A stretch of 64,000 bases of DNA from Cellulophaga sp. L1A9. GTDB lineage: Bacteria > Bacteroidota > Bacteroidia > Flavobacteriales > Flavobacteriaceae. The translations under genes were made by a program, and so were the position numbers. This document shows, piece by piece, positions 1 through 64,000 of this stretch (its first letter is position 1; every line of letters begins with the position of its first letter). The DNA lies in contig NZ_CP047027.1 of the NCBI RefSeq assembly GCF_009797025.1, positions 3,224,001-3,288,000 on the forward strand, read 5' to 3'. The notes under the pieces are model-generated. The model saw nothing but the letters and a program-made list of their open reading frames with translations. It was not told where the DNA came from and made no database searches.

Positions 1-1192
1 CATAACTACCTGATTGTAGTGAACCTATTTTTGAGCTTTTGCCTAATATTGAAGCAGGAACAGTGGTTAACGCTTCTAAAGCTTTCGTTTTTGAAAGTCC
101 GTAAGTAATAGCTTTCATTAGATTTTCTTTAAACTTTGCAGATGATTTAGAATCATGCATTGTAAAGGAAAAAGAAATACCATTATCGGCCATCATTTTA
201 GGATTTAATGGCGCTTGGTTCCAGTAACGCATATCCTCTAAAGAAACATATCCTGCTTGGTAAGGGTTAGATACGTCATAAGCATCAGGAAAATTTAAAG
301 GCAAAATATATTTGGCACCAGTTGCTTTTATGTCGGCAATACTTTCGTATTCATCACCACCCGCAACAATTGCATATTGTATTCCATTTGCATCACCAAT
401 TTTATCAGCTAATAAATCATTGCCTTTATCTTTAGCTTCAAAAATTTGGACTAAATTTTTATTGGCAATCAGCGCTTCTAAAGACCGGTCTTTAGTATCA
501 GATTTTCCTTGAGCATACCAATTCATATCACTATACATCTGACGCAGTAGGGCAGTAGTTCCCATCAATGAAGTTGGGTACGATTGATTTTTAATTACAC
601 TACGTTCAAAAGAGAAATACTGAGCAGATTTATCATCGAGTACACGGTTAGCATCGGTACCCTCTGTATTTAACGCAATTAAAACCCCTGTGCCTCTAGC
701 AATACCATCTTGAAGATGTGAGTTTACAACACCAAAGCCCGCTTTTAATAATTCTTTAGCTTTTTTAGAATCATATTTAAATGTGCTGATGCCGTTATTT
801 TCGGGCATAATATGGTCATTCCAATAAAAACCTTCTCTTGAAGGTTCATATTCTGCGGTTCTACGACCTCTTGCAGGTCGTTTGGGTTTTTCAATACCAA
901 AATCAGAGTAGATATCAATAAAAGAAGGGTAAATAGATTTTCCGCTTAAATCAATAGTCACCGTGTTTTTTGGTAGGCTTACCGTTTTACCAGCTTGCAC
1001 TACTTTACCATTTTGGATTAAAAGTGTTCCGTTCTCAATGATTTGAGTTGGCGTCACATAAATTTTAGCATTGGTAAAAGCAGTGAAGTTGTTGTTTTTA
1101 GATTTAACGCCATCATTTTTGGGAAAATAATCTTGCGCAAATAGATAACTGCTGCACCATAGGAAGGTGAGCACGAGTAATCGCATTTTCAT
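1..1192 (-). CDS. Amidohydrolase family protein, secreted (3' end outside window)
   Basis: The frame is open from an ATG at 1192 to the left window edge, about 397 residues, so the C-terminus is missing. The product begins with a signal peptide (MKMRLLVLTFLWCSSYLFAQ, probably cut after AQ). After it comes a beta-rich segment typical of the composite domain of imidazolonepropionase-like amidohydrolases (TNAKIYVTPTQIIENGTLLI, then PSFIDIYSDFG). The metal-binding HxH of the family is replaced here by IDIYSD, as in the catalytically doubtful secreted amidohydrolases common in Bacteroidota. The last visible part carries the family's C-terminal helix (EALTTVPASILG). Role inferred: periplasmic hydrolase or non-catalytic homologue; the substrate is unknown. 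Confidence 0.8.
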   Translation of the reverse strand, partial: MKMRLLVLTFLWCSSYLFAQDYFPKNDGVKSKNNNFTAFTNAKIYVTPTQIIENGTLLIQNGKVVQAGKTVSLPKNTVTIDLSGKSIYPSFIDIYSDFGIEKPKRPARGRRTAEYEPSREGFYWNDHIMPENNGISTFKYDSKKAKELLKAGFGVVNSHLQDGIARGTGVLIALNTEGTDANRVLDDKSAQYFSFERSVIKNQSYPTSLMGTTALLRQMYSDMNWYAQGKSDTKDRSLEALIANKNLVQIFEAKDKGNDLLADKIGDANGIQYAIVAGGDEYESIADIKATGAKYILPLNFPDAYDVSNPYQAGYVSLEDMRYWNQAPLNPKMMADNGISFSFTMHDSKSSAKFKENLMKAITYGLSKTKALEALTTVPASILGKSSKIGSLQSGSY

Positions 1193-1335
1193 ATATGTAG
1201 TTTTAGTTAATTAGTCTGTCTTAAAAATAAGTTAAATTGGTAGTATATGGAAAGTATTACTTTGATTTTAACAGATTATTGGCAAGCTTATATTGACTTA
1301 TAAAAAAAACTACTTTTAAATTGAAGATAGGTATT

Positions 1336-2403
1336 TTAGAGCGGGTATTTTTGATGATAACTTACTAGCAAAAAAACAACTTTGCTGTAGCTCTTAATGC
1401 CATCTTCTTGCTTATTTACTTTTAGAAAGGAATTAAAAACTGCTTTAAATAGGGGTTCTGTTACGTTTTCATACTGCAACCAAAAGGTGTTTAATTCCTG
1501 ATAATTTTGTAATACACCAGCGTTTACTTTAGCTATTAATCTTTTAAAAAGTGCATTATCATTCTCTTTAATATTGCTTAAACAGTAACTCAATGCATAC
1601 GCATATGCCGAATATTTAAATTGTATATCGTCATTATTTAAGGTGACTAAATAGCCGATTAAATTGGTTTCATTTTCTGCGGAATACCCCAGTTGATGTC
1701 CTATTTCATGACCTGTAATAACAGGAAAACGAAATGCAGGGATCAGCCCATTTACTTGTGCTTCATTCGTGAACGGATTTAAATATCCGCCATACCCCAT
1801 GTAACTTAAGGGATAGCTGAACAAAGATTCTTTTATGCTTTTTTGATGATACCCTAAAAAAGGATGAATTTTTTCTAAGCTTTTGTATCCTTCAATAGTT
1901 TTCTTAAAAATTTCTTTATTGGAATAGGGAATTTTCACCATTTTAGTGGAATCGCCCACAAGGGTCATTTGTGTTTGGTTTGTTTTTAGGATTAAAGTTT
2001 CAACAAAAGAAATGAGCTCTTTTTTTGATGTCTTTTCTTCCAACGCTAATTTCTTTGAAATAGGTTCCCGATGGTAGTTGAGGCCCCATGATATATTAAA
2101 AGTAAAATAGGCGACCGCGAGAACCACAGTTACATTTCTTAAGAAAAGTAGTTTATGAGCTCCTATGTGTTTTCGTTTTACAATAAGATACCTAAGTGCA
2201 TATAGAATGAGCAAGGCATATAATACATCACCCACGGAAAAAGGAACCCATCCTAAAAGAAAACGAAAAAATTTTGAGGAATATAAATAGATGCCTGTGC
2301 TGAAATATTTTTCAATAAGCTCAGGATAGTTGCTTAGCCATTGAACCAGAAGAAACTGAAGTGGTAAGCTTAATGCAATTGCATTTTTAAATTTATTATT
2401 CAT
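1336..2403 (-). CDS. DUF3810 family membrane metallopeptidase-like protein
   Basis: This 355-residue protein has three hydrophobic segments in its first ~105 residues (about 8-25, 50-75, 88-105). A soluble region follows with GHEIGHQLG, giving the zinc-protease signature HEIGH at residues 232-236. This is the layout of the DUF3810 family. An Asn/Glu-rich stretch (YSAENETN) after the motif could supply the third ligand. The substrate is unknown; a peptidase role is inferred from the motif only. It is transcribed divergently from the pepD-like gene, and the two promoters are mirror images (see 2428-2465). Confidence 0.85.
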   Translation of the reverse strand: MNNKFKNAIALSLPLQFLLVQWLSNYPELIEKYFSTGIYLYSSKFFRFLLGWVPFSVGDVLYALLILYALRYLIVKRKHIGAHKLLFLRNVTVVLAVAYFTFNISWGLNYHREPISKKLALEEKTSKKELISFVETLILKTNQTQMTLVGDSTKMVKIPYSNKEIFKKTIEGYKSLEKIHPFLGYHQKSIKESLFSYPLSYMGYGGYLNPFTNEAQVNGLIPAFRFPVITGHEIGHQLGYSAENETNLIGYLVTLNNDDIQFKYSAYAYALSYCLSNIKENDNALFKRLIAKVNAGVLQNYQELNTFWLQYENVTEPLFKAVFNSFLKVNKQEDGIKSYSKVVFLLVSYHQKYPL

Positions 2404-2427
2404 GCATCAAATTAAAAATTTCTAGTC

Positions 2428-2465
2428 TCAAAAATACGGTATTCTTTAAGTATCCGTATTTTTGA
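2428..2465. promoter_or_regulatory. Mirrored divergent promoters: 12-bp perfect inverted repeat containing both -7 boxes
   Basis: The arms TCAAAAATACGG (2428-2439) and CCGTATTTTTGA (2454-2465) are perfect inverted repeats around a 14-base spacer. Each arm contains TATTTTTG, the Bacteroidota -7 consensus TAnnTTTG. One reads left toward the DUF3810 gene (ATG at 2403), the other right toward the dipeptidase gene (ATG at 2482). The symmetry could reflect two facing promoters, a regulator site, or both. A clear -33 TTTG was not found for either direction. Confidence 0.6.
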
Positions 2466-2481
2466 AGAAGATAAAAAAAAT

Positions 2482-3939
2482 ATGAGTAAAGAGATAAGAC
2501 AACTAGAGCCTAAAGCTGTTTGGAATAAATTTGCAGATTTAAATGCGGTACCACGACCTTCTAAAAAAGAAGAGCGGGTTATTGAGTTTATGTTAGATTT
2601 CGGGAAAAGTTTAGGGTTTGAAACTTTTAAGGATGACGTAGGGAATGTGATTGTTAGAAAGCCAGCAACTAAGGGTTTTGAAAAGCGTAAGATGGTAACG
2701 CTTCAATCTCATTTAGATATGGTCCACCAAAAAAATAATGATACTGTTTTTGACTTTGATACGCAAGGTATAGAAATGTTTATAGCAGAGGATTGGGTAA
2801 AAGCAAAAGGGACTACCCTTGGTGCAGATAATGGTATGGGAGTAGCTACAATAATGGCACTATTAGAGAGTACAAACATTCCGCACCCCGCTTTAGAAGC
2901 ATTGTTTACTATTGATGAAGAAACGGGGATGACCGGTGCTATGGGTTTAAAAGGAGGTGTGCTAAAAGGAGCTATCTTACTTAATTTAGACACGGAAGAA
3001 GATGATGAAATAGACATAGGTTGTGCAGGCGGTATTGATGTGACTGCGAAACGTAGCTATAAAGAGCGCTCTACACCAATGGGAGCTGTTTCTTTTGAGG
3101 TAAAAGTTCAAGGGCTTACTGGTGGGCATAGTGGAATGGATATCCATAAAGGTTTGGGCAATGCCAATAAATTAATGAACCGAATCTTGTATTTAGGTTC
3201 AGAAAAATATAAGCTTAGAATATCAGAAATTAATGGCGGAAGTCTCCGGAATGCTATACCAAGAGAAAGCGTTGCCATTGTTTGTTTAAAAAAATCTAAT
3301 GTTCAAGATTTTAAAAAAGACTTTGAGATTTGGGCGAATGCAATTAAGGCTGAAAAATTAGGTACAGAGCCTAATATGGTGATTAGCTTATCTGAGGCTA
3401 AAAAACCAAAATCGGTTATGCGTTTTAAAACACAATCAGATCTTTTAAAAGCAATATACACTGCACATAATGGTGTATATGCTATGAGTGCCGCTATTGA
3501 TGATTTAGTAGAAACCTCTAATAATGTGGCGCGCGTAAAAGTAGAAGGTGGGAATATACATATTGGTTGTTTAACACGTTCTTCTGTAGATTCTTCAAAA
3601 ATGGATTTAGCATATGCTTTAAAATCTGCTTTTGAATTGGCGGACTGTAAAGTAACTTTAAGTGGAGATTATCCAGGGTGGAACCCTAATCCAGATTCTG
3701 CTATTTTAGAGGTGTTAAAAGTACAATATAAAACTGTTTTTAAAGAAGAGCCAAAGGTAGTGGCTTGTCATGCAGGTTTAGAATGTGGAATTCTAGGACA
3801 GAATTATCCAGACCTTGATATGATTAGTTACGGACCAACAATTAAAGGGGCGCATTCTCCAGATGAACGTGTTAGTATTTCATCTGTACAGAAGTTTTGG
3901 AAGTTTACTTTAGATATTCTTGAAAATATTCCGGAGTAA
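2482..3939 (+). CDS. pepD: Aminoacyl-histidine dipeptidase (M20 family, PepD)
   Basis: The 485-residue length is normal for bacterial Xaa-His dipeptidase (carnosinase-like, cytosolic). Metal-site motifs of peptidase family M20 are in order: SHLDMV (His77, Asp79), TTLGADNGMG (Asp116), the catalytic/ligand pair in IDEETG (Glu146-Glu147), GLTGGHSGMDIHKG in the lid domain, and the C-terminal GPTIKGAHSPDE with the last histidine. It hydrolyses dipeptides with C-terminal histidine and other short peptides, using zinc. No signal peptide is present. The ATG at 2482 is 17 bases after a TATTTTTG box, which supports this start. Confidence 0.93.
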   Translation: MSKEIRQLEPKAVWNKFADLNAVPRPSKKEERVIEFMLDFGKSLGFETFKDDVGNVIVRKPATKGFEKRKMVTLQSHLDMVHQKNNDTVFDFDTQGIEMFIAEDWVKAKGTTLGADNGMGVATIMALLESTNIPHPALEALFTIDEETGMTGAMGLKGGVLKGAILLNLDTEEDDEIDIGCAGGIDVTAKRSYKERSTPMGAVSFEVKVQGLTGGHSGMDIHKGLGNANKLMNRILYLGSEKYKLRISEINGGSLRNAIPRESVAIVCLKKSNVQDFKKDFEIWANAIKAEKLGTEPNMVISLSEAKKPKSVMRFKTQSDLLKAIYTAHNGVYAMSAAIDDLVETSNNVARVKVEGGNIHIGCLTRSSVDSSKMDLAYALKSAFELADCKVTLSGDYPGWNPNPDSAILEVLKVQYKTVFKEEPKVVACHAGLECGILGQNYPDLDMISYGPTIKGAHSPDERVSISSVQKFWKFTLDILENIPE

Positions 3940-3999
3940 ATAAACCATATTTGCACTTTTAAAATTAAATTTGAAACTTAAATAATTAAACCATACATA

Positions 4000-4767
4000 A
4001 TGAAAACAAGTATTTTAATGGCTGTTTTTGCTTTAGGAACAATTAGTTTGCAAGCACAATTCGGTAAAGCTTTAAAAAAAGGGAATATTGATGCGGGGAA
4101 AAAAATGGTCGCTGCAGCATCTTTAACAGATGAAGATATGGCAAAATTGTCATTAGAATCTGTTGTTTGGATGGATGAAAATAACCCTGTAGGCGAAGCT
4201 GGTGATCCATATGCAGATCGTTTGGCAAACTTAGTAAAAGGTTTTGAAAGTGAAGACGGTTTAGATTTGAACTATAAAGTGTATTTAGTTACCGATATTA
4301 ATGCATTTGCTACTCCGGATGGTAGTGTACGTGTCATGGCTGGATTAATGGATTTAATGTCGGATGATGAAATCTTAAGTGTTATTGGTCATGAAATAGG
4401 ACATGTTAAATTAGGACACTCAAAAGAGCGTTATAAATCTGCATACAAAATTTCTGCAGCTAAAGATTTGGCGGTTGCCAATACAAATTCTGGTAAAGTA
4501 TTAGCAGACGGTGAAATTGGTGGTTTTGTAGAAAATGTATTAAATGCACAATTTTCTCAGACGAATGAATCTGAATCTGATAAATACGGATTTGAGTTTT
4601 TAGTACGTCATGATTTAAATTACCACGCTATGGAAGGTGCTTTTCAGAAATTAGCATCCTTAAGTGATAATGGAGGTAAAGGATCTTTAACTTCTTCTCA
4701 CCCAGGTTCTGCAAAACGTTCTGAAAGAGCTAAGGAATGGGCTGAAAAACAAGATGCTAAGAATTAA
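4000..4767 (+). CDS. M48 family metallopeptidase, secreted
   Basis: The 255-residue product has an N-terminal signal peptide ending near LQAQ (residue 20). The zinc motif HEIGH is at residues 131-135, and a downstream Glu in NESESDKYG (about Glu192) is the usual third ligand of M48 peptidases. It has no transmembrane segments, unlike HtpX, so it fits the small periplasmic M48 type (LoiP/YcaL-like). The inferred role is quality control of envelope proteins. It lies 60 bases after the dipeptidase gene and is followed by a strong terminator at 4788. Confidence 0.88.
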   Translation: MKTSILMAVFALGTISLQAQFGKALKKGNIDAGKKMVAAASLTDEDMAKLSLESVVWMDENNPVGEAGDPYADRLANLVKGFESEDGLDLNYKVYLVTDINAFATPDGSVRVMAGLMDLMSDDEILSVIGHEIGHVKLGHSKERYKSAYKISAAKDLAVANTNSGKVLADGEIGGFVENVLNAQFSQTNESESDKYGFEFLVRHDLNYHAMEGAFQKLASLSDNGGKGSLTSSHPGSAKRSERAKEWAEKQDAKN

Positions 4768-4787
4768 AGAATAGATTTATACTATAG

Positions 4788-4828
4788 AAAAGCTCCTTAC
4801 AAACTTAATTTGTAAGGAGCTTTTTTTT
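4788..4828. terminator. Rho-independent terminator, probably bidirectional
   Basis: The arms AAAGCTCCTTACAAA and TTTGTAAGGAGCTTT form a near-perfect stem with a five-base loop, followed by eight T. It sits between the convergent M48 and GH5 genes. The A-rich left flank would give a U-run for minus-strand transcripts too. Confidence 0.9.
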
Positions 4829-4847
4829 ATGTGTTCCTAGCTGTGGG

Positions 4848-5948
4848 CTAGTAGGTAGGATTTTTGGCTAACATTTCTGCACGAACTAATTTCCCTGAAA
4901 CGGTAAGCTCGCTTTCTGCCCAATTTCCTGTGCCACTGGCACCAGGTGTTAAAGCTGCGGCACTCTCATCTTTATCGGCTATAGACCAATTACACCAAGA
5001 AATTTTGTTGTCGTTTAAATAACTCCACCAAGTGTTGGCAGAAGCTTCATCAATATACCCGTTACCAGAAGCTTCTGTAACACCGTATTCTGTAACAAAA
5101 ATGGCTAGGTTATTATTTAAAGCAATTTGCGCAATATCTCTTAGTTCTTGTTTATGGCTCGATGCGTAGTAATGCAATGTATAGGCAACATTATCATCAT
5201 CAATTTCATTACCTACCACCTCGTCTACACGTTGAGACCAAGTTCTTGTGCCACAAATTACAATATTATTAGCATCGTATTTTCTAATCTCTGCAATTAC
5301 ACTCTCATGATAGGGTTTTAAAACACCAGCCCAAGAAACATCTAAAGGCTCGTTATAGGTTTCATAAATAATATTGGGTTGGTCGCCATATTTTTGAGCT
5401 ACTTCAGCGAAAAATGCTTTGGCTTCCGTAAGATAGTTTTCGGCATGGTGGCTATGCCAATCTACAATCACATAAATACCAGCTTCAATAGCAGCATCAA
5501 TCACAGTAAATACTTTTGCCTTTTCGGTTTCAGGATTACTGATGTATCCATCTGCATCTTCAATACCCATAGAAGCTCTAATTACTGTGGCATTCCAATC
5601 TGTATGCAACCAGTTTACAGTTTCTGTGGTATAATACTGTCCCATCCATTGGCTCCAAAATAAAGACATGCCTCGGAGTTGAATAGGATTATTATTTTTA
5701 TCCACAATTTTAGTTCCAGAAACACTTAATTGTCCGTAGGCTTCCACAACGTTTGTAGCGGTTTCACTGTTGGTATTATCTTCGGGTTCAGTCTCTGGTT
5801 CTGCTTCTGGCTCTACTTCCGGTTCTGGAGTAGCTGTTTCTTCTGTATCTACAGGGTCATTAATTTCTGGTTCTGCATCAGAACTACAGGAGACTAAAAA
5901 AAATAGGCTTAAAAGTACTGTTTTGAAAAGGGGAATTCTCATAATCAT
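4848..5948 (-). CDS. GH5 endoglucanase-like lipoprotein (probable subfamily 2 cellulase)
   Basis: The 366-residue product has a lipoprotein signal (Cys21 in VSCSSD). A Pro/Glu-rich linker follows (about residues 25-60), and then a glycoside hydrolase family 5 barrel. The acid/base Glu200 is in YNEP and the nucleophile Glu287 is in VTEYG. RGMSLFWSQW and VIVDWHSHH are hallmarks of GH5 subfamily 2 endo-beta-1,4-glucanases. The expected role is cleavage of beta-glucan at the cell surface or in the periplasm. No carbohydrate-binding domain or type IX secretion tail is seen. It is a single gene; cellulase specificity is inferred and was not tested. Confidence 0.9.
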   Translation of the reverse strand: MIMRIPLFKTVLLSLFFLVSCSSDAEPEINDPVDTEETATPEPEVEPEAEPETEPEDNTNSETATNVVEAYGQLSVSGTKIVDKNNNPIQLRGMSLFWSQWMGQYYTTETVNWLHTDWNATVIRASMGIEDADGYISNPETEKAKVFTVIDAAIEAGIYVIVDWHSHHAENYLTEAKAFFAEVAQKYGDQPNIIYETYNEPLDVSWAGVLKPYHESVIAEIRKYDANNIVICGTRTWSQRVDEVVGNEIDDDNVAYTLHYYASSHKQELRDIAQIALNNNLAIFVTEYGVTEASGNGYIDEASANTWWSYLNDNKISWCNWSIADKDESAAALTPGASGTGNWAESELTVSGKLVRAEMLAKNPTY

Positions 5949-5984
5949 TATTTATATAGGTTAAGGTCTAAAGGTATAGTAAAT

Positions 5985-6018
5985 AAAAACACCTGCATAA
6001 AGCAGGTGTTTTTATTTT
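5985..6018. terminator. Terminator after the gldI operon
   Basis: The arms AAAAACACCTGC and GCAGGTGTTTTT enclose a short loop and are flanked by A/T runs. It ends minus-strand transcription from the peptidyl-prolyl isomerase gene and insulates the GH5 gene. Confidence 0.88.
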
Positions 6019-6039
6019 CAGGTAAAAGGCTAATTTTAA

Positions 6040-7179
6040 TTATTCGCCAATACTTACCATTTCTAAATCGAAAACTAAATCGGTGCTTGCTGGTATTGGA
6101 CCACGACCAGATTCGCCATACGCTAAATGCGAAGGAATAAAAACACGTATTTTCTGACCTACTTTCATAGTCATTACAGCTTCTTTGAAACCTGCAATCA
6201 TTGGTGCATCCATACTCACTAACATTGGCATTGGTTCGTAGCCACCTTGATCTCTTCTGTTAAAGTTAAACTGACCGTTTAAAGTAGATATTTCTTCCAT
6301 ATTACTGTCAAACAAACGGCCATCTTCAAAATATCCCGCATAATATAGATTAGCAGTCTGGCCTACCTTAGGTTTCTCGCCTGTTCCTTCTGTTAGTGTA
6401 AATATTTTTAAACCAGATGCAAGTGTCTTTGCTGTTTTTTTCTGATTTTCTAAGGCTTCAACGAAACTAGATTGTGCTAGTTTTAATTTTTCCTCACGTT
6501 CTGCTTCTATTCTTATTGCTTCTTTTTCTCTTACTTCTTCATCAGCAAAATATTGTTTCATTACGGCAACAGCATCAAATTTCTTTGCGTCTTTACCGTT
6601 TCTGATAATTTTTATTTTGTTCATGATCACCGCATCAACAGGCTTGTTATTCTGGCCTACTGCTACATTGGCAATACTATCTACTACTTCTATTCCGGTA
6701 ACAACCTCACCAAAAACGGTATGTTTATTGTCTAACCAAGGCGTAGCTTTATGGGTGATAAAAAACTGACTCCCGTTTGTTTTAGGTCCTGAATTAGCCA
6801 TAGATAGAATTCCTTTTTTGCTGTGGCTTAAAGAATCTGCAAATTCATCAATAAAACGATATCCAGGATTTCCCGTTCCTGTTCCTGTAGGATCGCCACC
6901 TTGAATCATAAAATCCTTCATCACACGGTGAAATGTAAGTCCGTCATAATAATTTTTTCCTTTTAAGCTATCCGTTACAAAAGGGTTTTTTCCTTCGGCA
7001 AGAGCTACAAAATTAGCAACGGTAACTGGTGTTTTGTCGTATTCTAATTTTACAATGATGTCTCCTTGTGTGGTTTGGATATCCGCAAAGATACCATCAC
7101 CTAAATCTGCCGTTTTACTAGACTTACAACTGCTTACTAAAACAGTTGCTATAAGAAATAAACTAAGAATATTTTTCAT
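6040..7179 (-). CDS. Lipoprotein peptidyl-prolyl isomerase: cyclophilin + FKBP fusion
   Basis: The 379-residue product has a lipobox at Cys18 (VSSCKSS). It joins two unrelated isomerase folds. A cyclophilin domain spans about residues 30-195 (FHRVMKDFMIQGGDPTGTG, GSQFFIT, LDNKHTVFGEV). A charged helix covers about 205-250. An FKBP domain spans about 260-377 (AYGESGRGPIPASTDLVFDLEM). Both should catalyse proline isomerisation in periplasmic or outer-membrane protein folding. The gene starts 10 bases after gldI and is probably co-transcribed with it, so it may assist folding of gliding or secretion components (inference). Confidence 0.93.
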   Translation of the reverse strand: MKNILSLFLIATVLVSSCKSSKTADLGDGIFADIQTTQGDIIVKLEYDKTPVTVANFVALAEGKNPFVTDSLKGKNYYDGLTFHRVMKDFMIQGGDPTGTGTGNPGYRFIDEFADSLSHSKKGILSMANSGPKTNGSQFFITHKATPWLDNKHTVFGEVVTGIEVVDSIANVAVGQNNKPVDAVIMNKIKIIRNGKDAKKFDAVAVMKQYFADEEVREKEAIRIEAEREEKLKLAQSSFVEALENQKKTAKTLASGLKIFTLTEGTGEKPKVGQTANLYYAGYFEDGRLFDSNMEEISTLNGQFNFNRRDQGGYEPMPMLVSMDAPMIAGFKEAVMTMKVGQKIRVFIPSHLAYGESGRGPIPASTDLVFDLEMVSIGE

Positions 7180-7189
7180 TTTTTTAAGA

Positions 7190-7738
7190 CTATTTATTTG
7201 TTTTGAATTTATCGATTTTTATAATTTCTACTGATGATTTAATCGGAGTATTCGGGTTAATCTTATTGTCGTCCCCGTGGTATCCAAACGCTAAGGAAGA
7301 TGGAAAAATAAAAGTAGCTTTTTCATTTTCTCTTAACAGTGTAAATGTTTTTCGCAAGCCTTTAAACAAGCTAGGTTTATTTACTTTTATATGTTGTACT
7401 CCAATTTCTTTGGCAGAATAGATGGTGTCATTGGTAAGCGTCATGATATTGTAGGTTAAGGTAACCACATCTTCTTCTTGCGGTAGGTACGGTAAAGAAT
7501 CGTTTTTAGTTTCGTAATAAAACCATGACCCCGTAGTTGTAGGTTCATACGTATGTATGGTATCTTTTTTTACCAATCCGTTTATGATTTTTTCTTCCAA
7601 CGCTAAAAGATCTTTATTGCGTTCTACTGTAGATTTTATCAGTTTTGGAGAAGAGACACGAACAGGTCTACGCGCAATAGGCTCTTCGCAACTAATGAAA
7701 AGTAAAAAAAACGCACTTAAATAAAACAGGTACTTCAT
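7190..7738 (-). CDS. gldI: Gliding motility-associated FKBP-type isomerase lipoprotein GldI
   Basis: The 182-residue lipoprotein has Cys17 in LFISCEEP and a C-terminal FKBP-like domain (about 85-180; LAFGYHGDDNKINPNTPIKS). Size, lipid anchor and neighbours match GldI, which is needed for gliding and type IX secretion in Flavobacterium johnsoniae. Its ATG overlaps the stop of the DHH phosphoesterase gene by one base (TAATG), so translation is probably coupled. The next gene encodes another isomerase lipoprotein. Confidence 0.85.
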   Translation of the reverse strand: MKYLFYLSAFFLLFISCEEPIARRPVRVSSPKLIKSTVERNKDLLALEEKIINGLVKKDTIHTYEPTTTGSWFYYETKNDSLPYLPQEEDVVTLTYNIMTLTNDTIYSAKEIGVQHIKVNKPSLFKGLRKTFTLLRENEKATFIFPSSLAFGYHGDDNKINPNTPIKSSVEIIKIDKFKTNK

Positions 7739-8754
7739 TACTTGGTCAATTCTTTTAAATGTTTCGGTAACAAGTTTACAAAATAGTCTGCAGTTTCTTT
7801 TAATGAAAGGTCGCTTTTTCCTCCAGCAGCATTATTATGTCCGCCTCCATGAAAATAAGCACGTGCAAATTCATTCACAGAAAAATCGCCTTCAGACCTA
7901 AATGATATTTTTATAATTCCTTCCTCTCTATTTTCAATAAAAATAACAGCAAACCTTATCCCTTCTAAGGTAAGACCATAATTTACAAACCCTTCTGTAT
8001 CACCTTTTTGGTATTTATACGTATCTAATTCATCTTGACTAAGGGTAATGTATGCCGTATTAAATTCCTCAAGAATCACCATATTTTTAAGTGCACAGCC
8101 TAATAGGTGTAGTCTACTTGGGGAGTTGGTGTCATAAACAAGATTATGTATGCGGGTGTTTTCTGCACCTTTATCAATAAGCTCTGCTACTATCCTATGC
8201 GTTTTACTCGTGGTCGATGAATATTTAAACGAACCAGTATCTGTCATAATCCCTGTATACAGGCAATTTGCAATCTCTGGCGTAATTTTATCGGTATCAC
8301 CTAAATAATCTATGAAATTAAAAACCATCTCACAGGTAGAACTCATCGTAACATCAGAATAAGTTACTAAAGCATAGTCAGAAGGTTCTTGGTGGTGGTC
8401 TATCATGATAAAAGTAGCAGCAGCTTCTTCTAGAAAAGAATGCATTTGACCCACGCGTCCTAAATGATTAAAATCTAAAGTAAAAATTAGGGTTGCTTCT
8501 GTAATTGCTTTTTTAGCTTGTGAATTTTCTGCTTCAAAATTTAGAATAGTAGCACTACCAGGCATCCATTTTAAAAATTTTGGCGCATCATTAGGGCTAA
8601 TAACGGTAGCGTCTTGCCCATTGTTTTTTAAGTAATGCCAAAGCCCTAAGGTAGAACCAATAGCATCGCCGTCAGGGTTTTTGTGTGGTATAATTACAAT
8701 TTTTTGCGGAACGCTAAGTAGCTCCTTAACTTTACTAATATCCTCTGAATTCAT
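7738..8754 (-). CDS. DHH family phosphoesterase (NrnA-like oligoribonuclease / pAp phosphatase)
   Basis: The 338-residue cytosolic protein carries DHH-superfamily metal motifs: NPDGDAIGS near residue 26, LDFNHLGR, IDHHQEPSD (the DHH signature), and a DHHA1 domain ending in GGGHNNAAGG. The family degrades short RNA oligomers and pAp with Mn2+. It is first in the gldI operon. A TATCTTTG -7 box (8767-8760) lies only five bases before the ATG, so the operon mRNA may be almost leaderless. Confidence 0.9.
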   Translation of the reverse strand: MNSEDISKVKELLSVPQKIVIIPHKNPDGDAIGSTLGLWHYLKNNGQDATVISPNDAPKFLKWMPGSATILNFEAENSQAKKAITEATLIFTLDFNHLGRVGQMHSFLEEAAATFIMIDHHQEPSDYALVTYSDVTMSSTCEMVFNFIDYLGDTDKITPEIANCLYTGIMTDTGSFKYSSTTSKTHRIVAELIDKGAENTRIHNLVYDTNSPSRLHLLGCALKNMVILEEFNTAYITLSQDELDTYKYQKGDTEGFVNYGLTLEGIRFAVIFIENREEGIIKISFRSEGDFSVNEFARAYFHGGGHNNAAGGKSDLSLKETADYFVNLLPKHLKELTK

Positions 8755-8759
8755 GGCGG

Positions 8760-8767
8760 CAAAGATA
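8760..8767 (-). promoter_or_regulatory. -7 box of the DHH-gldI operon (near-leaderless)
   Basis: On the minus strand this reads TATCTTTG, an exact TAnnTTTG match, with only five bases between it and the ATG at 8754. Transcription would start at or just before the start codon. No clear -33 element was identified. Confidence 0.55.
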
Positions 8768-8801
8768 CTATTTTATACTATAGTGGTACTGTGGAAATTG
8801 C

Positions 8802-8809
8802 TATTTTTG
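8802..8809 (+). promoter_or_regulatory. -7 box for the PhoD-like gene
   Basis: TATTTTTG matches TAnnTTTG and lies 20 bases before the ATG at 8830. It falls inside the longer open frame that begins at 8791, which argues for the downstream start. Confidence 0.6.
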
Positions 8810-8829
8810 TAAGGAGACAATATTTAAAA

Positions 8830-9873
8830 ATGAAGAGATTACAAATAGTATTCAATGCGGTGTTTATTTTATTCGGTCTATCCCTAGGGTATGCTCAAAC
8901 AGCTACAACTGACGAGGCTACGACTGAGAGGGCCGATTTTACCATTGCTTTTGGTTCCTGTAACAAGAGTGCTATTCCAAACTTATTATGGGATGATATC
9001 TTAAACACTAATCCTGATGTATGGATATGGGGTGGCGATAATGTTTATGCAGATACCAATGACATGCAAGAGCTTCAGCAGTTTTATGAAAGCCAGGACA
9101 GTGTTTTAGGCTATCAGAAATTAAGAACACAAGTTCCTGTGATTGGTACTTGGGATGATCATGATTATGGACTAAACGATGGAGGTGTAGAGTATATCTT
9201 TAAAAAAGAAAGTCAGCAAGTATTTCTAGATTTCTTTAAGGTAGCAAAAGATAGCCCGCGTAGAACGCAAGAAGGCGTGTATGCGGCACATACATATGAT
9301 ACGCCTAAAGGAAGTGTAAAAGTATTGGTGTTAGATACGCGTTATTTTAGAACAGCATTAACTAAAGATACGGTTACTAAAAAAAGGACGAAACCAAATA
9401 GCTATGGGGAAGGTACTGTTTTAGGGAAAGCACAATGGGCATGGTTGGAGGATGAATTGAATACGAGTACGGCAGATTTTAATATTTTAGTGAGTAGCAT
9501 ACAAGTATTGTCTAATGAGCATGGTTTTGAAACATGGGGTAATTTTCCGCATGAAGTAGACAAATTAGAAAAACTAATTGCCACGTCTAAAGCAGAAGGT
9601 GTAGTGGTGTTATCAGGAGACAGGCATATCTCTGAATTTTCAAAAACGACTATTGAGGGGGTAGCATATCCTTTGATAGATTTTACGAGTAGCGGACTTA
9701 CCCATGTGTATTCTTCGTATTCGGGAGAACCTAATCCGTACCGGGTAGGGGAGGTAGTTTCTGTGGTAAGTTTTGGAACCTTGAGTTTTAATTTTGAAAC
9801 AGCTACTATTACATTCAAAATGATAGGCGATGAAGGTAAAGTCTTGGGTATCTTAGCACAAGGGTTTAAATAA
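8830..9873 (+). CDS. PhoD-like alkaline phosphatase family protein, secreted
   Basis: The 347-residue product starts MKRLQIVF, with a signal peptide ending at GYAQ. An in-frame start at 8791 is rejected because it precedes the promoter and would mask the signal. Metallophosphatase motifs are visible: FGSCNKS, WGGDNVYAD, GTWDDHDYG, a tyrosine/asparagine region, and LSGDRHISE near the C-terminus. Members cleave phosphate mono- or diesters in the periplasm with Ca2+/Fe3+. The exact substrate is unknown. It is a single gene, divergent from the gldI operon. Confidence 0.88.
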   Translation: MKRLQIVFNAVFILFGLSLGYAQTATTDEATTERADFTIAFGSCNKSAIPNLLWDDILNTNPDVWIWGGDNVYADTNDMQELQQFYESQDSVLGYQKLRTQVPVIGTWDDHDYGLNDGGVEYIFKKESQQVFLDFFKVAKDSPRRTQEGVYAAHTYDTPKGSVKVLVLDTRYFRTALTKDTVTKKRTKPNSYGEGTVLGKAQWAWLEDELNTSTADFNILVSSIQVLSNEHGFETWGNFPHEVDKLEKLIATSKAEGVVVLSGDRHISEFSKTTIEGVAYPLIDFTSSGLTHVYSSYSGEPNPYRVGEVVSVVSFGTLSFNFETATITFKMIGDEGKVLGILAQGFK

Positions 9874-9906
9874 TCGTTAACTTACCTTCGGTTTTGTATT
9901 AATTTA

Positions 9907-9936
9907 TTGTAGAATGTATTTAAAATAGTACTTTTG
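9907..9936 (+). promoter_or_regulatory. Promoter of ndk
   Basis: TTG at 9907-9909 and TACTTTTG at 9929-9936 are separated by 19 bases, matching the Bacteroidota vegetative promoter (TTTG-N19-TAnnTTTG). The ATG at 9954 follows after 17 bases. Confidence 0.7.
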
Positions 9937-9953
9937 CACAAAATTCAAAGAAA

Positions 9954-10370
9954 ATGACAAATAGAACATTTACAATGCTTAAGCCAGATGCTGTGCAAAA
10001 CGGACATATTGGTGCTATTCTAGACAAAATTAATGCTGCTGGTTTTAAGATTGTAGCTATGAAATATACGCAATTAAGCAAAAGAGATGCTCAAGCGTTT
10101 TACGCTGTTCATAGTGAGCGTCCTTTTTACGGAGAATTGGTAGACTTTATGTCTAGAGGACCAATCGTTGCTGCTATTTTAGAAAAAGATAATGCTGTTG
10201 AAGACTTTAGAGCTTTAATTGGTGCAACTAACCCAGCTGAGGCTGCAGATGGTACTATCCGTAAAATGTTTGCTACATCTCTTGGTGAGAATGCAGTACA
10301 TGGTTCTGATAGTGATGAGAATGCTGCTTTAGAAGGAGCTTTCCATTTTTCTGGAAGAGAGATTTTCTAA
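9954..10370 (+). CDS. ndk: Nucleoside diphosphate kinase
   Basis: The 138 residues are full length for Ndk. The conserved start ([17 protein letters not shown]), [12 protein letters not shown], and the active-site histidine in ENAVHGSDS are all present. It transfers phosphate from ATP to other NDPs via phosphohistidine and balances the (d)NTP pools. It is a single gene with its own promoter and terminator. The recF-side genes further on are commonly near ndk in flavobacteria, so the intervening NUDIX-helicase pair looks inserted. Confidence 0.97.
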
Positions 10371-10392
10371 GGAAAACAACACAAGATATATG

Positions 10393-10428
10393 AAAGGCTA
10401 CTCAGTGATGAGTGGCCTTTTTTTTATT
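10393..10428 (+). terminator. Terminator after ndk
   Basis: AAAGGCTACTCA and TGAGTGGCCTTT pair with one G-T wobble around a four-base loop, followed by a run of eight T. It also overlaps the end of the helicase gene coming from the other side. Confidence 0.85.
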
Positions 10429-13400
10429 TTAGAACTTCAACAAACTCGCCAATAATTCTCATTTCTTTACTATTGTCTTCATTGATTATTATACTTTTAA
10501 AACTATCGTCATACGAGTTAGGTTTCAATATAATTGAATCATGTTGCCAACCTTCATCTGTAATAGTTTTTTTACTTATATATGTTTTAACGGTAAATGC
10601 AGAATTAAAATCAGGGTCAAAGGCATCTCTATTTTCTATTAGTAAAATTTTCCCAGTGCGAGAACCTGTTACATTTTTTTTGAATAAGCATATTGAGTTA
10701 TTTGGAATAATTTTATTCATTGATTTTCCAATTACTTTACAAGCGAAATAATCATCTGATGCATATCTTTGGGGAACAGATGTTAGTTTATATTCTTTTT
10801 CATCTTGCATTTCACTAAAGCTACCAGCTGCTGCGTAAAAGTTGTATAGAGGAACTGTAAATTCAGATACTTTTTCTTCTACTTTTGATTTTACTGCGGT
10901 TTTAAAATTATTTGGAGCAAGTTTCTCTCTGTTAACGGCTGTTATGTAATTGTATAAGTCGTCTTTTACTGGTTGTTCTAATTGAAACTTAAAGTGGACA
11001 ACTGGTTTTTGAGAATCAGGCATTTCTGCTTGCTGAATAGAATTCTTTATAATCGATACATCTCCCATGAAATAGAAGTCAGTCCCTTCTGCATCTTCTT
11101 TTTTTACGAATAATAATATTCGCTTTGAAGCGACTACATTTTTTATTTCTTGACTTGATAATTTTCTGTTTGACCGGGATTCCCAAGCGAAAACCGATGG
11201 GGAAACGAAGTAGTCATTATACTTTATGGTGTCTTCAATATCATCAGATTTATGATAAGTAACAAAACAAGGAGTAATTTCATTTCTTGTTCTGTAACCA
11301 TAAACAGTACTACTAACATCATTTTCCCAGTTCAATAATCTACAAACATCTTTACGACTATACTTGTTGAAAAGTAATAGTCCATCTCTGTAATTATCTT
11401 TGTTGAAATTTTTATTGAAGGTGTGTATTGAGTAAGTTATAGAATCAAGTAAGAACTCACTAAAAGTAGTGTTTGAAAGTAACTTAACAAATTCATCGTG
11501 AAATTTGAGTTTGTTACTTTCAATAAAGATGATTTTTTCTTCCTTTCGGATAAAGCTGAAATTGATATTTGAAATACAGGATTTTATAGTTTCAGCACTT
11601 GGTTTATATTGATATTTCTCAAATATTAATTCATTTAAATTTGAAATACTTAACTCGTGATTATTTAGTAGTTCCTTTAGGATAATACTTTCTTCAATTC
11701 TTTTTGCGTTGTTAATTTCTTTGGAAAAAAGCTCTAATAATTCAGATAGCTTTTTGTCTAAAGATTTATCAAATGTTTTGTCTACTTTGTTGATGAAATT
11801 AAAGTACGACTTCGAGTATTCAATGAATGAGAAAGGCTCTCTGGCTTCATTGTTTACAAAGTCCATCATCATGGGAATACGTCCAATCCTACTTTTTAAA
11901 TTATTGTAATCTATTTTTAAATCAGATAACAGTTGCATTGTCGCTGAATCAATGGAAGCATAGATTCTTTCTTTAGTGATTTCATCAAAATTAATAGTTG
12001 ATTCTCCTGGAATCATACTACTACCCTCTGAAATTAATTTTCTTATTTTGTCTTTATTAAAGGAGGTGTCCCCATATAAAGCTATTGGAATTAAATAATT
12101 ATTTTTATAGTTGCCAATAAAATCAATGATTGTTAAATAATATTTGTTGTCTGTCTTTCTTAATCCTCGTCCTAATTGCTGTATGAATATTATTGCAGAT
12201 TGGGTTGGGCGAATCATTATGACTTGATTGATTTTTGGTATATCAATTCCTTCATTAAAAATGTCAATAGTAAATATGTAATCTAATTTTATTGTTAAAT
12301 CATCACTTTCTAATAGTTCTATGGCATTTGTTCTTTCCTGTTCTGAACTATCTCCTGTTAAAGCAATTGTTTTGTAGCCTTTTTGATTGAATTTGTCTGA
12401 TAATTCTTTGGCTTCAATTTTTTTAGAACAAAAAATTAGACCTCTTGTTATTCCATTGTCGGAACCATAAAATTCAATTTTAGAAATAATTTTATTGACT
12501 CTTTCGTCTGCTGTTAAAAGTTTGAAATCTGATTCTTTTTCAAGTATTTCATCATTTACTGATAAATCTGTTACACCATAATAATGGAAAGGAATAAGCA
12601 TATCTTCTTCCATTGCCTTATTTAGTCTAATCTCATAAGCTATATTATGGTCAAACAAACTATAAATGTCTTTATCGTCTGTTCTGTCTGGTGTTGCAGT
12701 CATACCAAGAAGAAATCTCGGATTGAAATATTTTATTAATCTAATATATGAATCTGCTCCTGAACGATGAGATTCATCAATAATAATATAATCAAAGAAA
12801 TCTTTTTTAAATTGTTCTAAATGATTTGATTTTGAAATTGTTTGAACAGTTGAAAATACAAAGTCTTTATCTAGTTCTCTTTGTTTTCCTGAGTATAACC
12901 CCATTGTTTTAGACTTACCGAAAATAGTTTTAAAAGTTTCCATTGCTTTTTCAGCAATGTTTAATCGATGTACAACAAATAGCAGTTTTTTAGGATTAAA
13001 AGCTTTGGCATCAAAAGCAGCTAAATAGGTTTTACCTGTTCCGGTTGCAGAAATTATAAGCGCTTTATTGCTTTGTTTTCTTAAGTTTTTTAAATTCTCT
13101 AATGCTTCAGTTTGCATAGAGTTTGGAATTATTTCTAAATTAAATTCTTTAGATAATTCCTCTTCGCTTTTTTTGTAAACTAGTGATTGCTTTTTGTAAA
13201 TCTCTTCATATTTTTTGATGTAAGTTTTATTTACAATTTCACCTATTTCAAAATCATCTTGAAATTCGTTAATCACTTTATCTACTAAGGAGCTTGAGTT
13301 TCTTGCTGAAACCTTCATATTCCACTCTTTATTTGTAGATAATGCGGCTGAAGTTAAATTGCTACTTCCAATAATTAAGTTGTAGTATTTAGAGTGCTTA

Positions 13401-13783
13401 AAAATATAACCTTTTGAATGTGAGTCTTCTTTAGTTATTATTTTTAATTCTATATTTTGAAATTGTAAAAGTCTTTTTAATGCTTCGGGTTGTGTGAAGT
13501 TTAGATATTGAGAAACAAGAATTTTTCCTTTTATACCTTTTTTCTCAAGAGTTTTAAATGTGTTTATTAAAGTAGCTACACCGCTTGTTGTAATAAAAGC
13601 AACAGATATATAAAAGCTTTCGCAGTTTTCTAATTCTTTAATAATAGTAGTTAGAACTTTCTTTCTAGGGATTTTTCGATTGACAAGTAGTTCTGGTTGG
13701 TATAAAGCGTCGGATTCTAAGGATTTATCAATGAACCCAGTTAATAGGCTATCTTTAAAATCATCATTAAATATTTTATCCAT
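10424..13783 (-). CDS. PLD-nuclease / SF2 helicase / DUF3427 / S24 autoprotease fusion (candidate defence protein)
   Basis: The product has 1119 residues from the ATG at 13783; a TTG two codons earlier is possible. An N-terminal PLD-like domain has His122-x-Lys124 and GSSNLT (139-144). The superfamily II helicase has Walker A ATGTGKT (246-252), DESH (336-339), MTATP (361-365) and QQLGRGLR (535-542). A DUF3427 domain follows at about 802-948 (YSRKDVCRLLNW, FVTYHKS, WESRS, ILLFVKK). The C-terminus (about 978-1118) is an S24 peptidase. It has Ser1021 in GKSM, Lys1066 in VKTY, and an AAAG site whose Ala986-Gly987 bond lies 34 residues before the Ser, as in LexA (Gly85/Ser119). There is no HTH domain. 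The gene overlaps the NUDIX gene by eight bases. Inferred: a DNA-translocating nuclease controlled by LexA-like self-cleavage, for phage defence or repair. Confidence 0.88.
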   Translation of the reverse strand: MDKIFNDDFKDSLLTGFIDKSLESDALYQPELLVNRKIPRKKVLTTIIKELENCESFYISVAFITTSGVATLINTFKTLEKKGIKGKILVSQYLNFTQPEALKRLLQFQNIELKIITKEDSHSKGYIFKHSKYYNLIIGSSNLTSAALSTNKEWNMKVSARNSSSLVDKVINEFQDDFEIGEIVNKTYIKKYEEIYKKQSLVYKKSEEELSKEFNLEIIPNSMQTEALENLKNLRKQSNKALIISATGTGKTYLAAFDAKAFNPKKLLFVVHRLNIAEKAMETFKTIFGKSKTMGLYSGKQRELDKDFVFSTVQTISKSNHLEQFKKDFFDYIIIDESHRSGADSYIRLIKYFNPRFLLGMTATPDRTDDKDIYSLFDHNIAYEIRLNKAMEEDMLIPFHYYGVTDLSVNDEILEKESDFKLLTADERVNKIISKIEFYGSDNGITRGLIFCSKKIEAKELSDKFNQKGYKTIALTGDSSEQERTNAIELLESDDLTIKLDYIFTIDIFNEGIDIPKINQVIMIRPTQSAIIFIQQLGRGLRKTDNKYYLTIIDFIGNYKNNYLIPIALYGDTSFNKDKIRKLISEGSSMIPGESTINFDEITKERIYASIDSATMQLLSDLKIDYNNLKSRIGRIPMMMDFVNNEAREPFSFIEYSKSYFNFINKVDKTFDKSLDKKLSELLELFSKEINNAKRIEESIILKELLNNHELSISNLNELIFEKYQYKPSAETIKSCISNINFSFIRKEEKIIFIESNKLKFHDEFVKLLSNTTFSEFLLDSITYSIHTFNKNFNKDNYRDGLLLFNKYSRKDVCRLLNWENDVSSTVYGYRTRNEITPCFVTYHKSDDIEDTIKYNDYFVSPSVFAWESRSNRKLSSQEIKNVVASKRILLFVKKEDAEGTDFYFMGDVSIIKNSIQQAEMPDSQKPVVHFKFQLEQPVKDDLYNYITAVNREKLAPNNFKTAVKSKVEEKVSEFTVPLYNFYAAAGSFSEMQDEKEYKLTSVPQRYASDDYFACKVIGKSMNKIIPNNSICLFKKNVTGSRTGKILLIENRDAFDPDFNSAFTVKTYISKKTITDEGWQHDSIILKPNSYDDSFKSIIINEDNSKEMRIIGEFVEVLK

Positions 13784-14174
13784 TCTCAATTAATCTATTA
13801 ACTATAGGGATATCTGCTGCTGCCCAGTCTAATTTTTTTAAATTTTCTAAAGAGCGCCATTGAGAAGAAATATGTTCATTTAATTGAATTTCACTTTTAT
13901 CAGAAATACATTTAAAAACATGCATTATTAATTTAAAGTCTGGATATTGATGATTAACTGTTAAATATAATTCACCCATTGAGATTGGTGTGAAGTTTAA
14001 TTCTTCTTTTAATTCTCTATACAGTGCATTATTTAATGTTTCCCCATTTTCTACTTTGCCTCCAGGGAATTCAAATTTTTTGGAAATATATGCCAATTTG
14101 TTTTGAGGCCTTTGAACACATAGAATCTTATCTTCAAAATAGATTATTGCAGCAACAACTTCTATCTCTTTCAT
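13776..14174 (-). CDS. NUDIX hydrolase (MutT-like), partner of the nuclease-helicase
   Basis: The 132-residue protein has a NUDIX box at residues 39-61: G-x5-E45-x7-R53-E54-L-x-E57-E58. The usual Gly near the end is Asn60. FEFPGGKVENGE and VVAAIIYFEDKILCVQRP resemble (8-oxo-)dGTP diphosphatases (MutT). It probably hydrolyses a (modified) nucleoside triphosphate or related pyrophosphate. Its end overlaps the start of the helicase gene, so the two are translationally coupled. It starts 17 bases after the DUF721 gene, so it may be read from that operon or from a promoter inside it. NUDIX plus PLD-helicase-DUF3427 suggests that nucleotides and DNA are handled together. Confidence 0.88.
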   Translation of the reverse strand: MKEIEVVAAIIYFEDKILCVQRPQNKLAYISKKFEFPGGKVENGETLNNALYRELKEELNFTPISMGELYLTVNHQYPDFKLIMHVFKCISDKSEIQLNEHISSQWRSLENLKKLDWAAADIPIVNRLIENG

Positions 14175-14191
14175 TTTTTTAAATTTTTAAT

Positions 14192-14488
14192 CTATCGCAA
14201 CACTAACTTCTTAACCACTTCTTTTTTCAACTCTTCATTAAGCATGGTGATAATTTTAGATTTCCCTAGGCTTAATTCTGACCGTAGAACTGAAGAAGAG
14301 AGCGATACAAACAAGGTGTCTCCTCGTAATTCTATGGCCGTTGTGTAGTTATTAACGCCATTCCCCATAAGATTGGTCCAAGCTGCTCTTACATCAACCC
14401 TATCAATGCCTTTTTGGAGCTTGTTGGTGTCAATAAAATCTTGTAAAGCTTCACTTAATGGAATGTTTTCTCTGCGTCTTTTAGCCAT
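14192..14488 (-). CDS. DUF721 (DciA-like) family protein
   Basis: This is a 98-residue cytosolic protein with the compact DUF721 fold (LSEALQDFIDTNKLQKGIDR, AWTNLMGNGVNNYT, LFVSLSSSVLRSELSLGKS). The family includes DciA, which helps load the replicative helicase in bacteria lacking DnaC. Its place near recF fits DNA replication. The ATG overlaps the stop of the lipocalin gene by one base. The DciA role is inferred from family membership only. Confidence 0.8.
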   Translation of the reverse strand: MAKRRRENIPLSEALQDFIDTNKLQKGIDRVDVRAAWTNLMGNGVNNYTTAIELRGDTLFVSLSSSVLRSELSLGKSKIITMLNEELKKEVVKKLVLR

Positions 14489-14910
14489 TATTTGCTAATG
14501 TTTATCGGTTCGTAGCGTTTGTAAAAGTACGTGATATTATCTTCATTAGTGACTGAAAACTGATCTTTAGAAATAGATTTTAAGGTTTCTGTCCATTCAC
14601 TAATCTCCGTCTTATAGGTTAGTAAATAGGTGTCTTCTTTATTGAAAAGCGTAAAGGTCTCAGCATCATCACTTGTAATATAAGTGCCGCTAAAAGTGGG
14701 TTTTACTTTTTTTCTAAATCCTTTTAATCCGTCTAACTGAATGTAATCTATCGTTTCATTTACCGTATACTCTTTCTTTTGCCCGTCAGGAAGCGTTACT
14801 TTCTCTATTTCCCAATACCCATTTAAATCACTTAACTGCTCTTCGGTTATTTTTTGAGAGCAGGAGGTTACTATAAATAGGAATAATATGGCGCTTATAT
14901 TTTTTATCAT
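14488..14910 (-). CDS. Lipocalin-like lipoprotein
   Basis: The 140-residue product has Cys17 in VTSCSQK. The mature part starts with LNGYWEIEKVTLPDGQ, the opening strand of small lipocalin-like domains common in Bacteroidota, and has alternating beta-strand composition. The ligand is unknown. It is co-directional and overlapping with the DUF721 gene, an arrangement often found beside recF in flavobacteria. Confidence 0.75.
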   Translation of the reverse strand: MIKNISAILFLFIVTSCSQKITEEQLSDLNGYWEIEKVTLPDGQKKEYTVNETIDYIQLDGLKGFRKKVKPTFSGTYITSDDAETFTLFNKEDTYLLTYKTEISEWTETLKSISKDQFSVTNEDNITYFYKRYEPINISK

Positions 14911-14948
14911 TGCGTTGCTTTTTCTAGTACTATTTTTTTACGTATTAA

Positions 14949-15275
14949 TCTGTTCTCGATACTATTTTTGTTTCGTTGCCCTGCACAAAAATCACTCGAA
15001 CTGACAGGATATTTTTATTTTAAACTTGAAATTCCTTCTTGCGCTTGAACTTTTTTATTTGTCAGCTGTTCTCGATACTATTTTTGTTTCGTTGCCCTGC
15101 ACAAAAATCACTCGAATGGACAGGGTATTTTTATTTTGAACTTGAACTTCCTTCTTGCGCTTGAACTTTTTTATTTGTCAGCTGTTCTCGATACTATTTT
15201 TGTTTCGTTGCCCTGCACAAAAATCACTCGAACTGACAGGGTATTTTTATTTTGAATTTCAAGCTTGAACTTTTT
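14949..15275. repeat. 116-bp tandem repeat, about 2.8 copies
   Basis: Units begin TGTTCTCGATACTATTTTTG at 14951, 15067 and 15183, giving an exact period of 116 bases twice. Copies differ by few substitutions, and the third is cut short. Each unit contains GTTCTCGA near its start and TCGAACTGACAG (one copy TCGAATGGACAG) about 45 bases later, a partly inverted pair that could fold. No open frame fits. It fills most of the 378-base gap between the lipocalin and recF genes. Similar CTCGA-rich intergenic repeats are, from memory, dispersed in flavobacterial genomes. Confidence 0.9.
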
Positions 15276-15288
15276 GAGTTGCCATCAA

Positions 15289-16374
15289 TTAACTCCCTAA
15301 CTTAAACATCTTATAAGACTGATGAATGTTTTTAATTACATTTTCCGTTCTATCTGCATGGGTGTCACTAATAAAAAGCTGACCGAAATTTTCATCATTA
15401 ACTAGACTAATAATATGGCTCACCCTGTTTTCGTCTAACTTATCAAAAATATCATCCAGTAATAAGATAGGAGTAGTGCTAGATTGTTCTTTTATAAAAT
15501 GAAATTGTGCTAGCTTCAAGGCTATCAAAAATGATTTTTGTTGTCCTTGGCTCCCAAATTTTTTAATAGGATGCTCGCCGAGGTCAAAATTTAAATCGTC
15601 TTTATGGATACCGACACTCGTGTATTGTAAAGCCCTGTCTTTCTCTATGTTTTTCTCTAGTAGGTCTAAAAGATTTGAATCTAACAACTTACTGTCATAG
15701 ACCAAAGAGACTTCTTCATTTCCGCCAGAAATAACTTGATATTGTTCTTTAAAGATAGGAATAAAGGTTTCTAAAAAAGCAACACGCTTGTTAAAAATTA
15801 CGGTTCCATAGGTCGCTAATTGCTCATTGTAGACACTTAAATTTGTTTTATCAAAAGTGTGGTTTACTGCAAAATATTTTAAAAGTGAATTCCGCTGACT
15901 TACAATTTTATTGTATTTAAGTAAAGTTTGCAGGTATTCTTTATCGGACTGAGAAATGACACCGTCTATAAATTTTCTTCTAGTATCACTTCCTTCTGTA
16001 ATTAAATCTCTATCGGAAGGCGAAATAATAACAAGAGGTAAGAATCCAATATGGTCAGAAAGCTTGTCATATGCTTTGCCATTTTTCTTGATAATCTTCT
16101 TCATGCCCTTTTTAAGGCTGCAGACTATTTTTTCCTCTCGGTCTAATTTTTCGAAGTTTCCTTCGATTACAAAGAAATCTTCACCGTGTTTTATGTTTTG
16201 AGTGGCTATGGGGTTAAAATAACTTTTGCCGAACGATAAATGATAAATGGCGTCGAGGATATTTGTTTTTCCAATTCCATTCTGACCAACGAAACAGTTG
16301 ATTTTGCTGTCAAATTCGAAATTTTCGGAACTAAAATTCTTGTAATTTATAAGTGATAATTTCTTCAGAAACAT
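15289..16374 (-). CDS. recF: DNA replication and repair protein RecF
   Basis: The 361-residue length is normal. Walker A GQNGIGKT is at residues 30-37, the SMC-like signature is [17 protein letters not shown], and Walker B is [16 protein letters not shown]. RecF binds gapped DNA with ATP and, with RecO and RecR, loads RecA at stalled forks. In this organism it may be the link between damage and RecA-driven self-cleavage of the S24 protein nearby (inference). The gene diverges from the TPR-ribH pair. Confidence 0.96.
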
Positions 16375-16469
16375 GCTCTGTAACCCTGATTTTTAGATTG
16401 AATAGTAGATGAAGGTGCAAATTATCGAAAAATAACGAATAAGAAGCTTCCAATTTTGAATAAAAACTT

Positions 16470-16477
16470 TATTTTTG
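16470..16477 (+). promoter_or_regulatory. -7 box for the TPR-ribH pair
   Basis: TATTTTTG matches TAnnTTTG and lies 21 bases before the ATG at 16499. No convincing -33 element was found at the right distance. Confidence 0.55.
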
Positions 16478-16498
16478 CCCGATTATTAAAATTAAATA

Positions 16499-17275
16499 AT
16501 GGCTACATACAAGAAGCGCGGATATAAAGCAAAAGAAGTAAATATTGATTCTACAGACGAAGTTGAGTTCAATGAACAAGACAGTACAACGGCTGAGGTT
16601 TTTAGTACCTTAGATGAAAGTGCAAATAAAACTGAAGAGTGGGTTTCTAACAATCAGAATTATATTCTTGGCGTTATTGGTGCAATTGCAGTAGGGGTTT
16701 TAGGGTATTTAGCCTATGATCAGTTTGTGAAAAAACCTCAAGAGGCAGATGCTGGTAACGAAATGTTCTACGCAATGCAACATTTTAATGAGGCTTTACA
16801 AAACCCAGTAGCACAAGATTCATTGTACAACATGGCTTTAGAAGGTGCTAATGGTAAGTATGGCTTAATTGAAGTTATTGAAAACTATGGTGGTACAGAA
16901 AGTGCAAACCTAGCTTCTTATGCAGCAGGTATGTCTTACTTAAACACACAAAAATATCAAGAAGCTATAGATTACTTAAGTGATTATACGGCTCATGATG
17001 CTATTACAGATGCCATTGCCAAAGGTGGTATTGGCGATGCATTCATGCAATTAAATCAGCCAGAAGATGCTTTAGGGTATTATGAAAAAGCCTTGAGTGC
17101 TAATACAAATGAGTATAGTACCCCAATGTTTTTACAAAAAGCAGGTATCGTTGCTTTAGAATTGAATAAAAATGATGCAGCTTTAAAATATTTCGAAAGA
17201 ATTAAAACTGAATTTGCAAAATCTCCAGAAGCTAGTTTGGTAGATGCTTACATTGCAATGGCTAAAAACAAATAA
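16499..17275 (+). CDS. Membrane-anchored TPR protein (YfgM-like)
   Basis: The 258-residue product has an acidic cytosolic N-terminus, one membrane segment (about residues 55-72, YILGVIGAIAVGVLGYLAYD), and then a C-terminal domain of tetratricopeptide repeats (clear helix pairs at about 135-250, e.g. GDAFMQLNQPEDALGYYEKAL). Topology and size match YfgM-type proteins, which work with the SecYEG translocon and periplasmic chaperones. Partners here are unknown. ribH follows two bases after the stop, so the two are one transcript. Confidence 0.82.
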   Translation: MATYKKRGYKAKEVNIDSTDEVEFNEQDSTTAEVFSTLDESANKTEEWVSNNQNYILGVIGAIAVGVLGYLAYDQFVKKPQEADAGNEMFYAMQHFNEALQNPVAQDSLYNMALEGANGKYGLIEVIENYGGTESANLASYAAGMSYLNTQKYQEAIDYLSDYTAHDAITDAIAKGGIGDAFMQLNQPEDALGYYEKALSANTNEYSTPMFLQKAGIVALELNKNDAALKYFERIKTEFAKSPEASLVDAYIAMAKNK

Positions 17276-17277
17276 GT

Positions 17278-17760
17278 ATGGCTACAGCCAATAATAATTT
17301 ATCGGTTTACGATAAAGCTACAATCCCAAATGCGAAAGGTTTTCGATTTGGGATTGTTGTTTCTGAATGGAACACGAATATTACAGAAGGATTGTTTAAC
17401 GGTGCTAAAGAAGCTTTATTAGATTGTGGCGCTTTAGAAGAAAATATAATCCGTTGGGATGTTCCTGGTAGTTTTGAGTTAACCTTTGGAAGCAAAAAAA
17501 TGATTGCAACGCAAAATGTTGATGCAGTGATTGCTATAGGAAGTGTTATTCAAGGCGAAACAAAACATTTTGATTTTGTATGCGAGGCTACAGCACAAGG
17601 CATAAAAGATTTGAATATCCTGACGGATACTCCTGTTATTTTTTGTGTATTGACAGATAATAATCTTCAGCAAGCTATTGACCGTAGTGGTGGTATTCAC
17701 GGTAACAAAGGTACTGAAGGTGCCATTGCAGCAATTAAAATGGCTGCCCTAGGAAAATAG
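17278..17760 (+). CDS. ribH: 6,7-dimethyl-8-ribityllumazine synthase
   Basis: The 160-residue product carries the lumazine synthase motifs FGIVVSEWN, VPGSFELTFGSKKM, AIGSVIQGETKHFDFVC (catalytic His) and DRSGGIHGNKGTEGA. It condenses 5-amino-6-ribitylaminouracil with dihydroxybutanone phosphate in riboflavin synthesis, as an icosahedral assembly. The 289 bases that follow contain no recognised gene. Confidence 0.97.
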   Translation: MATANNNLSVYDKATIPNAKGFRFGIVVSEWNTNITEGLFNGAKEALLDCGALEENIIRWDVPGSFELTFGSKKMIATQNVDAVIAIGSVIQGETKHFDFVCEATAQGIKDLNILTDTPVIFCVLTDNNLQQAIDRSGGIHGNKGTEGAIAAIKMAALGK

Positions 17761-18044
17761 TATTTAAGTATCAAGTCTTAAATATCTAATTTGGATATTG
17801 AGGAGTGTGTCTTTAAGTCCTAACAGCAAACGATAGTTTGATTTTTAGATTATAGCTTCACTTTTACAGTCCTAAACTTTGGGTGTTCAATACTTTCTAA
17901 ACTATGGCTGTGCAGTGAAATACTGCTTGTTGTGCATGTGTAAAGGTGTATTATGCGCTAGTTTCTATGCTGTACCCGTAACTTTTTGATGTGATTGTTA
18001 ACAATTTTTAGCATTGTAAATCAGGTGAAGTCCTGTATTTGTAG

Positions 18045-18052
18045 TATTTTTG
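18045..18052 (+). promoter_or_regulatory. -7 box before the 96-aa membrane protein and mutL
   Basis: TATTTTTG is an exact TAnnTTTG match. Its expected start point (about 18058) lies after the ATG at 18053, so that ATG cannot be the translation start of the following gene. Confidence 0.6.
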
Positions 18053-18076
18053 ATGCTGAATCATAACATTCTTATC

Positions 18077-18367
18077 TTGAGATTAAAAGGATTTAAACTT
18101 CGAACAAATACTAGTTTTAAATATGTGCCACGTTACATGGAGAACGATGGTGTGGAGAATCCTTATAAATTTGATTCTAAATTTTCCAAATATAAAGATG
18201 CATCCGTAAGTGGCGATTTTCGCGGCAGTTGGGGAGAAGCAAGAAAAGCTGGAAGAACCAAAGGGAATAGAGATATTAACTTTAGGCTAATAGCAATTAT
18301 TGCTGTCTTGGTTTTTATAGTTTGGTGGTTTTTTGATTTTGACTTATCCCTATTTACTAGATTTTAA
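18077..18367 (+). CDS. Small membrane protein upstream of mutL (TTG start)
   Basis: A 96-residue product is proposed from TTG at 18077 (reads MRLKGFKLRT). Flavobacterial homologues, often misnamed riboflavin synthase beta subunit because they lie beside ribH, begin with an F-K-x-Y-x-PRY region. Here that is FKYVPRY, and it lies upstream of the first usable ATG (18137, MENDGVENPYKF), so that ATG is too late. The ATG at 18053 is too close to the promoter. The middle is basic and rich in Gly/Arg. One membrane segment closes the protein (about residues 72-88, IAIIAVLVFIVWWFFDF). The stop overlaps the mutL ATG by one base. The function is unknown. Confidence 0.65.
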   Translation: MRLKGFKLRTNTSFKYVPRYMENDGVENPYKFDSKFSKYKDASVSGDFRGSWGEARKAGRTKGNRDINFRLIAIIAVLVFIVWWFFDFDLSLFTRF

Positions 18368-20220
18368 TGGCTGACATCATTCAACTTTTACCCGACCATG
18401 TTGCGAATCAAATTGCTGCTGGCGAGGTTGTGCAACGACCTGCTTCGGTTGTAAAAGAGCTGCTAGAGAATGCCATAGATGCAGGAGCAGACGCTATAAA
18501 ATTGATTATTAAAGACGGGGGTAAAGCCTTGATCCAAGTAGTAGATAATGGGGTGGGCATGAGTGCTACAGATGCACGTTTGAGTTTTGAGCGCCATGCA
18601 ACATCAAAAATAAAAAGTGCCGATGATTTATTCTGTCTTCATACAAAAGGATTTAGAGGAGAGGCACTTGCTTCCATTGCTGCTATTGCACATGTAGAGT
18701 TGCTTACTAAAACAGCAACAGATGAAATAGGAGTGCAATTAAAGGTAGAAGGCAGTAAAATAAGTTCTCAAGAGCCTACAGTAACACCTAAAGGAACGTC
18801 GTTTTGCGTAAAGAATCTATTTTTTAATATTCCCGCCAGGCGTAATTTTTTAAAATCTAATCAAGTAGAGTTTCGGCATATTACGGATGAATTTCATCGT
18901 GTAGCCTTAGCACATCCAGATATACAATTTCATTTTTATAACAATGGGAGTGAAATTTTTCATCTTCCTAAATCTAATTACAGACAACGGATTGTCAACG
19001 TATTTGGATCTAAAACCAATGAAAAACTTGTACCTGTAGAAGAGGAAACGCAAGTGGTTAAAATTTCTGGATTTATAAGCAAGCCAGAATTTTCTAAGAA
19101 GAGTAGAGGAGAGCAGTTTTTCTTTGTGAATAATAGGTTTATCAAGAGCCCATATTTACACCATGCTGTGGTTAGTGCTTTTGAAGGTTTAATAAAATCT
19201 GAAAACCATCCGGGATATTTTTTATATCTAGAGGTAGATCCGGCTTCGATAGATATTAATATACACCCTACAAAAACGGAGATAAAGTTTGATGATGAAC
19301 ACACGGTATACGCCTTATTGCGTTCGGCGATTAAACATGCTTTAGGGCAATTTAATGTAGTGCCTGCTTTAGATTTTGAGGCAGACCAAAATTTAGAGAC
19401 CCCATATAATTATAAAGCAAAGCTTGCGGAAGTGCCAAGAGTATCTGTAGATGCTAGTTTTAATCCGTTTGCAGATGATACTCCTAAAACGGCACATAGA
19501 ACGCCTAATTACGAGAAGCCTAGTACCAAGGGGTGGGAGAATTTGTATGTTGGTTTGGAGTCTAAAGTAGGTAAAGAAGCAGATTTTAGTAGCGTAAGCT
19601 TTGAATCGGAAACAATTACAGGGTCTATTTTTGATACCGGCACAGAAACGATAGATTCCGTGTCTACCACATTTCAATTAAAACGTAAGTACATCGTTAC
19701 TACGATTAAGTCTGGAATGATTATTATAGACCAGAGTAGAGCGCACCAACGCGTATTGTATGAAAATTTCTTAAAAAATATCACGATTAAAGAAGGGGTG
19801 AGTCAGCAATTACTTTTTCCTTTGCAATTAAATTTTTCTACAACAGAGGTAAACATCATCAAGGAGATAATAGATAGCTTAATAAATTTAGGTTTTGCCT
19901 TTGATGCCATAGAAGAAGGAAATGTTTTAATTTCTGGCGTACCTTTATTGGTACCAGAAAGTGAAGTAGGAATGGTGTTAGATCAACTTATTTCTGACTA
20001 TCAAATGGATACCCCAGAAGATAGTTTTTCACAATCCGATATAGTGGCTAAAACCTTAAGTAAAACCTTAGCAGTAAAAACAGGAGAACAATTAGATAGT
20101 GAATCGCAATTGGCCTTAGTTAACAATTTATTTGCGTGTAAGGAATTTAAGATTAGTCCGTTTAATAAACCAATATATATTACCCTTACCGGTGAAGATA
20201 TAGATAAAAAATTCTTTTAA
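18367..20220 (+). CDS. mutL: DNA mismatch repair protein MutL
   Basis: The 617-residue protein has an N-terminal GHKL ATPase (IAAGEVVQRPASVVKELLEN, DNGVGM, TKGFRGEALASI) and a C-terminal dimerisation domain. The canonical endonuclease motif DQHAxxExxxxE reads D455-Q-S-R-A-H-Q-R-V-L-Y-E466, with His, Ala and the first Glu replaced. The late CPHGRP motif reads SPFNKP (597-602). It therefore should act as an ATP-driven matchmaker for MutS, but nicking activity is doubtful. It is followed without a gap by two rhomboid genes. Confidence 0.96.
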   Translation: MADIIQLLPDHVANQIAAGEVVQRPASVVKELLENAIDAGADAIKLIIKDGGKALIQVVDNGVGMSATDARLSFERHATSKIKSADDLFCLHTKGFRGEALASIAAIAHVELLTKTATDEIGVQLKVEGSKISSQEPTVTPKGTSFCVKNLFFNIPARRNFLKSNQVEFRHITDEFHRVALAHPDIQFHFYNNGSEIFHLPKSNYRQRIVNVFGSKTNEKLVPVEEETQVVKISGFISKPEFSKKSRGEQFFFVNNRFIKSPYLHHAVVSAFEGLIKSENHPGYFLYLEVDPASIDINIHPTKTEIKFDDEHTVYALLRSAIKHALGQFNVVPALDFEADQNLETPYNYKAKLAEVPRVSVDASFNPFADDTPKTAHRTPNYEKPSTKGWENLYVGLESKVGKEADFSSVSFESETITGSIFDTGTETIDSVSTTFQLKRKYIVTTIKSGMIIIDQSRAHQRVLYENFLKNITIKEGVSQQLLFPLQLNFSTTEVNIIKEIIDSLINLGFAFDAIEEGNVLISGVPLLVPESEVGMVLDQLISDYQMDTPEDSFSQSDIVAKTLSKTLAVKTGEQLDSESQLALVNNLFACKEFKISPFNKPIYITLTGEDIDKKFF

Positions 20221-20964
20221 ATGATTAGAATTACAGACACTGTAAAGCATTTAATTATCATAAATGTATTGTTCTTTGTGGCTACTTTAATGGTAGGAGA
20301 TCAAATGTATCAATGGTTTGCTTTGTGGTTTCCAAAGAATGAGAACTTTCAAATTTGGCAATTAGTTACTCATATGTTTATGCATGGAGGTGTGTCGCAT
20401 ATTCTTTTTAATATGTTTGGACTTTGGATGTTTGGCTCCCCAGTTGAGGAGTATTTGGGAAAGAAGCAATTTCTGTTCTTGTATTTTTCTGCAGGATTAG
20501 GAGCGGTACTTTTTCAGTTGGGTTTTTATTATTATGAATACTTACCTGCTTATTCAGATTTAATTAGTTCTGGACTTTCAGGAGATCAAATTGTACAAAT
20601 GCTGAGTTCTAATCAGCTTTTAGAAACAGTAAGTGATGCACAACGCCTTAAGTTGCAAGAGATGTTTCCTGTGTACAATTCCTCTATGGTAGGTGCTTCT
20701 GGTTGTATTATGGGTGTTTTGGCTGCCTTTGGGGTAATGAAGCCAAATGCTGAATTAATGTTGATATTTTTACCCATTCCTATAAAAGCGAAATATTTTA
20801 TTCCTGGAATTATTTTATTAGATCTTTTCTCTGCACTTTCAGGAAAATCTTATTTTAGTCCTAGTAATACTGCATTTATGGCCCACGTTGGAGGAGCTAT
20901 ATTTGGTTTTATTATGATGTGGTATTGGAAGAAAAATTCATTTAATAAGAATCGTTGGGACTAA
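20221..20964 (+). CDS. Rhomboid family intramembrane serine protease (first of two)
   Basis: The 247-residue membrane protein has about six membrane segments. Rhomboid features are HMFMHGGVSHILFNMFGLWMFG (the conserved HxxxN region), the nucleophile Ser160 in GASGCIMG and His222 in AHVGGAIFGF. It cleaves membrane proteins within the bilayer; substrates are unknown. A loop insertion (about 105-150) separates segments 3 and 4. It starts directly after the mutL stop and is followed one base later by a second rhomboid gene. Confidence 0.92.
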   Translation: MIRITDTVKHLIIINVLFFVATLMVGDQMYQWFALWFPKNENFQIWQLVTHMFMHGGVSHILFNMFGLWMFGSPVEEYLGKKQFLFLYFSAGLGAVLFQLGFYYYEYLPAYSDLISSGLSGDQIVQMLSSNQLLETVSDAQRLKLQEMFPVYNSSMVGASGCIMGVLAAFGVMKPNAELMLIFLPIPIKAKYFIPGIILLDLFSALSGKSYFSPSNTAFMAHVGGAIFGFIMMWYWKKNSFNKNRWD

Positions 20965-20965
20965 T

Positions 20966-21835
20966 ATGGCAGTAAATTTAAAGTATCAGTTTGCACGATT
21001 AAATATTGCAGAAAAGCTTATAGTGGTGAACGTGCTAATATTCATCATTACGCGTTTGGTTGCTGTTCTTTTTAGGATAGATGTAGATGCTATTGTGCAT
21101 TGGTTTGAACTCCCTAAAGATTTTGGTACTTTTATAATGCAGCCGTGGTCTATTGTTACCTATGCCTTTTTTCATGGTGATTTTGGTCATATTTTTTGGA
21201 ATATGATCATGCTGTATTTTACAGGAAGAATATTTATGAACCTTTTTGGGGAACGTAAATTTGTAAATGTATATTTCTTAGGAGCTATATTTGGGGGGCT
21301 ATTATTTATCGTAAGCTACAATATATTCCCAGCGCTAATAGGTTTAAATAATTCTTTAATTGGTGCATCTGCTGCAGTAATGGCAGTGCTAATTTTTGTG
21401 TGTACTTATACGCCAAACCAAGAAGTGAGAGTCATATTTTTTAATGTAAAACTTTGGCACGTAGGCGTTGTCTTTGTGCTGATAGATTTGTTTTTTATTG
21501 GAGGAGGAGTGAATATAGGCGGACGATTGTCGCACCTTGGTGGTGCTTTTTTGGGGTATTTTTATGCAAGCCAATTAACACAAGGGCGCGATATTGGATC
21601 AGGATTTTCTAATTTATTAGACCGCATTCAAAACTTATTTAAAAAAGAAAAGAAAGCGCCATTAAAAACAGTATACCGGAAACCTAGTAGTACGACTGTA
21701 CATAAAAATGCAGCATCAGATAAAGAAAAACACCAACGGCAAATAGATATTATTTTAGATAAGATTAGTAAATCTGGCTACGAGAGTCTTTCTAAAGCAG
21801 AAAAAGACTTCTTATTCAAAGCAGGTAAAGAATAA
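20966..21835 (+). CDS. Rhomboid family intramembrane serine protease (second of two)
   Basis: The 289-residue protein has the nucleophile Ser135 in IGASAAVMA and His190 in LSHLGGAFLGY, with FFHGDFGHIFWNM as the conserved early motif. A basic cytosolic tail (about 215-289), absent from the first rhomboid, ends in a helical segment. It differs too much from its neighbour to be a recent duplicate. Substrates are unknown. It is part of the mutL transcript. Confidence 0.92.
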   Translation: MAVNLKYQFARLNIAEKLIVVNVLIFIITRLVAVLFRIDVDAIVHWFELPKDFGTFIMQPWSIVTYAFFHGDFGHIFWNMIMLYFTGRIFMNLFGERKFVNVYFLGAIFGGLLFIVSYNIFPALIGLNNSLIGASAAVMAVLIFVCTYTPNQEVRVIFFNVKLWHVGVVFVLIDLFFIGGGVNIGGRLSHLGGAFLGYFYASQLTQGRDIGSGFSNLLDRIQNLFKKEKKAPLKTVYRKPSSTTVHKNAASDKEKHQRQIDIILDKISKSGYESLSKAEKDFLFKAGKE

Positions 21836-21839
21836 CTAG

Positions 21840-22859
21840 GTGCGGATACAAACTTTTTTTAGCAAGATTTTTTTTGGACTTAATATTCTTCTGGGAATAC
21901 TACTTCTGCTGTCTTGTTTAGTACCTTATATTTCTTTAGAAACAGTTCCTTTTGTTGCCTTTTTTAGTCTTACCATTCCCATCTTGGTATTGTCAAATTT
22001 ATTGTTTTTACTATTTTACGTATTTGGAAGAAACAAAAGAGCGTTTTTTTCTTTTTTTGTTTTATTGATTAGTTATGTGTCTTTGAGTTCATTCTTTAAA
22101 CTGCGTTTTTCTAGTGATACGGATACCGCTGCAGATATATCAATCATGACGTTTAACGTTCGTAGTTTTAATAGAAATATGAATATTAAAAATACGGCAG
22201 TTTTTGAAGAAACTTTAGATTTAATAACGACAGAGCGTCCAGATGTAATTTGTTTTCAAGAGTTTTATTATAAAAAGCTGAAGGATTTTAAGAATTACAA
22301 ATACAACTACCTAGAGTATATCAATAATCCGGGTAAAGTTAAATTGGGCTTCTATTCTAAGTACCCCATCATTAATAAAGGTTTGATAAATTTTCCCGAA
22401 AGTCCTAATAATGCTGCTTTCGTGGATATCGTGGTGAAAAATGATACTGTACGGATTTATAATCTTCATTTAGAGTCGTTACGTGTAATTCCTGATAAGG
22501 ATATTATAGCGCAAGAAGAGTCTATGAAATTATATAAAAGACTTGCCAATTCTTTTAAAAAACAACAACAGCAAGCAGAAATAATTAAGAAGCATAAAGA
22601 AGATTCTCCTTATAAAGTTATAATCTGTGGCGATTTCAATGGTACACAATATTCTAATGTATATAAAACCATTAGAGGCGATATGCAGGATACTTTTCAA
22701 GAAAAAGGGTCTGGATACGGGAGAACCTACAATTTTAAATACTACCCTGTTCGTATAGATTTTATTCTGTTGGATGATAGTTTTGAAGTGCTATCCCATA
22801 AAAATTACAATGTAAAACTATCAGATCATTTTCCGGTCATGACCTCATTCAACTTCTAA
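21840..22859 (+). CDS. Membrane-anchored endonuclease/exonuclease/phosphatase family protein
   Basis: The 339-residue product starts at GTG (21840), four bases after the rhomboid stop. Three hydrophobic segments (about 10-30, 38-60, 68-85) precede an EEP domain with SIMTFNVRSFN, ICFQEFY (metal-binding Glu), IYNLHLES, VIICGDFNGTQYS and the final LSDHFPVM (catalytic Asp-His). The family hydrolyses phosphodiesters in nucleic acids, lipids or sugars. Here the active site probably faces the periplasm. Its last 15 bases overlap the end of the convergent DUF6122 gene. Confidence 0.87.
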   Translation: MRIQTFFSKIFFGLNILLGILLLLSCLVPYISLETVPFVAFFSLTIPILVLSNLLFLLFYVFGRNKRAFFSFFVLLISYVSLSSFFKLRFSSDTDTAADISIMTFNVRSFNRNMNIKNTAVFEETLDLITTERPDVICFQEFYYKKLKDFKNYKYNYLEYINNPGKVKLGFYSKYPIINKGLINFPESPNNAAFVDIVVKNDTVRIYNLHLESLRVIPDKDIIAQEESMKLYKRLANSFKKQQQQAEIIKKHKEDSPYKVIICGDFNGTQYSNVYKTIRGDMQDTFQEKGSGYGRTYNFKYYPVRIDFILLDDSFEVLSHKNYNVKLSDHFPVMTSFNF

Positions 22860-23171
22860 CTGCATTAAATAGCAATCTGTTGCGTCTGCGACCATGTGTA
22901 GCAATAATGCAATCCCAAAAATTCTCGTCTTTCTAAAAAATAACAAGCCAAAATAAATAACAATAGCCCAATATTGGTGAAAGAAATGAAAGTTGATGCT
23001 ACACCTGTTGGGATCAAAAATACGTGCAGCAAAAAGATGGTCTACGTCAATTATAATAGCTGCTAAAAGTATAATAATGGCCCTAGCTCTAGTTTCTCTT
23101 TTAAAAAATAGGATGCCTATTAGAATGGGGACTACAAAATGAATTCCGTAATGGGCTATAAACCTAAGCAT
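22845..23171 (-). CDS. DUF6122 family membrane protein
   Basis: The 108-residue, strongly hydrophobic protein has about four membrane segments and conserved polar spots (IDVDHLFAARIFDPNRC, CSINFHFFH, LLHMVADATDC) that recall metal-dependent membrane hydrolases of the YdjM type, on a smaller scale. The function is unknown. It overlaps the WbqC gene by eight bases at its start and the EEP gene at its end. Confidence 0.72.
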   Translation of the reverse strand: MLRFIAHYGIHFVVPILIGILFFKRETRARAIIILLAAIIIDVDHLFAARIFDPNRCSINFHFFHQYWAIVIYFGLLFFRKTRIFGIALLLHMVADATDCYLMQLEVE

Positions 23172-23799
23172 CTAAAAAATCAAGTGGCATTTGCTCTAGA
23201 TAGCTTAGGGCATTGGTACCTTCATTAAAGAGTAAGTCTAGGATGCTTAAATTATCAATAAAGCCATTTCGGTCTCCAAATACTTGAACATAAGGTTCTT
23301 GAGGAATGTTTACTTGTTTTTTGGCATCTATGAGGTAGCGGCCATCATGACTGTCATCTTCTGGAGTCTTGTGAAAGATTTTTGTTTTAATTGCTGGCAT
23401 GTCTAGTTGTAAACATTCACAAGCAATTTCTATCGTTCTAAGATTAAATTCTAGTAGTGAGTCAAAAGTTTTAGTATATAATTCAGATATTTCATCTTCA
23501 TAGAACTCAAAGAACGGAGATGTTCTATAAGCGGTTTGTAGGGTTCGCCAGTGCTGACGTTGCCATGCATACTTATTGTCAATTAAAACCTCTGCATACG
23601 CGTTTGCCCCTTTATTCTTTCCGTTGTGTTTGATAGGAATACTTAAAGTATGAAAGCCACGATCATTCGCAATATTACAACGGTTTCTGAAACTTTGCTT
23701 TTGATAATTCCCAGATACTTCCCAAATAATATCTTTTTGGGCGATTACTGCAAAATTGGTCAGGTTCAGAAAATAACCTGGATGCATTAAAACTTTCAT
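23164..23799 (-). CDS. WbqC family protein
   Basis: The 211-residue cytosolic protein has the WbqC-like signature: YFLNLTNFAVIAQKDIIWEV near the N-terminus and FRNRCNIANDRG and WQRQHWRTLQTAYRTSPFFE in the middle. Members occur with polysaccharide synthesis genes in some bacteria, but in flavobacteria the gene stands beside lepB and its role is unclear. It begins nine bases after lepB. Confidence 0.85.
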   Translation of the reverse strand: MKVLMHPGYFLNLTNFAVIAQKDIIWEVSGNYQKQSFRNRCNIANDRGFHTLSIPIKHNGKNKGANAYAEVLIDNKYAWQRQHWRTLQTAYRTSPFFEFYEDEISELYTKTFDSLLEFNLRTIEIACECLQLDMPAIKTKIFHKTPEDDSHDGRYLIDAKKQVNIPQEPYVQVFGDRNGFIDNLSILDLLFNEGTNALSYLEQMPLDFLDA

Positions 23800-23808
23800 A
23801 AGTGTGTA

Positions 23809-25509
23809 TTATTCTTTTTTAGCCTTTTTCTTTTTTCTGAAATAATCAAATCCGAAATAAGCAACTAAAAGGATTAAGAAATATTTGAAATAGGAGGTAG
23901 GTTCACCATCGCCGCTAACGGTAGTAAATACTCGTTCCCAACGAATATTCCAATTTTTAAACCCTTCTGTAAAATGGTCAATACTCATCCAGATAAAAAT
24001 AGGCGTACCTACAATATGATCTTCAGGTACGTAGCCCCAAATTCTACTGTCTTCAGATCGATGTCTGTTGTCTCCCATCATCCAATAATACCCTTGGCTA
24101 AAAGTGTACTGATCTGTTTTAACACCATCAATCAGGATCTGATTTCCAGAAACGGAAAGGGTATGATGTTCGTAATCACGGATAATTTTTTTATAATACG
24201 GTAAATTTTCAAGAGTCAGTTTTAATGTTTGCCCTTTTTCAGGAAGGTAAACAGGACCAAAATTATCAACTGTGCCTTCTAAGTTTTTGTTCTGAGGGAA
24301 AACCCCCATGTTCTTATTGTGTTCGCTAAAGCGTTTTACTTCAATGATGCCTGCTTTGCCTACTAAAGCTGCTGCTTCAGCATCCGTCATATTAAACAAC
24401 GCCATATTTTTTACATTCTCAGCTTTCAAGAACGAAGCGACATTGTTGGCAGAAAAGCGACCAGTATAGTAATTGTAGGTAGCATCAGACTTTATAAGTT
24501 CTAGAGTTGTTCTAGTCTTTAAGATTTCTCTTGCTTTATCTTGCAACAAGACTTCTTTAGGGATTTTGATGACGCCATCAACGTAATTTTGCATCCCACC
24601 CGCTAAATTAATTATAGTCTTGTCTATATCTTTATCAGCAATTACCGTATGGTAAAATTGTGGTTTTGCTCTATCTGATAAGACGAGTTTTTCACCATTG
24701 ATATATACATCTCCATTGATAACAGAAAGCGAATCTCCAGGAGTACCTACACAGCGCTTTACATAATTAGATTTTTTATCTACGGGCTTTATAACCCCTT
24801 TAGCTTTTTTAAAAAATTGATACACCGTATCTGCAGGCCAACTAAAAACTACAATATCATTCTTTTTCACCTTCTTAAACCCAGGTAATCTAAAATAGGG
24901 CAATTGAGGTTTTGTTAAATATGATTTTACGCCCAACACAGGAAGTGTATCATGTACCATTGGAGCGGCCACTGTGGTCATGGGTGTTCTTGCGCCGTAA
25001 TGAAATTTACTTACAAATAAGAAATCACCCACCAATAACGTTTTTTCTAAAGAAGCTGTTGGGATAACATAAGGTTGTACAAAATAAGTGTGTACAATAC
25101 TAGCGGCTACCACAGCAAAAACGATTGAACTTACCCATTCTCCAGCTACCGTTTTTGGTTGTAAACTTCTATCTTCAATATACGTTACATCAAGTGCGTA
25201 ATTGACATAGTAAGTATAAAAACCTAAAGTTAATAAGACCAACCAAGTGTCTAATAAAGTGTTTTTTCCGAAACTACGGATAGTCTCTACCCAAATTACA
25301 GGGAACATTAAAAGATTAATAATAGGAATAAATAATAAAATTACCCACCATTTAGGACGGTTGATAATTTTCATTAATATGATTGCGTTATATACAGGTA
25401 TTGCTGCTTCCCAACCTTTTCTTCCGGCTTTAATATATAATTTCCAAGTACCTAAAAAATGAATTACTTGAATAACTAGTATGAATATTAACCACTGTGT
25501 TCCGTTCAT
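23809..25509 (-). CDS. lepB: Signal peptidase I, long Bacteroidota form
   Basis: The 566-residue product, about twice the usual bacterial length, has an extra N-terminal membrane region (three segments within residues 1-110). The catalytic domain follows with Ser153 (IPTASLEKTL), Lys251 (NYVKRCVGTPGD) and MMGDNRHRSEDSRIWG. A large insertion lies between the lysine and the last motif, and a C-terminal membrane segment closes the protein. It removes signal peptides of exported proteins. The SM of the usual SM motif is SL here. Confidence 0.93.
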   Translation of the reverse strand: MNGTQWLIFILVIQVIHFLGTWKLYIKAGRKGWEAAIPVYNAIILMKIINRPKWWVILLFIPIINLLMFPVIWVETIRSFGKNTLLDTWLVLLTLGFYTYYVNYALDVTYIEDRSLQPKTVAGEWVSSIVFAVVAASIVHTYFVQPYVIPTASLEKTLLVGDFLFVSKFHYGARTPMTTVAAPMVHDTLPVLGVKSYLTKPQLPYFRLPGFKKVKKNDIVVFSWPADTVYQFFKKAKGVIKPVDKKSNYVKRCVGTPGDSLSVINGDVYINGEKLVLSDRAKPQFYHTVIADKDIDKTIINLAGGMQNYVDGVIKIPKEVLLQDKAREILKTRTTLELIKSDATYNYYTGRFSANNVASFLKAENVKNMALFNMTDAEAAALVGKAGIIEVKRFSEHNKNMGVFPQNKNLEGTVDNFGPVYLPEKGQTLKLTLENLPYYKKIIRDYEHHTLSVSGNQILIDGVKTDQYTFSQGYYWMMGDNRHRSEDSRIWGYVPEDHIVGTPIFIWMSIDHFTEGFKNWNIRWERVFTTVSGDGEPTSYFKYFLILLVAYFGFDYFRKKKKAKKE

Positions 25510-25540
25510 TATATGTTTTTAATTAATGCTGTATTTTATT

Positions 25541-26242
25541 TTAATCGATGTGTAACACGTCTTTCATAGAGAAAACTCCGTGCTTACCAATAATCCATTC
25601 TGCTGCAGTTAATGCGCCTAATGCAAAACCTTCTCTATTGTGTGCGGTGTGTTTAATTTCAATACTGTCTACGTGACTTTCGTAGGTGACACTGTGTGTC
25701 CCTGGAACGCTAGCTTCTCTAATTGCTATTATAGGCAAGACATGTTCTTTAGTCGCATCTAATTCCCAACTGGTATATGAGGTGTTTTTAATAATGCTTT
25801 CTGCTAATGTAATTGCGGTACCACTCGGAGCATCTAGTTTTTGTGTATGATGTATTTCTTCCAAAGAAACATGATAGTCTCTTAAGTTTGCCATCATCTT
25901 GGCTAAATAGTCGTTGAGTTCAAAAAATAAATTTACCCCTAAGCTAAAGTTTGAGGCGTATATAAAGGCACCATTATTCTCATTACACAAACCAACTGCA
26001 TCATCATAGCGGTCTAACCAACCTGTGGTACCACTAATAATAGGTGTTTTGTTTTCTAAGCACCTTTTTATATTATTAAATGCAGCTGAAGGTTGACTAA
26101 AATCAATCGCGACATCAAAAGTAGAAAAATCAATTTCTGTATCATCAATGTCTATTTTTGCTACTATGGTATGGTTCTTTTTTAAAGCTAAGGCTTCAAT
26201 CATTTTCCCCATTTTTCCATAACCGAATAGTGCAATCCTCAT
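25541..26242 (-). CDS. dapB: 4-hydroxy-tetrahydrodipicolinate reductase
   Basis: The 233-residue product has an N-terminal NAD(P)H-binding GYGKMGKM and the substrate-site motif EIHHTQKLDAPSGTA with the catalytic His-His-x-x-Lys. It reduces hydroxy-tetrahydrodipicolinate in the diaminopimelate/lysine pathway, needed for peptidoglycan. The short length and the missing first loop are normal for Bacteroidota. It lies between lepB and the DUF5683 gene in one minus-strand run. Confidence 0.94.
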   Translation of the reverse strand: MRIALFGYGKMGKMIEALALKKNHTIVAKIDIDDTEIDFSTFDVAIDFSQPSAAFNNIKRCLENKTPIISGTTGWLDRYDDAVGLCNENNGAFIYASNFSLGVNLFFELNDYLAKMMANLRDYHVSLEEIHHTQKLDAPSGTAITLAESIIKNTSYTSWELDATKEHVLPIIAIREASVPGTHSVTYESHVDSIEIKHTAHNREGFALGALTAAEWIIGKHGVFSMKDVLHID

Positions 26243-26247
26243 GATCT

Positions 26248-26913
26248 TTAAAATTTTATTGTGAGTGCCATACCATAATTTGGTTGGGCAGTAATTTCGT
26301 TGTAGTCTAAGTAAGGCTGAAAATCTACGCTTAAATTATCATCAACATTAAACTGTTTTAAGTGCGAATCTACATTGGCATCAATGATATTAAGTACGTA
26401 CATGCCAATAGTTACTAGTAACATTAAATCGCGATCTCTTTGGTAATTTTCTTGAGCATCTTGTAATGCATCTGTAGAAAATTCTGGTTCTGTAAGTTCG
26501 GTGTCGCTAAAAGGTGCTAAATCGTAAAATTCATCATCGGTGAAGCCCGCCAACCTCCGTTTGTAAGCCGTTCTAAAACGCTTGTATTGTGTGTTATTAA
26601 AGTCATAGGAGTAAATTGTTACTCCTAACACAGCATATACAATTGGTACTTTCCAATATCTTTTATTATACACCTGTCCAAGTCCAGGAATAATGGCAGA
26701 ATAAAACGCAGCCTTAGCTGGAGATAATGGATTTATCTCAACTCGTTTTTCAAAAACAGAGTCTTGCACTACAATACCCTGACTTTTTAAATCAGTTTGA
26801 ATGCTGTCTAATTGTGTATCTTCTTTTTGGGTAGTTTTTTCCTCTTCTTGTGCGAATGTCGCAAAAGTAAAGCCTACAAAAATCAGTAGTAAAAATATGT
26901 TCCTATTCACCAA
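26248..26913 (-). CDS. DUF5683 family membrane protein
   Basis: The 221-residue product has a signal-like segment (residues 1-21), then a charged stretch and the DUF5683 core (PAKAAFYSAIIPGLGQVYNKRYWKVP) with one or two membrane helices (about 85-105 and 165-185). A beta-rich end (YGMALTIKF) follows. The PGLGQ-Y-N-x-x-YWK pattern is typical of this Bacteroidota family. The function is unknown; it regularly follows parB. Confidence 0.85.
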   Translation of the reverse strand: MVNRNIFLLLIFVGFTFATFAQEEEKTTQKEDTQLDSIQTDLKSQGIVVQDSVFEKRVEINPLSPAKAAFYSAIIPGLGQVYNKRYWKVPIVYAVLGVTIYSYDFNNTQYKRFRTAYKRRLAGFTDDEFYDLAPFSDTELTEPEFSTDALQDAQENYQRDRDLMLLVTIGMYVLNIIDANVDSHLKQFNVDDNLSVDFQPYLDYNEITAQPNYGMALTIKF

Positions 26914-27808
26914 GAATTAATTTTTTAATACGCTCAAAATCCGCCTTAGAATTAAAAGGGATTGTTAATTTTCCTTTTCCTTTATCAGTAGCTTTAGCCT
27001 CTACTTTTACAGATAAGTATGAATTGAAATCATTCAAACTATTTTCAATAAAACCAGGGGTTTTAGTTATTTTAGGGGTGGTATCTTTTTGGTTGGCACT
27101 AGGATTTTGGTATTCTTTTACTGCTTTTTCGGTATCTCGAACAGATAAATTATTGCTTATAATTTTTTCATACAAAGCAAGTTGATCATCTTTTTCATCA
27201 ATATTTACTAGCGCTCTACCGTGCCCCATACTCAAAAAACCATCTCTAATTCCGGTTTGAATGATAGGATCTAAACGTAGTAAGCGTAAATAATTGGTAA
27301 TGGTAGACCGTTTTTTACCAACACGCTCACTCATTTTTTCTTGCGTTAATTGAATTTCATCAATAAGACGTTGGTAGGATAATGCAATTTCAATAGGATC
27401 TAAATCTTGCCTTTGAATATTCTCTACCAAAGCCATTTCTAACGATTCTTGATCGTTAGCAATCCGGATATACGCAGGAATAGTTTCTAAACCTATTAAT
27501 TTAGACGCTCTAAATCTTCGTTCCCCAGATACTAATTGGTATTTGTTGAATTCTAATTTACGTACTGTAATTGGCTGAATAACGCCCAATTCTCGAATAG
27601 ATGAAGCTAATTCATGCAAAGCCTCATCGTTAAAATTAGAACGTGGCTGAAAAGGGTTTACCTCAATGGCCACTAAATCTAACTCTACAATATTACCAAC
27701 AACTTTATCTGCATTTTTGTCTGATGCAGATTTAATATCATTTTCAGGGTCTTTTAATAACGCAGATAGACCTCTACCTAATACTTGTTTTTGGGTTGCT
27801 TTCGCCAT
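26903..27808 (-). CDS. parB: Chromosome partition protein ParB
   Basis: The 301-residue product has GRGLSALLK at the start, an N-terminal ParB/CTPase domain (PRSNFNDEALHELASSI, GERRFRASKLIGL, ALVENIQRQDLDPIE), a central HTH (about 160-190, EKMSERVGKKRSTITNYLRLL) and a C-terminal dimer domain. It binds parS and spreads as a CTP-gated clamp for chromosome segregation. It lies three bases after parA. No obvious parS palindrome (GTTCCACGTGGAAC-like) was seen in the window by eye. Confidence 0.94.
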   Translation of the reverse strand: MAKATQKQVLGRGLSALLKDPENDIKSASDKNADKVVGNIVELDLVAIEVNPFQPRSNFNDEALHELASSIRELGVIQPITVRKLEFNKYQLVSGERRFRASKLIGLETIPAYIRIANDQESLEMALVENIQRQDLDPIEIALSYQRLIDEIQLTQEKMSERVGKKRSTITNYLRLLRLDPIIQTGIRDGFLSMGHGRALVNIDEKDDQLALYEKIISNNLSVRDTEKAVKEYQNPSANQKDTTPKITKTPGFIENSLNDFNSYLSVKVEAKATDKGKGKLTIPFNSKADFERIKKLILGE

Positions 27809-27810
27809 TA

Positions 27811-28584
27811 TTATACTTTTTCCTTATTTTTATTCAGTACCTCTTGTGCTAAGCTTAAATAATTTACAGCTCCTTTACTTGAGGCATCATATTTTATAAT
27901 ACTTTCTCCGTAACTCGGAGCTTCACTTAATCGAACATTACGTTGGATGATGGTATCAAAAACCATTTCGCTAAAATGCTTTCGAACCTCTTCTACAACT
28001 TGATTAGACAAGCGTAAACGAGAATCATACATTGTTAATAACATCCCTTCAATATCCAGATCTGGATTGTGAATACGTTGTATACTTTTAATAGTATTCA
28101 ATAGTTTACCAAGACCTTCTAATGCAAAATATTCACATTGGATAGGAATGATTACAGAATCGGCAGCCGTTAAGGCGTTTAGTGTAAGTAACCCTAAAGA
28201 AGGAGCACAATCAATTAAGATGTAATCATATTTTTCTTTAAGTGATAAAATACTTTTTTTCATCATGTATTCCCGTTGTTCCTTATCTACGAGTTCAATT
28301 TCAATCGCAACTAGGTCAATGTGCGCTGGAATTAAATCTACATTAGGAGAAGTGGTTTCAATGATGATTTCTTCTGCTGTCTTTGTATGCTCTAATAATT
28401 GGTAAGTACCTATTTCGATACTGTCAACATCAATACCTAAACCAGATGTTGCATTTGCTTGGGGATCAGCATCTATTAAAAGTACTTTTTTTTCTAGCAC
28501 GCCTAGGGCTGCGGCAAGATTTACGGTTGTAGTGGTTTTGCCTACACCACCTTTTTGATTTGCTATGGCTATTATTTTGCCCAT
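27811..28584 (-). CDS. parA: Chromosome partition ATPase ParA (Soj)
   Basis: The 257-residue product has the deviant Walker A KGGVGKTTT near residue 10, IDADPQANATSGLG, and DYILIDCAPSLGLLTLNAL (Walker B). The ATPase works with ParB to move origin regions. There is no N-terminal HTH, so this is the chromosomal type. It is first in the parA-parB-DUF5683-dapB-lepB run. Confidence 0.94.
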   Translation of the reverse strand: MGKIIAIANQKGGVGKTTTTVNLAAALGVLEKKVLLIDADPQANATSGLGIDVDSIEIGTYQLLEHTKTAEEIIIETTSPNVDLIPAHIDLVAIEIELVDKEQREYMMKKSILSLKEKYDYILIDCAPSLGLLTLNALTAADSVIIPIQCEYFALEGLGKLLNTIKSIQRIHNPDLDIEGMLLTMYDSRLRLSNQVVEEVRKHFSEMVFDTIIQRNVRLSEAPSYGESIIKYDASSKGAVNYLSLAQEVLNKNKEKV

Positions 28585-29008
28585 AATATAAAGTAAGTTA
28601 GGGGCTAAAATACGATTATTTACAATGCTAAAAAATGTATTTTGTTAACAGTTCGTGAATAAACGTGGCTAATTGCGTTAAAAAAAGTTAATATTTTTAG
28701 TGTGAACGATACAATATCTTAGAATTTAATAAATAAAATAATGTATTCAACTGATAATCAGGTGCTTTTGAAATAAATATAACGATGGATGTGTAATTCT
28801 TGATCTCTTTATTTATAAGAGGGTAAGTTTATTTAATTGGTGCTTTTGGTGTTTTCTTTATAACCAAATTTTCTGTTTTTGACTTTAAGCCTTGTATTGC
28901 AAAAACTATAGTGGTTTAAAATTTTAAAAATAGATTATCTCTTTTTTGATCATAGCCTTGTTTTTACTCAAAAAAACTAAATAATATTTTAAGGCTTTGG
29001 AATAATAT
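28585..29008. other. 424-base intergenic stretch without recognised genes
   Basis: AT-rich spacing between the start of parA and the end of the mutase gene. It should hold the parA promoter; a weak TATTTTAG lies close to the ATG on the minus strand. No open frame, hairpin terminator, repeat or parS-like palindrome stood out. Confidence 0.5.
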
Positions 29009-31162
29009 TTAATCAATCAAGATCTCTAAAATCTCTATTGCGGCATCACTTATTTTAGTTCCTGGACCATAAATAGCAACAGCACCTGCATCATATAAAA
29101 ATTGGTAATCTTGTTTAGGTATTACACCACCAACAACTACCATAATATCTTCACGGCCGTATTTTTTTAATTCTTCTAATACTTGAGGAACAAGGGTCTT
29201 ATGTCCGGCAGCTAAAGAAGATACTCCTAAAATATGTACATCATTCTCTACCGCTTGTTTTGCAGCTTCTGCTGGGGTTTGAAATAGTGGACCAATATCT
29301 ACATCAAAACCAAGGTCTGCATAACTGGTTGCAACTACTTTTGCTCCACGATCGTGGCCATCTTGTCCCATTTTTGCAACCATTATACGTGGTCTTCTAC
29401 CGTCTTGTTTTGCAAAAACATCAGCAAGTTCCCTAGCTTTTTTAAAGCTTTCATTATTTTGAATTTCTTTAGAATACACGCCTGTAAATGTTTTAATAAC
29501 TGCTTTATGTCTATTGTAAACGGCTTCTAAGGCATCACTAATTTCGCCTAATGTGGCGCGTTCCCTAGCAGCTTCTACTGCTAAAGCTAATAAATTTTTA
29601 TCAGGTTCAGAATTTTGTCCTTTACCATCTGCTTTTGCTACGGCGGCATTGGTTAACCTTAAGAGAGCAGATGTTACAGCAGCTTCATTACGGTCTTCTC
29701 TTATTTGTGCCAAACGCTCGAGTTGCTGTCTACGTACTTCTTGGTTATCAACTTCTAAAATATGAAGTGGATCTTCTTTTTCTAAGCGGTAACTATTTAC
29801 ACCAACTATTTTATCTCTATTGCTATCTATTCTAGCTTGTTTTTTAGCCGCAGCTTCTTCAATACGCATTTTCGGAATTCCGGCTTCAATAGCCTTAGTC
29901 ATTCCACCTAATTCCTCAACTTCTTCTAAAAGTGCCCAAGCTTTTTCTGCAATCTCTTGGGTTAAGCTTTCTACATAATAACTGCCAGCCCAAGGATCTA
30001 CCGTTTTAGTAACTTTGGTTTCTTCTTGGATATATAACTGTGTATTTCTCGCTATTCTTGCCGAGAAATCTGTAGGTAACGCTATGGCCTCATCAAGGGC
30101 ATTAGTGTGCAAACTTTGTGTGCCTCCTAAAACGGCAGCCATAGCTTCAATAGTAGTTCTGGCAACGTTATTAAAGGGGTCTTGTTCTGTTAGGCTCCAA
30201 CCACTGGTTTGGCAATGGGTACGAAGTGCCAATGATTTATCGGTTTTAGGATCAAATTGTTTTACCAATTTCGCCCAAAGCATTCTTCCTGCTCTTAGTT
30301 TAGCGATTTCCATAAAATGATTCATGCCAATTCCCCAAAAGAAAGACAGTCGTGGGGCAAATTCATCTATTTTAAGGCCAGATTTTAATCCGGTTCTTAT
30401 ATATTCTAAGCCGTCTGCTAAAGTGTACGCCAACTCTATATCTGCAGTAGCACCAGCTTCTTGCATGTGGTAGCCAGAAATACTAATGCTATTAAATTTT
30501 GGCATTTTCTGACTCGTATATTCAAAAATATCTGCAATAATTTGCATGGAGGGCGTGGGAGGGTAGATGTACGTGTTACGTACCATAAACTCCTTTAAGA
30601 TATCATTTTGAATGGTTCCGGATAATTCTTCTAAAGAAACACCTTGCTCTTGTGCCGCAACAATATAGAAGGCTAGAATAGGCAAAACAGCACCATTCAT
30701 GGTCATAGAAACAGACATTTTATCTAACGGAATCCCATCAAATAAAATTTTCATGTCTTCTACGGAATCAATAGCAACACCTGCTTTTCCAACATCACCA
30801 ACCACCCGTTCATGATCACTATCATAGCCTCTGTGGGTAGGCAAATCAAAAGCTACAGAAAGCCCTTTTTGGCCTGCTTCTAAATTTCGTCTGTAAAATG
30901 CATTACTTTCTTCTGCTGTAGAAAACCCTGCATATTGCCTAATTGTCCAAGGTCTTAAAACGTACATTGTAGAATAAGGACCTCTTAAATAAGGTGGAAT
31001 ACCTGCTGCAAAATTTAAATGTTCTACATTTTTGAGATTGTCTTTTGAGTAGGATGATTGTATATCAATTTCTTCTGCTGTTTCAAATGCACTCGGTGGA
31101 GTAGTTGTTTCCTGTAGAGAAGAAGTGTCTAGCGTGATATGTTGAAGGTCTTTTCTATTCAT
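29009..31162 (-). CDS. scpA: Methylmalonyl-CoA mutase, large (catalytic, B12-binding) subunit
   Basis: The 717-residue product has a TIM-barrel mutase domain ([46 protein letters not shown]) and a C-terminal cobalamin domain with DGHDRGAKV, where the His is the lower cobalt ligand. It interconverts succinyl-CoA and methylmalonyl-CoA with adenosylcobalamin, in propionate metabolism. Its start overlaps the small-subunit stop by eight bases. Confidence 0.96.
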
Positions 31163-32519
31163 TTTCCAACCTTTTTTGTTCTAATTCTTCAGATAACCTT
31201 CGTTCTAAAATAGGTTCTATACTACTTTTTCGAGGTTTATTTTTCATGAAAGGAAATAATTCTAAATCACCTTTCATTTTATCTAAGCTAGATTGGTATT
31301 TGTTGGTTCCTACAAGAATTAATTTCTTGCTGTCAAATAAATCTTGCTCTTTCTGTGCACTTTCTTTAATTTTTTTCTGAATGGTATTCGCTTTCAACTG
31401 ACTTAAGAATCCGCCTGCTTTTTCTAGCTCTTTAAATAGATCTAAGGCTTTTTCAGCGAGTTGTTTCGTTAAGCTTTCTATGTAGTAAGAACCGTCTGCA
31501 GGATTACTAGTCTTATCAAAGTAACTTTCTTCTTTAAGAACGATTAATTGATTGCGAGCAATACGTTCAGCAAAGTCATTGGTTTTATGATAAATAGCAT
31601 CATAAGGTGCATTACACACTGCATCGGCACTGCCTAATATGGCCGACATGCATTCGGTGGTACTGCGGAGCATATTAGAATTATAATCGTAAATGGTTTT
31701 ATTTCTTTTGGTGGTAACGGCTAAAATATGACAATTTTCAGGAGCGCCATACGCAGCTGCTACCGTTTTGTAGAGTAAACGTAAGGCTCTGATTTTTGCG
31801 ATTTCAAAAAAATAATTACTACCTACAGCTATTTTAAAATTGACACTAAAATCGGAAATCTTAGTTTCAGGGATTCTATTTAGGTATTCATTAGCGTGCG
31901 CTAGGGTATAAGCTAATTGCTGCACAAGATTTGCTCCTGCATTTTGGTAATGGCTAACATCAAGTGTAATTGCATTTGTGGTAGCTGCAATGGCATCAAA
32001 CTGTATAAAATCTTCTTCAGAATTTGTATACCAATTGCCAGATTTTGTGAGGTGATGAATACTATCAAAATTAAAATAAAATTCAGAATCTGCAGCGTTT
32101 AGCAGCTCGTTTGCTTTTGTAATGTAGGATGCTGATAGAAATTGAAAATCGAAATAAAGAACGGTATTTTTTAAATCGATGTCTTTAAGAAGTTTTGCGA
32201 ATACAATTTCTTCATTCGGAATGGTAAATAAAATACTTTCTGCTCCTTTTTCTAGCGCTTTAAGTGCTTTTTTATTTGCTATCTCTTCATTACCGGCATA
32301 AATTGCTTGCGTAATTTGCCATGGTTTTAAGGGTTTCGAGATGGCATTTTCAATAAATTTATCTTCAGAATTATAGAACGGCTTCACCTTTATACCCTCT
32401 AGAGATTCCCAAACTAAACTTTCGTTATAATCTTTACCTTTTAAATCAAATTGAATTTTTTGCTTCCACTGTTGGGTAGAAACATCGGTAAATTCATTAA
32501 AAAGTTTGGTATTACTCAT
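31155..32519 (-). CDS. mutA: Methylmalonyl-CoA mutase, small subunit
   Basis: The 454-residue product is homologous to the mutase barrel ([23 protein letters not shown] at the start, [27 protein letters not shown] later) but ends without a B12-binding domain. It is the non-catalytic partner of the large subunit. It is shorter than many small subunits (about 600), because the degenerate cobalamin domain is absent, which is common in flavobacteria. It overlaps both neighbours by eight bases. Confidence 0.92.
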
Positions 32520-32844
32520 CTTGATCAGTTTTTAGGCTATCCTGATATTCTATTAAATAGATTTCTTCGTTCTTTCTTTTTAGATAGTATTCTTCTCTTG
32601 CGAATTTTTTGAGTTCGTCTGTATCAGATAGTTTTTCTATAATTATTTTATCTTTTACAATTTCATTTTGTAAATACTCTTTGGTTTTCTCTAGCTTATT
32701 ATTTTCTTTTTTAAGCTCAAGATGTATCAAAAAGGAATTCGTATCAAAAAAAAGCATCCAAATAAAAAATACCGTTAGCACCAATACATACATATTGGTG
32801 GCTATAGAAAACCACTTTTTCTGTTTTAACTCCTTAATTTTCAT
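32512..32844 (-). CDS. FtsB/DivIC-like septum formation protein
   Basis: The 110-residue bitopic protein has a short basic cytosolic start, one membrane segment (about 14-34), and then a periplasmic coiled coil (about 40-75, LELKKENNKLEKTKEYLQNE) and REEYYLKRKNEEIYLIEYQD, the tail typical of the FtsB/DivIC family. It links FtsL and FtsQ in the divisome. It is read in one unit with udk before it (26 bases) and the mutase genes after it (overlap), an association also seen in other flavobacteria. Confidence 0.86.
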   Translation of the reverse strand: MKIKELKQKKWFSIATNMYVLVLTVFFIWMLFFDTNSFLIHLELKKENNKLEKTKEYLQNEIVKDKIIIEKLSDTDELKKFAREEYYLKRKNEEIYLIEYQDSLKTDQDE

Positions 32845-32870
32845 CGAGTGTGTATCGTGAGGTTACTAAT

Positions 32871-33479
32871 TTACACCAATTTTTCGTTTATAATACTCTT
32901 TACAATTTCTACAGCAACAGTATTATATTTATTATTAGGGATAATGATATCCGAATATTCTTTAGAAGGTTCTATAAACTCTTCGTGCATGGGTTTAATT
33001 ACCGACTGGTATTTGCTTATGGTTTCATCAAGATCCCATCCACGTTCGTTAACATCTCTTTTTAATCGTCTAATTAATCGTTCATCGGAATCGGCATGCA
33101 CGAAAATTTTAATATCGAACATTTTTCTAATTTCGGGATTGGTAAGAATCAAGATGCCCTCAACAATCATTACTTTTCTAGGATGTGTAGGTACGGTTTC
33201 ATCTGTTCTATTGCATTCTAGAAAAGAATATACGGGTTGCTGAATAGATTTACCTTCCCGTAAATCTTTCAAATGCTGTGTTAGTAATTCAAAATCTATA
33301 GAACTAGGATGGTCAAAATTTGTTTTACGACGGTCCTGAAGGGTTAAATGTGATAAGTCATTATAGTACGAATCTTGCGAAATAACACCGACTTCACCTA
33401 TTGGAAGTTCGTTAATTATCTGATTTACAACCGTAGTTTTTCCACAGCCAGTTCCTCCCGCAATTCCAATTATAAGCAT
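32871..33479 (-). CDS. udk: Uridine kinase
   Basis: The 202-residue P-loop kinase has GIAGGTGCGKTTV at the start, NFDHPSSIDFELL and PVYSFLECNRT (substrate site), and VEGILILTNPEIR (Walker B). It phosphorylates uridine and cytidine in pyrimidine salvage. It is the first gene of a unit with the FtsB-like and mutase genes and has a good promoter upstream. Confidence 0.95.
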   Translation of the reverse strand: MLIIGIAGGTGCGKTTVVNQIINELPIGEVGVISQDSYYNDLSHLTLQDRRKTNFDHPSSIDFELLTQHLKDLREGKSIQQPVYSFLECNRTDETVPTHPRKVMIVEGILILTNPEIRKMFDIKIFVHADSDERLIRRLKRDVNERGWDLDETISKYQSVIKPMHEEFIEPSKEYSDIIIPNNKYNTVAVEIVKSIINEKLV

Positions 33480-33496
33480 TTCAATGAATTTTGTGA

Positions 33497-33526
33497 CAAA
33501 AATAGGTATTTGAAATAGAATACAAA
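33497..33526 (-). promoter_or_regulatory. Promoter of the udk-ftsB-mutase unit
   Basis: On the minus strand, TTTG (33526-33523), 18 bases, then TATTTTTG (33504-33497) match the Bacteroidota promoter. The udk ATG at 33479 follows 17 bases later. Confidence 0.75.
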
Positions 33527-33662
33527 GTACGAAATGATAAATTGGATTATGGATAATAGCTTAAAGCATATAAAAATAAAAGCATCTTAAAATTCTACTA
33601 ATTAAACATTTTTTTAACAGAAATGATTAAGTAAAAGAACCTTCTTAGACTGCGCTTATTGC

Positions 33663-33670
33663 TACTTTTG
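33663..33670 (+). promoter_or_regulatory. -7 box of the MFS gene, apparently leaderless
   Basis: TACTTTTG is an exact TAnnTTTG match and only four bases separate it from the ATG at 33675. The mRNA would start at or within the start codon unless the true start is later. No clear -33 box was seen. Confidence 0.55.
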
Positions 33671-33674
33671 CAGG

Positions 33675-34889
33675 ATGAAAAAAGTGAGTGCCAAACCTAA
33701 TTTTGAATTTATTGCTTTAATGGCATCTTTGATGTCTATTGTAGCCTTATCTATAGATGCATTATTACCGGCATTGTCTGATATAGGTGTTGCTATTAAT
33801 AATGTAAACTCTACAGATCATCAGCTTTTAATTACCATGATTTTTTTAGGGTTGGGAGTAGGGCAATTGTTCTTCGGACCATTATCAGATAGCTTTGGAC
33901 GGAAACCCATAGTATACATAGGTTTTTTTATCTATATCATCGCAAGTTTTATTTGCGTGTTTGCGACCACATTAGAAGTAATGATTATTGGTAGAATTTT
34001 ACAGGGTATTGGTTTGTCTGCAGCACGGACTATTTCAATTGCTATAATTAGAGATACTTATGAGGGTAATTATATGGCTAAAGTAATGTCTTTTGTTACG
34101 GCATTCTTTATTTTGGTACCTGTAATTGCGCCGGCATTTGGGAAAATTATTTTAGAAAGCATGGGCTGGGAAGCAATTTTTTATATGCAAGTATTTTTTG
34201 CAATAGTCATTGGAATATGGTTTTGGAGAAGGCAAAAGGAAACTTTGCATCCAGAATATAAAGTGAAATTTACCAGTCACGTTTTTATAAACGGCGTAAA
34301 AGAATTGGTAAAACATAAAGAAACATTAGCGTGTACCACAATTTCGGGTTTAATAACTGGAGCTTTTTTAGTCTACTTAAGTTCTGCTCAACATGTTTTT
34401 GAAGATCAATATAATTTAAAAGAAACCTTTCCTTATTTATTTGCAGCATTAGCAGTTTCAATAGGAACCTCTACTTTTTTAAACGGAACATTAGTATTGC
34501 GATTCGGAATGCGAAAATTGGCCTTTATAGCCTTAATTACGTTTACTACATTATCTATAACTTATGTGGTATTATTTTGGGGCAGCGAAAACCCAAGCGT
34601 TATTGTATTGATGATTTTTTTATCCTCAATATTCTTTTGTTTAGGATTTATTTGGGGAAATATGCGTTCTATTGCTATGGAACCTATAGGCCATATTGCA
34701 GGGATTGGTGCAGCTATTACAGGTTTTATTTCTACGGTAGTATCCATTCCTATAGCAACTTTTATAGGAGGATATGTGACTATTACGGTACTGCCATTGT
34801 TTGTTGGCCTTAGTGGATGTGGAATACTAGCCTTACTTATTTTCTTATCTTTTAGACAAGGCCCATCGGAAGTGGTTGTTGAGGGATAG
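33675..34889 (+). CDS. MFS transporter, Bcr/CflA-type drug efflux
   Basis: The 404-residue protein has 12 predicted membrane segments. The motif A loop GPLSDSFGRKPIVYIGF lies between segments 2 and 3, and an Asp in segment 1 (SIDALLPAL) is characteristic of the Bcr/CflA (DHA1) subfamily. It probably exports drugs or metabolites using the proton gradient. It is a single gene, divergent from udk. Confidence 0.9.
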   Translation: MKKVSAKPNFEFIALMASLMSIVALSIDALLPALSDIGVAINNVNSTDHQLLITMIFLGLGVGQLFFGPLSDSFGRKPIVYIGFFIYIIASFICVFATTLEVMIIGRILQGIGLSAARTISIAIIRDTYEGNYMAKVMSFVTAFFILVPVIAPAFGKIILESMGWEAIFYMQVFFAIVIGIWFWRRQKETLHPEYKVKFTSHVFINGVKELVKHKETLACTTISGLITGAFLVYLSSAQHVFEDQYNLKETFPYLFAALAVSIGTSTFLNGTLVLRFGMRKLAFIALITFTTLSITYVVLFWGSENPSVIVLMIFLSSIFFCLGFIWGNMRSIAMEPIGHIAGIGAAITGFISTVVSIPIATFIGGYVTITVLPLFVGLSGCGILALLIFLSFRQGPSEVVVEG

Positions 34890-34920
34890 GCTTATTGATG
34901 ATTTTGGCTATGTAACTACT

Positions 34921-34965
34921 AATAAACCCATTAATAATTTTCACTAATAATAGGTTTATTTTTCA
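34921..34965. terminator. Probable bidirectional terminator between MFS and Kelch-like genes
   Basis: AATAAACC (34921-34928) and GGTTTATT (34953-34960) pair, with further ATTA/TAAT pairing inside and T-rich flank on the right. The genes on both sides end toward it. Confidence 0.6.
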
Positions 34966-34989
34966 GCTATGTCTATATGGGGTAGTAAT

Positions 34990-36507
34990 TTAATTTAAAT
35001 CACTTACTAAAATTTCCCATTCCCTAGAAACTGCAAAATCTTCGGTTCTTATTTGACCATCACTAAATATAATATACATTTTTCCATTAAAAATACACAT
35101 TTGATGAATCACGTCATATCCATTTGAGTTTATCAAGTTTGTGTCTATAGTTTTATAGGTATTGTCTTCAGTATTAAATACTCCAATAGAAAAATCTGAA
35201 CCAATAATATCTCCGTTTTCATCTTTTGAATCAAATCTGTTAGCAACATATATTAAGTTTTCATATTTGTCGACGAATGTGAAATCTGCTTTTTGATCCA
35301 TTTCAAAAACCGAAATGTTAGTGGGATCTTTAATATTTATTTTGTATATTAAATTGGAAGGCAAGTCACCAAAAAAGGCTTCGCTACCACCAAAAACATA
35401 TAGATTATCGTGCAGTGTCGTACCCCTGGCTCCACTTTTTGGTTCCGGAAGAGTTGCAAATTCGGATAATGTTTTAGAGTCTATATTCCATTTAAAAATC
35501 TTGTCACTTTCTAAATTATCTATATCTCCTCCAATCATAAAAGCATTATTATCTATAACAGATATTCCAAAGCGGCTAAGACTTTTTCCATGCAAAGTAG
35601 AAACGGGATTTTCAGTTAGGTTGACGTTATATTGATTGACATATTGACCACCAATTACGATTAATTGATCATCGATAAGATGTAGTTGTTTAGAAACTTT
35701 ATCCGGATTATTGAACCGCTGTTCTGTAATTTCATTAGTATTAATGTCTAACTTAAGAACTCTCTCGGGTATTGATAGGGTTGAGTCTATATCATATTCC
35801 CATTCTCTAGTTACTAAAAAAATGGCATTTTCTTTGTAAGAACCAATCATGCCGGGAGAGCAACAGGCGATAGCAGTACTAGTAAAAGTGAAAGCTTTAG
35901 AAAAACTCAGACCATTAGCAGGGACAGATATGTAATCAGTTTCATTTTTTTTAGACAGACTTATGTTTAAAATGGAATTATCATCATTTGTTATAGTGGC
36001 ATTTAATGTGTTATCGTCCACAATTTCAAAAATCCATTTGCCATCATTCGCTTCAATAATAGTAGCACTGCTTTCATTGTACTTGAAAGTGGAGAAAACA
36101 GAAGATACATATTTGTCTAATAAAGTTTCTGAAGGATCAGAAGCATTAGTTTCAATACCATATCCTTTTCTCCATTCAACAGTTCCAGTTTCTCCATTGC
36201 CACTAAAAATGAATTCATCATCTACAACATTGAAATTTTCAGAAATATCAATATCACCATCCTTTTGAATAGTACCGTTACTGTTCTTACCGTTTTTAGA
36301 TATATTACCAGAAGAAGAAAGTATTGCAGAATTTATTTTCCATGTTTTTGAAGACGCTTCAGTTAAAACAATTGTTGATTCGGGTCGTAATTCGCTCAAT
36401 TCTTCTGCACTTAAGACTTTGTTTTCTGAATTGTCTTTATTACAAGAAGTAATTAACAAACCTGTGACTAGAAATAGGCTAAGTTTTAAAAGTGTTTTTT
36501 TTAGCAT
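34990..36507 (-). CDS. Kelch-like beta-propeller lipoprotein
   Basis: The 505-residue lipoprotein has Cys22 in LITSCNKD. About 170 residues of a lipocalin-like N-terminal domain come first (SSKTWKINSAILSSSG, a common Bacteroidota opening). From about residue 215 a C-terminal propeller carries Kelch-type blades (LIDDQLIVIGGQYVNQYNV, DNNAFMIGGDIDN, HDNLYVFGGSEAF). A cluster of two Cys before it (AIACCSPG) is unusual. The ligand and role are unknown; surface binding is inferred. Confidence 0.7.
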   Translation of the reverse strand: MLKKTLLKLSLFLVTGLLITSCNKDNSENKVLSAEELSELRPESTIVLTEASSKTWKINSAILSSSGNISKNGKNSNGTIQKDGDIDISENFNVVDDEFIFSGNGETGTVEWRKGYGIETNASDPSETLLDKYVSSVFSTFKYNESSATIIEANDGKWIFEIVDDNTLNATITNDDNSILNISLSKKNETDYISVPANGLSFSKAFTFTSTAIACCSPGMIGSYKENAIFLVTREWEYDIDSTLSIPERVLKLDINTNEITEQRFNNPDKVSKQLHLIDDQLIVIGGQYVNQYNVNLTENPVSTLHGKSLSRFGISVIDNNAFMIGGDIDNLESDKIFKWNIDSKTLSEFATLPEPKSGARGTTLHDNLYVFGGSEAFFGDLPSNLIYKINIKDPTNISVFEMDQKADFTFVDKYENLIYVANRFDSKDENGDIIGSDFSIGVFNTEDNTYKTIDTNLINSNGYDVIHQMCIFNGKMYIIFSDGQIRTEDFAVSREWEILVSDLN

Positions 36508-36629
36508 TGTAGGTCTTTTTAATTTGATTGTTAAGAGTAAATATACGTTATTCTAAATTATGAAGGATTTAAATTTTACAGATATTGAAGACTATTTTTT
36601 CTTGAAATTATTATTTAGAAAAATAGTTG

Positions 36630-37841
36630 CTAAGTATTGGTTTGAATGGTATCCCAATCTTGATTTTGGTGGTTCGTAAGCCAATTTAAAGCATAATGTC
36701 TTTCATAAACTACACTTGAATTTATGGCTCCGGTAACTTCGTTCCCGTTGATTCTTGCATCTACGCAAGCCCAATTCATGCGGTAGGTCTTATCCAATTC
36801 ATCTAGAATTTCAGACGTACTTTTTACGTCAACCATTTTCTCAAAATCTTCTCTTGTAGGTTGAAAAATGGCACTTACAATAGCACTTACATCACAAATT
36901 TCGTCAGGATATTTTAATTCTTCTGTTATCCCCAAGGCCCATAAGGCTACATACAAACTTTCGTAACGCCAAGTTGCATAAGCTCTTTCTTGATCGCTTA
37001 AAGTTGCTGTGGTGTATATAAATGTCTCGTAGGGAGAAAAACTATCAATTTGCTTGGCTTCAACAGTTTTTATCAAATGCTCTTGTGCTACACCTTCGCC
37101 TTTAGCAGCTATAACTAGCAAAGCATAAGCTCTATCAATAATTTCTTTTTCAGTTCTTAATTCTATAGCTGCAGCATCCATAGCGCAGGGCAGATTCTTA
37201 TTCGTTTTTATTCCATGCTTTTCTAAAAAGGATTCAGATGTTACTTTTCGTTCTATTTGTTCCTTAGTGTAACTTTCTGCTGGTTGATCGTGATATTTTG
37301 CATCAACATTTACCTCTAATTCTTGTATATCGCAGGCACCGGTATGATCTATAATTAGGTTTAAGTATTTATCCGTAAAATATTGGCTTTGCGATTTTGT
37401 GAATAATTTGTTGGGTTGGGCAAAAATAAAAGCATCTAACTCTAGTGTTAAATCCCGTAAAAAAGTTTCAAACTCATGGCTTATTTCTGGTTCTGCTATA
37501 AAAGCAATTTCACAATTGGCAGCCTTAACCTTGTGTAGGAATTTGTTTTTTATCGCTTCATTTTCGGTTGGAAATGCTTGAATGTAATTTACCATGCCCT
37601 CTAAGTTTTGTGTAAGGCCACACTCGACTTTATCTAGAGTGTACGAAGGGTTTTTCCTTTGACGATAATTTAATTTTAATGATTTAGGTTTGCTGAAAAA
37701 ACCATCTTTAAGTGTGGCTATAATAGATGTATTGTCTTCTTGATCCTGTACATCAATATGCGCTTTTGGTAGGTGCTTTTTGAGCAATAGTACAATTTTT
37801 TCAAATTCTAGTTTGTGGCTGTAAAGAGTACAATTTTCCAT
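36630..37841 (-). CDS. DUF4272 domain protein
   Basis: This is a 403-residue cytosolic protein. The second half (about 195-395) is DUF4272: RKVTSESFLEKHGIKTNKNLP, RTEKEIIDRAYAL, ATWRYESLYVALWALG, LDKTYRMNWACVDAR and SSVVYERHYALNWLT. The first half is a separate alpha/beta region without a known motif. DUF4272 proteins occur in immunity-like gene arrays of polymorphic toxin systems, but no toxin is seen here. The function is unknown. Confidence 0.8.
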   Translation of the reverse strand: MENCTLYSHKLEFEKIVLLLKKHLPKAHIDVQDQEDNTSIIATLKDGFFSKPKSLKLNYRQRKNPSYTLDKVECGLTQNLEGMVNYIQAFPTENEAIKNKFLHKVKAANCEIAFIAEPEISHEFETFLRDLTLELDAFIFAQPNKLFTKSQSQYFTDKYLNLIIDHTGACDIQELEVNVDAKYHDQPAESYTKEQIERKVTSESFLEKHGIKTNKNLPCAMDAAAIELRTEKEIIDRAYALLVIAAKGEGVAQEHLIKTVEAKQIDSFSPYETFIYTTATLSDQERAYATWRYESLYVALWALGITEELKYPDEICDVSAIVSAIFQPTREDFEKMVDVKSTSEILDELDKTYRMNWACVDARINGNEVTGAINSSVVYERHYALNWLTNHQNQDWDTIQTNT

Positions 37842-38055
37842 AAATTTTTTATTTAGGATAAGTTATGTATGGAACGTAAGGTGTAACAGGATAGTATATA
37901 ACAGGAATCTTAAAATCATAATTTTCGCCAATACTTTATTCTTCTGATGTAAATTATAAAACGATGATTACTTTTTCTAGTAGCGATATTGTAATACAGG
38001 ATTCAATGCTCTATTGGCAAGGCTTAAACTATTTTTATTAAAGTGGGCTAGTTAA

Positions 38056-39117
38056 TTATTCTTTACTAAAGAATTCTTTGAACGTTTTAATATCTATCCA
38101 CCCTTTTTTTCCATTTTTAGTAATCTGATAAAATGAAGTTGTTTTCTGTTTAAACTGATCAAAATCAGGAGTTATGTGTTGAGGGTAAATTCCGATTTGA
38201 TTGTTATTATAGAGATATATTAAACCGTCCTTAGAATTCTGGTTAATCAGCTCATAAACTTCAGGTAAAACTCGATGAAGAGTTACATTTCCTTTTTTAG
38301 AAAAGTTTAGGGGTCTAGTAGGGAGAAGGAAAATAGTATCCTTAGTTCTTTCACTAATAAAATAAGCGGGTTTTTCTTTTGCAGCCTTTTGGTAAACGGC
38401 TTTATCAAAATCATAAGAATAAATTTCACTTTTGCCGTACCTTATAATCTTAATATGATTGGGGTATTTTTGATATTGAGTATTTACACTTACAGAAATA
38501 TAATTACTTCCGTCTAAAAAACTTAAATCATCAATAGCATCCGGAATGCCTTTAAAGTTAAGTGTTATTTCATCCTTTACTGATCCAAAATGGCCTTTAG
38601 TGATGACGAGAATATATTTTTTAGTATCTTTTTTAAATTTAATGGAATAAGTAGTTGAATATACTGTGCCACATAGGAATAGATCTGGTTCGGGAAAGGT
38701 ATTAATTTTTGATATGGAATTATCATAATATTGAGGTCCAGTACTAGTGAGTACTTCTAATCCGTCTTTCATAAAATAGACCTCTTTTAATTCTGGTATT
38801 TTAATTTCTTCAAGTGTACAAGTTCTATAAATTGAAATAGAATCTTTAAGAATTGCTTTTATAAAATTAGGGGTATACAGAATAGTGTCATATTTTTTTT
38901 TCAGGACATTGATTTTTTTGGGATTAGTTAAGATATATTGATTACCCTCTTTTTCAAGTCTATAGTATTGTGAACAGTAAGAGTCAGTATAATTTCGCTG
39001 GTTTGCAGTATAGGATAACGAATACAAACTATCTTGGGCATTACCACTGTTACAACAAAAACTATAAAAAAGAAACAAAAAAAGTAATTTTAGTAATGGT
39101 ATTTTAGTTGTTTCCAA
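38056..39117 (-). CDS. Secreted protein with WG-repeat-like end (TTG start)
   Basis: The 353-residue product starts at TTG (39117); no ATG precedes the signal peptide (LLKLLFLFLFYSFCCNSGNAQ). The mature part is beta-rich with Lys/Tyr strands. The C-terminus has ITKNGKKGWIDIKTF, a single WG-like repeat (NGKxGW-D). No enzyme motif is visible and the function is unknown. Confidence 0.6.
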   Translation of the reverse strand: METTKIPLLKLLFLFLFYSFCCNSGNAQDSLYSLSYTANQRNYTDSYCSQYYRLEKEGNQYILTNPKKINVLKKKYDTILYTPNFIKAILKDSISIYRTCTLEEIKIPELKEVYFMKDGLEVLTSTGPQYYDNSISKINTFPEPDLFLCGTVYSTTYSIKFKKDTKKYILVITKGHFGSVKDEITLNFKGIPDAIDDLSFLDGSNYISVSVNTQYQKYPNHIKIIRYGKSEIYSYDFDKAVYQKAAKEKPAYFISERTKDTIFLLPTRPLNFSKKGNVTLHRVLPEVYELINQNSKDGLIYLYNNNQIGIYPQHITPDFDQFKQKTTSFYQITKNGKKGWIDIKTFKEFFSKE

Positions 39118-39329
39118 ATTGTAGTGTTTTTTAATTTAATGTTATAAAGTAAAGCGTCTGTACCTTACAATATGTATTAAAAATTAAAATAAATCTTTTA
39201 TATCAGCATACAAAATTAGGCCTTTCACTGTTTTGCAAACCTGTGTTACTGAGCTGATTTTATATATACACTTCAATAGCGCATTGCATTTTTAAAGGAC
39301 GTTTCTTTTGCTAATAAAGCGTTACTATA

Positions 39330-39941
39330 TTATTTACAGTTATAGGGGTCGAATATGGAGCGATTTCCATTTTTCGCATCAATAATCATTTCGTCAATAG
39401 TTCTATTGCAATACTTGTTTTCGAAAATTCTACCAACCTTTAAAAAGGTTAAGTTGTATTCTTTATCTTCAAAGCTATAGGCTATCGAGTCGTTCAAAAA
39501 TTTGTTTTTCAAATAATTATAGTTGTCGATTTCAATTCCTTCTATTTTCTTCAACTTTATTGTTCTATTTAAACTTCGTGTAAAATTCAAAGAAAGATTA
39601 TTTTTTTTTGAAATATTAAAAGGGATAAATACTATAATTACCTTTGAACCAAGTACTGGTATTGACTTATTAGTATGTGTTATTTCTTCACCATTCTCTA
39701 AAAATAATCGAGATCTTGAGGAACTAAAATTACCTGAACCTGTTATATTTCTAATTCTGACTTTATTAAAACTATTATTTATAACCTCAATTTTGTAAGG
39801 AAAAAAGCCATCAATGTTTTCTTTACCATAGGAATTTAGAAAAACACTATTCTCATTAGGAAGTAATGTAATGCTGATTGCCTTTTTTTTTGAACAGGAA
39901 ATTAGAGTTGTTACTAGGAGGAGTATTGAAATATATTTCAT
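39330..39941 (-). CDS. Hypothetical lipoprotein
   Basis: The 203-residue product runs from the ATG at 39941, chosen because it places the lipoprotein signal (MKYISILLLVTTLISCSKKK, Cys16) at the N-terminus; an upstream in-frame start at 39995 would bury it inside the previous gene. The mature region is beta-rich and unassigned. It follows the 640-residue protein's gene by 13 bases, so the two are probably one unit. Confidence 0.6.
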   Translation of the reverse strand: MKYISILLLVTTLISCSKKKAISITLLPNENSVFLNSYGKENIDGFFPYKIEVINNSFNKVRIRNITGSGNFSSSRSRLFLENGEEITHTNKSIPVLGSKVIIVFIPFNISKKNNLSLNFTRSLNRTIKLKKIEGIEIDNYNYLKNKFLNDSIAYSFEDKEYNLTFLKVGRIFENKYCNRTIDEMIIDAKNGNRSIFDPYNCK

Positions 39942-39954
39942 TTTGCTATGCTTT

Positions 39955-41877
39955 TTATTTAGTTTTTTCAAAACCATAGTAAACTTGTAAAGCATTTATA
40001 CGCTCTTTTATGTTCCTGTTTTTGTTATTGATAGCATCCATTTTATGTAGGAGAATGAAATATTCTTCTAATTTTTCTTTACTCAGTGGTTTCTCAAGTT
40101 CTTCTCCAAAAATATTTTTCTTTAATAATTGTGCTATAGTAGGGGTGGCACTCGCAATTTCATTCTTCTTTTGTTCATGCTCTAAATTTTTTAACAAATA
40201 ATCAAGCATTACATCTCCATTTTCGGTAGCGTCAATCGTATAGGCTATTTCGGCCATATGCATAACCCAATAGTTTCCCCGTAAGTAGGTGTCTTTAGGA
40301 TAAAATCCGATAAATTTTGATAGTAATTCTCTGCATTTTTTTAGGTCACCCACAGTGTAATAGTGGTTTATAAGAATTTCATAGCTTGAGATATATTCTA
40401 TTACCACAGATAACTTTGTTCCTAAATGCTTTTCTGTGATTTTATGAAATTCAAAATCGTTTATCAAAACAGAATATGTTTTGTCAGCATCGATTCCTGC
40501 TAGATAAGCGTTATTTTCAATTTTGTTTTTTGGTTTACCAGTCAACTTATACGCGAAACCAGATAGCTCTAAATAATTGGATAGAATTGGCAATTCGTTG
40601 AATACGCAGTAAATGGGTCTATTTTTTATATTGGTTTGTATGATATCTAATGCAAGCATTTCGCCCTGCAATAGATATTGTGATTTAAATTTTAATTTTA
40701 AAGTGTCTTGGTTCGTTATTTCCATACCTATCTGTTTTGAAGGTAATTGAGAATATTCTTTGTCTGGTTCATATACGGTAGTAGGGTCATTGAAATTCAT
40801 TAATTTTAATACACTGTTTAAATCAAGGTACTCCTTGGTAGAGGTATCATTATTTATAATAATAACATCAAGCTTTTCCTTTGCGTATGTTTCTAGTAGT
40901 AAGGTGAATTTAATTGGAGAGGTACCCATAACTACATCATTTCTCAAATGATTTACATAGCTGTTCTGATTTAATAAACTGGTATTTATGATAGTAACAT
41001 CTTGGCGGTATTTTAATTTTGCTTGAGCATACAAAAATGGGTAGGTATCATTATCGCCAGTGGTAAATAAAATAGCATTTGGTGCTACTGAATTTAGGTG
41101 GTTTTTGGCGTAATCTAAAAAAAAGTCGGAATAAAGGCCTTCTGGTAAAAATGCTAAAGCTTCTTCTTCGTTTTGATAAAGGCTAAGGTTCAGGTATGCA
41201 GCAACATATTCATTGTGAAGTTTATTGCAGATACCGCCAACAATAGTGGGGTAGTTAGGGTTTTTTTTACAGAGAAGCGTATAATTTTCGATAGCCTTTT
41301 CTACATACTTTTTATATGTTTTGAGTTGTTCTTGAGAAAATTGATTCTTTCCTGATTCTTGTAAAGTAAATTGAACGCTGGAATCAGCAAATTCAGAACT
41401 ATTATTTAATAAATGACTGGCTCTGCTGCTATAAGCTCTTCCGAGAGCATAATATTCAATTTCTTTGAGGATAGACTTCTGTTCTAAAAATGTGATAACA
41501 TCTTTTGGCCAACCTACGTAACCGAAAAATGGCAATGTATTAAATCTCTCTTTATAATAATCAGTTAAGTAATATTCAATATGTTGGGTATCTAAATTGC
41601 TATTTTCAGGAAAACTTAATTTTTTATAGGTGTTTTCATCAGACGTCCAAAAAAGTTCTTTTTTACGGAATTCATCAGTGTTGTAATCGTATTCCTCAAT
41701 ATAATATCCTTCTTTTTGTTTAACAAATCGTATGGAATCAGAATCTTGTCCTGTTCTTAAATCATAGGTTGTAAAAAAGGTGCTTGCAACTTGGTCAAAA
41801 GATGGAAAATTATCTTGAGCATTGGTGTAATTTACTAGGAAAATAAAACAGAAAAAAAGTGCTTTTTTTTTAATCAT
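39955..41877 (-). CDS. Secreted protein related to the soluble C-terminal part of DUF2723 proteins
   Basis: The 640-residue product runs from the ATG at 41877 and has a signal peptide ending YTNAQ. The segment PNAILFTTGDNDTYPFLYAQ followed by YRQDVTIINTSLLNQNSYVNHL resembles the region of large Bacteroidota DUF2723 membrane proteins (TNGDNDT-P-WY-QEVEG-RTDV-VVNLSLL). Their membrane domain is missing here. A C-terminal helical repeat region (about 520-640) may be TPR-like. The first 120 residues are unassigned. The family link is by recollection of the motif. The function is unknown. Confidence 0.65.
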   Translation of the reverse strand: MIKKKALFFCFIFLVNYTNAQDNFPSFDQVASTFFTTYDLRTGQDSDSIRFVKQKEGYYIEEYDYNTDEFRKKELFWTSDENTYKKLSFPENSNLDTQHIEYYLTDYYKERFNTLPFFGYVGWPKDVITFLEQKSILKEIEYYALGRAYSSRASHLLNNSSEFADSSVQFTLQESGKNQFSQEQLKTYKKYVEKAIENYTLLCKKNPNYPTIVGGICNKLHNEYVAAYLNLSLYQNEEEALAFLPEGLYSDFFLDYAKNHLNSVAPNAILFTTGDNDTYPFLYAQAKLKYRQDVTIINTSLLNQNSYVNHLRNDVVMGTSPIKFTLLLETYAKEKLDVIIINNDTSTKEYLDLNSVLKLMNFNDPTTVYEPDKEYSQLPSKQIGMEITNQDTLKLKFKSQYLLQGEMLALDIIQTNIKNRPIYCVFNELPILSNYLELSGFAYKLTGKPKNKIENNAYLAGIDADKTYSVLINDFEFHKITEKHLGTKLSVVIEYISSYEILINHYYTVGDLKKCRELLSKFIGFYPKDTYLRGNYWVMHMAEIAYTIDATENGDVMLDYLLKNLEHEQKKNEIASATPTIAQLLKKNIFGEELEKPLSKEKLEEYFILLHKMDAINNKNRNIKERINALQVYYGFEKTK

Positions 41878-42058
41878 TAAGGGTGTTTTCTTAAGTGTGA
41901 AATAAACAATACTCCGTTCACTTGTGAATAAATAGGATTGCATTGTAGGCACTTTGGGGCTAAAAACTATAGCGCTAAATAGATGAACAAAACTTATAAT
42001 ATTGTACTTGCATCAAATGCTCCAGTTTACAATTCATCCTTTGGGAAAAAAATAGGAA

Positions 42059-42514
42059 CTAGTTTAATTGATCATTGAAAGAAATTTTGGATTTTCTGAT
42101 TTGTTTAAGAATATTTTTAGTTCTTTTCTTGCCTATAAGACCAATATTTATTTTATAATCTTTATGATCAACGATTTGAATAATTAAAAGAGTTCTGTGA
42201 GATCTACCACTACCTATTTCTTTTCGGGTTATTGTTTTAATAAGTTCAATTGGTATTATTTTTTTTTTAAAAGGGATTACCAAATTCTTAGCTATGATAT
42301 AATCGGAAGAACTTTCAATGTAATCCATGTCAGAGCTAAAGAAAATAAGCATAGCTAATACTCCTAGAGTAGTGAGGATATATCCGGGATCTAGACTTTC
42401 TTCTTGAAATTGGTTAATGATAAAAAAAAGTGTGCAAATTATGGAAATACCTATAGATGCCGTTAGGAGCCTACTAATAAGTGATATCGGTGTCGTTTTG
42501 TGTCTGATTTTCAG
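42059..42514 (-). CDS. Membrane protein with PH-like domain, possible CTG start
   Basis: The frame is open well upstream of the first ATG (42352). Read from CTG at 42514 it gives 151 residues: MKIRHKTTPISLIS, two membrane helices (about 12-32 and 44-62), and then a basic soluble part (IIAKNLVIPFKKKIIPIEL) resembling small bacterial PH-like domains. Starting at 42352 would delete both helices. So either a CTG/other start is used, or the start codon was lost by mutation (ATG to CTG) and this is a recent pseudogene. The function is unknown. Confidence 0.45.
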   Translation of the reverse strand: MKIRHKTTPISLISRLLTASIGISIICTLFFIINQFQEESLDPGYILTTLGVLAMLIFFSSDMDYIESSSDYIIAKNLVIPFKKKIIPIELIKTITRKEIGSGRSHRTLLIIQIVDHKDYKINIGLIGKKRTKNILKQIRKSKISFNDQLN

Positions 42515-42687
42515 GTTAAAGGTGTTTAATTTAGCACTAATATTTCTCTTTGTTAATTTTTAATATACATTCAATTAGCTCAATTGTTGGTTTTGTTATT
42601 ATATCAATAAGTATTAATTGAGTTTCGGTAATGTTCTTCAATATAGGAATATTTCTCTAAAGATATGTCTAATTTTAAAGTGAATTT

Positions 42688-42835
42688 TTAAAGTTCCTTA
42701 TAATCAGCGTTTTCCATCAATAGTTTGGTTTTAGGTATTTCTAAGCCATTATTAATTTCTTCAATATATTTTGCCCGCTCTTTAGCTACAATATCTTTCT
42801 ACAGCATTATTCAAATCAATTTTATTATCGGATAT
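42688..42835 (-). pseudogene. Frameshifted remnant of an unknown gene
   Basis: In the 400-base gap between genes, the minus strand reads SDNKIDLNNAVERY and, after a one-base frame change, VAKERAKYIEEINNG and on to a stop (LLMENADYKEL). Both parts look like one coding sequence broken once, lacking a start. No family was recognised. The rest of 42515-42945 shows nothing else. Confidence 0.4.
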
Positions 42836-42945
42836 CAATTTTAATCATTATTTTTTTTAGGAGGATGTTAAAAAACCAATCTAAATTTTTCTAGAGTAAC
42901 TGTTCCTGTTTAGAATAATAGTGTTCTCTTTATGGCATCAATTTC

Positions 42946-45492
42946 TTATTCATTTTGTCTCAGTCCTTGTGGAATTTCAATTTTATCACCTAAAAATAGT
43001 GCATTTAAGAAAAGACGATTTGTACCATACCAACTTCCTCTGAAATTTGGATTATCAGCAAATAAAACTACCCTACCAGTGCCTACTTTACTTACAATCA
43101 AGGATGCTGAAGGTTGTACGTTCTCTTTCATATTTTTTTCGGTAATAAATCCGTCAATATGTGCATTTTTAGAATATTTAGCTACTGTAGCATATTCGTT
43201 TTTACTCGGAGAAAGCCAAACATTATTATTTTTATAAACGGGAATAGAGTTGTCGTGATATCCAAAAGCTAGGGGATGTGTAATATCTAAATCTACCCGT
43301 AAAATAATACCACCCACACTCTCTTTTCCTATATTTTCACCAGAGGATACATAAGGTTTTCTTTCAACGATTTTGAGACTATCTTTTTTCAAAGAATCTC
43401 TCTCTTTGTTTGTTAATTTTTCTTGGACCAATTTTTTGTCAATTGCCCATTTAGAAGCAGATCCAATCGTTATCAAAGTATTTCCTTTACTTACCCATGC
43501 TTTTATTTTTTCTACTTGCTTTTTGTTTAAATTGTATCGGCCAGATACCATAACCATAGTCGTGTATTTGTCTAAATTACTTCGATCAAAATTGCGCATA
43601 GGTATTTTACTTATAGGCATATTCATACGGGTGTCTAATAAATGCCAAACTTCTCCGGCCTCATAGGAAGTAGTACCTTCTCCTATTAACATAACCGCTT
43701 TTACTTTTTTAATAGGTTTAATAGTGCTGCTACCTAAATCAACACCTTTTAAACTGTACCCAGAATTAATGGCATACATTGGAACTTGATATTTTATTTG
43801 TGCTTTTTGGATTAAATCATATATTTCTTGACTGGTTTTCTTTTGGTTTGATACAGGTATGACTAATGATCCGTAATTAAAAGGTTTTGCCTCTTTGGCG
43901 ACGGCTAGTGAAAATGGTTTGAAAGCAGAAGAAACTACTACTCCATTTTTTTGTAGGTAATTAAGTACTGCTGGAGCATTGTAATCATCCCAATCTATTA
44001 CATAAGCATACTCTGATTTTGAAATAGGAGAGACACTGATAAGCTTATCCGTGTTTTCTATTTTTTCACCCATTTTAAGACTTGTTACGGGTTTGTACTT
44101 CATGTTATAGAAGTTAGCAACAGACCAAGCAGAAGCATCATAATATACGCTATCGCGATATTTAGAATAGGTTTCAAACATAGTTTGTACCATACGATAT
44201 TGAGGTTGCTTCGTTGGAACTACATAGCGATTTTCAGATTTGTACACCGTTATCTTATGCATTAAAAGTTTGTCTATAAAAGCCTTGGTGCGGTTCTTAT
44301 CATAATCATCTCCAAAAGAATATCCTTTAATTTTACTTTTTGAGGAATTAGTGAAAGCACTTTTAAAGAAATTTTGTTGATACTTTCTCATGTACCCTTT
44401 ATTTGCTACTGCCGTTTTTACAGTTGTAATGCTTGAAGTATATTGATTGCGAATAGTGAATGGGAAAGTGATTTTGCCAAAAGCAGTAGTTTGTTCTTGT
44501 CCGCGTGAACTTGCTTGTTCAAAGAGTAACCCTAAACCACCTTGTAAATCAGGATAGGAAGACCCATAACCGGGATAGGTTCCATCAAAAACTTCTTTAG
44601 TAAAGTACAAGGATCCAATACTGTCTAATGCCTTTGCAAATTGAACACCAAACATCGTATTAAGGTCTTCATAATTTTCTTTAGGCATGATGGGATCAAA
44701 GGAAGCGTTGACTTTCATTGGTTCAAAAAAATAGCTTGATTGGCTTCCCATTTCGTGAAAATCGGTTACGACATTCGGGTACCACTCATGATACCACTTT
44801 AGTTTTCCTCTGCTTTCAGGATTTATAGCTAATAACCAATCACGATTTAAATCAAACCAATAATGATTGGTTCTTCCACTTGGCCAATATTCATTGTGTT
44901 CAGCATCTTGGGGATCAGAAACCTTAGGTGTTCCTTGATAGGCATTTGCCCATTGGGTATGACGATCGCGACCATCTGGATTAATGGTTGGATCTATCAT
45001 AATAACAGAATTATCGAGGTATTTTAATATTTCGGGGCTATTAGATGCAGCAAAAGTATAGGCAGATAGTAAAGCTGCTTCAGAGCTAGAAGGTTCATTT
45101 CCATGAACATTATAGGCTAAGTTGATAAATATAGGAACAGCTTCGTAATTTGATACATTTTGTGATGGATCAGTAAAGGCTAAATGTTGTTCTTTTAGTT
45201 TGTCTAGATTAGTTAAATTGTCAGGACTGGTAATCGTTAAAATAACCAACTTACGACCTTCGTGTGTTTTGCCATATTCATAGATGGTAGCTCTGTCTGA
45301 TGTTTCGGCTAATTTAGTCATATAAGCAACAATTAAATCATGGCGAGTATGGTGCTCACCAATACCATAACCTAGAAATTCTTCTGGGCTTGGTATAGCT
45401 GCATTAAAAGGATGAAACTTTTTAAGGAAATAATCTTGCGCTTGAATTGTGGTACTGGTAAGTAGTATCAAAAAGAATAATTTTTTCAACAT
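42946..45492 (-). CDS. M14 family zinc carboxypeptidase-like protein, secreted
   Basis: The 848-residue product has a signal peptide (residues 1-18, TIQA/QD). An M14 domain covers about residues 40-370, with the zinc motif in NLAYNVHGNEPSSSEAAL (His-x-x-Glu), PTINPDGRDRHTQWAN, FDLNRDWL, VTDFHEMGSQSSYFFEP, and a C-terminal Glu in GLGLLFEQASSRG. The rest (about 400-848) is a glutamine-amidotransferase-like region (YTTMVMVSGRYN). It should hydrolyse peptides in the periplasm; related proteins in Bacteroidota have unknown substrates. Confidence 0.87.
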   Translation of the reverse strand: MLKKLFFLILLTSTTIQAQDYFLKKFHPFNAAIPSPEEFLGYGIGEHHTRHDLIVAYMTKLAETSDRATIYEYGKTHEGRKLVILTITSPDNLTNLDKLKEQHLAFTDPSQNVSNYEAVPIFINLAYNVHGNEPSSSEAALLSAYTFAASNSPEILKYLDNSVIMIDPTINPDGRDRHTQWANAYQGTPKVSDPQDAEHNEYWPSGRTNHYWFDLNRDWLLAINPESRGKLKWYHEWYPNVVTDFHEMGSQSSYFFEPMKVNASFDPIMPKENYEDLNTMFGVQFAKALDSIGSLYFTKEVFDGTYPGYGSSYPDLQGGLGLLFEQASSRGQEQTTAFGKITFPFTIRNQYTSSITTVKTAVANKGYMRKYQQNFFKSAFTNSSKSKIKGYSFGDDYDKNRTKAFIDKLLMHKITVYKSENRYVVPTKQPQYRMVQTMFETYSKYRDSVYYDASAWSVANFYNMKYKPVTSLKMGEKIENTDKLISVSPISKSEYAYVIDWDDYNAPAVLNYLQKNGVVVSSAFKPFSLAVAKEAKPFNYGSLVIPVSNQKKTSQEIYDLIQKAQIKYQVPMYAINSGYSLKGVDLGSSTIKPIKKVKAVMLIGEGTTSYEAGEVWHLLDTRMNMPISKIPMRNFDRSNLDKYTTMVMVSGRYNLNKKQVEKIKAWVSKGNTLITIGSASKWAIDKKLVQEKLTNKERDSLKKDSLKIVERKPYVSSGENIGKESVGGIILRVDLDITHPLAFGYHDNSIPVYKNNNVWLSPSKNEYATVAKYSKNAHIDGFITEKNMKENVQPSASLIVSKVGTGRVVLFADNPNFRGSWYGTNRLFLNALFLGDKIEIPQGLRQNE

Positions 45493-45678
45493 TATATTTA
45501 GTTTGTATTGGCTCTTTAAATATAATGAAATTAGACCTAGTTGACAGGTTTTGAATTTGATTATCTATTTCTTTTATGGATGTTATAAAAAACATGCGAT
45601 ACAATTGAGAAGCTAATAAATATATATAATAATTATACGATAGGCTTAGATGTTACCATCGCTAGCTAATCTATGTTT

Positions 45679-46278
45679 TTAACTTTTACTATGATAGGTA
45701 GTCTCATTTTTATACACAATGCCCCCTTTCATGACGAACACAACATTTTCAAGGGTTTGAATATTTTTAATAGGATTGAGATCAACAGCAATAATATCAG
45801 CCAATAGCCCAACTTTTATTTCACCTCTATCCCTAAGGTCTAACATTTGAGCGGAATTAATTGTGGCAGTTTGAATGGCATTGAGGGGCGTCATTCCTAT
45901 GCTTGTTAAAGCCTCAAATTCAAGGGCATTTTTTCCATGTGGAAGAATAGGTGCGTCTGTACCAAAAGCAAATTTAACTCCTTCTTTTACGGCCTTTACA
46001 TTACTTATTTTTGAGCTCTCTATAGCAATTTTTGCTTTTTCTGCGATTATCTGTGGTAGTTTTTTAAGATCAATTTGTTGCTGAAGCGCAATAGTTGGGA
46101 CCAAATAAGTACCCTTTTCATTCATTAGACGAATTGCCTCATCATTAAGAAAGCTTCCATGTTCTATTGATGTCACACCTGCTTTTATAGCGGCTAAAAT
46201 TCCTTCTATTCCATGTGCATGTGCCGCAACTGTTATTCCATGTCTGTTTGCCTCATCTACAATTGTTTTCATTTGCAT
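45679..46278 (-). pseudogene. 5'-truncated amidohydrolase (C-terminal half)
   Basis: The 199-residue frame begins MQMKTIVDEANRHGITVAAH, which falls in the middle of imidazolonepropionase-like amidohydrolases (about 400-430 residues). The second-half motifs are intact: HAHGIEGILAAIKAGVTSIEHG, AFGTDAPILPHG and LADIIAVDLNP. The N-terminal half with its signal peptide and HxH metal site is missing. Upstream sequence to 46400 shows no matching frame, so this is a gene remnant and probably not a functional enzyme. Confidence 0.75.
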
Positions 46279-46435
46279 TGACCTGTTTATGACTATTATA
46301 GTATTTAGCGAGCCGAAGCATTATATATTCTCACTTATGAATTATTTTTTATAGATAATAAATTATAAAATGTAAATCATACTTGTCTAAAAGTAAAGTT
46401 TGTTTTACATTTGATTGATTTTAAATTATTTTTAT

Positions 46436-46912
46436 ATGAATAATAACTACCTCCTTCCTCATAAGTTTAAAAAAATGGGCTTTTTTATGCTTATTCCATC
46501 AGCTATTCTAGGATTTCTAGCACTGGTATTTGAATATGAACCTAATTATTTAGATTTCAATGTTCCAGCTATTTTTTTAGACGATATATTTGAAAACAAG
46601 GTAGTGTTCGGAATGGTAGACAATAACATTTTAAATGAAATTTTTGGAATTTTGATTATTGTAAGTTCTTTGTTTGTTGCTTTCTCCAAAGAAAAATTAG
46701 AAGATGAGTATATTTCAAAAATCAGATTAGAATCTCTAGTTTGGTCTGTTTATGCAAACTATGGAATACTTCTGTTTTCTTTTGCGTTTATTTACGGCTT
46801 TTCTTTTTTATGGGTTATGATATTTAATATGTTTACCATCTTGCTTTTTTTTATCATCAGATTTAACTGGCAGATTTCTAAACTTAAAAAAGCAGCTCTC
46901 TATGAAGAATAA
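46436..46912 (+). CDS. Small membrane protein paired with an XRE regulator
   Basis: The 158-residue product is read from the ATG at 46436 and has four membrane segments (about 15-33, 62-85, 98-122, 125-145). No enzyme motif is present. Its last 11 bases overlap the HTH gene, an arrangement seen in small membrane protein/HTH pairs of Bacillota and Bacteroidota (DUF2975-YozG style), where the two co-regulate. The function is unknown. Confidence 0.7.
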   Translation: MNNNYLLPHKFKKMGFFMLIPSAILGFLALVFEYEPNYLDFNVPAIFLDDIFENKVVFGMVDNNILNEIFGILIIVSSLFVAFSKEKLEDEYISKIRLESLVWSVYANYGILLFSFAFIYGFSFLWVMIFNMFTILLFFIIRFNWQISKLKKAALYEE

Positions 46913-47108
46913 TATAAAAATTGAAAGGGCCAAGAAAAATATTACACAAGCCGATTTGGCTAAATTAGCAAAAGTTAGTAGGCAAACAATCAATGCGATG
47001 GAGCTTGGTAAATATGTTCCATCAACAGTTTTAGCGCTTAGATTAGCTGAAGTTTTTAAAGTTGAAATAAGCCAACTATTTACTTTGGAAGATTCTGATT
47101 GGTTATAA
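46902..47108 (+). CDS. XRE-family (YozG-like) transcriptional regulator
   Basis: The 68-residue protein is almost all helix-turn-helix: IERAKKNITQADLAKLAKVS and RQTINAMELGKYVPSTVLAL, then VFKVEISQLFTLE. This is the compact Cro/CI-type domain without effector region. It overlaps the upstream membrane-protein gene, so the pair is translated together and probably autoregulated. Confidence 0.88.
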   Translation: MKNNIKIERAKKNITQADLAKLAKVSRQTINAMELGKYVPSTVLALRLAEVFKVEISQLFTLEDSDWL

Positions 47109-47164
47109 AATAGGATTCAAATTTGTACATCAAACAAATTAATTACATAATAGCCTTATTCCTT

Positions 47165-47875
47165 TTACTTTCGTAAACTCCAAATTTCATAAATGGGATC
47201 TCCTTTACTCGATTTTCCTGAATGATGCCAATCGCCATTCATCAACTTATAATCAAAATTTAGGCTAGCGCCAACTCTAGAATTATCTTTAGAGAAAAAT
47301 TCAATATTTTCTGTATATTTTCCATCTACCGTTGTATAGCTGCCACCACCAGTTCCCATAAATTGTTTGGTAGCGGTGTTATAGGCAATCCATTGGAAAC
47401 GTGTGCCCGATAAAATTTTCATGGTTTTTCTTGGGAGGGTAGTGTCTCTTTCTTGTGTTTCACCATTTTTAATTCTTCCAGACATTAACCAAGCTCCTTG
47501 CAAAGCTCCAGGTGTACCATCATCTATTTTAGTAAATTGAATGTTCCCTTCTAATTTAGTTAGTGTAGTATTGGTTATTGACACTTTAAAACTAACTTCA
47601 GTACCTATCCGTGTCGGTCTTTGGGAATCAAACTCAACTTCTTCAGTAATCGTTTCTTGATCCAAATGCCAAGTACCACCATTACAATCTATGAATGCTC
47701 CTGTTTTAGCATTATAATTGGTTAATACTTGATATCCGTTAGAAAAAATAACCACACTTTTTAATTGATCTCCATTTGTAGCAGTATAATACCTTTCCCA
47801 AGCTCCTTCAAGAGATTGCGCTGCTGCCCCAAGAGGGCATATGATACCAAATAATACAACCAATAACTTTTTCAT
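47165..47875 (-). CDS. Secreted protein with two lipocalin-like repeats
   Basis: The 236-residue product has a signal peptide (ends GAAAQ, about residue 20). Two similar halves (about 21-115 and 123-236) each open with LEGAWERYYT / LQGAWLMSG and end in a strand with EFDSQRPTRIGTEVSF / EFFSKDNSRVGASLNF, so there was an internal duplication. The pattern is like DUF4488/lipocalin-like domains of Bacteroidota. The ligand is unknown. Confidence 0.7.
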   Translation of the reverse strand: MKKLLVVLFGIICPLGAAAQSLEGAWERYYTATNGDQLKSVVIFSNGYQVLTNYNAKTGAFIDCNGGTWHLDQETITEEVEFDSQRPTRIGTEVSFKVSITNTTLTKLEGNIQFTKIDDGTPGALQGAWLMSGRIKNGETQERDTTLPRKTMKILSGTRFQWIAYNTATKQFMGTGGGSYTTVDGKYTENIEFFSKDNSRVGASLNFDYKLMNGDWHHSGKSSKGDPIYEIWSLRK

Positions 47876-57525: not shown

Positions 57526-57861
57526 TTACAATTCTTCTAAGATAGATTTTCCTTTGGACATATCTCCGGATGTCCATTCCCAAGATTCATGAAGTCTTAT
57601 TTTTCCATTTGTAGTTATTTCAGGTTTAGAGAAACAAATTCCGGTCATTAACTCCCCTTTTTTATTAACCTGATGATAACGCATTTCAATCGTTCCATCT
57701 TTACCGACCAAGCCTATTAAGTGCCCTTTTAGAATTTTCGCACCATGATATTCAGAAGTTAAAATAGTTCCGTTTTGTTTATAATGAAAAACGGTGTCTT
57801 CTGTTGTTTCTCCGTTTGCGGAGTTTTTAATGGGTCTAAATTTTTTGTTATTGTAATCCAT
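57526..57861 (-). CDS. Small protein of the family often misnamed N-acetylglutamate synthase
   Basis: The 111-residue product is read from the ATG at 57861. It is strand-rich (YHGAKILKGHLIGLVGKDGT, MRYHQVNKKGELMTGICFS, LHESWEWTSGDMSKGKSI) and matches a common small Bacteroidota protein labelled N-acetylglutamate synthase in databases, though it lacks any acetyltransferase motif. That name should not be trusted. The function is unknown. Confidence 0.6.
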   Translation of the reverse strand: MDYNNKKFRPIKNSANGETTEDTVFHYKQNGTILTSEYHGAKILKGHLIGLVGKDGTIEMRYHQVNKKGELMTGICFSKPEITTNGKIRLHESWEWTSGDMSKGKSILEEL

Positions 57862-57869
57862 AATCAAAA

Positions 57870-58031
57870 TTAAAGGAACTCTTTAAACTGTTTTTGTTTT
57901 AATAATGGGCGTTCATCGCTTCTACTACTGAAGTACACATCATTTCTACTTTCTCCATTCGAGGCAATGTAATTATTTCTAAAAACACCTTTTTTTATAA
58001 CAGCTACTGCAACCCCAAGTGTCTTTAAATG
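57870..58031 (-). pseudogene. Gene remnant lacking a start codon
   Basis: Within 356 bases without a called gene, the minus strand carries a coding-like frame: LKTLGVAVAVIKKGVFRNNY, then SNGESRNDVYFSSRSDERPL and a stop after KQFKEFL. An in-frame TAG lies just upstream, with no ATG, GTG or TTG between. It is probably the 3' end of a lost gene. 58032-58223 shows nothing else. Confidence 0.4.
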
Positions 58032-58223
58032 CTACTCCGAAAACAAGCTATCTATTTTTTGGCCAACGCTTTTGTTTGGGTATTAAGCAAATCCATTACA
58101 CCTTAAGAATAAAAGAATAATTTTAAAAGTGATGCTGGCTTTTTTTAGCATTTACTTAGGAATTATTCTTATTCTGAATCTGTTTTTATCAATCACTACT
58201 TTCATAAAACAAGATGCAATTTT

Positions 58224-59108
58224 TTATATTAAAACATCTCCATTAGCAATTTCATTAATTAAAGTAATCAAGGGTGCTACAAATTCAGCATAATATGGGG
58301 GAATTATATGGCTTTCTTTTCCTGCACTAATGACATCTTTTTTTTCAGAAACAGCAGCCAAATCACTTCTAATAGCCTCCCAGCTACTGGAAACGCTATC
58401 TTCCATTACTTCGCGGCTTGTAATACCTTCTGGAGTAAGAACCAAACCATAAACACCCCCGAATAAGGGTTTATCAACCATTCCAAATTTTATAGTAGCA
58501 ACAGTATACTTTTCTGAAAATTTCTTCATTTTCTTTTCATTTTTCATATAACTTACTAAAACATCTTCTAGTCCTAATTCTTTAATCCTATCTTGGATAT
58601 TAGAGGTTTTTATAATCTTTTCTGGAAGGTAATTTAGTTTTTGTAGTTGAGGTAAGGCTATGCTCAAAATATCTTTCAGCGCATCTTGCATTGCGGTTAA
58701 TTGTTCTTGCGGTACAGATAACTTATTTTTGATTACAAAATTTTCCCATACACTGTTATTTATTTCTTCAGGTACATTAGTCTGAGTAAATACATTGATA
58801 TCTGCTTTTTCCGCTTTTAGTAAACCCGGCATATCCGTTTGTGATAAAACTCTATAGTTGGTTATCAAAAAACCTATGCTATCTCTCTTTCCTGTAATAC
58901 GGGTTTTGGCATGTACTCCAATAAAAGCTACAATATGTTCATTAGGAAGTAGCCCTAGCGGTGTTGCAATTTGCTGGGTTGCTTTTTCTATAATTGTTAA
59001 ATAGTCCTCCCAAATAGGATGTTTTGCTTCCGGTACAAACAAGATTTGTTGTACAGCTTCAGACGTATTTTCAAAATAGTCGACTAAATGCTTGATTACT
59101 TTTTCCAT
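58224..59108 (-). CDS. Cytosolic protein of unknown function
   Basis: The 294-residue soluble protein has a helical N-terminus (VIKHLVDYFENTSEAVQQIL), then a region with strands suggestive of PH-like folds (GFLITNYRVLSQTD, GVYGLVLTPEGITSRE). There is no signal peptide, membrane segment or catalytic motif. It could be an immunity-type protein, but no toxin is present. Not recognised. Confidence 0.6.
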   Translation of the reverse strand: MEKVIKHLVDYFENTSEAVQQILFVPEAKHPIWEDYLTIIEKATQQIATPLGLLPNEHIVAFIGVHAKTRITGKRDSIGFLITNYRVLSQTDMPGLLKAEKADINVFTQTNVPEEINNSVWENFVIKNKLSVPQEQLTAMQDALKDILSIALPQLQKLNYLPEKIIKTSNIQDRIKELGLEDVLVSYMKNEKKMKKFSEKYTVATIKFGMVDKPLFGGVYGLVLTPEGITSREVMEDSVSSSWEAIRSDLAAVSEKKDVISAGKESHIIPPYYAEFVAPLITLINEIANGDVLI

Positions 59109-59207
59109 GTTGTTATTGTTTGGTTATACTAGCGTAAAATGATGCACTTTAGTATAGAGTTATTTGAAATAATATAAGCCTATAGCTAGACAAAGAAAGC
59201 GGCTTCA

Positions 59208-59504
59208 TTAGTGAAGGGCAGTGCTATCAATTTTAGAGAATCCAATCGGCACTTTTTTATCCAATTTATCTGCGGTGATAATTCTATGGGTATAAGAATT
59301 AATAGTAAGTCTCATATTTCTTTTGTGGTTTGTGATATAAATATTCTTACCTTTTTTCTTAAATTCAGATTCTTCTGTTTCTGAGATAATTGTTAAAATA
59401 AGCTGTTCAATTTTGTCTATCGAAAGTTCTATATTCAGCTTCTTATTAATTCTTCCATAAACAAGCTTTGTATAACAGATGTTTTCTAAGATTTCTTTTT
59501 TCAA
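59208..59504 (-). CDS. DUF3781 family protein (TTG start)
   Basis: The 98-residue product carries the DUF3781 opening ILENICYTKLVYGRINKKLN and EESEFKKKGKNIYITNHKRN. TTG at 59504 is used because no ATG lies upstream in frame and homologues start at this point. The function is unknown. Confidence 0.7.
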   Translation of the reverse strand: MKKEILENICYTKLVYGRINKKLNIELSIDKIEQLILTIISETEESEFKKKGKNIYITNHKRNMRLTINSYTHRIITADKLDKKVPIGFSKIDSTALH

Positions 59505-59576
59505 ATTGTTGGCCTTAAAGGTTTGCTCTATTTGTTTTTGTTATGTTGAGGTTATGAAGTTGAGGTAGCCAAGATA

Positions 59577-59777
59577 TTATTTTCGATTTGGGTATACAAG
59601 GTAAATTTTAGTACCTGAGCGCATAGTAAATTTTTTATTAAAAAGAAATATTGAACAGCCAACCCTTATTAGAACCAAGTCATATGATTGAGATGCAGAG
59701 GTTTTAAATAGTTTAATAGGTTGATTGGATTGTTTTGATACTAGTAGATCATGACTATTTTCTTCAATTTTTTTCAC
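59577..59777 (-). CDS. Small ORF after the alpha/beta hydrolase (doubtful)
   Basis: A 66-residue frame with GTG start overlaps the hydrolase end by 14 bases. It is basic, without signal, and contains SYDLVLIRVGCSIFLFNKKF. Composition is plausible for a protein, but no family was recognised and it may not be expressed. Confidence 0.3.
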   Translation of the reverse strand: MKKIEENSHDLLVSKQSNQPIKLFKTSASQSYDLVLIRVGCSIFLFNKKFTMRSGTKIYLVYPNRK

Positions 59778-60801
59778 ACCATTGTAAAAAATCTGTCAGC
59801 ACATCATCCCATTTCTCTATATATTCTTCTTTTTCAGATTGTGGAAGTATAGAATACGAATGGTCTAAATTAGGGTATACTTTAAAAGTTAGATTATTTT
59901 TTTTATTTCGAATGAATTCAATGGGTATTAAATATGCAGATTCTATGGGAACAGCCTTGTCTTTTGCTCCGTGCGCAACATAAATGGGAATATTAATTTT
60001 TAGTAAATTATGTATTGCAGGCGCTACAGATGAACTCCATTTTTTATAGGGATGTCCAAGCCACTTCTTTGTTAAACTATTCGGATGCTGGTATATATCC
60101 TTGACTTCCTTGAACACCTTTTCGATTTCTAAAATTGATTCCTCCTCGGTCATTTCTCCCCGTTGCACCGTTTTTCTAACATCAAGTATAAAATCATAAT
60201 ACTGTGCATTACCACCACCTGAAAAATAGCCAATATTTGAAATGTTAGCATTGCTAGTTCCTAGTTTAGCAGCCACTTCCGTACCTTCAGAATGGCCTAA
60301 AACGATAATTTTATGTGGTTTTTTTACCATACCATCTGCGAGGTAATTGATTACCTCATCAGCTTGCCATACTCTATACATTAGGTTGTCATTTTCGTAG
60401 AATGATTTTGGAACTTCAAAATCATTTCCCACTAGTTCAAAAGGAATATTTTTTTTAGATATGGCAACTAACAAATAATCTTTAGGAAGCGTACTTAAAT
60501 TAAAGGGTAGAGTTCTGTGAATCTCGACATACTTTTTAACTTTTAATTCTTTGTTTTTTGAAAATTTAGTGGTGTCCACATGTTTAAAAGATCTGTAAAA
60601 AGGGTCACTGCCAGAGCCTTGAAGGTACAGGAGAATAGTTTTCTTTGAAGATGAATCTCCATTAGAGTAAGTATGATAGTTAATGGTATCCTTATTTTTT
60701 ACAATTGTAAAATGGGCAAATTTATGTTCAAAATACTTTTTTTGAGCCGATGTTTTAAAAATACAGACCAAAGTTGCTAGAAGGGAAAGAATTAATCTCA
60801 T
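59764..60801 (-). CDS. Secreted alpha/beta-hydrolase
   Basis: The 345-residue product has a signal peptide (about 1-19), and the fold markers are LLYLQGSGSDPF (oxyanion), KIIVLGHSEGTEVAAKLG (nucleophile Ser in GHSEG), YVAHGAKDKAVP (Asp) and NLDHSY (His). An ester or amide substrate is likely but unknown. The end is QWCEKN. Confidence 0.85.
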   Translation of the reverse strand: MRLILSLLATLVCIFKTSAQKKYFEHKFAHFTIVKNKDTINYHTYSNGDSSSKKTILLYLQGSGSDPFYRSFKHVDTTKFSKNKELKVKKYVEIHRTLPFNLSTLPKDYLLVAISKKNIPFELVGNDFEVPKSFYENDNLMYRVWQADEVINYLADGMVKKPHKIIVLGHSEGTEVAAKLGTSNANISNIGYFSGGGNAQYYDFILDVRKTVQRGEMTEEESILEIEKVFKEVKDIYQHPNSLTKKWLGHPYKKWSSSVAPAIHNLLKINIPIYVAHGAKDKAVPIESAYLIPIEFIRNKKNNLTFKVYPNLDHSYSILPQSEKEEYIEKWDDVLTDFLQWCEKN

Positions 60802-60913
60802 GAATTTCTAATTTCCTATAAAGACGGATCAGTTTTTTAAATGTTGCATTGCTTTGTCTTTGAAGGTATAGTAAAGACTAGGGAAGCGGTTTGAAAGGTT
60901 TTTTTCTGACTGC

Positions 60914-61030
60914 TCACTTGTTGTAAAACTTTGGTTTTAAGTATTCTAGTTCAAAGCTAATCCCATGATTTAGCGACCTGATGTATATAGAGCGTCTTTT
61001 TTGTTTAGCTCTAAAGTCCGCATTACGCAT
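60914..61030 (-). CDS. Short ORF, possible gene fragment
   Basis: A 38-codon ATG frame (MRNADFRAKQKRRSIYIRSL and ending YLKPKFYNK) is very basic with coding-like composition. It may be a real small protein or the tail of a lost gene. No family was recognised. Confidence 0.28.
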   Translation of the reverse strand: MRNADFRAKQKRRSIYIRSLNHGISFELEYLKPKFYNK

Positions 61031-61044
61031 AGATTTTGTGGTCG

Positions 61045-61479
61045 TTAGTTTTTCTTTACTTCAATACTAGAACCTAAATGTGCTTCAAATGTTTTTCCGT
61101 AATCATTCTCCGTTTTAAAAATTCCAATATATGAAGTTCTATCTTGAGTTAATTCCACTTCATGTAGAAATCCACCTTTCTTTGAAATAAGCGTATCTCC
61201 TATGACTACAGATGTTTTTCCGTTCGTATTATAACCAACGAATACAAATTCTTCTTTGTAAACTGAGTTTATTTTTTTGGTATTTGTAGCATTAGGTATC
61301 TGTCTAATGGTCAAACTATCAAAAACATATTTATCTTTAATTTCATTCACAATGCTCTCCAGGGAATCATTACTTTTCTTTAATATCAAAATTTCCATTT
61401 CTAGTTTTGCAGATTGATTGTTATTTCGACAGCTAAAAAAAAGGGTCTGTAAAAGGATTAGTATAAGTAGTTTCTTCAT
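61045..61479 (-). CDS. Hypothetical lipoprotein
   Basis: The 144-residue product has a lipobox at Cys17 (LFFSCRNN). A short coiled coil (about 28-50, LEMEILILKKSNDSLESIVN) leads into a strand-rich end (EEFVFVGYNTNGKTSVVIGD, TSYIGIFKTENDYGKTFEAH). The function is unknown. Confidence 0.6.
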   Translation of the reverse strand: MKKLLILILLQTLFFSCRNNNQSAKLEMEILILKKSNDSLESIVNEIKDKYVFDSLTIRQIPNATNTKKINSVYKEEFVFVGYNTNGKTSVVIGDTLISKKGGFLHEVELTQDRTSYIGIFKTENDYGKTFEAHLGSSIEVKKN

Positions 61480-61661
61480 TTTTAAAATTTATGATCCTAT
61501 TTTAGTCAATAGTAGTTAGGGGGTAAGTTAACTTTTCGTTTGCACTACGTATGCAGTGTTTTTTTTAATTTGCTTGAATGGCGCACATTTAGCCATATTG
61601 CTTATTTTCATTTGCCGAGTTGGAAGCAGTTTTATCTAATTTTTACTTTGAATATTTTTTA

Positions 61662-62753
61662 TTAATAACACTCAAAGTAGATTTTTTGGTAACCAAATTC
61701 ATTAAAATACCCTTTGTATTTAAAAAGTTTGAACATAAAATTGTCATCATCAAACTTGTAATGTTTCCATCCATTGTAAATTTCTCCATATTCTTGGTGC
61801 TCTGTGATTTTTAAAGTATTTAATTCTTTGAAAATAGCTTGAGCTATAAGGTATGTCTTTTCTATTGAAGTATATTTAAGCAATAAGAATTCACCATATT
61901 CATCTTGATCTAGCCGTATTCTATACTCTTGATTATTTTCTTCTTGATCTTGACTATCATAAATAGTATAGCAAAAACTTTGTTTGTCTTTTAATCTAAA
62001 GAAAGAAAAGGTGGTGAGATAACCATCAAATACATATCCTTCTCTTCCTTCGAAATTAATTTTCCTGAATTTTCCTTCTAGGTGTAATTTCAAGTTTTCA
62101 TTCTCAGTTACTTTAATTTCTTCCCCATATTGCTGTATGCCAGCTTCTGCTAGTGCACCAAAATCAAGTTTTCCTATAACTTTTGAAGAGGTTTCAGGTT
62201 TTTCTCTAACAAGTAATCCATTTAATGCAAGGACATACATTTTTTCAAGTCCATTTCTCTTATAGTTTAATAAAATATTATTTATATAATTAAATCTATC
62301 CGTGTATTCTTCATATTCTTCCCCGTATTCATCGATCTCTTTTATATACTTATGTTTTTTTGGGTTATATTCAAAAAACTGACCTTGCGATCCGTTATGG
62401 AAACCATTTAAGTCATAACTTAAATGGAATTTTCTTATGGCATCTATAGCCAAAGACGTCTTATAAGTTATCGTTATAATTTGAAAATTCTTTTGAAGTT
62501 GTTCAAAGGTTACATCAATATTAACTTTTTTTCCATTTTCTAGAAATGAAACGCTTTCTGCTATTAGTGTTCCACTTTCAATTTCTAAAACTCCTCCTTC
62601 TATTTTTATAAAGGGATATTCACTTAAATCTAAATCTTGAATATAGAAATCATAAAAATGCTCAGCTCTTAATGAAGTGGATGACAAAAATAATATGGAG
62701 AGAATGAACAGTTTCTTTAGTATAGCATGCTGTATTAATATTTGATACTTCAT
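61662..62753 (-). CDS. Secreted protein with SH3-like domain
   Basis: The 363-residue product runs from the ATG at 62753, chosen because it puts the signal peptide (KLFILSILFLSSTSLRAE) near the N-terminus. A central bacterial SH3-like domain (about 172-240: LNGLLVREKPETSSKVIGKL and GREGYVFDGYLT) suggests binding to peptidoglycan or protein. The flanking parts are strand-rich and unassigned. Confidence 0.7.
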   Translation of the reverse strand: MKYQILIQHAILKKLFILSILFLSSTSLRAEHFYDFYIQDLDLSEYPFIKIEGGVLEIESGTLIAESVSFLENGKKVNIDVTFEQLQKNFQIITITYKTSLAIDAIRKFHLSYDLNGFHNGSQGQFFEYNPKKHKYIKEIDEYGEEYEEYTDRFNYINNILLNYKRNGLEKMYVLALNGLLVREKPETSSKVIGKLDFGALAEAGIQQYGEEIKVTENENLKLHLEGKFRKINFEGREGYVFDGYLTTFSFFRLKDKQSFCYTIYDSQDQEENNQEYRIRLDQDEYGEFLLLKYTSIEKTYLIAQAIFKELNTLKITEHQEYGEIYNGWKHYKFDDDNFMFKLFKYKGYFNEFGYQKIYFECY

Positions 62754-62931
62754 TAATTCTAAATAATTTAAATATTTGAAAAGTTCGTGTGGATGTACCG
62801 CTAACATTTCAGTTCGTATGTTTGGTTTTATAGTTTGAATATAACATAATTATAAGACTAATTGAGAATTAGACAGCAAGTCCATGAGTTTGTTAGACAT
62901 ACACTTGGTGTTTTTACTCGGACAGCTTAGC

Positions 62932-63072
62932 TTAATTATATTTTTTGGGAAGAAATTTATCGCCTTTGGTATTTATATAGAGAGTTTTTTGGTCTAATAG
63001 AACTTCAAAATATAGATTATATTTTTTGTCATTTTTTGAATCAAAACTTGGGTACGTACCAACTGATTTCAT
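62932..63072 (-). CDS. Short ORF or gene fragment
   Basis: In the 412-base gap a 46-codon ATG frame reads MKSVGTYPSFDSKNDKKYNL and FEVLLDQKTLYINTKGDKFL. Its composition is coding-like and the end resembles C-terminal strands of WG/MORN-type proteins. It lacks a signal peptide; it is probably a fragment. The rest of 62808-63219 shows nothing clear. Confidence 0.35.
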   Translation of the reverse strand: MKSVGTYPSFDSKNDKKYNLYFEVLLDQKTLYINTKGDKFLPKKYN

Positions 63073-63219
63073 TTAGAAATTTTTTTAAATAAAGCTTGAA
63101 TCTTAAATATATGACAACTATAGTAGAAAACAAGCTAGCTTATCACCTAACCATTAAGCGGCCTTGACTTTTCTTAAGAATGGGGCGCTACTTTCATTTT
63201 TTAACAATCACTTAATGTG

Positions 63220-64000
63220 TCAACTGTTATTTTCTTCTTCTTCTTCTTCTTCTTTCCAATCTCCAACCCATCGATTGGGAGCTACCTGTTCCATAACAGG
63301 AATCCCTTTTGCGTACGTCGTTTTTAAGTACCCTACTATGGCTAAAGTTAGTACAACAATAAAAAATACTAATACTAGGGATACCCAAATAGGAACCTCA
63401 TTTCCATTTAAAAGGCCATAAATGAGCAGCGCATCAAAACCAATCATTAAAAAAGGAATAAAGAAATAGAAGCCAGCTTTTTTTACCATTGAATAGTACT
63501 TATCCATGTTTTTGTTAAATGCATAAAGTAATTCGCCAACAAATAGAAAAGTAAAAATAAAGCAGAAAATAAAAGTTCCTGCAAGTTTAATAAATAATGT
63601 AAATCCTAAAGTAATAACCTTGTCATTTAATTTATTGTAATTAATTTTATAGGTATCTCCAAGTTTTACATCTGTTGTGGAGAATTCTAGCTCTCTTTCA
63701 ATAGTCTGACCGTATTGGGTAAGAAAGCTTACTGTTGGAGTGTACATTGTTTCATATTCATCCGAGTCAGAATCATAAACCTCTTCGCTGGTGTAACTAC
63801 TAACAGTTGCTGTATAATTTTCGCCAGATATTAATATAGTAAAGGTGTCTTTAACCGTGCTTATGAAAATGCTCCCTGAGAAGATAAAAAAAATATTAAT
63901 ACTAAATAAAATTAAGCCTATATAGCCATAGGTAATACAACCACTTTGGGAACCGAGTCTCTTTACAACAAGAATAGTAAATATGGAGGTAGCTAGAATA
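63220..64000 (-). CDS. DUF3592-like membrane protein, N-terminus outside window
   Basis: The frame is open through the right window edge (at least 259 residues), well past the internal ATG at 63747. Read upstream it shows two further membrane segments (AALVILVV-type and GYIGLILFSINIFFIF). An extracytoplasmic loop has YTATVSSYTSEEVYDSDSDE and TMYTPTVSFLTQYGQTIEREL, typical of DUF3592. Three more helices follow (about 50-75, 95-115, 118-140 of the visible C-terminal part) and an acidic end of seven Glu encoded by a TCT/TTC run. The function is unknown. Confidence 0.7.
   Translation of the reverse strand, partial: ILATSIFTILVVKRLGSQSGCITYGYIGLILFSINIFFIFSGSIFISTVKDTFTILISGENYTATVSSYTSEEVYDSDSDEYETMYTPTVSFLTQYGQTIERELEFSTTDVKLGDTYKINYNKLNDKVITLGFTLFIKLAGTFIFCFIFTFLFVGELLYAFNKNMDKYYSMVKKAGFYFFIPFLMIGFDALLIYGLLNGNEVPIWVSLVLVFFIVVLTLAIVGYLKTTYAKGIPVMEQVAPNRWVGDWKEEEEEEENNS

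Follow-up and report, generated by a model that had tools for sequence, protein, structure and literature searches.

A SauUSI-type restriction enzyme of Cellulophaga with a predicted LexA-like autoprotease tail, a NUDIX partner and a possible built-in off-switch

The gene pair and its insertion site

In the 64,000-nucleotide window of the marine bacterium Cellulophaga sp. L1A9 analysed here, two genes with overlapping ends lie on the minus strand, namely: a NUDIX hydrolase gene (13776..14174; 132 residues) and a large ORF that, by homology, encodes a SauUSI-type type IV restriction enzyme with a C-terminal S24 tail (10424..13783 from its ATG; 1119 residues). The overlap agrees with the original prediction, which had described overlapping NUDIX and nuclease-helicase genes; in the ATG form, the overlap is 8 nt. 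An alternative TTG start lies two codons upstream of the ATG and gives an ORF of 1121 residues (10424-13789). It should be noted that residue numbers given here refer to the TTG form and exceed by 2 those of the original prediction, which were counted from the ATG. Pfam assigns to the large protein the domains PLDc_2 (residues 50-178), ResIII (220-369), Helicase_C (443-544), DUF3427 (688-950) and Peptidase_S24 (980-1116).

The pair occupies an insertion site bordered by an ndk-like gene (9954..10370, plus strand) and a DUF721-like gene (14192..14488, minus strand), both named from a reading of the sequence and both outside the system. Among 18 loci with this site, the NUDIX and SauUSI genes are present together in 4 and both absent in 13.

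The SauUSI-type core and its NUDIX partner

Pfam bears out the original prediction as far as the combination of PLD nuclease, SF2 helicase, DUF3427 and S24 is concerned, whereas its view of the core as an unknown nuclease-helicase is dropped. Residues 5-950 align with residues 3-952 of SauUSI (7CLG; E 9e-230). This full-length homology, together with the SRA pocket residues described below, identifies the core as a type IV (5-methylcytosine-dependent) restriction enzyme of the SauUSI type. The PLD nuclease domain (13256..13642, minus strand) retains HxK at residues 124-126; the third residue of SauUSI's HxKx4E motif, Glu, is Lys in the Cellulophaga enzyme. Among the matches listed, 114 tailed homologues have more than 1050 residues, and 105 of them share this Lys. 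The SF2 ATPase/translocase (12158..13132, minus strand) carries the motifs SATGTGKT (residue 247), DESH (338), TATP (364) and QQLGRGLR (537). According to Pfam and the SauUSI alignment, DUF3427 (10940..11728, minus strand) comprises part of the coupler and the SRA 5mC reader. Passages of the report on the SauUSI structure (PMC7913695) describe the SRA domain as a 5mC reader, with its pocket residues, and the nuclease as a dimer. Tyr832, Phe842, Val843, Asp859 and Trp869 correspond to SauUSI Tyr831, Phe841, Ile842, Asp858 and Trp868, and the pocket residue Met829 is replaced by Tyr830. DNA containing 5mC or 5hmC is very likely the target of the core, read via the SRA domain within DUF3427. A genome scan with a model that catches any SF2 helicase gave hits in 387 of 395 genomes at E <= 0.001; to be accepted as SauUSI, a match had to exceed 700 bits, which 9 did.

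The NUDIX gene matches the PADLOC PDC-S07 model (E 8e-43), and the closest solved relative of its product is 3GWY (Q5LBB1_BACFN; E 4.4e-38), a protein whose substrates are 5-methyl-dCTP and 5-hydroxymethyl-dCTP. The intact Nudix box (GX5EX7REUXEE) is present from residue 39 on, and is found in all 83 NUDIX ORFs of the compared loci (matched at E < 1e-25, duplicates included). The best-scoring NCBIfam models, which are of the MutT and NudG kind, all fall below their own cut-offs. The protein is predicted by homology to be a 5-methyl/5-hydroxymethyl-dCTP pyrophosphohydrolase, which probably takes the methylated building block out of the nucleotide pool.

The NUDIX gene adjoins 28 of 29 tailed SauUSI-type enzymes, in keeping with the linkage on which the original prediction depended, and 43 of 53 tailless ones. 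These counts exclude two duplicates (L043 and L044, of L003 and L004) and five loci with short upstream sequence (L058, L095, L104, L105 and L118, the last with a NUDIX gene 168 bp away); they include four tailless enzymes with less than 700 bp upstream (L064, L069, L080 and L094) since a NUDIX gene was seen there, the tailless count being otherwise 39 of 49. The tailless enzymes so linked come from Pseudomonadota, Bacillota, Cyanobacteriota and archaea. Since the gene also accompanies SauUSI without a tail, its tie is to restriction rather than to the S24 tail. NUDIX is thus a true partner of SauUSI in general, and the idea that it is part of the S24 response was rejected. The original prediction had joined the NUDIX enzyme and the autoprotease nuclease into one damage-controlled system, with NUDIX acting on nucleotides of the damage response. 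The overlap of the genes and their joint presence or absence at the insertion site favour such a unit; both the linkage to tailless enzymes and the best-characterised NUDIX relative, which points to 5-substituted dCTP, argue against it, and we consider it quite improbable.

The S24 tail

A variable linker of low confidence (residues 951-976; 10862..10939, minus strand; pLDDT under 50 at 953-974) joins the SRA domain to the tail (residues 977-1121; 10427..10861, minus strand), a predicted autoprotease of the S24 (LexA-fold) type. The tail is the new part of the enzyme and is absent from SauUSI. The predicted self-cleavage bond, Ala988-Gly989 (10823..10828), and the predicted catalytic residues Ser1023 (10721..10723) and Lys1068 (10586..10588), all on the minus strand, correspond to positions 986-987, Ser1021 and Lys1066 of the original prediction. 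The Gly-to-Ser spacing is 34, the same as in LexA (Gly85-Ser119). The Ser-to-Lys spacing, which the original prediction did not give, is 45, and that of LexA is 37. The Peptidase_S24 match scores 26.4 bits, where the cut-off is 23.3; that it might be due to chance was rejected in view of the homologues and the predicted fold.

Searches with the tail found 780 homologous proteins at E <= 1e-3. In 120 of these, as listed, the site Ala, the Ser and the Lys are each present in 120 and the Gly in 119. The sequences listed and aligned were 120 of the 780 tail matches and 120 of a further 1397 proteins. In one site check, extra sequences (L149-L158) were chosen by a pattern that contains A-G; five SLFN tails were missed in this way and two HsdR proteins were included by name, and the check was rerun without the A-G filter on all 12. 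Across the 280 aligned tails of three protein families, which include repeats of one protein (e.g. that of the window, L006 and P0001), none departs from the Ala, the Ser or the Lys, and the site Gly is present in 276, the other 4 having Ser. The HsdR group consists of three sequences, one of them a contig-edge fragment (L158) assigned by tail likeness alone. Of 141 tail columns, 23 are conserved across all three families, including all four site and dyad positions; the probability of this in a random draw is 5.6e-4, a figure that is only a guide as the rows are related and repeated. The dyad and the Ala-Gly site at LexA spacing, as originally proposed, are thus confirmed and are near-invariant instead of freely lost.

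Structure prediction, the comparison with LexA and UmuD that the original prediction had called for, gives the tail a LexA/lambda-repressor fold, cleavage-site strand included. RecA-bound forms of lambda repressor or LexA are three of its four closest folds, a likeness that does not in itself imply RecA binding by the tail. Among solved structures, a single-sequence search with the tail gave nothing significant (the top hit, at E 0.39, was an unrelated protein) and a profile search reached Thermotoga maritima LexA only at E 0.87, so that the link to LexA rests on Pfam, the fold and the motifs. The predicted fold, the Ala-Gly pair 34 residues before the Ser and the Ser/Lys dyad are those of the self-cleaving S24 family. 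An AF2 model of residues 800-1121 contains no fixed packing of SRA against S24 (pTM 0.46; linker unstructured), and a masking model based on such a fixed arrangement is unsupported by it.

The same tail is found on two other defence-type motors, namely: a Schlafen-group-3 helicase and the type I subunit HsdR. In a SauUSI tree built without L043, L044 and five cores under 850 residues (L075, L090, L101, L105 and L108), parsimony suggests that the tail joined SauUSI at least twice. A tailless enzyme (L046) is nested inside a tailed clade, so the tail can also be lost. A phage origin was considered and rejected, as a profile scan of viral_contigs gave only two weak relatives (L198 and L199; 28% and 26% identity). 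This spread bears on the idea that the tail is a non-proteolytic platform for binding RecA or DNA, its self-cleavage unused. The other conserved columns do suggest that the fold matters beyond the dyad, but the retention of Ala, Ser and Lys in all 280 tails, after two joins to SauUSI and in two further families, is hard to explain without catalysis, which makes such a platform very improbable.

In the host genome, no protein scores over the cut-off for LexA_DNA_bind (best 22.1 vs. 23.7 bits, over 31 positions), and a canonical LexA, the mark of control by an SOS LexA regulon, is not found. RecA is encoded, and one other S24 protein exceeds the threshold; it carries an HTH_3 domain and also has AAAG. 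With no LexA_DNA_bind match over the cut-off and a single other S24 protein, a classical SOS circuit is unsupported.

Possible consequences of tail cleavage

Taken together, we favour, at a probability of roughly 45%, a type IV SauUSI enzyme with a built-in LexA-like off-switch that is made together with a nucleotide-pool cleaner. By homology, the SRA domain of DUF3427 would detect 5-methyl- or 5-hydroxymethylcytosine in entering DNA, the SF2 motor would translocate and the PLD dimer would shred the DNA. NUDIX would destroy 5-methyl-dCTP and 5-hydroxymethyl-dCTP, such that modified cytosine from digested DNA or phage synthesis is kept out of host DNA, which would otherwise be cut, or out of phage DNA. 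On meeting a RecA filament, the S24 tail on its flexible linker would cut itself at Ala988-Gly989; fold, site and dyad come from computation, and from these we infer cleavage. The last step is the least certain: the fragment 1-988, with nuclease, motor and reader, would end in ...NFYAAA-COOH, which resembles the 'VAA' end of cleaved LexA and the host ssrA tag ...NYALAA. A ClpXP-type protease would then destroy this fragment, and the nuclease would be off during repair of host DNA. Restriction alleviation would thus be written into the enzyme itself, and the module presumably does an equal job on the Schlafen-group-3 helicase and on HsdR.

That the RecA-triggered cut turns the enzyme off via its exposed LexA/ssrA-like 'AAA' C-terminus is the most likely outcome, a direction read from a resemblance of three C-terminal residues. 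Against it, Ala-Ala-Gly may be no more than a sequence that fits the active site of S24 domains, given the AAAG of the host HTH-S24 regulator. The cut core also corresponds to a complete tailless SauUSI, with which an on-switch fits equally well: the tail would keep the enzyme quiet, by SRA masking or by a wrong dimer, until a RecA-triggered cut frees the active core. In tailless relatives, which look complete, the SRA domain is the last, so residues 1-988 should be a whole enzyme. S24 domains of LexA and UmuD dimerise, and self-cleavage of the same kind activates UmuD. Dimerisation of the tail could compete with the nuclease dimer of SauUSI that PMC7913695 describes. However, an enzyme waiting for a RecA filament would act late on entering DNA, its new AA-COOH end predicts instability, and the two-domain AF2 model, weak evidence in itself, offers no fixed SRA-S24 packing. 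Activation by the cut is, in our judgement, rather unlikely.

The cut might also be slow and independent of damage, either to time a delay once the gene has entered another host or to help folding. LexA-type domains do self-cleave spontaneously at high pH, and the pair sits in an on/off insertion site, so it enters new hosts. The closeness of the fold to RecA-bound forms speaks against such maturation, even though fold alone is not RecA binding, and we regard it as improbable. As to the off-switch, parts of PMC11109961 describe plasmid-induced EcoKI alleviation in a lexA1 strain unable to self-cleave LexA, so S24 cleavage is unnecessary for alleviation as such.

More broadly, and again with slightly less than even confidence, the tail may be a portable RecA-triggered self-cutting module that DNA-translocating defence enzymes of Bacteroidota and close relatives have repeatedly acquired at their C-terminus (SauUSI at least twice, the Schlafen-group-3/GIY-YIG helicase and HsdR). 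Such a module would place these nucleases under damage control of the LexA kind, exerted on the protein itself, and this in at least one host that has no canonical LexA. Nucleotide pyrophosphatases of two unrelated kinds, Nudix and MazG/DCTPP1-like, accompany two of the three enzyme types; for each kind the nearest solved relative acts on 5-methyl-dCTP, which would couple restriction of modified DNA to policing of the modified-nucleotide pool.

A restriction enzyme can be lethal to its own host if the host DNA looks foreign to it, and to our knowledge the way in which type IV enzymes avoid such self-attack is largely open. A self-cleaving switch common to three defence motors would, if true, be a general post-translational answer. 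For the near-constant pairing of NUDIX with SauUSI, removal of 5-methyl/5-hydroxymethyl-dCTP, the pool form of the mark that SauUSI attacks in DNA, offers a concrete reason. In the open-licence PMC literature, we found no description of an S24-tailed SauUSI system and no joint occurrence of DUF3427 and S24; Nudix and SauUSI are mentioned together only in one paper, in two passages unrelated to each other.

Among known systems, SauUSI has the PLD nuclease, SF2 motor, coupler and SRA reader in identical order but stops at the SRA domain, whereas the Cellulophaga enzyme has about 170 more residues, the linker and the S24 tail. The tail resembles LexA, lambda CI and UmuD in its predicted cleavage-strand fold, its Ala-Gly pair 34 residues before the Ser and its downstream Lys; it rides on a nuclease-motor, however, and not on a DNA-binding domain or a polymerase subunit. 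The NUDIX protein is likened to Q5LBB1_BACFN (3GWY), its nearest solved relative, and to E. coli NudG by its intact Nudix box, with its substrate predicted by homology; the PADLOC PDC-S07 entry has no description, and the gene is here tied to SauUSI and 5-substituted dCTP. Finally, type I restriction alleviation follows the same logic, in that a nuclease subunit is destroyed when host DNA is at risk: passages of PMC12707154 and PMC11109961 describe ClpXP-based alleviation that targets HsdR, with ClpX acting on the assembled, translocation-competent complex (PMC12707154), whereas in the Cellulophaga enzyme the proposed event is a self-cut within the enzyme.

A SauUSI enzyme with a NUDIX partner

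On the minus strand, a NUDIX gene (13776-14174, 132 aa) overlaps a large one, which spans 10424-13783 and encodes 1119 aa if translation starts at its ATG, or 1121 aa if it starts at a TTG farther upstream. An ndk-like gene borders the pair on one side and a DUF721-like gene on the other; the G+C content of the pair is 28.7% vs. 34-36% in the flanking DNA. Pfam matches in the large protein are PLDc_2, ResIII/Helicase_C, DUF3427 and, weakly, Peptidase_S24. The residue positions in the original prediction are right when counted from the ATG; the TTG numbering used here adds two, placing the putative cleavage bond at Ala988-Gly989, with Ser1023 and Lys1068.

The core of the large protein is SauUSI, a known type IV (5mC/5hmC-dependent) restriction enzyme: the PADLOC type IV restriction model covers residues 5-950 (E 2.4e-237), and 7CLG, a solved SauUSI chain of 953 aa, aligns with the same residues (E 9e-230). 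In SauUSI as described (PMC7913695), a dimerising PLD nuclease is combined with an SF2 motor, a helical coupler and an SRA domain that reads 5mC/5hmC. The window protein retains the HxK of the PLD motif and five of six named SRA residues (Ile to Val counted as retained), whereas the Glu of HxKx4E is replaced by Lys; 5mC/5hmC would be its target. Since SauUSI ends where its SRA domain ends, the residues past about 950 are an addition, made up of a linker and a tail with a predicted LexA fold (S24).

Among 82 loci, a NUDIX gene adjoins the core (same strand, -20 to +60 bp) in 28/29 tailed and 43/53 tailless SauUSI genes, the latter count becoming 39/49 once every locus with <700 bp upstream is excluded. 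The 11 exceptions include three in which NUDIX lies farther upstream and the core starts late or is broken (L108, L075, L089), one with it 387 bp off (L120) and four with it on the opposite strand (L096, L102, L112, L113); no NUDIX gene was found at L107, L114 and L115 (just 801 bp searchable at L114). Among the hosts in which NUDIX is adjacent are Methanosarcinaceae, Vibrio, Psychrobacter, Prochlorococcus and Bacillota. The three annotated plasmid copies examined, out of six plasmid records, have it too. In a more distant DUF3427 subfamily, 10/21 loci have a NUDIX gene.

The closest solved relative of the window NUDIX protein is 3GWY (E 4.4e-38), i.e. Q5LBB1_BACFN, reported to hydrolyse 5-Me-dCTP at 4.8e6 M-1 s-1, 5-hydroxymethyl-dCTP at 4.4e6 and 5-OH-dCTP about 50-fold more poorly (PMC5158307). 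In the nucleotide pool, the first two correspond to the bases that SauUSI cuts in DNA, and a 5-substituted dCTP is the predicted substrate of the window enzyme.

DUF721 was located in 27/31 genomes. The 18 loci counted come from the window's genus (17, the window's own included) and family (1), with the nine distant ones (L185-L193) left out. Four have NUDIX and SauUSI-S24, 13 have ndk adjoining DUF721, and one has a different, 1046-aa DUF3427 relative without NUDIX (L197, 5908-9045). The NUDIX-SauUSI-S24 pair is gained and lost as a unit. In this genus, the DUF721/ndk interval (10371-14191 in the window; L194-L197) acts as a hot spot for insertions and contains the pair, the other DUF3427 relative or nothing.

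The tail on other defence motors

The S24 tail is a portable module. In the Cytophagaceae locus L074, a tailless SauUSI gene is followed by a MazG-like gene and then by a Schlafen-group-3 (SLFN-g3) helicase gene, whose product ends in the same tail and has a GIY-YIG domain scoring just above cut-off. A search with this helicase tail matched 1397 proteins; in the 120 matches listed, the SLFN-g3 helicase domain is always present and the tail positions are conserved (Ala 120, Gly 117, Ser 120, Lys 120). A tail-profile survey of 395 Bacteroidota genomes gave 19 matches: 6 SauUSI, 9 SLFN-g3 (1 broken), 2 type I HsdR, 1 contig-edge fragment and 1 weak HTH protein. Leaving out the HTH protein, every one of the 12 tails outside SauUSI has A-G, Ser and Lys intact. 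The broken helicase (L157, 4461-6979) has a frame split and the tail motif VTAG.

Both HsdR genes (L147, 6025-9567, plus strand; L148, 5039-8584, minus strand) encode a C-terminal tail with a VAAG site, Ser and Lys, and adjoin AAA_21 ATPase and HNH genes. The L147 neighbourhood also holds hsdM and hsdS; at L148, the domain scan covered the AAA_21, HNH and HsdR genes and one further ATPase only.

A MazG-like gene lies directly upstream of the S24-tailed SLFN-g3 (DUF2075) helicase in 9/9 surveyed loci (L149-L157) and in L074 (7919-10455). The nearest solved relatives of the L074 MazG-like protein, the only one compared, are dCTP pyrophosphatase 1 and RS21-C6 (E 2e-19). Human DCTPP1 is reported to favour dCTP together with its 5-methyl and halogenated derivatives; the mouse enzyme RS21-C6 is reported to hydrolyse 5-methyl-dCTP (PMC4491611). 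MazG or SLFN genes fall inside the fetched flanks of NUDIX-SauUSI at 9/80 genome loci (L058 through a short SLFN match only), and also near it on an L. plantarum plasmid. The order NUDIX, SauUSI, MazG, SLFN-type helicase is found in L074 (Bacteroidota) and L166 (Lactiplantibacillus plantarum plasmid, Bacillota); the L074 helicase carries the S24 tail, while that of L166 (26% identical, E 2e-36) is 580 aa by annotated coordinates, too short for one.

In a quick phylogeny of 82 SauUSI cores (28 tailed), the tail requires three changes, enforced by the starred branches. The main tailed clade comprises 25 tailed cores plus L046, which has no tail, and the sister of this clade is the tailless L057; L068, L072 and L081 form a second, separate tailed clade. 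The tails of these three group with SLFN tails (support 91/86, not starred), and their similarity to SLFN proteins begins about 16 residues ahead of the S24 domain. All SauUSI tails form one group in 0/200 bootstrap trees, a grouping that the starred branches alone do not exclude. By parsimony, the module joined SauUSI at least twice. Because SauUSI, MazG and SLFN-S24 are consecutive in L074, simple deletion in such an order could yield a SauUSI-tail fusion. L046 (5001-7820), with MazG and SLFN genes nearby, is likely a natural tail loss.

A possible self-cleavage switch

The predicted self-cleavage of the tail, presumably triggered by RecA, would make AAA the C-terminus of the nuclease. The residues ahead of the cut site are mostly AAA in SLFN tails (also VAA or IAA) and VAA in HsdR tails. 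Cleaved LexA has a similar C-terminus, and the host tmRNA tag, GENNYALAA, resembles the predicted AAA end. We favour, tentatively (probability roughly 0.45 for the system as a whole), an off-switch in which the cut leads to destruction of the enzyme. Type IA/IB restriction is reported to be relieved after damage through ClpXP degradation of HsdR (PMC12707154). Against this reading, EcoKI alleviation induced by a plasmid is reported to proceed without LexA self-cleavage (PMC11109961), and Ala-Ala at P2-P1 may merely suit the protease; AAAG also occurs in the host's HTH-S24 regulator. The cut core would be a complete tailless enzyme, which fits equally the opposite and rather unlikely reading that cleavage frees active SauUSI. 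RecA is present in the host. As the host has no LexA DNA-binding domain above cut-off and one other S24 protein, any control would act straight on the protein.

In the open-licence papers searched, we found neither this combination nor the fact that it recurs on three defence motors, nor the 5-methyl-dCTP logic; every part belongs to a known kind.
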